Origin: a virus
Virus record (IMG/VR): IMGVR_UViG_3300035698_004380
Coordinates: 1-22,731 of that record
Reading direction: 5' to 3' (one strand)
DNA length: 22,731 nucleotides
Below the pieces are notes generated by a model, which was not told the origin of the DNA, did not search any database, and was given only the letters and a program-made list of their open reading frames with translations. Shown one piece after another: positions 1 to 22,731 of the stretch (position 1 is the first letter of the stretch; every line of letters begins with the position of its first letter). The position numbers and the translations under genes are program-made.

Positions 1-404
1 AGGTCAAGTGCGAATGCTCGAGACGGTACCCACATGTCGGCCATTTGTTGAGCGAATGCGGTTACTTCTGGTTCAGTGCATTCTTTGTACAATGTTGTAG
101 ACCCTGATCGGTATAACGACCCGGTTATTACCTGACCATCGATCACCACGAACCGATATTCTGCTTGAATAGGTTTAGGAGAGGAAATCAAGACTGGAGA
201 ATTATAATCAAGTTCAGTGTACGTCTCGTTGAGATTTACTACTTTGGTTTGCCATTCTGAGAAATCGTACCAATCAGTTACCTGTCCTGTGAACAGTTTA
301 TCATCTGTGCATGGCCTGATAAAGAACGGTTTCTGTTGAGGAGGCACCTCACCAAACAGGTGAATGGTGGCTGGATCATTCAAGTCTTGAATGATCCAGC
401 ACAT
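1..404 (-). CDS. ATP-grasp (R2K-type) domain protein, C-terminus cut by window edge
   Basis: About 134 residues are visible and the gene runs off the left edge. The stretch FFIRPCTDDKLFTG near residue 27, followed by EYRFVVIDGQVITGSLYR near residue 83, matches the phage ATP-grasp R2K family, whose members are predicted carboxylate-amine ligases; the substrate is unknown. Family members normally have a longer N-terminal region before the FxRPxxDxKxFTG motif. Here the MCWIIQ start, which resembles the family's usual N-terminus, is followed almost at once by that motif, so the protein may carry an internal deletion or be 5'-truncated. The ATG lies 2 nt after the stop of the upstream 70-aa gene, has no clear Shine-Dalgarno, and is followed at once by a perfect palindrome (371-399). 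The domain call is fairly safe; whether this is an intact gene is not. Confidence 0.6.
   Translation of the reverse strand, partial: MCWIIQDLNDPATIHLFGEVPPQQKPFFIRPCTDDKLFTGQVTDWYDFSEWQTKVVNLNETYTELDYNSPVLISSPKPIQAEYRFVVIDGQVITGSLYRSGSTTLYKECTEPEVTAFAQQMADMWVPSRAFALD
371..399. repeat. Perfect 29-bp palindrome (14-bp arms, 1-nt centre)
   Basis: The arms ctggatcattcaag (371-384) and cttgaatgatccag (386-399) are exact reverse complements around a single base. In minus-strand RNA they form a long hairpin 8 nt after the stop of the 70-aa gene and covering codons 2-12 of the ATP-grasp reading frame. No U-tract follows, so it is not a standard intrinsic terminator. It could stabilise the 3' end of the upstream message or block initiation at the ATP-grasp AUG. 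Confidence 0.85.
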
Positions 405-406
405 GA

Positions 407-619
407 TTAGGTTTCCGTCTTTTCCAGTTGACTGGTCAGAAAGTCTACCAGCTTTTGTACATCTTTGCGAGAAGCGTTGAAGCGGGCACGATCTTCATAC
501 CCATTTTCCACATAGAGCGCGAACTCAAACTCACCAGTGTCAAAAACGTGTACTTCAAACGCGTCGTCTTTGTCTGCGATCTGAAAGCTACGATCGTCTT
601 GAAATACACTGTTGGTCAT
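407..619 (-). CDS. Small acidic phage protein, unknown function (70 aa)
   Basis: I do not recognise this protein. It is acidic and soluble, begins MTNSVFQDDRSFQ, has a likely small beta region (FEVHVFDTGEFEFALYVENG) and ends in a likely helix (KDVQKLVDFLTSQLEK). The ATG at 619 is chosen over an earlier frame opening because AAGGAG sits 7-8 nt upstream. A good sigma70-type promoter (647-674) lies directly upstream, so this is the first gene of a short transcript that also reaches the ATP-grasp gene. Its independent promoter, separate from the nrd operon, suggests early expression, which is inference. Confidence 0.75.
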   Translation of the reverse strand: MTNSVFQDDRSFQIADKDDAFEVHVFDTGEFEFALYVENGYEDRARFNASRKDVQKLVDFLTSQLEKTET

Positions 620-646
620 GTTTTTCTCCTTTGTTTCTATATTACT

Positions 647-674
647 AATGTAACACATTTACAAGGGGTGTCAA
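647..674 (-). promoter_or_regulatory. Sigma70-type promoter for the 70-aa gene
   Basis: On the minus strand TTGACA (669-674, perfect -35) is followed after 16 nt by TACATT (647-652, 4 of 6 to TATAAT). Transcription would begin near 640, about 20 nt before the ATG at 619. The box lies just downstream of the tmRNA gene, so the 70-aa gene need not depend on read-through. Confidence 0.65.
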
Positions 675-687
675 GTGATTTTTAATG

Positions 688-723
688 AAAAATGAGCCCG
701 TTTGATAACAGGGTGGAACTCAT
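688..723 (-). terminator. Possible tmRNA 3' hairpin with U-tract
   Basis: ATGAG (719-723) can pair with CTCAT (692-696) and is followed by a run of five U (688-692). The loop contains the P2 strand of the tmRNA coding piece, so forming this hairpin would compete with the mature fold. It may be a weak terminator or a processing boundary. The stem is only five pairs. Confidence 0.35.
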
Positions 724-741
724 ACCCCGGATAATTATATC

Positions 742-798
742 TTAAGCTGCCACTCGCGTGTCAGAGAAAGCTGTATTATCATTGTCTGCTGTTTTTGC
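742..798 (-). other. tmRNA tag-peptide reading frame
   Basis: Read from GCA at 796-798 the frame gives AKTADNDNTAFSDTRVAA and stops at UAA (742-744). From the second GCA (787-789) it gives the 15-residue ADNDNTAFSDTRVAA. The first GCA is 7 nt after PK1 and preceded by AAUAACU, similar to AAUAGUC before the E. coli resume codon, so I favour it; the second would leave 16 nt. The hydrophobic VAA end is the usual ClpXP degron, and the NDN core resembles alphaproteobacterial tags. Confidence 0.75.
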
Positions 799-872
799 AG
801 TTATTATGGCGCTTTGCCAAGCAGTAAACTCCATTTGGCTTTCACAAGTCAATCGATCCTAAGGTCGCCCCC

Positions 873-966
873 ATCAAAAGCACATCAGGTATTCCCGAGC
901 GGCTGTAATCACTTCACAGCGGGCACCTACTTTTCAGAAGTTAGCTACACTTCCTAGATGTGCTTA
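873..966 (-). other. tmRNA intervening segment, removed on maturation
   Basis: This is the stretch between the CCA end of the acceptor piece and the 5' G of the coding piece. AAGCACATC at its start (957-965 on the minus strand) pairs perfectly over 9 bp with GATGTGCTT at its end (878-886). That closes the loop and brings both maturation sites together beneath the acceptor stem. Permuted tmRNA precursors are known to be cut into two chains here. Confidence 0.75.
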
Positions 967-1036
967 TGGTGGAGGCGAGGAGACTTGCACTCCTGTCTTG
1001 CCTGTTATACGCTTCCACTTCAACGTCTACAGTATA

Positions 1037-1065
1037 TATTTAGCAGTTCTTTCAGAGAAAGTCAA
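1037..1065 (-). promoter_or_regulatory. Probable tmRNA promoter
   Basis: TTGACT (1060-1065) is followed after 17 nt by TAAATA (1037-1042), with TATACT slightly downstream (1031-1036). It begins immediately after the stop of the Sm-like gene. The GCTAAATA core (1037-1044) is also a one-base variant of the GGTAAATA box found before other genes here, so the site could be read by the host sigma factor, the late phage sigma factor, or both. Confidence 0.5.
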
Positions 1066-1066
1066 G

Positions 1067-1393
1067 CTATTTTATGCCAACCAACGAACTAACTGGTGAG
1101 ATTCCTGTGGTATTCTGAATATATTGATCAGCTATCTCTTTGCGGGTTGCTCCACTCGCAAGAACCGCTGCCTTATTAATCGTAACTTCGACCGTCTCAA
1201 TGTCAACGCTCATCAACAGAGGTACTAATGCCATTCCCGGTGGTTGACCACCCTGTGACGGGATCGGGGTTAACACCAATGGTTTCTTTAAAGTGAACGA
1301 GTGGTCGTCTTCTTGACTCACTCTAGCCAACACTTCTTCTCCTGTTACCATGCGAAATGTCATGACCATATTATTTTTATTCTGAACTAACAT
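1067..1393 (-). CDS. Sm-like (LSm/Hfq-fold) domain protein
   Basis: The 108-aa protein reads MVMTFRMVTGEEVLARV near the start, then LKKPLVLTPIPS and MALVPLLMSVDIETVEV. This is the strand pattern and spacing of the small phage Sm-like proteins known from marine and cyanophage genomes. Sm folds form rings that bind RNA, often U-rich, and act as RNA chaperones. About 25 C-terminal residues extend beyond the fold. AAAGGAAA precedes the ATG. It follows glutaredoxin in the nrd run and directly precedes the tmRNA promoter, a suggestive place for an RNA-binding protein. The family call rests on recognised sequence pattern; the RNA target is unknown. Confidence 0.75.
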   Translation of the reverse strand: MLVQNKNNMVMTFRMVTGEEVLARVSQEDDHSFTLKKPLVLTPIPSQGGQPPGMALVPLLMSVDIETVEVTINKAAVLASGATRKEIADQYIQNTTGISPVSSLVGIK

Positions 1394-1409
1394 ACGTTTT
1401 CCTTTCCAG

Positions 1410-1655
1410 TTAGTCTAAACTGCGTTCTTCAGCAAGCCACCAAGTCAATTCATCGTACCCACCGATATACTCATCGTCAATGAAGATCTGCGGTACCGTT
1501 TTTACTTCTCGGCCTACTCTGCGTGTCATGTCTTCTCGAGTATATGGGGGTTGATCTATACGATACTCGGTGATATCGACACCTTCATTTTGTAATAATC
1601 TTTTAGCCTTTACACAGAATTTACAATCTGCCTTAGTCCATAATTCTGCGTTCAT
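1410..1655 (-). CDS. Glutaredoxin
   Basis: At 81 residues this is a typical monothiol-size glutaredoxin fold with a dithiol active site CKFC (Cys11, Cys14) after the first strand. It also has the cis-proline motif TVPQIFID near residue 54 and the GG(Y)DEL glutathione-binding segment near residue 65. It would reduce the C-terminal cysteine pair of NrdA after each catalytic cycle, taking electrons from glutathione or a reductase of the host. It lies directly downstream of nrdA and upstream of the Sm-like gene, as in T4-like phages where a nrdC-type protein accompanies ribonucleotide reductase. The reading frame is complete and its start codon is unambiguous. Confidence 0.92.
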   Translation of the reverse strand: MNAELWTKADCKFCVKAKRLLQNEGVDITEYRIDQPPYTREDMTRRVGREVKTVPQIFIDDEYIGGYDELTWWLAEERSLD

Positions 1656-1691
1656 TCTCTTATCCTTTTTAGATTCACAACCACTGTTAAT

Positions 1692-2699
1692 TTAAGCTTC
1701 ACAAGCAGCACACTCTACTTGGATCTTTTTACGAATAAGACTCTGTGCTTTGCTCATGCCATAATTGTAATACAAGGTTTTCACCCCACGACGCCAAGCA
1801 TGCATATAGAGCCTGTTGATTTCTCTTACACTCATATCAGCTTCGATCATAAGATTCAAACTCTGCCCTTGATCAATGTACTCTTGGCGATCAGCAGCTT
1901 GATCTACAATGTCATACGGATCAATCTCGGCGAAAGTACGAAACACGGCTTTCTCATCATCAGTTAAGAAGGACACATGTTGAACACTACCATCGGCATT
2001 ACGAATGTTATCCCAAGTAGCAGAGTCGTCTCGGCCTTTAGCTTTGAGTATCTCCCGAAGATATGGATTCTTGATTGTTACTTTCGACTTGGCTAAATCC
2101 TTAACATAGCAGTTGCTAAACTCTGGTTCAATGCTTTGAGAGACTTGGCCTAAAATAAATGAACTAGATTTTGTCGGAGCTACTGCCATCAAAGTTGTGT
2201 TTCTTCTACCATATCCTTTAAGAAGCTCAGGTTCACCAAACATCGTTGCCAATTCTCGACTCGCTTGGTTCGCTCGATCTCGCATGGTTTTCGCAATATC
2301 AATATTCAGAGCATATGCTTCAGGATCATCGAATGAAATCATGTTACTCTGTAAATAACTGTGCCATCCAAGAACTCCCATACCAAGTGCTCGGTGTCTT
2401 TCAGCAAAGCGACGAGCTCGTTTATGGAACTCTGATCCTTCGGTTTTATTGACGAATTCAGTATTAACAGTGTCTAAGAAATAGATCATAGTCTCAATAG
2501 CGTCAGTCTTTACTAATTCGTCCCATTGAAGAAGATTAATACTGCTGAGAACACAAGTAAATGTTTCATCGATACTACTGGGTAAGAATATTTCGGAGCA
2601 ATTGTGAACTAATATATCATTAGCATAAAAATTCTCATTGTCGCGAACAGTAATATCATACACTGGCGTTTTTTTAACTTTAATTTTTGTTATTTTCAT
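1692..2699 (-). CDS. nrdA: NrdA C-terminal half fused to C-terminal split intein
   Basis: Residues 1-33 are a C-intein: block F (VYDITVRDNENFYAND) and block G (ILVHN, penultimate His, terminal Asn), followed by Cys34 as the +1 residue. Residues 34-335 are the second half of the class Ia ribonucleotide reductase large subunit. CSEI carries the catalytic thiyl-radical cysteine and partner glutamate (C439/E441 in E. coli), Cys49 matches C462, LYYNYG holds the paired radical-transfer tyrosines, and the C-terminal CAAC supplies the reducing cysteines. The ATG at 2699 is preferred because GAGG lies 9-10 nt upstream; an in-frame TTG at 2726 lies inside a palindrome. The product is inactive alone and must be trans-spliced to the other half encoded at 2812-3882. 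The intein part is AT-rich compared with the extein. Confidence 0.93.
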   Translation of the reverse strand: MKITKIKVKKTPVYDITVRDNENFYANDILVHNCSEIFLPSSIDETFTCVLSSINLLQWDELVKTDAIETMIYFLDTVNTEFVNKTEGSEFHKRARRFAERHRALGMGVLGWHSYLQSNMISFDDPEAYALNIDIAKTMRDRANQASRELATMFGEPELLKGYGRRNTTLMAVAPTKSSSFILGQVSQSIEPEFSNCYVKDLAKSKVTIKNPYLREILKAKGRDDSATWDNIRNADGSVQHVSFLTDDEKAVFRTFAEIDPYDIVDQAADRQEYIDQGQSLNLMIEADMSVREINRLYMHAWRRGVKTLYYNYGMSKAQSLIRKKIQVECAACEA

Positions 2700-2724
2700 T
2701 AATTTTTCCTCTATAGTACCTTTC

Positions 2725-2753
2725 AAATTTAATGTTGAATCAACATTAAATTT
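2725..2753. repeat. Perfect 29-bp AT-rich palindrome between nrdA halves
   Basis: The arms aaatttaatgttga (2725-2738) and tcaacattaaattt (2740-2753) are exact reverse complements around one base. The size and arm length are the same as those of the palindrome at 371-399, but the sequence is unrelated. In RNA it would form a hairpin ending about 25 nt before the C-half start codon. No U-tract follows. Confidence 0.85.
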
Positions 2754-2778
2754 TTGTAAATTCCATTATAATTCATGC

Positions 2779-2803
2779 AATTACCCTCCGAAGGAGGGTA
2801 ATT
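2779..2803 (-). repeat. Perfect 11-bp hairpin just after the nrdA N-half stop
   Basis: The minus-strand arms AATTACCCTCC and GGAGGGTAATT enclose the triloop TTC, starting 8 nt after the TAG of the N-half gene. There is no run of U after it, so it resembles an mRNA-stabilising or processing hairpin more than an intrinsic terminator. It partly separates the two nrdA halves at the RNA level. Confidence 0.8.
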
Positions 2804-2811
2804 TCAGTGCA

Positions 2812-3882
2812 CTATGGCGTCAACATTACTAATTCGTCTGATTCTTCTAATTCGTCGGCTCGAACATATCCTCGGTTTTTGGTATACAATAAATGATTTC
2901 CTGTGCATTGAATTTTATTACCATTACATTCGATAATGTATAATTCATCTACTTGGTCAGTTTCTGCACTATTAAGAATTTCCTTCCATTCATCTTTTCC
3001 TGTTTCAATATTCATTGACCAAACGTATACAGTGTTTGAATAAAATCCCATTTGAAATTTTTGATCAAATGACGCCAATGTTTCTGTGATTTCTTCATTA
3101 TTGTATTTGATTCTTATTTTAGTATCGCCTGTCAAACACATCTGGCTGGCTAATATTGGCATATTGTTGTCATGGTACACATCTGGTTTACTCTTGTTAG
3201 AGTTACCTTCAAACATGATGTATGGGAAACCAATCTCACTCCGAGTCTGGAGTACTTTGGCCCATAATTTTCTCTTGTCATCGTCGCCTGCGATCATTTG
3301 GTTTAAGAAATCGTCACTGACTGTTATACCAGTGGTTAGGCCTTGGATAGGATGACCCTCAGTCCCGATGTCTAAGAATTCTTCCGCGTCTGGGTGATCA
3401 ATAGGTAGATACGCACTAAAGAATCCTCGACGAACGCTGCCTTGGCTTACTACATCTGCTAGAGAATCAAACAGTTTCATAAAATGAACCGACCCGCTAC
3501 TCTCACCGTTATCTTTAATTGGGGTGCCACGGGGGCGCAATGCTCCGAAGTACCCGCTGGTTCCGCCCCCGCCTTTCATTAGCATACCGTTTTCGGCAAC
3601 CGTATACAAGATACTTTCCATATTGTCGCCCAGATAACTGCCAAAGCAACTGACTGGCAACCCTCGGTCTTTTCTACCATAGTTGCTCCATACAGGAGAG
3701 CTTAAGCTATAAAACCCCCGACTCATATAATCATAAAACTTGTCTGCGTAACCATCTATACCAAGGTAGTTCTCAGCGGCGTCTGCTATTTGTCTAATTC
3801 GTGCTTCTGGTGTTTGACCAGGAAGCAAATAGCCTCTAGACAAAAACTCACGCGATTCTTTATTTAACCAGTCAAATGTCAT
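2812..3882 (-). CDS. nrdA: NrdA N-terminal half fused to N-terminal split intein
   Basis: Residues 1-248 are the first half of a class Ia ribonucleotide reductase alpha subunit without an ATP-cone. They include PVSCFGSY, where Cys79 matches E. coli C225, and the conserved GGGGTSGYFG, NGESSGSVHF and GSVRRG motifs. At Cys249 an N-intein of 108 residues begins: block A CLTGDTKI, block B with T-x-x-H (CTGNHLLYT) and an RGYVRADEL segment, ending VMLTP and stop. No homing endonuclease is present. The extein halves add up to about 550 residues, matching the compact NrdA group that lacks an N-terminal cone. AAGGAAA precedes the ATG. Trans-splicing joins ...ASQM to CSEI.... Split inteins in nrdA are known from environmental phage sequences. 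Confidence 0.93.
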   Translation of the reverse strand: MTFDWLNKESREFLSRGYLLPGQTPEARIRQIADAAENYLGIDGYADKFYDYMSRGFYSLSSPVWSNYGRKDRGLPVSCFGSYLGDNMESILYTVAENGMLMKGGGGTSGYFGALRPRGTPIKDNGESSGSVHFMKLFDSLADVVSQGSVRRGFFSAYLPIDHPDAEEFLDIGTEGHPIQGLTTGITVSDDFLNQMIAGDDDKRKLWAKVLQTRSEIGFPYIMFEGNSNKSKPDVYHDNNMPILASQMCLTGDTKIRIKYNNEEITETLASFDQKFQMGFYSNTVYVWSMNIETGKDEWKEILNSAETDQVDELYIIECNGNKIQCTGNHLLYTKNRGYVRADELEESDELVMLTP

Positions 3883-3900
3883 TGTATTTCCTTGTTAGTT

Positions 3901-3908
3901 AATTTATA
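3901..3908 (-). promoter_or_regulatory. Late-promoter-like TATAAATT upstream of nrdA
   Basis: TATAAATT in the short gap between nrdB and nrdA matches the T4 late box TATAAATA at 7 of 8 bases and lies 18 nt before the nrdA start. nrd genes are usually early or middle, so the match may be chance. Confidence 0.25.
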
Positions 3909-3914
3909 GGGTGT

Positions 3915-5159
3915 CTAAAACAAATCATCAGATGTAAACGATTGAGATTTCTTATGATAACTGGTTCCTCTTTTTACAAAAAAGTCCCAATTCTTAGTAC
4001 CAATCACTTCGTCTAAGAACCATTCGGTACTCTCAATAGCTGCTTCGTCCGTTTCAAACATCGGCTTGAGCCCAATCGAAGTAAGACTCTGGTTCAATCT
4101 ATGTTTGATAAACTCTTTGACAGTCTCTTTAGGCAAAAAAGCCAAGTCATGTCCATCATATATCCAGTCAACAATAGCACTCTCAGTCTTGAATGCTTCT
4201 CTGCATTGGCGGTTAATGTTTGCTATTGTGTCCTTATTCCACCAGTCTGGATTCTCTGATTTGATTATGTTAACCAATTCAAACCCAAATTCTGCGTGAC
4301 ACGCTTCTTCCTTCGAGGTAGCTTCAACAGCATTGCTAATGCCTTTAAGCACATTTCGGTGCTTATTGAAACTCATCATAATCAAAAACTGTGAAAAAAG
4401 CGATACATTTTCAACAAACATGGAGAATAGTATCACTCTGTAAAAATAATCTTCGTTATCTACTGGCATTTGAATGCTCTGTTCTAGATAATCGATTCGT
4501 TTGCGGATTGACGGTACATCGACTAGATTTTCAAATTCGTCATTCAACCCCATAATCTCTAAAAGATTGGCGTATGCATCTGCGTGTCTTACTTCACTCT
4601 CACCAAATGTAACTCCCACGGCCTGTACTTCTGGCTTAGGCATACGGTCCCCAATCTTACTCCAGAACGTTTTCACTTGTACTTCGATCTGACTGATCGC
4701 TAACATCGCCCGTTTAACTATTTCTGTTTCATGAGGTTCCATCCGAACCCGCATATCCTGAACATCACTATTATAATTGAATTCGGTATGAATCCAGTAA
4801 CTGTGCCGCATTGCGTCTGTATACTCAGATAGCTGTGGGTATTCGTATGGTTTTAAGTTTACTCGTCGTCGGAAGATGTCAGGTTTATTTGAGAGTCTGT
4901 ATTCGATATAATCTCGAGCTAAATTATGAAGACCCATATCCATAATCACATTTTCCACCTTTTTGTGAATGTAGTCTACGCTCACTACGGCTTCGGGTGT
5001 ATTATTTTCGATAGCAGCAGAAACATTCTCAGTAATCTCACTGGATAATTTCCTACTTCGTATTTTTGAACTGCGCATGGCTTTTTCTATCGCAGTCTGT
5101 ATTTTAGAGAGATCAAACGCTTCTAGCGATCCGTCTCGTTTTTCAACATAACTGATCAT
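3915..5159 (-). CDS. nrdB: Ribonucleotide reductase beta subunit (NrdB) with N-terminal ATP-cone
   Basis: Residues 1-90 form an ATP-cone (VEKRDGSLEAFDLSKIQTAI), the nucleotide-sensing domain normally found on NrdA. The rest is a class I R2 fold. Metal ligands are visible at Glu159, Glu189 and His192 in FGESEVRHADAY, Glu250, and Glu285/His288 in EEACH. Tyr196 sits where E. coli has the radical Tyr122. The C-terminal tail ends in SDDLF, suited to docking on NrdA. NrdB proteins with an N-terminal cone and cone-less NrdA partners are known in some bacteria, where dATP switches activity through NrdB. The gene lies directly upstream of the nrdA N-half, and AAAGGAAAC precedes the ATG. At 414 residues it is longer than a plain R2 by the cone. 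Confidence 0.93.
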   Translation of the reverse strand: MISYVEKRDGSLEAFDLSKIQTAIEKAMRSSKIRSRKLSSEITENVSAAIENNTPEAVVSVDYIHKKVENVIMDMGLHNLARDYIEYRLSNKPDIFRRRVNLKPYEYPQLSEYTDAMRHSYWIHTEFNYNSDVQDMRVRMEPHETEIVKRAMLAISQIEVQVKTFWSKIGDRMPKPEVQAVGVTFGESEVRHADAYANLLEIMGLNDEFENLVDVPSIRKRIDYLEQSIQMPVDNEDYFYRVILFSMFVENVSLFSQFLIMMSFNKHRNVLKGISNAVEATSKEEACHAEFGFELVNIIKSENPDWWNKDTIANINRQCREAFKTESAIVDWIYDGHDLAFLPKETVKEFIKHRLNQSLTSIGLKPMFETDEAAIESTEWFLDEVIGTKNWDFFVKRGTSYHKKSQSFTSDDLF

Positions 5160-5169
5160 TCTGTTTCCT

Positions 5170-5619
5170 TTATTGGTATAGATGTCGAAGGCTAGAAACT
5201 GTATACTGATACTTAGGTGTTAACTCAGCAATTTCAATCCGTTCAGTGATGGTATTTACCACCCCGCCATGGTTCCAATTCAACACATATTTCTTATTAT
5301 CATAATATAATACATTAATCCATGCGCTGTTGTCTAGATATATCGCAATGACTGGGTCTTTCTCAAATGTATCAGATAAAACTATCGAGTAAAACATACC
5401 CAATGATACACTCAAATCACAGTACAGATTATCGTGTACTAGTTGCCAAGGTGATGGCCAATCTTCTGCAGAATCTGGTGTTAGATAATATGATTTCAAC
5501 GGCACTCTTCCCCAAGTAGAAGCTATTTCTTTTAACGCTACTATTGGGTCAGGTGAGAGAGATTCGCGCCATGATCGCCATTGTGGAATTCGTTGATCAG
5601 GGGGCACGTCGAACCACAT
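5170..5619 (-). CDS. Conserved-looking phage protein, unknown function (149 aa)
   Basis: I do not recognise a domain. The protein is rich in Trp and Tyr. The N-terminal part (IPQWRSWRESLSPDPIVALKEIAST) looks helical, and the C-terminal half (VIAIYLDNSAWINVLYYDNKK) looks like beta strands. It sits between the tail fibre, with a 4-nt gap, and nrdB, with a 10-nt gap, so it is probably transcribed with the fibre and may act in the tail or in fibre assembly; that is inference from position. No signal peptide or membrane segment is seen. A GGTAAATA box (5253-5260) lies inside this gene about 95 nt before nrdB. Confidence 0.7.
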   Translation of the reverse strand: MWFDVPPDQRIPQWRSWRESLSPDPIVALKEIASTWGRVPLKSYYLTPDSAEDWPSPWQLVHDNLYCDLSVSLGMFYSIVLSDTFEKDPVIAIYLDNSAWINVLYYDNKKYVLNWNHGGVVNTITERIEIAELTPKYQYTVSSLRHLYQ

Positions 5620-5623
5620 TCGA

Positions 5624-7201
5624 TTAAGCGAAATACTCTACATTGTACTTCATTTGAATGTCATCTCCGGTGTCAGTAGCGGTGTAGTCAATGCTCGCAA
5701 CGCCGGAAGCCACCGATATCCCGAAAGTTACTCCAAGACTCATGCTTTCTGCTCGAGTGTCGTCAACAGCAGAACCAGAACTAGACGCTGCTACGTACAA
5801 CACACCAGCGGCTGATTCGTCCCCACGACGTAATTGGTAATGAACTGCGGCTGCTGGGGTAGTGGAAGTATCAAACCCAATGCCGCTAGGTTCATCGACG
5901 GAATCATTATCAAGTGTTACTGCCATACCTGGCGTTTTTCGAGCTGACCCATGACTGATCCCAACTACGGTATCAGACACCAGTACTACGTTATCGCCGA
6001 ATTCGACTGGTGGAACAGTTACTCTAGCATAAAGAGGACGGTCGAAAACATCAAATACGCTAACACAATCGTCGCCTTCAAAGATTACAATATTGATGAC
6101 TGGGTTGTCGACTCCTAGTGTGCTATTACCAACGTCTTGATAATGATTAAAAGCACTAGTGACTCCGGAAATCTGATAACTGTGAAATCCTACTGAGTAG
6201 ATTTTATCAAATTGACTGTTTATTACTCGGAATCCACGAGGGCCGTCGACGGATGCTCCAGTTCCAGAGGTACTCTCACCAAGTTTGACCCCTTTAAGTA
6301 ATTGAAAAAAGTAACACCCATCAAGTGTAATACCACTCATATCATTGTCTGCTACAACACCAAACACATTATTAGTGAAATCACATTGAACAAACGTAAG
6401 ATTCTTACTATGAGCAACTGCTGTACTATTAATTTTTACTCCTGCTACTCCAGTCCCAACAGTCACTGGGGTGGTAGCGGCGTATCCTCTGAACTTAACG
6501 CTTTCAAATCTACAGAAAGACGCACTGGATATTTCGGCCACGTTGCTAGTGGTATCATTATGAAAGCTTATGCTGTAGATCTCAACATATGAAGGTAATG
6601 AACCACCATTATTACCAATGTCTACTCCAATATTGTGACGACTATCACTCAACTCAAACACTACACCTGGATTGGTTTCTCGACGAATTATACTACTCTC
6701 TTTACCTTCGCCGATTACTCGAGCAAAAGGCGGAATCTTTATGGTGTCGCTGGTAACATATACGCCTGCTGGAAAAAGCAAGCTTCTGCGAATCTCTTCG
6801 TTATTCTCTCTACAAAACAACTGAAAGAAGGCACGATTAATAGCAGCGGTATCATCAGTAACACCGTCCCCTTTTGCTCCAAAATCCAAGACACTAACTG
6901 ATTCCTCTGATTTTCTCTGTAATGTTCTGGAGATCGGAGTGTTAGCATCAGTTCCAGTTAGGTGGGTATACCCAGCTCTTTCACCTCGATAGGTGAAGCT
7001 GTCAGCAAAATTTAATAGGTCACTGTGCTCTGTTAAGATTTCAGTGTTACCTACCATAGGAGCGCCTTCACTAACAGGCCCGTTTCCAATGAAAAGCTGC
7101 CGAGTGTTAATCGAATATCCTAACTCTGCAGCACTTAGTTGTGGGACATTTTCATGTCTACCATAGCGATGTTGTATTTTTGAAATAGAGACGATAGCCA
7201 A
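5624..7201 (-). CDS. Tail fibre/spike with pectate-lyase-like beta-helix
   Basis: The 525-residue protein has three parts. Residues 1-100 resemble phage fibre attachment domains, with ELGYSINTRQLFIGNG and the GAPMVGNTEIL segment. Residues about 103-190 carry the pectate-lyase superfamily signature SVLDFGAKGDGVTDDTAAIN and FPAGVYVTSDTI. A long right-handed beta-helix region follows to about 400, then a beta-rich C-terminal domain ending in MKYNVEYFA. Such proteins bind or cut surface polysaccharide during adsorption. The start is TTG: GAGG lies 8 nt upstream and the frame has no ATG nearby. A GGTAAATA box lies 20 nt upstream in the short gap, which fits late expression. The receptor cannot be predicted. 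Confidence 0.85.
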   Translation of the reverse strand: MAIVSISKIQHRYGRHENVPQLSAAELGYSINTRQLFIGNGPVSEGAPMVGNTEILTEHSDLLNFADSFTYRGERAGYTHLTGTDANTPISRTLQRKSEESVSVLDFGAKGDGVTDDTAAINRAFFQLFCRENNEEIRRSLLFPAGVYVTSDTIKIPPFARVIGEGKESSIIRRETNPGVVFELSDSRHNIGVDIGNNGGSLPSYVEIYSISFHNDTTSNVAEISSASFCRFESVKFRGYAATTPVTVGTGVAGVKINSTAVAHSKNLTFVQCDFTNNVFGVVADNDMSGITLDGCYFFQLLKGVKLGESTSGTGASVDGPRGFRVINSQFDKIYSVGFHSYQISGVTSAFNHYQDVGNSTLGVDNPVINIVIFEGDDCVSVFDVFDRPLYARVTVPPVEFGDNVVLVSDTVVGISHGSARKTPGMAVTLDNDSVDEPSGIGFDTSTTPAAAVHYQLRRGDESAAGVLYVAASSSGSAVDDTRAESMSLGVTFGISVASGVASIDYTATDTGDDIQMKYNVEYFA

Positions 7202-7221
7202 TTTATAATCCTCTTTTGTTC

Positions 7222-7229
7222 TATTTACC
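7222..7229 (-). promoter_or_regulatory. Putative late promoter box GGTAAATA before tail fibre
   Basis: GGTAAATA lies in the 27-nt gap before the tail fibre, overlapping the TAG stop of the exonuclease and 20 nt upstream of the TTG start. It resembles the T4 late box TATAAATA and recurs before three other genes here. Confidence 0.55.
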
Positions 7230-7909
7230 TAGCTGACAGCTAGAGTTTGGTAGTATTGCTCAGCTCTGTCCCACGCTTTATTACACCAATGGTCCCATTC
7301 ATCTGGCCATATATCAAACTGTTGATATATCAAATCTCGAGTACACATAAAAACATGTCCTTCACGAATGTCGGTACCGTAAACCTCATTGTGTGCCATT
7401 CCATACATCGCTATTTGCAGAAAATAGTCCTCTACCCATTCTGGCTTTTTCAGTTTGTTGGATTGTTTAAAATCTATAATGCTGGGATTGTTTTTGTACA
7501 ATCCCACTAAGTCTGTTGTACCAGCATAAATGTCGGGGAACCATAAATTGACTTCAGACCCCCAAATCTCATCAACCTCAGTCAATGCGTTATCGCGTAT
7601 AATTTCGGCCATCCGATAGCTTTGTTGATGTACCACATTGCCTTTGGCTGCGGGCCATTGACCAGTCTCGATATAGGCTTCTAGATATTTGTGCATACTG
7701 GTTCCGACGTTTGCTGCTTCGGTAACAATTTTCTTTGCCATAGCAGATCCGACTCGTTTTCGCCATTCATTCAAGCCGGTCATATCTTTTGTTGCGCTTA
7801 GAATGGTGGTTACACTAGGTAATCTTTGATTTTCATCAATCTGATATTTGCGACCGTCTGGTCCTTGCACTCTGTTAATAGTTCTATATGGATATTTTTG
7901 CGTTATCAT
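7229..7909 (-). CDS. PD-(D/E)XK exonuclease, RecB/MGME1-like
   Basis: This is a 226-residue single-domain nuclease. GTSMHKYLE (about 69-77) gives the histidine motif. TTDLVG (Asp133) and IIDFKQ (Asp146, Lys148) give the D...DxK active site, and LQIAMYG (Gln165, Tyr169) gives the QxxxY motif typical of RecB-family and MGME1-type enzymes. It probably degrades or trims single-stranded or flap DNA with a divalent metal, in phage recombination, end processing or recycling of host DNA; the precise role is not shown. It lies between a structural-looking gene and the tail fibre. The ATG at 7909 has no strong Shine-Dalgarno and starts 14 nt after the previous stop. Confidence 0.85.
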   Translation of the reverse strand: MITQKYPYRTINRVQGPDGRKYQIDENQRLPSVTTILSATKDMTGLNEWRKRVGSAMAKKIVTEAANVGTSMHKYLEAYIETGQWPAAKGNVVHQQSYRMAEIIRDNALTEVDEIWGSEVNLWFPDIYAGTTDLVGLYKNNPSIIDFKQSNKLKKPEWVEDYFLQIAMYGMAHNEVYGTDIREGHVFMCTRDLIYQQFDIWPDEWDHWCNKAWDRAEQYYQTLAVS

Positions 7910-7923
7910 TCATTCAGTATACG

Positions 7924-8292
7924 TTAGAACCAAGTAAGATACCAAGAAAAAACTGTTCCGGCACTGTTTGCTCGTCGAGAAATACTGTATCCAAGGTCAG
8001 TGAAATGAGTAATCACTGCCGCCATTTCTGCTTCACGACTAGGGTCTTCAGTCAAATTCTGCCATACTTGATAATATCGTCTACCCGTACTGTTGTCGTT
8101 AGTCATGCCCGTACCAGTAACTGAAGTATTATTAACTGTTACTTGTGTTGTTGATCCGACACTAACACTGGTATTCATATCAGCCGCTGAAGCAGCAATA
8201 TACACATCGATCAATGATATCTCTTCAATGACTGTTCTATTCCAGGTTGTACTAATTCTGCGACTGTTAGCTGCTGATATGTTGCTGGGCAT
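7924..8292 (-). CDS. Putative virion structural protein (122 aa)
   Basis: The protein has a Ser/Thr-rich middle (SVSVGSTTQVTVNNTSVTGTG) and a C-terminal segment (YYQVWQNL...MAAVITHFTDLGYSI...FSWYLTWF). This resembles small conserved proteins found near tail genes in marine T4-like phages, but I cannot give a function. The ATG at 8292 has AAGGA about 9 nt upstream and lies inside the 3' end of the upstream radical SAM gene, overlapping by 26 nt, so translation is probably coupled. No membrane or signal segment is seen. Confidence 0.65.
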   Translation of the reverse strand: MPSNISAANSRRISTTWNRTVIEEISLIDVYIAASAADMNTSVSVGSTTQVTVNNTSVTGTGMTNDNSTGRRYYQVWQNLTEDPSREAEMAAVITHFTDLGYSISRRANSAGTVFSWYLTWF

Positions 8293-9508
8293 CTTGGTAT
8301 TCCTTTTTTAACTCCGGTATGACGTCGTATAGCTTATATTTATCTGGTCGGTGAATGTCTTCCAGTATCATCCTTCGGACAAATTTATCCGACATTTCAG
8401 CATTATACTGATATGAATCAAGGAAAGAGCGAGCAGTGGTTATCACATTCGCAAAATCTGCTAGATCTGCCTTAGTTTCAAATGATTCAATTACTAGATT
8501 AAATCGGTCAAGTGTTTTCTTCGCCGATTCTGGCGGTAACGCATGAATCTCCAAGTAGTCCTTACCATGCACTGGGGTAAAGATTACATCTTGAATGTTG
8601 TTTAAATATGCCCATTGTAAGAAAGCTGGTATCCCGACAGCGCTAACTGCTGTGACGACATAATTTATAGTCCACGCTATCTGTGGATGATTGGCAACAA
8701 TACGCGAAAAGTTTCTCTCGCATTGTTGCCAATCGGCACCCATGCGTTGGTATTCAAACACAGAATCGGTCCCGTCGATGCTAAAGGTCATTCGAGGTTT
8801 GCCGAATTGTTCAATTTTACGATAAACATACGGATTATACCGAGTCAGATTTGTCACGATGTATAACCCTAGATCCGCTGCTATGCCGGACGAGATGCAT
8901 TGGTCAATTACTTGTAATACTCGAGGTTGGTCTAAACTCTCACCCCCAGTTAATGCGATATAAGACGCAGTACTTAAAATCTCATGCAAGTCTTCGTAAC
9001 TGCTTGAATCAGAGACCATATCTCGCAAGTTAATCCGCGTCTCTAACTTTTCTCTAGTAGTGCTGGCCTCAGAAAAACACGTTATACATGCTAAATTACA
9101 ATACCTACTAGGGAAGTAATCAAGACCAAATAATCGATTAACGTGGAAATCATTCTGAATTATTTCTTGTAACTTATCATTTGTGTCAGAGAGGTACTCT
9201 GACACGGTTTGATTGGCCTTTAGTCTCTCACTAACATAACCTTGTTTCTCAGTCTGGTAACATTTGAAGCAACCGTCGACTTGATCTCCGCGATTCTCTG
9301 CGTGCAATCTACGAGTATCTCTCATAAGATCACTATTCAAGTCTTGGCCGATTCTACCTGAGGTAGAGAAGTGAGGATCACCTGTCCACATACAACATGG
9401 CTGAATTGAATGGCCAGCGGCACTCTCTTTGACAAACGCATTGAAGAATGGTAGTAAACATATCGTACTACCAATCTTCTGGTATACGTTGCTTAACTCA
9501 GAGTTCAT
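8267..9508 (-). CDS. Radical SAM protein with N-terminal cysteine-rich (twitch/SPASM-like) domain
   Basis: The 413-residue protein has the radical SAM cluster motif CNLACITC (Cys137, 141, 144), then ALTGGESLDQ and FSIDGTDSVFEYQR, as in the catalytic barrel that binds a [4Fe-4S] cluster and S-adenosylmethionine. Unusually, the extra cysteines come first: Cys17, Cys38-Cys39 (QPCCMW) and Cys80/Cys83 (CFKC, followed by YQTEKQGYVSERL). This resembles phage 'twitch'-type radical SAM proteins, with the auxiliary domain N-terminal to the barrel. The substrate is unknown; SPASM/twitch relatives often modify peptides. The ATG overlaps the previous stop as ATGA and has no strong Shine-Dalgarno. A 9-bp hairpin at 9183-9205 lies within the gene and is probably chance. 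Confidence 0.82.
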   Translation of the reverse strand: MNSELSNVYQKIGSTICLLPFFNAFVKESAAGHSIQPCCMWTGDPHFSTSGRIGQDLNSDLMRDTRRLHAENRGDQVDGCFKCYQTEKQGYVSERLKANQTVSEYLSDTNDKLQEIIQNDFHVNRLFGLDYFPSRYCNLACITCFSEASTTREKLETRINLRDMVSDSSSYEDLHEILSTASYIALTGGESLDQPRVLQVIDQCISSGIAADLGLYIVTNLTRYNPYVYRKIEQFGKPRMTFSIDGTDSVFEYQRMGADWQQCERNFSRIVANHPQIAWTINYVVTAVSAVGIPAFLQWAYLNNIQDVIFTPVHGKDYLEIHALPPESAKKTLDRFNLVIESFETKADLADFANVITTARSFLDSYQYNAEMSDKFVRRMILEDIHRPDKYKLYDVIPELKKEYQDAQQHISS

Positions 9509-9993
9509 CGGCGTCGTTGAGTCGCTCGAGATGCCATATTCTTAACAGTTTGTGCAGAGTTAACTCCGTCGGAGTCTACATCGTTCGAGTCCATTCTAGG
9601 AGAAGGCTCAGTATCATCCGAGTCATCAAACTCATCATCGAACTCAGTGTCATCAAAATCATCGTCAGTTGGATCAGACTCAAAATCATCGCCCATATCT
9701 AGATCAGTTGACGCCGCGCTCATTGGAGATGGATCAGCATCAGAAACGAACGTGATTGTTTCGTCATCCATATCTGAAATGAGGTTCTGCATTGATGGGT
9801 TTGATTCAATAGTGTGTCGAATTTCATCAGCTGACACACTTAACCCAATATTAATTAGCTGTTGAGATAACTGACTGATAGAGATTCTAGCAGAGACATT
9901 ATCTCGGTCTGCTCTGCCTCTAAGCATCTGAGCTAACCCCATAAAGCTGCTTAGAGTGTCATTCTTCACATCAACTATTTCATTTATTCTCAC
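9505..9993 (-). CDS. Phage protein with highly acidic C-terminal tail (162 aa)
   Basis: Residues 1-75 look helical (SARISISQLSQQLINIGLSVSADEIRHTI). Residues about 85-145 are dominated by Asp, Glu and Ser (for example DPTDDDFDDTEFDDEFDD). The protein ends with basic QRRR. The start is GTG at 9993, overlapping the upstream stop (GTGA), with AAGGAA 6 nt upstream. No family is recognised. Acidic low-complexity tails occur in prohead scaffold or core proteins and in DNA mimics. The neighbouring 221-aa protein also has a DSDSD-rich tail, so the pair may act together, which is inference. Confidence 0.65.
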   Translation of the reverse strand: MRINEIVDVKNDTLSSFMGLAQMLRGRADRDNVSARISISQLSQQLINIGLSVSADEIRHTIESNPSMQNLISDMDDETITFVSDADPSPMSAASTDLDMGDDFESDPTDDDFDDTEFDDEFDDSDDTEPSPRMDSNDVDSDGVNSAQTVKNMASRATQRRR

Positions 9994-10655
9994 GAGCGTT
10001 CCTTGCGTCCTAATGGTAGTTCGTCACCGGTTGCTGCGTCACTAGTGTCAAACCCATCTGAATCAGAGTCGCTGCCTACATCGTCTAAATCTACATTGAC
10101 GTCTGCTGACATGCTATTAGGCGATTTACCTTGTGCTAACCCGCCCATACTTTCTCGTGCTTTTTTTGCTGAGTCTAATAATTCTGACAATACTACTTCG
10201 GCCTGACTCTTGAACGTGTCTGCTGCTTGATCTCCTTGAGCAATTCTAATCTGATCTGATAAAGGAATCAATTCTTCATTCATCATACCACTGATGTCTT
10301 CAACCATACTCTGTAATCGATCAACCATATCTTGGGTAGCCATTGTAACTTCAGCTTGGTCAAGGTCGCCTTCGGTAACGGTTCTGCGATGAGCGTTCTT
10401 TCTATACTCAGCAGCACTCTCATTGAGATACGCTTCTAAAACTCGCTTTGCTAAGAGCAATCCATTATATTTAGCTGACTTTTCCGTAGTCGTCTGCTCT
10501 TTACGAATACGTGATAACTGATTAATGGTATTTTCCAGCAAGTCTCCAGCCGACGACACTGTTAGAGCGCCTAGTTTGATGCCCCAGCCGACTCTTTTCT
10601 TCATAGTTTCGTTTAGTCTTTTTGCTGTCTTGTTGTCAAATTGCGATAAGTTCAT
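9990..10655 (-). CDS. Helical, coiled-coil-like phage protein (221 aa), unknown function
   Basis: No named family is recognised. Residues about 10-160 are almost entirely helical and heptad-like (LLENTINQLSRIRKEQ, LLLAKRVLEAYLNESAAEY, DMVDRLQSMVEDISGMMNEEL), followed by an acidic Asp/Ser tail (VDLDDVGSDSDSDGFD) and a basic end (GRKERS). Coiled-coil protein with an acidic tail is compatible with a scaffold or core role, but this is unproven. GGGGAA lies about 10 nt before the ATG and a GGTAAATA box about 30 nt before it, which fits late expression together with the downstream acidic protein. Confidence 0.65.
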   Translation of the reverse strand: MNLSQFDNKTAKRLNETMKKRVGWGIKLGALTVSSAGDLLENTINQLSRIRKEQTTTEKSAKYNGLLLAKRVLEAYLNESAAEYRKNAHRRTVTEGDLDQAEVTMATQDMVDRLQSMVEDISGMMNEELIPLSDQIRIAQGDQAADTFKSQAEVVLSELLDSAKKARESMGGLAQGKSPNSMSADVNVDLDDVGSDSDSDGFDTSDAATGDELPLGRKERS

Positions 10656-10685
10656 AGGTGTTATTCCCCGTGTTATGATACGCTG

Positions 10686-10693
10686 TATTTACC
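10686..10693 (-). promoter_or_regulatory. Putative late promoter box GGTAAATA
   Basis: GGTAAATA sits in the 67-nt gap before the 221-aa gene, 30 nt upstream of its ATG. Unlike the other copies it does not overlap a stop codon. It is preceded by A, as at 7222 and 14883. Confidence 0.55.
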
Positions 10694-10722
10694 TGATCGA
10701 GCGTAAAGCCGAGCAATACTAA

Positions 10723-11187
10723 TTATACTTCAGATGGAGACTTGGCTAAACGGTTCATTTCAACCAAGACCAGCTCAAGGTCTCGTTCTGTCTTCAACCT
10801 TCGATGTGCGAACATTTCACTCTTACCGGGGGAATCAGCACGGAGTCGATTTTCATGATACCTATACTGAAACACCTCGTCTAATAATGCGATATAACTC
10901 TGGTGATGCTCTGACAAAGAAATTGCTGCTGACCTATCCCCGCTGCCAAGTAAGAGAGCGTACGACACCGCCCACGTTCGTCTAGAAAATCGTTCGATGA
11001 CTCGACGGCTAAACATGACCGAGAAGTCTCCCTCGTCGGTTGGTATTATTCGGTATAAACCAACCGAAATGACATCGCCATTTCGGGTTATTGTTTGATG
11101 TACAACGTCAAGAAGTTTGTTTTGAACTAAACTTTCTAGTCTTGTCCCAATTAATTCCCTGTCTAATTGAATAGGCAACCCGATCAT
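10723..11187 (-). CDS. Phage protein, unknown function (154 aa)
   Basis: No family is recognised. It is mixed alpha/beta, with strands near VISVGLYRIIPTDEGDFSVMF and a helical, charged C-terminus (HRRLKTERDLELVLVEMNRLA). The ATG at 11187 is awkward: AAGG abuts it directly with no spacer, and the frame starts 80 nt inside the end of the upstream 87-aa gene. Translation is either re-initiated or coupled, or the two frames are one protein joined by a +1 shift near AAAAAGGAT (11186-11194), or the true start is further in. The protein reads naturally from the first residues, so I keep this start. Confidence 0.6.
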   Translation of the reverse strand: MIGLPIQLDRELIGTRLESLVQNKLLDVVHQTITRNGDVISVGLYRIIPTDEGDFSVMFSRRVIERFSRRTWAVSYALLLGSGDRSAAISLSEHHQSYIALLDEVFQYRYHENRLRADSPGKSEMFAHRRLKTERDLELVLVEMNRLAKSPSEV

Positions 11188-11371
11188 CCTTTTTAAATTT
11201 CACAAGTACGCTTTTTGCTAATAATAACTGTACGCTATTCATCTCATCATTGTCAAGATCTGATTCTAATACTATTCGCCTGCGCCAAATCTCATTAACT
11301 AGTCGCATGTCTTTAGTATTCACTATCACTCTACAATTGAGTACTATTGTTATATCAGTATATTCAGTCAT
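11108..11371 (-). CDS. Small phage protein, unknown function (87 aa)
   Basis: The first half is beta-like (YTDITIVLNCRVIVNTKD) and the middle is helical (LVNEIWRRRIVLESDL, EMNSVQLLLAKSVLVKF). No family is recognised. The ATG overlaps the last 8 nt of the preceding gene, and the 3' 80 nt overlap the next gene in another frame. After KFKKDD the residues look less ordered than before, which is why a frameshift fusion with the 154-aa protein should be considered. Confidence 0.55.
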   Translation of the reverse strand: MTEYTDITIVLNCRVIVNTKDMRLVNEIWRRRIVLESDLDNDEMNSVQLLLAKSVLVKFKKDDRVAYSIRQGINWDKTRKFSSKQTS

Positions 11372-11804
11372 TTTTTATTACCACGGTGTTAATTTTGTTG
11401 CCTGCTGTATAGAAAGAACCATTCTTCTCTTGATATGTCCCAGAAAGACCAGTTATCACCGGTACTCTGTTTAAATCATCAATAAGATGCTGATAGTTGG
11501 TACCAAACACCCCGTCTCGATCAGTCTCAAAATCTAATCGCCAAACTGAGTATTTTCTCTTTTTTGACTGAAACATTGGCATACTAGTCACTTGTTCTGG
11601 TAACTCAGATGCCTTATTGATCTGACTAACTGTGTAATCAGTAAACACAGATCTCATACTGACGGTTTGTAACAAGGTATTGAGATTCTTCTGTTGATTT
11701 ACTTTCTGTTGCGCGTACTCTATGCCAGGACGCAGTGCACCTGTTGGGGTTATGTCAACTAAAGTATATATGCTGTATTTTTCACTCATTGATTTCTCTT
11801 TCAT
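11364..11804 (-). CDS. Phage protein, unknown function (146 or 141 aa)
   Basis: The protein contains SIYTLVDITPTGALRPG near the start and VWRLDFETDRDGVFG in the middle, and looks mixed alpha/beta. The first pattern occurs in small conserved proteins of marine T4-like phages, but no function is known to me. Two starts are possible: ATG at 11804, overlapping the previous stop as ATGA, or ATG at 11789, which has AAAGAGAAA upstream. It belongs to the closely packed run 12229-10723. Confidence 0.6.
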   Translation of the reverse strand: MKEKSMSEKYSIYTLVDITPTGALRPGIEYAQQKVNQQKNLNTLLQTVSMRSVFTDYTVSQINKASELPEQVTSMPMFQSKKRKYSVWRLDFETDRDGVFGTNYQHLIDDLNRVPVITGLSGTYQEKNGSFYTAGNKINTVVIKND

Positions 11805-12229
11805 TTTGAATAGTCAAATTTGACGGGGAGCTCTGTTGTATCGGTGTGAAGAGGATCGCACTGATCAAACCATCGACCTAATTTCACACACTCATTAGCA
11901 TCAGACATTATCATACCATCTATGCTAGTGTACCCTAGATGATTCGCGCATTGGTATCTATTGTTACCGATCTTTAGCGCTAGAATCATCCCATCGATTA
12001 TCGTTGGCATAGCAACTGGATTCATTTTTGGTCGCCAATTCTCGTACGGACCTCGCCACCATTCTTCAGTAACCCAATATGCTAACACAGGATACCACAT
12101 CCCGTTGTCTCGAATACTAGGCAGGTCTCTGGTTAGAAATCTATTATCGGCATGTAGATCCATTGGGGTCAGATTAACCAACGGAATCTGTTGTATTCGA
12201 CTATCTTTCCATTGCGATGTTAAGTTCAT
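11801..12229 (-). CDS. ParB/sulfiredoxin-like domain protein (142 aa)
   Basis: The arrangement IPLVNLTPMDLHADNRF, then SIRDNGMWYPVLAYWV, then IIDGMILALKIGNNRYQCANHLGYTSIDGMI resembles the ParB N-terminal fold. In that fold a 'region, x, address' strand is followed by a G-N-x-R-(Y)-x-A-x-x-x-x-G-(Y) helix. Such stand-alone domains in phages are often called ParB-like; nuclease, CTPase and purely structural roles have all been proposed for relatives. I see no partner gene. I place the start at ATG 12229 because the longer frame would translate through a perfect hairpin (12239-12263). Confidence 0.45.
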   Translation of the reverse strand: MNLTSQWKDSRIQQIPLVNLTPMDLHADNRFLTRDLPSIRDNGMWYPVLAYWVTEEWWRGPYENWRPKMNPVAMPTIIDGMILALKIGNNRYQCANHLGYTSIDGMIMSDANECVKLGRWFDQCDPLHTDTTELPVKFDYSK

Positions 12230-12238
12230 ACTCACGAA

Positions 12239-12263
12239 GGTAGCAGGATTTTGTCCTGCTACC
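12239..12263 (-). repeat. Perfect 10-bp hairpin after the 134-aa gene
   Basis: GGTAGCAGGA and TCCTGCTACC enclose the loop CAAAA, 27 nt after the stop of the 134-aa gene and 10 nt before the next start. No U-tract follows, so it is probably an mRNA 3' stabilising or processing element rather than a terminator. Confidence 0.7.
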
Positions 12264-12289
12264 CTATTCAATTGTATCCAGTTCAGAAC

Positions 12290-12694
12290 TTAGCTGAGTG
12301 CTAATTTCAGACCAACATTGGTAACGTCTGTACCACTAACGTCGACGTCGTTGACTCCAACCGTTGCTCCAAGAGCACGCAGAGCGCTCTCAAGCGTAGT
12401 TGCTGTCCAACCGCCACCGCTTGCTTCAAGCATAACGCTGATCTGGCCACCGGTGGTGTTTTCAACTTGATAATAAATGATCGTTGACTTTTGTAGGATA
12501 GCAAAGAAAATTGCTTCGATTGCTTCTATCGCACCAGTTTCGTTTCTGATATCAACCGCCTCGCCGCTACCATTCTTTACAACGATACCAAATGCTACTG
12601 GTTGACTTCCGCCAAATGAAACCAGTGCTCCTGGAGCGGTGTTGATGTTAACACCACTCAGTACATTGCCGTTTGTTCTTGTTACTTCTGCCAT
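12290..12694 (-). CDS. Putative virion protein (134 aa)
   Basis: The protein is low in charged residues and rich in Gly, Ala, Val and Thr. It has beta-like segments (PVAFGIVVKNGSGEAVDI, STIIYYQVENTTGGQISVML) and a C-terminal helix-strand part (TLESALRALGATVGVNDVDVSGTDVTNVGLKL). No family is recognised, though the composition suits a capsid decoration or other abundant virion protein. It is the best equipped gene of this region: GGTAAATA 37 nt upstream, GGAGATAGAAAA directly before the ATG, and a stable hairpin after the stop, all of which would favour high late expression. That reading is inference. Confidence 0.65.
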   Translation of the reverse strand: MAEVTRTNGNVLSGVNINTAPGALVSFGGSQPVAFGIVVKNGSGEAVDIRNETGAIEAIEAIFFAILQKSTIIYYQVENTTGGQISVMLEASGGGWTATTLESALRALGATVGVNDVDVSGTDVTNVGLKLALS

Positions 12695-12730
12695 TTTTCT
12701 ATCTCCATAATGTTTGCCTTTTGGCTACAG

Positions 12731-13243
12731 TTATTTACCATTTTGGCTAGAAATGTATAGCCAATTAAATAGTCTATGAGAATCAATCAAATTGTCTTTG
12801 TATTCAAAATCTTCTAAAGAATACGGAGTCACTGTCTCAAGAGTTTTAGATTTTCCGGCGGTACAATCTGAAAGAATTTTACATCGTTGATATACATCAG
12901 GTGGTCCGAACATAATTAAATTGTTTATACCGACTGACTTGAACTGCACGCACTTGTTTGTATGAAATCCTCCAAACACAAAGTAATCGTTATTTTTGAA
13001 GTTATATGTCTGAAACAATTTAGTAGATTCATTACATTCTATAGAATTTAACCCTCGTAGTTTATCTAATACTTGGGAATCTATTTCGTTGTTATTATGG
13101 GTGTAATGATAAAGAGTCACCTTATTTGATATTCTGTCAAGTTTAGTGAGAAATTTTAATATATTTGCTTTAGCTGCAATTTCTATCGGATGATCTAATT
13201 TCTGCCATACATCAATGAATATAAAATTCATAGTAGAAGTCAT
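12731..13243 (-). CDS. Possible isochorismatase-like (cysteine hydrolase) protein, AT-rich
   Basis: MNFIFIDVWQ near the start resembles the first strand of isochorismatase-fold hydrolases with its catalytic Asp. VFGGFHTNKCVQFKSVG near residue 93 resembles the G-x-x-T-x-x-C-V motif carrying the nucleophilic Cys. The linking Lys is not certain. The protein is 170 residues, close to the usual family length. Its codons are visibly more AT-rich and its protein richer in Asn and Lys than its neighbours, suggesting recent acquisition. The ATG overlaps the preceding stop (ATGA). The substrate is unknown, and the assignment is tentative because the motifs are short. Confidence 0.4.
   Translation of the reverse strand: MTSTMNFIFIDVWQKLDHPIEIAAKANILKFLTKLDRISNKVTLYHYTHNNNEIDSQVLDKLRGLNSIECNESTKLFQTYNFKNNDYFVFGGFHTNKCVQFKSVGINNLIMFGPPDVYQRCKILSDCTAGKSKTLETVTPYSLEDFEYKDNLIDSHRLFNWLYISSQNGK
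12732..12739 (-). promoter_or_regulatory. Putative late promoter box GGTAAATA before 134-aa gene
   Basis: GGTAAATA overlaps the TAA stop of the 170-aa gene, 37 nt upstream of the 134-aa start. A small GCC-AAAA-GGC hairpin lies in the leader downstream of it. Confidence 0.55.
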
Positions 13244-13917
13244 TGCTTCAGTTTTCTACCTAATGCGTATAATCCAGCACCTGCTGCGGCCGCTGCTACC
13301 CAAAACGGTACCCCACTTTTCTTAACTGGCGCAGTTTGCTGATTTACAAAGCTCTTTGCTTTTGTTTTAGTGAACCCGCCAAATAGATCAGAATTATTCA
13401 GTGTTCTGTTAAGTACTTGATACACTTTTTCTACCGCTGCTGAACGCTCTCGTGGTAATGCTCGTTGCCAATCTCCAGCTAACAATCTCGCATTTTTGAG
13501 ATTAGCATCACGCACCAACAACTGACGTTCCAGCCCCATTAAGAACCGGCGATCTCTGGTAGCATCAACTCGCCCATAAGCAATGTCACGTAACCAAGAT
13601 AAGAATGTGAGTTTAGGAATCGCAGCATACGGACGATCTTGGTTAATTCGATCTCTGTAACTAGTAGGTTGAAGAAACACTTGTGCGAGATTGTTCATGT
13701 CAGTTCCACCGGTTCGCCAACCATCTAGCCCTTGACTTAATGTCTTCTTAGCATATCGTTGCGCCTTGGTCGGATCTTCGAATCGCATAATCTGCAAAGA
13801 GAGCGCTAACGCAAAAAGACCGTCCGCTAAATCACTCTGGCGCGACATCTCTAGGTCCGATTTACGACGGAACAGCTTAGCTTCGTTTATTTCTTCTCTA
13901 ATGAATTCGTAACTCAT
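13240..13917 (-). CDS. Phage protein with C-terminal membrane-like segment (225 aa)
   Basis: The body is helical and strongly charged (EEINEAKLFRRKSDLEM, LADGLFALALSLQIM, RERSAAVEKVYQVLNRTLN). Near the C-terminus a hydrophobic stretch, VPFWVAAAAAGAGLYALG, is followed by basic RKLKQ, as in a tail-anchored membrane protein or a peptide buried in a virion. There is no signal peptide and no recognised family. The ATG overlaps the previous stop. The tight coupling with the 241-aa and 80-aa genes upstream suggests a shared job, possibly in head or neck assembly, but nothing in the sequence proves it. Confidence 0.6.
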   Translation of the reverse strand: MSYEFIREEINEAKLFRRKSDLEMSRQSDLADGLFALALSLQIMRFEDPTKAQRYAKKTLSQGLDGWRTGGTDMNNLAQVFLQPTSYRDRINQDRPYAAIPKLTFLSWLRDIAYGRVDATRDRRFLMGLERQLLVRDANLKNARLLAGDWQRALPRERSAAVEKVYQVLNRTLNNSDLFGGFTKTKAKSFVNQQTAPVKKSGVPFWVAAAAAGAGLYALGRKLKQ

Positions 13918-14639
13918 ACTGATTGCTGCCGCGTTGATAAGAAGGGCTGAAGGTCTGAAACTCGGAACTTGCCCTGATGGATAAATTTGTCTAATCTATT
14001 TGCGGTGTCATTGCCGACATTTGATAGCTTTCGAGTCTCAGGATCATATATTTTCCAATTATCTTTAACCACTACTGCTAGTAATTCTCGAGAAGGATCA
14101 CCACGGTTAAAGGAAACCAACACATCTGGTACCGGAATACCGCCTACCGCTTTTCTAATAGTCAAATCATCAATACCTAGAGCTTCAAAGTCTTTTTCAA
14201 GCTGATCAGACGGTATCGGCGACGCACTGTCCGCTGCGTCTAACGCCTGCTCTATTTCTGCACGTTTTCTTTCTTCAGGCTCTGGCGCATTTAATTGATC
14301 AAAATGCGCATTAGCAATTTCAAATATCTGAGCCATTGCTAACTCTAGATCCTTGTCTTTTACTGCTGCGCCTCTTTGTACCCGCGTCTCTAATTTAGAG
14401 AGAATCGCTCTGATCTGCGGTATAGCTGACACTCTCTTGCTCTGGTTAGTAGAGAACGCTCGAAAATCTTCCACTTTTTCTAGTTCGCCACTCTTACCTG
14501 AGTATTCGTTGTCAGCTATATACTTCTTCCATTTTTTGAAGTTGAAAGAGGTTATGCTCTTTAGTTCTGGAGATAGCTGTCGTAGACTCTGCGGCACTTC
14601 TACGTTCTTAAACTCCACTAATAGTTCGTGTGCTCTCAT
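13914..14639 (-). CDS. Phage protein, unknown function (241 aa)
   Basis: It begins MRAHELLVEF, a start seen in many phage morphogenesis proteins. It has a helical region to about residue 150, including an acidic-basic stretch (APEPEERKRAEIEQALDAAD), and a C-terminal beta-like part (VPDVLVSFNRGDPSRELLAVVVKDNWKIYDPETRKL). No named family is recognised. ATGA overlaps join it to the 80-aa gene upstream and the 225-aa gene downstream. There is no membrane segment or signal peptide. Confidence 0.6.
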   Translation of the reverse strand: MRAHELLVEFKNVEVPQSLRQLSPELKSITSFNFKKWKKYIADNEYSGKSGELEKVEDFRAFSTNQSKRVSAIPQIRAILSKLETRVQRGAAVKDKDLELAMAQIFEIANAHFDQLNAPEPEERKRAEIEQALDAADSASPIPSDQLEKDFEALGIDDLTIRKAVGGIPVPDVLVSFNRGDPSRELLAVVVKDNWKIYDPETRKLSNVGNDTANRLDKFIHQGKFRVSDLQPFLSTRQQSV

Positions 14640-14878
14640 TCTTTTGCTCGCCTTATTCCTCGCACAAACTTGCTGCTATCTCGACCACGAATACTATTGA
14701 TTAGTCGTCGTTCTAAATCAGTGGCAATCTCTTCGTCATACGATTCCCGAATCAAACCTATTAGATTAATAGCACTACTGATTATATGACTGGCTCGACT
14801 CTCTATCATACTATGACGATCATTCATGTCGATATATTCGCCAAGTTCTTCCAGAATACTGCGGGTTTTGCGCTTCAT
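14636..14878 (-). CDS. Small conserved phage protein next to helicase (80 aa)
   Basis: The helical, charged protein (KTRSILEELGEYI, RASHIISSAINLIGLIRESYDEEIA, SKFVRGIRRAKE) resembles a conserved small protein found beside the gp41 helicase in marine T4-like phages; its role is unknown. The ATG at 14878 has no clear Shine-Dalgarno and lies only 4 nt after the GGTAAATA box at 14883-14890. Initiation from a transcript starting there would be essentially leaderless. Normal translation more likely follows read-through from the helicase and the 23-codon ORF. Confidence 0.65.
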   Translation of the reverse strand: MKRKTRSILEELGEYIDMNDRHSMIESRASHIISSAINLIGLIRESYDEEIATDLERRLINSIRGRDSSKFVRGIRRAKE

Positions 14879-14882
14879 ACAG

Positions 14883-14890
14883 TATTTACC
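14883..14890 (-). promoter_or_regulatory. Putative late promoter box GGTAAATA
   Basis: GGTAAATA overlaps the TAG stop of the 23-codon ORF and is followed by ACTGTATG, the start of the 80-aa gene. Transcription from it would start at about the ATG, so it may instead serve the later genes of the run. Confidence 0.4.
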
Positions 14891-14961
14891 TAACAGAGCG
14901 TGAACTTCTGATCTTCATAGACGATTGCTAGGTCACGCAAGTGAGTCTCGTCGACCGTCAT
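14890..14961 (-). CDS. Possible 23-residue peptide after helicase
   Basis: The frame reads MTVDETHLRDLAIVYEDQK then FTLC and stop. Its ATG overlaps the helicase stop as ATGA, the same coupling used across this operon, and it fills most of an otherwise empty 79-nt gap. It has no Shine-Dalgarno of its own beyond the purine run AAAAG. The composition is protein-like, but length alone makes this uncertain. Confidence 0.35.
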   Translation of the reverse strand: MTVDETHLRDLAIVYEDQKFTLC

Positions 14962-16322
14962 CTTTTGAGGTCTGCTAGCATACTCTTTAATTTATCACTA
15001 TTGGGTTGGCCGGTATCTGGGCTCTCTGTTGATTTGCGTTTGATTCGGTCTAGTATCCCACTGGAAACTGAACTGCTTTGTGGTATGCCAGCATCATCTG
15101 GATAATCAGTTATTCGCAAACTAGCAACATCAAATTGCAGGTCGATCTTTTGACCGAACCCGGAGCTATTGCGTGTTTTCATCATCTGAAGTTGATACTG
15201 CCCGTTTTCACGCATACTACGACTGGTGAAAATACCAAATACATTGTCTGCTGTATTGATCTTACTAATACCACCGCTAATATGACTGTGATTAAATTCT
15301 ATCTCTTCAACAGCTCCTCTATTAAGCTGAGATGCGCTAACCATTACTACATCAAGTTCTTCGGCTAAATTTCTCAATTCTTCACTTATATATTTGTCTT
15401 TAACAAACAAGTCAGATGGTGATACTTTAACACTAACTGGCATTAGCAAATCAAGATAGTCAACACATATGTACTCTATTTTCATTCCGGACTGGATTTG
15501 AAGCTCTTTGATATATGCTCTGATATCATTTACTGTACTCTGTGCTGGTAATTTTTTAATTTGAATAGGGGCACTTTTCTTAGCTTTCATTCTCACTTTG
15601 AGATCAACATCATCAAGTGATTTAAATATTTCTTTACTTGAAATACCAACTGTCATGCTATCCATTCTCATAGCACTTAAACCCTGACTGAGTTCTAGAG
15701 TAATGTAAACGCCAGGAAGACCAAGCTCGCTCCAGTTCATGCTGAGATTCTGTAAAAATAGACTTTTGCCGGCGCCGCTCGGACCCGCAAAAATTTCTAG
15801 CTCCCCTCTATTAAATCCTCCGAAAATAGCGTTGTCCAGTGTTTTCCACCCAGTACTCATCTGTCCATTTTCACTCTTTAGTGCTAACAATCTTTCTCTA
15901 GGGTTGTCGTAGTAATTTATTCCAAGGTCGCGAGTTAACCCGATCTGAACAGCGTCTTTGATCAATCGTTCGATGGGTTCATATTCACCACGTTCGATCA
16001 TATCAGCGCTTTCCAGAATGGCACGCTTTAGTGACTCGTGTTTTATGAATCCTTCAAACTCGGTCAAGCACCATTCTTCAATATCTGAGGTAACCGTCTC
16101 TGCTGGATTCAATTGAATGTTGGTTTTAGCAAAAATTTGGGCTGGTGTTGGAATGGCATGGTATTCATCTGCGTAGTCAGCTAAGAACTGTGCTGCTGGT
16201 TTTATGCTTCGATCAAAAAGACCTGGGTCATAAATGTTTTGAACTCGCGCAAAGATACTAGGTGCTCCCATCATAATCTCCAGCATCAATCGCTGTACCT
16301 TTACATCATAATCAGTCTTCAT
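14958..16322 (-). CDS. 41: DnaB-family replicative helicase, T4 gp41-like
   Basis: The 454-residue protein has an N-terminal helical domain followed by a RecA-type ATPase. GPSGAGKS (about 180-187) is the Walker A motif, the Glu in ITLELS (about 210) is the expected catalytic glutamate, EYICVDYLDLL (Asp288) is Walker B, and SASQLNRG is the following sensor motif. The C-terminal tail is Ser/Pro-rich, as in phage helicases. It would unwind DNA 5' to 3' as a hexamer with the primase encoded two genes upstream. The start at 16322 (MKTDYD) is chosen because GGAGG lies 6 nt upstream and ATG overlaps the previous stop as ATGA; a longer frame lacks such a site. Length and motifs match gp41. Confidence 0.93.
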   Translation of the reverse strand: MKTDYDVKVQRLMLEIMMGAPSIFARVQNIYDPGLFDRSIKPAAQFLADYADEYHAIPTPAQIFAKTNIQLNPAETVTSDIEEWCLTEFEGFIKHESLKRAILESADMIERGEYEPIERLIKDAVQIGLTRDLGINYYDNPRERLLALKSENGQMSTGWKTLDNAIFGGFNRGELEIFAGPSGAGKSLFLQNLSMNWSELGLPGVYITLELSQGLSAMRMDSMTVGISSKEIFKSLDDVDLKVRMKAKKSAPIQIKKLPAQSTVNDIRAYIKELQIQSGMKIEYICVDYLDLLMPVSVKVSPSDLFVKDKYISEELRNLAEELDVVMVSASQLNRGAVEEIEFNHSHISGGISKINTADNVFGIFTSRSMRENGQYQLQMMKTRNSSGFGQKIDLQFDVASLRITDYPDDAGIPQSSSVSSGILDRIKRKSTESPDTGQPNSDKLKSMLADLKR

Positions 16323-17194
16323 CCACAACCTCCGCAATTAAATACACAAGCTTGGTGCGGTGTATCACTCTGTACTCTAGTATAAAAGTCTTTTATATCT
16401 GAATCAATTAGTATATCACTCATAGTATAGTTTTTTATATTGTATTTCCTGCCAATGCCAGTTTTATACCGCCATCGATGATCCACTAGATGACAACACG
16501 GCATATAGTATCCGTCAGCTGTTATTATATGCATCGGCCGATCTATACATTGAGGACGATACCCATCATGTATATTACCAGACGATCGACTGATAGCACC
16601 CTCAGGTTTTAACGGATCGTCTTCAATCCATCGGTTGCTATTTAACACCAGAAATTCATCAAAACCCATAGACCGAGATAAATCACTAGCTTGCTTGATC
16701 TGATCTTGATTATAAGAGAAAACGATATATTGCCAAACAGTGTGGCATTTTCCACTTAGAGCAGAAATCGCATTTTCAATGAATCGCCATTTACCATTCA
16801 CTCGATACTGGTTAAAATTATCTGGGGTTCCGTCTATTCCAAAAATTATTTCATCATCGGTATCCAGTAAAACAGATAGGTCCTGCCATAGTGATCCGCC
16901 ACGCTGACCGCTGGTATGAATTGCTACCCTTTTACCCTCGCTCTTCGCCCATTCAATCCAATCTAAAAATCCTGGATGAAAGACTGGCTCTCCCATAGTA
17001 CCTTTAAATTGAAAGACCTGTATTCTTGCTAATACCGGTTCGATGAACCGCTGAAACTCTTGGAGACTTAAGTCATCCTCTAGTCGAATCTTTGGAAATT
17101 GCTCTCGGAACGTGGTTCTAGCGCATCGAGGACAAGCTAAGTTACATCGATTGGTCAATTCTACTTCAAACGTTGATAAATCAGTTGGTGTCAT
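16319..17194 (-). CDS. Radical SAM protein with C-terminal SPASM-like cysteines
   Basis: The 291-residue protein starts with a radical SAM motif CNLACPRC (Cys17, 21, 24), followed by FKGTMGEPVFHPGF and IIFGIDGTPDNFNQYR as expected for the barrel. The C-terminal part carries Cys216, Cys233-Cys234 (MPCCHLVDH), then Cys283, Cys287 and Cys290 in the last residues. This resembles a SPASM domain that holds auxiliary Fe-S clusters. Related enzymes modify peptides, but the substrate here is unknown and no precursor peptide is obvious. The gene sits between primase and helicase with ATGA overlaps on both sides. Its final CGGCG codons double as the Shine-Dalgarno of the helicase, so its 3' end is locked into the operon. 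GAGAGG precedes its ATG. Confidence 0.85.
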   Translation of the reverse strand: MTPTDLSTFEVELTNRCNLACPRCARTTFREQFPKIRLEDDLSLQEFQRFIEPVLARIQVFQFKGTMGEPVFHPGFLDWIEWAKSEGKRVAIHTSGQRGGSLWQDLSVLLDTDDEIIFGIDGTPDNFNQYRVNGKWRFIENAISALSGKCHTVWQYIVFSYNQDQIKQASDLSRSMGFDEFLVLNSNRWIEDDPLKPEGAISRSSGNIHDGYRPQCIDRPMHIITADGYYMPCCHLVDHRWRYKTGIGRKYNIKNYTMSDILIDSDIKDFYTRVQSDTPHQACVFNCGGCG

Positions 17195-18183
17195 AAGCCT
17201 CTCATCGCCAATCGAATTTGTAGCTCGCTATCTTTTCGGCCTGCTAAGATACTGCGAACAGTATATAAGGCACCGTATTTAGCAACGGCATCTGCGGCAT
17301 CTTTTATGTCCTCTTCCCATTCTGGAAAAGAGACGCTCCATCCCTGAGCTATAGCTTCGGTTATCAAACCTCTACCACTACGATCTCGGTCCGGCACTAG
17401 AATGACTGGAATATTATGTCGATTTATAATTCGTGCTCGTACCTCACTTAATTGGTTTGTCATAAGAGCGACGCCACGAATAGCTATAGCATCGATCACA
17501 CCCTCAGTCACAAACATAAACTGATGATTCCACTTGACTGTGTCGGTATTGAAGACAAAGTCAGATCCCCAATGATTGAGATATTTCGGGCGTGTATTCG
17601 GGTTGATAGCGCGAGTGATGTAGCCAGCAGGTTTCTGATCCCAAAAACAAGGTATAATCAATTTATCACGGTGAGCTCCTGAATTACACCAGTGCCAAGG
17701 ATAACTGCTGAGTGACAGACCGCGACTGATCACGTATTCCTTAACCCTTTGATATCCAGGGTCATCTGGCGCGCTCTTCTCCCAGTATCGGAAAGACTGA
17801 GAACCAGAAGGCAACGGAACGTCTTCGAATTGAATCTTATTAGAGAGAATGATTTCTTCTTGCGTTTCTTGATCAAGCTCACCAAGTGCCGACAGCCCAA
17901 GAGAAACTATTAACGCAGAATCAGCACCTAGCCATTCAAAAAACTCACGGGTCTTAGGGCTAAGAGTGCTGCCAGGTTCCCAACCAGTAGTAAAATTGCA
18001 ATTGAAGCAATGATATCTGAACCCACCAGAGGGAGTAAACATAACACCGCCGCGCCCTCTACGGTCTGGATTCTCTCCCCTATGATGACAACAAACCGCA
18101 TCGAAACATTGCCAATTGCTTACGGTTCTTCGTCGAGATGGAAGTAATGTTTGAAGAGAACTGATAATACTGTTGGCGCTCAT
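17191..18183 (-). CDS. 61: DNA primase, T4 gp61-like
   Basis: The 330-residue protein has an N-terminal zinc-binding region (Cys26, CCHH at 31-34, CFNC with Cys59 and Cys62) and a TOPRIM catalytic domain with VTEGVIDAIA (Glu227) and ILVPDRDRSGRG (Asp265, Asp267). Zinc finger plus TOPRIM is the layout of phage primases that make RNA primers for lagging-strand synthesis with the gp41 helicase. The segment WEEDIKDAADAVAKYG near residue 292 fits the end of TOPRIM. The ATG at 18183 has only a weak purine stretch upstream. The stop overlaps the radical SAM start, placing primase first in a coupled primase, radical SAM, helicase set. Confidence 0.9.
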   Translation of the reverse strand: MSANSIISSLQTLLPSRRRTVSNWQCFDAVCCHHRGENPDRRGRGGVMFTPSGGFRYHCFNCNFTTGWEPGSTLSPKTREFFEWLGADSALIVSLGLSALGELDQETQEEIILSNKIQFEDVPLPSGSQSFRYWEKSAPDDPGYQRVKEYVISRGLSLSSYPWHWCNSGAHRDKLIIPCFWDQKPAGYITRAINPNTRPKYLNHWGSDFVFNTDTVKWNHQFMFVTEGVIDAIAIRGVALMTNQLSEVRARIINRHNIPVILVPDRDRSGRGLITEAIAQGWSVSFPEWEEDIKDAADAVAKYGALYTVRSILAGRKDSELQIRLAMRGL

Positions 18184-18214
18184 ATTCTCATAGTAGCAGA
18201 ACTATATTCTAAAC

Positions 18215-18970
18215 TCAATATCTATGCTGAATCTGTGACACAAGGCCAGTACTGGTTTCAAATTTGACTTTAAGTCCCTGAAAAGCACCAGTTACGTTTA
18301 CTGGATAGACGCCGTCGAACGAAACAACTTCTTGAGTGTATACTTCAAAGTAATCGTTATTGTTTGGTTCAGCTGCTGAGTCAATATGACCTAATACGGT
18401 GATAACGCCAGTGTAATCAGTTAGGTATAATGCTAATGAGTGCAATTGACTAACATCACTGGTTACTGCTAATAACCCACTAATAGATGTACCGGTGGAA
18501 TAGTCTACATTCATCCGATTGTATCTACTCTGATTGGGATACGCTGAACCAGTAATAACCAAAGTTCCAGCACTATTATAGTTGTCGTCTACGAATACTG
18601 CCGTTTCACCGCCGTTCGCATCTCGTCTAATAACGCTGTAATGGTAACTATCTCTGGTCAGTGGTACTAGATCAGACTTCCTAACTAATCCTCGAATAAT
18701 GCCTCGTATCCCATCTTCTACTCGCATAGGAAGACTCAACATCTCACTGCCATCACTGGGATCGATAATTCGATATTGGTAAGAGTAACCGCCAGCGTTA
18801 ACTGGTTTTTGATCACGGTTCAATAAGCGTATTACAAAAGAATTGTCAAGGTGTCTTTCAAAACGCAAGGGATTAGAGTATGCCATTCGATTCGTCCTCT
18901 CCTGAGTGCCTTCGTTGTCTACTAGAGCATCGATTCTCTGTTCATATAAATATCCACGTACACTAACCAT
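18215..18970 (-). CDS. Putative virion protein, baseplate or tail type (251 aa)
   Basis: The protein is beta-rich: NPLRFERHLDNSFVIRLLNRDQKPVNAGGYSYQYRII resembles the N-terminal fold of phage baseplate upper proteins, followed by further strands to the C-terminus (YFEVYTQEVVSFDGVYPVNV). The family is not certain. Two starts have good Shine-Dalgarno sites: ATG 18970 (AGGAG 6 nt before) and ATG 18886 (AGGAGAGGA 9 nt before). I annotate the longer one. CATAAATA (18986-18993) upstream is one base from the T4 late box. The gene is divergent from the plus-strand gene, with only about 20 bp between their starts. Confidence 0.6.
   Translation of the reverse strand: MVSVRGYLYEQRIDALVDNEGTQERTNRMAYSNPLRFERHLDNSFVIRLLNRDQKPVNAGGYSYQYRIIDPSDGSEMLSLPMRVEDGIRGIIRGLVRKSDLVPLTRDSYHYSVIRRDANGGETAVFVDDNYNSAGTLVITGSAYPNQSRYNRMNVDYSTGTSISGLLAVTSDVSQLHSLALYLTDYTGVITVLGHIDSAAEPNNNDYFEVYTQEVVSFDGVYPVNVTGAFQGLKVKFETSTGLVSQIQHRY
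18945..18952 (+). promoter_or_regulatory. Perfect T4-type late promoter box TATAAATA for the plus-strand gene
   Basis: TATAAATA on the plus strand is identical to the T4 late consensus. It would start RNA near 18958, about 33 nt before the ATG at 18991. It lies inside the 5' end of the divergent minus-strand gene. Confidence 0.6.
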
Positions 18971-18985
18971 TGGAGCTCCTACTCG

Positions 18986-18993
18986 TATTTATG
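18986..18993 (-). promoter_or_regulatory. Late-promoter-like CATAAATA for the 251-aa gene
   Basis: CATAAATA matches TATAAATA at 7 of 8 bases and lies 15 nt before the ATG at 18970, leaving a very short leader that still includes AGGAG. It overlaps the start codon of the plus-strand gene. Confidence 0.35.
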
Positions 18994-19359
18994 TCAAATG
19001 ATCACAAACTATTCTTAGAACAATATCCGTTTCTCACTATAATTAAATATGGAAAAGACGCGGAATATGTGTGTGTTGTTCAAAACCAAGACCTAGATGT
19101 GACTACCGTGTATGACTTTGGTAGCCTACGTACTGTCGAACAACGACTGGAATTCTTACGGCTAGCAGACGCTTGGTACTGGGAAAGCAATCGGCAGATA
19201 CCAATCAATATTTTTCTCCGAGGAGAATGGAATCAATTTCGATTCTGTGCCAAAACATTTATTACCAAAGAAGTAGAAATACTAGCAGGGAATACTCTTA
19301 AGTTAGAAGACTTAAGTAATAAACGCACCAAACGCCGAACTATTACTCTTCTAAAGTAA
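18991..19359 (+). CDS. Conserved phage protein, unknown function; only plus-strand gene (122 aa)
   Basis: The protein (IIKYGKDAEYVCVVQNQD near residue 16, WYWESNRQIPINIFLRGEW near residue 61, KRTKRRTITLL at the end) resembles a conserved hypothetical protein of marine T4-like phages; its role is unknown. The Trp- and Arg-rich patches might bind nucleic acid or the virion. The ATG at 18991 lacks a close Shine-Dalgarno: GGAG is 15 nt upstream. A TTG at 18970 is in frame but less likely. A perfect TATAAATA box precedes it. Its last 17 bp overlap the 3' end of the convergent DnaE-like gene, with no terminator between them. Confidence 0.75.
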   Translation: MSNDHKLFLEQYPFLTIIKYGKDAEYVCVVQNQDLDVTTVYDFGSLRTVEQRLEFLRLADAWYWESNRQIPINIFLRGEWNQFRFCAKTFITKEVEILAGNTLKLEDLSNKRTKRRTITLLK

Positions 19360-19912
19360 CTAGTAGATTCATATGTACCGCAACCAGATGAGCATATGCT
19401 ACCCCATGTGCCTTTTTAAATTGATAAGAATCGTCATCCGACTTAGTCCATACTTCTTTCTCTACCTTGTTCCAAGTCTTTCCAATTAAGTGTCGTTTCG
19501 CCGGTCGAATAACTGACAGCATCATTGCCATACGAGGTATAGAATCTACTGGTTCTGGCATAGAGTGTATAGTATCGTAATGCCTGTTAATGTGAATCAC
19601 GTTCTCAACAAATTCTCTGCTATTTAATAGAGCCCAGTCCGGAGGTGTGTTCATTAATTGATGCAGATGACTCATATCTCGAACGCCTTCATATACTGAG
19701 ATATTTAAGAAATCCAGTTTTACATATCCCATATCTTCAGCGGTTCGATGGTCAAAGGCCGCACGACCATTTAATAGGTCTTCTGGTACTGGAGTTACGT
19801 ACACCCCAGTATTATGAGTCTTCACTATCCCGTTTCGTATAATTGTTGCCGGGGTATGGGATATTAACCGAAGAATATGCTGCCTGTCTCTGCTGTCAAT
19901 ATCAATATCCAT
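19343..19912 (-). CDS. DnaE-like fragment (DNA polymerase III alpha-related, 189 aa)
   Basis: The segment DIDIDSRDRQHILRLI, then ATIIRNGIVKTHNTGVYVTPVP, then RTAEDMGYVKLDFLNISVYEGVRD resembles the part of bacterial DNA polymerase III alpha where an H-x-x-G-V-V-I-x-P motif is followed by a K-F-D-F-L-G-L-x-T motif. A small phage family with just this segment is often labelled DNA polymerase III alpha. The catalytic palm, PHP and OB parts of a true DnaE are missing, so polymerase activity is unlikely; it may bind DNA or the replisome. The ATG overlaps the previous stop by one base (TAATG). Confidence 0.6.
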   Translation of the reverse strand: MDIDIDSRDRQHILRLISHTPATIIRNGIVKTHNTGVYVTPVPEDLLNGRAAFDHRTAEDMGYVKLDFLNISVYEGVRDMSHLHQLMNTPPDWALLNSREFVENVIHINRHYDTIHSMPEPVDSIPRMAMMLSVIRPAKRHLIGKTWNKVEKEVWTKSDDDSYQFKKAHGVAYAHLVAVHMNLLVTLEE

Positions 19913-20184
19913 TATTTGACACCAGATGTAGATTCATGTGGTGGGCGGGCAGAGCTCGTTTCTATTGGCGAGTCATTAACAGGATCTGAGATATACCTAG
20001 ACTCTAAGAATGTGCCCTCGGTATATGATACCATCTTGTCTTTTCTATAGACTGATTCTAACCAAACCAGATCACCTGTGTCTTCTAACCAGACAGGATA
20101 CCAGGCTAGCCATTTATACCACTGGAATCGCCTGCGGTTAGCTTTTTCTATTTTAGCATATTCGTCACTAGTCTGTAGTATCAT
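19912..20184 (-). CDS. Small Trp-rich phage protein, unknown function (90 aa)
   Basis: The N-terminal helix (SDEYAKIEKANRRRFQWYKWLAWYP) is basic and aromatic, and a short beta part (VWLEDTGDLVWLESVYRKDK) follows. The C-terminal 25 residues are Ser/Pro-rich and probably disordered. No family is recognised. GGAGG lies exactly 6 nt before the ATG, and the start overlaps the previous stop as TGATG, so translation is efficient and coupled to the zinc-finger gene. Confidence 0.65.
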   Translation of the reverse strand: MILQTSDEYAKIEKANRRRFQWYKWLAWYPVWLEDTGDLVWLESVYRKDKMVSYTEGTFLESRYISDPVNDSPIETSSARPPHESTSGVK

Positions 20185-20930
20185 CAAAAACCTCCATTAC
20201 TCAATATCGTTCTCATATCAACATAATCTGAACGATGCCTATTTATTCTGTCTTCCCAGTGTTGTGGATCTACTAATTTAGCGATTAACTTAAATTGATC
20301 GGTATTGATATTCTCTAGCCATTCGATACCACTAGGGGCAGCATATAAAAACCAGGGACTGGTCGCTCCTTTCAAGATGTCAGAGCATATCACGTTTGAT
20401 GCGCACTCTCGAAAATATTCACTAGGAGCAGTGTCTATCTCAGATGCCCAATCTTGGGCTCGTATTACACTTCTTTCAATCGCGATTGCTAGTGATTCCT
20501 CTCTGAGATGTTCGGTCAACCATTCGTCATAAAAGCGATCAGTACACCACTTGTCGATTCGTTTTCTGTGCTTAATCAACCAGCGACTGTACGCTCCGCT
20601 ATCTATCGTACCAACTGCTACACAATAATCACCAAATCGTACAAAGGCATTATAAAATTGACTCGCACAGAAGTCGCTATAGGTTTTGGGGTTTCGCTCA
20701 GTTTCCATATAAAAATCAGCATATGCGGTGTATGCGATTCTAACTCCGACAGCATCTCGTTGTCCGTGTCTTCGTTTGGGTTCACATATGTGAACAAAGA
20801 GGGTGCTCTCTCGAGCAAATTGTTTACCGCAGAACGTACAGACATGAGACTGAATAATTGGACCAGACTGAATCGCTTGTTCTATAGCATGTGCCAGGTT
20901 ATTTGAAGGCTTTCTGGATGTCTCGGTCAT
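20184..20930 (-). CDS. Phage protein with N-terminal zinc finger (248 aa)
   Basis: Residues 31-49 form a classical-looking zinc finger: Cys31, Cys34 (CTFCGKQFARESTLFVHIC), His47 and Cys49, with basic EPKRRHGQRD after it. The remainder, with AYADFYMETERNPKTYSDF, FYNAFVRFGDYC and SPWFLYAAPSGIEWL, resembles a conserved protein of T4-like marine phages without a known job. The finger suggests DNA or RNA binding, perhaps a transcription or replication accessory role, but this is inference. The ATG at 20930 has GGGGGA upstream and lies 32 nt inside the end of the upstream gene, so the two are coupled. Confidence 0.65.
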   Translation of the reverse strand: MTETSRKPSNNLAHAIEQAIQSGPIIQSHVCTFCGKQFARESTLFVHICEPKRRHGQRDAVGVRIAYTAYADFYMETERNPKTYSDFCASQFYNAFVRFGDYCVAVGTIDSGAYSRWLIKHRKRIDKWCTDRFYDEWLTEHLREESLAIAIERSVIRAQDWASEIDTAPSEYFRECASNVICSDILKGATSPWFLYAAPSGIEWLENINTDQFKLIAKLVDPQHWEDRINRHRSDYVDMRTILSNGGF

Positions 20931-21378
20931 TCATCCCCCATGATTCAAGTTCTTCACGTAACTCATCGTCAGTCATTAACTCTGCCCATGTTACCACGTC
21001 ATCTATCTTCATCTCAGTATAAAGTTCAGCTAATACTTCTGCCCTATTATCTTTACCAGATTTCTTCATGATAGGCAATGGTTTTACGTACTGATGCGCT
21101 GCTTCTCCGCCTTGGAACGGTACAGTGGTATACAATAGATATTGTAATTGAGGATGACGCTTAAGTGCTGAAAAATTTCTGTTTACATGTTGATTTACTG
21201 CTAGCACATAATATCGCGTCAAATCAGCAACTCTGGTGTTGGCTACACTTAGATAGCGATTGTATAACCAGCCGCCAAACTTGGTTTGTTGATCAGAGTT
21301 AAGTGTATTCCACCATTTTCGGTTTTTCTGATTCACCGCACTGAATAGCCGATTCAATTCAATTTTGCTGTCACTCAT
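20899..21378 (-). CDS. Possible clamp-loader small subunit, T4 gp62-like (159 aa)
   Basis: The protein is helical, with WWNTLNSDQQTKFGGWLYNRYL, YYVLAVNQHVNRNFSALKRHPQLQYLLYTTVP and a C-terminal acidic helix. T4 gp62 and its marine-phage relatives have a similar order of an N-terminal helical stretch followed by an h-x-h-x-N-x-x-h-N-x-x-F segment. Such a protein would form the clamp loader with gp44, but gp44 and the clamp are not in this window. The call rests on a weak pattern. The true start is the ATG at 21378, overlapping the previous stop as TAATG. The last 32 nt overlap the zinc-finger gene. Confidence 0.4.
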   Translation of the reverse strand: MSDSKIELNRLFSAVNQKNRKWWNTLNSDQQTKFGGWLYNRYLSVANTRVADLTRYYVLAVNQHVNRNFSALKRHPQLQYLLYTTVPFQGGEAAHQYVKPLPIMKKSGKDNRAEVLAELYTEMKIDDVVTWAELMTDDELREELESWGMNDRDIQKAFK

Positions 21379-21878
21379 TACCAAATCTTACTCACATCTA
21401 CTATTTCACTCGTTCGACTTATCTCTCTAACAAAAAACGCACACGATGCTTTAGGGCCAGTGCTTAACGGTACAGCGAGTAATTGTCCAGGTTTCAGTTT
21501 TGGAAAAAACCATTTAACATCTTGATATACATCTACTATTTCGATCGGTTCAAATCGTGGCATAGATTCAGCTAACGGATTACAAGTAAAAGCGTTAAAG
21601 TCTCGATCATTAATACCAGTCAGAGGAATCAGTTCTAAGTCACCAAATTCACTCTCTCCAATAAGTATCTGCCAATTATACGGCATACGAATAATGCGAT
21701 TTCCAATTTTCATCACCAACGCTGGGTCATTGAATGACTCTAGGAAAATCATCGGAATAAAGTAGTAGTCAGGGTCTTGAGGATTGCTATTGTCTAAGAC
21801 GCAGAACCTCATATCATCGACATTTTCAGGATATTCTGTCATCTCATAAGTGGTATTATCCGCTGTGAGAATTCTCAT
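21378..21878 (-). CDS. Conserved T4-like phage protein, unknown function (166 aa)
   Basis: The protein reads MRILTADNTTYEMTEYPEN, DMRFCVLDNSNPQDPDYYFIPMIFLESF, FGDLELIPLTGINDRDFNAF and VYQDVKWFFPKLKPGQLLAVPL. I associate this pattern with a conserved protein of marine T4-like phages, often near replication genes, but know no function for it. It is beta-rich with no membrane segment. The ATG at 21878 is chosen because AAGGAG lies 7 nt upstream. It begins inside the last 23 nt of the DUF3310-like gene. Confidence 0.7.
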   Translation of the reverse strand: MRILTADNTTYEMTEYPENVDDMRFCVLDNSNPQDPDYYFIPMIFLESFNDPALVMKIGNRIIRMPYNWQILIGESEFGDLELIPLTGINDRDFNAFTCNPLAESMPRFEPIEIVDVYQDVKWFFPKLKPGQLLAVPLSTGPKASCAFFVREISRTSEIVDVSKIW

Positions 21879-22149
21879 CACTGCGCTCCTTATCATGATC
21901 ATACAGTAATAGCATTGCGTAATGTAGTGTCTTAAACAAATCGTCTCGATTGTGTCCTTTTTTCTTACCGTATCGTCGCACGTATTTGAGAATATTGCCT
22001 CGACAGAAACCTAATCCGTCGCTGTCGTCAAAGATTACTTCCATTGATTGGATATCATTCTCACCGCTATAGTGCGCACTATACGTTGAATCTATATACT
22101 GTCTTAATTCTGTTAAAATTCTATCTTCGTCGAATTTATACTTGGTCAT
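21856..22149 (-). CDS. DUF3310-like protein (97 aa)
   Basis: The core GLGFCRGNILKYVRRYGKKKGHNRDDLFKTLHYAMLLL matches the DUF3310 pattern (F-x-x-G-N-h-h-K-Y-h-x-R-Y-x-K-K...D-L-x-K-x-h-x-Y), common in phages and sometimes labelled SaV-like or nucleotide-kinase-like. No kinase activity can be inferred from these residues. AAAGGAAAAG precedes the ATG. A strong sigma70-type promoter lies 26 nt upstream, making this the first gene of an apparently early run that continues through the replication-linked genes below it. Confidence 0.75.
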   Translation of the reverse strand: MTKYKFDEDRILTELRQYIDSTYSAHYSGENDIQSMEVIFDDSDGLGFCRGNILKYVRRYGKKKGHNRDDLFKTLHYAMLLLYDHDKERSDENSHSG

Positions 22150-22174
22150 TCTTTTCCTTTGCGGTGTAGTTCAT

Positions 22175-22203
22175 AGTATACCACCATACTGTATATTAAT
22201 CAA
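22175..22203 (-). promoter_or_regulatory. Strong sigma70-type promoter with extended -10
   Basis: TTGATT (22198-22203) is followed after exactly 17 nt by TATACT (22175-22180), preceded by TGG, an extended -10 element. RNA would start near 22168, about 19 nt before the ATG at 22149. AGTAT and ATACT flank GGTGGT across the spacer and -10, a possible operator half-site pair. Confidence 0.75.
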
Positions 22204-22260
22204 TAATTTTCTCTGCCATTAAGAGGATAGGTAATGAGAATAATGTTTGGATATTCATTT

Positions 22261-22629
22261 TCAATATGTACGATTGACTTTGTCTATTGCTCGAATCCAA
22301 AGAGCATACAGTTCCTCAATCCACTCCTTATTATAATCAAGAAGACCTAATTCTTCATACAATAACCGTATTCTAAGAGTTGTTTCCTTTGGTCTGAAAT
22401 AATTGCGAGTGTCCCAGATTAGCGTCCGAGTTGTACTACGTGGCAGATTGCGGCGGTCCCAATCATCAAACGCTCGAAAAATAGTTGATTCAGGTCCTGC
22501 AGGAAAGCCCCGCCATTTCAACATCTCAGTTGAATTAATGAAAATAATCTGAGTGGAGGGTATCATTTTATTACACTGGACTTGGAAAGAGAAGGCGGAC
22601 AAGAGGACTACTTTCCGCGTCGACGTCAA
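22261..22629 (-). CDS. Phage protein, unknown function (about 122 aa)
   Basis: No family is recognised. The protein is mixed, with STQIIFINSTEMLKWRGFPAGPES and TRTLIWDTRNYFRPKETTLRIRLLYEELGLLDYNKEWIEELYALW, the last part clearly helical. The start is uncertain: the upstream frame has no ATG before TTG at 22629 after an in-frame stop, and the residues just before TTG also read like protein. The first internal ATG is about 33 codons in. TTG at 22629 is kept, with AAGG about 12 nt upstream. Confidence 0.55.
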   Translation of the reverse strand: MTSTRKVVLLSAFSFQVQCNKMIPSTQIIFINSTEMLKWRGFPAGPESTIFRAFDDWDRRNLPRSTTRTLIWDTRNYFRPKETTLRIRLLYEELGLLDYNKEWIEELYALWIRAIDKVNRTY

Positions 22630-22649
22630 CCAGTTATAGACCTTGGTTT

Positions 22650-22731
22650 CTAGTATTTGACCTTGAAAACCTTATGCTCGTATTCTGCTTCTCGATAGTA
22701 ACGTTTTCTATCATTTAGATGACGTCTACTG
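22650..22731 (-). CDS. C-terminal end of an unknown gene, cut by the window edge
   Basis: Twenty-six residues are visible, ending RYYREAEYEHKVFKVKY followed by TAG at 22650-22652. The composition, dense in Arg, Lys, Tyr and Glu, is protein-like, and the frame is open to the edge, whereas the other two minus-strand frames are not. The next gene begins about 21 nt after the stop, as elsewhere in this tightly packed region. Nothing can be said about function. Confidence 0.6.
   Translation of the reverse strand, partial: SRRHLNDRKRYYREAEYEHKVFKVKY

Follow-up and report, generated by a model that had tools for sequence, protein, structure and literature searches.

The window analysed here is a whole virus record, a metagenomic fragment of 22,731 bases. 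Its genes include those for ribonucleotide reductase subunits, a glutaredoxin, a tail-spike-like protein, a T4-like exonuclease and a DnaB-like helicase, the last being closest to the helicases of the large phages PA5oct, Phosso, Atu_ph07 and SCTP-2. Covariance models and direct reading place a gene for a two-piece (circularly permuted) tmRNA on the minus strand, running from 1030 to around 691. Its start lies 37 bases beyond the stop of g1067 (1067-1393), a gene on the same strand. The function of a tmRNA is to release stalled ribosomes and to tag incomplete proteins.

The Rfam model tmRNA_permuted (RF04321) matches 1030-742 on the minus strand over its full length (model positions 1-213 of 213), with a score of 68.1 bits against a gathering cut-off of 47 and an E-value of 1.9e-11 for the whole window. 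The clade model alpha_tmRNA (RF01849) also gives a full-length match, at 1069-691 (E-value 6.5e-11 for the 451 bases searched), which carries the end of the gene to 691. It is the best-matching clade model, yet its 42.6 bits fall under the curators' gathering score of 50, and the gene is therefore called alphaproteobacterial-type as a description, with no claim to membership of RF01849. The original prediction had placed a phage-encoded permuted tmRNA at 695-1030, and the significant match to the permuted-form model bears this out; of the two groups that it offered as models for permuted ssrA, the alphaproteobacterial type fits the present gene and the cyanobacterial type does not. ARAGORN, run on the window, did not call the tmRNA gene. 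The pattern CTCCACCA-N80..110-GGGGNCGA, which describes acceptor strand, spacer and acceptor strand, occurs once in the window and in none of 100 shuffled versions. The folding energy of the locus (z -1.6), weak evidence alone, was given no weight. The elements of the RNA are as follows.

967-1030, minus strand: acceptor piece (tRNA-like 3' half) with P2/P3 strands, T arm, acceptor 3' strand and CCA; from RF04321 positions 1-65 and direct reading, mature 5' end estimated near 1030-1035
998-1006, minus strand: P2 strand of the acceptor piece, pairing with 844-852
971-977, minus strand: acceptor 3' strand CGCCUCC, with U70 of G3-U70; pairs with 866-872
873-966, minus strand: intervening transcribed spacer of 94 bases, after CCA and before the 5' G of the coding piece; processing is expected to excise it
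957-965, minus strand: 5' arm of the spacer-closing stem, AAGCACAUC, pairing with 878-886
878-886, minus strand: 3' arm of the spacer-closing stem, GAUGUGCUU, pairing with 957-965 in the predicted fold
691-872, minus strand: coding piece with acceptor 5' strand, D-loop-like GGAUCGA, P2 strand, PK1 region, tag frame and 3' domain; from RF04321 to 742 and from RF01849 to 691
844-852, minus strand: P2 strand of the coding piece, pairing with 998-1006
807-819, minus strand: PK1 region with stem UGGC/GCCA (819-816 with 810-807), by direct reading
742-789, minus strand: tag frame ADNDNTAFSDTRVAA-UAA with proposed resume codon GCA at 789-787, where RF04321 aligns the tag region
691-730, minus strand: 3' terminal domain, UGAG (722-719) with CUCA (696-693), from RF01849 and the relative Phosso

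Read directly on the minus strand, the acceptor stem joins the two pieces through GGGGGCG (872-866) and CGCCUCC (977-971), which form seven of seven pairs including G3-U70, and A73 is followed by an encoded CCA at 969-967. The T arm reads AGGAG-UGCAAGU-CUCCU with all five stem pairs. A second connection between the pieces is P2 (852-844 with 1006-998; eight pairs and one bulged A), next to which lies a further helix formed by GUAGAC (1030-1025) and GUUUAC (829-824). The spacer is closed by nine pairs between AAGCACAUC (965-957) and GAUGUGCUU (886-878). As such, the seven-pair acceptor stem with G3-U70, the encoded CCA, the eight-pair P2, the nine-pair stem closing the intervening loop and the tag frame ending in VAA-UAA (789-742) were all found as originally predicted. 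The proposal of an H-type PK1 holds in part: the first stem, UGGC/GCCA, is present and recurs with changed pairs in relatives (for example, L163), but no convincing second stem was identified in the window sequence; the fold tool used predicts no pseudoknots. In most viral relatives the tags likewise end in AA, and the 3' domain shows a compensatory change, UGAG/CUCA in the window versus UGGG/CCCA in Phosso (L288). At 697-712 (minus strand), the 3' hairpin of the coding piece and the T run after it are scored as an intrinsic terminator, which may mark the end of the transcript.

Related viral loci were gathered by a T-arm (T-loop) pattern and through protein relatives, kept where the architecture was permuted and reduced to 47 non-redundant copies. 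For each helix, pairing of a strand with its own partner was compared with pairing after partners had been swapped between sequences; the resulting z is descriptive and kinship does not enter the statistic. Across the 47 copies, P2 formed 6.15 pairs with its own partner versus 3.34 with swapped ones (z 13.1), the T stem 5.0 versus 4.0 (z 13.0) and the acceptor stem 7.0 versus 6.6 (z 9.9), while the spacer-closing stem formed 8.1 versus 4.8 (z 14.4, n = 32). Because the selection rule admitted only copies whose acceptor stem was fully paired and whose T stem was nearly so, it is the P2 and spacer-stem results that are independent. The acceptor and P2 helices, expected from the outset to covary in related phages, both do so. 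Furthermore, the present analysis adds the spacer-closing stem as a conserved feature of many phage copies.

The surroundings of the gene are those of a phage. The order exonuclease, tail protein, nrdB, nrdA, glutaredoxin and g1067 recurs in related viral contigs. A permuted tmRNA also lies downstream of the glutaredoxin and g1067-like genes, on their strand and at a distance of 1.4 to 3.1 kb, in contigs L009, L150 and L207. Permuted tmRNAs above the cut-off were found in 6/50 contigs related by NrdB and in 5/67 related by the protein of 1067; many contigs in both sets are short fragments, where absence says little, and in the remaining relatives the tmRNA lies at a different position or none was found. 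No riboswitch was found in the window. SmpB was found neither in the window nor in 11 related phage records, three of which are complete genomes, so that host SmpB would be needed.

Two observations on neighbouring genes were also made. The large subunit of ribonucleotide reductase (1692-3882, minus strand) is split into two genes 85 bases apart, which end and begin with complementary intein halves (matches to PF14890 positions 20-94 and 123-155, neither reaching the Pfam cut-off), and the interruption is probably a split intein, judging from these matches. The same gene is uninterrupted in the co-linear contig L009, and a gap of 93 bases lies near the same place in L036 and L037. In addition, the window encodes two radical SAM proteins (8267-9508 and 16319-17194, minus strand), one with a weak SPASM-domain match.

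Several lines of evidence bear on where the gene came from. Permuted tmRNAs above the cut-off were found in 105 of 115 alphaproteobacterial genomes, nearly all scoring about 98 to 166 bits, and the window copy lies below all but one of these 105 best scores. A DNA search of 240 alphaproteobacterial genomes returned short matches only, of 19 to 31 bases (best 31 bases, E-value 0.006), so that no host can be named. A pattern scan of bacterial genomes, which returned mostly unrelated loci of other phyla, likewise indicated no host. Against phage records, blastn matched Caulobacter phages over 42 bases of the T-arm region only, and megablast with the neighbouring genes as queries gave no match. 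A tree built from the tRNA-like parts places the window copy with the phage copies L115 and L207, apart from 30 host copies; the alignment is about 140 bases long and the local supports are modest (0.7 to 0.86, and 0.83 to 0.85 for the window grouping). Score, DNA search and tree agree, and together they make this look like a long-resident phage gene of alphaproteobacterial type instead of a fresh host capture. An alphaproteobacterial-type tmRNA can also sit in a phage of another class (PMC9004378).

These results also weigh on the reading in which a host ssrA was recently acquired by imprecise excision, or survives as an attachment-site remnant, without a selected role. In its favour, ssrA often serves as an integration target, and fragments of it can be carried by prophages (PMC9004378). 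However, the gene is complete and no mere 3' fragment, its nearest relatives are phage copies in contigs of similar gene order while the 240 alphaproteobacterial genomes hold no close copy, and profile searches of 15 proteins from this 22.7-kb phage fragment found no integrase, which leaves recent capture very improbable. That host chromosomal DNA was misbinned as viral might be asked of any 22.7-kb metagenomic fragment without a known host, but phage replication and tail-related genes stand on the same contig and their order is shared with the related viral contigs; we consider the chance of this negligible.

The low model score relative to host genes could possibly reflect a relaxed or altered function. 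One form of this would be a decaying or decoy tmRNA, which folds and binds SmpB and tags inefficiently, as a relic or as a damper of host trans-translation. Such an activity has a parallel in mycobacteriophage DS6A, whose TLD-only tmRNA is reported to inhibit host tmRNA (PMC4131195; PMC11915505). In the window copy, however, all seven acceptor pairs, G3-U70, CCA, all five T-stem pairs, P2 and the full VAA-stop tag frame are intact and the 3' domain is also retained, and a decoy would not be expected to retain an open tag; this reading is thus unlikely. It is similarly doubtful that divergence has fitted the phage tmRNA to a purpose of the phage's own, such as a tag that gives its products a fate different from that of host-tagged ones, or competition with host tmRNA for SmpB in infection.

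The preferred reading, to which we give a probability of roughly 0.85, is that 691-1030 (minus strand) holds a complete alphaproteobacterial-type permuted ssrA resident in a large tailed phage, whose precursor would be processed and charged by the host and which would tag proteins with ADNDNTAFSDTRVAA in infection. Transcription, as we infer it, would give a precursor probably shared with the upstream nrd-glutaredoxin gene cluster, in which the acceptor stem and the spacer stem would join into a single long helix. Removal of the spacer would be expected to fall to host RNase P, RNase E or tRNase Z and to trimming enzymes, after which the acceptor and P2 helices would hold the acceptor piece and the coding piece together. 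Charging by host alanyl-tRNA synthetase via G3-U70 and delivery to stalled ribosomes by host SmpB would then allow the tag to be appended, and its AA end should direct the product to host ClpXP-type proteases. On the sequence evidence, trans-translation (retagging or rescue) during infection is the most likely role.

Phage-borne two-piece tmRNAs are common in viral contigs and can escape both ARAGORN and record annotation. That many phages have complete tags and covarying stems suggests that ribosome rescue merits genome space in large phages, and the assembled set of phage copies could be useful material for testing the role of the phage tag.

Whether such phage copies had been described before was a question raised with the original prediction, and they had. 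Two-piece forms made up 53 of 133 tmRNA structures in a survey of 18,146 phage genomes (Buchholz et al., 2022; PMC9004378), the paper on the tmRNA database gives 79 tmRNA sequences from phages (PMC11915505), and the Sinorhizobium jumbo phage AP-J-162 is reported to have a tmRNA (PMC11242549). The phage two-piece tmRNA is therefore already known as a kind, of which the present gene is a further case. Further permuted tmRNAs were found here in phiCbK, RBC63, the jumbo phage Phosso and dozens of IMG/VR contigs. Those of the three named phages carry no annotation in the deposited records examined; in phiCbK, the permuted tmRNA has a GOLLD RNA (L003, 479-965, minus strand, 165.3 bits), also without annotation, some 500 bases away.

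With the alphaproteobacterial permuted tmRNA (RF01849/RF04321), the window copy shares the order acceptor piece, spacer, coding piece, the G3-U70 acceptor stem, the encoded CCA, GGAUCGA, P2, an AA-ending tag and the 3' terminal domain. The differences from the host genes, apart from the higher scores of nearly all those sampled, lie in the T loop, which is UGCAAGU in the window versus GGCGGUA or GGCAGUA in 28 of the 30 top-scoring host genes, and in the spacer, which has 94 bases and a 9-bp closing stem versus 5 to 53 bases in those 30 genes. Among phages, Melnitz and other marine phages (PMC9004378) likewise carry an alphaproteobacterial-type permuted ssrA with no phage integrase found, but a glutamine riboswitch is predicted in the ssrA region of Melnitz (PMC9004378), unlike in the window. 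RF04321 gives 71.4 bits for Caulobacter phage phiCbK, 90.1 for Caulobacter phage RBC63 and 113.3 for Sinorhizobium jumbo phage Phosso (PV764938). Phosso shares with the window phage relatives of the helicase and primase as well as the 3' domain with its compensatory changes, whereas its tmRNA (L288, 1501-2103, minus strand) has a spacer of 410 bases, several times longer than that of most copies and to be compared with the 94 bases of the window gene.
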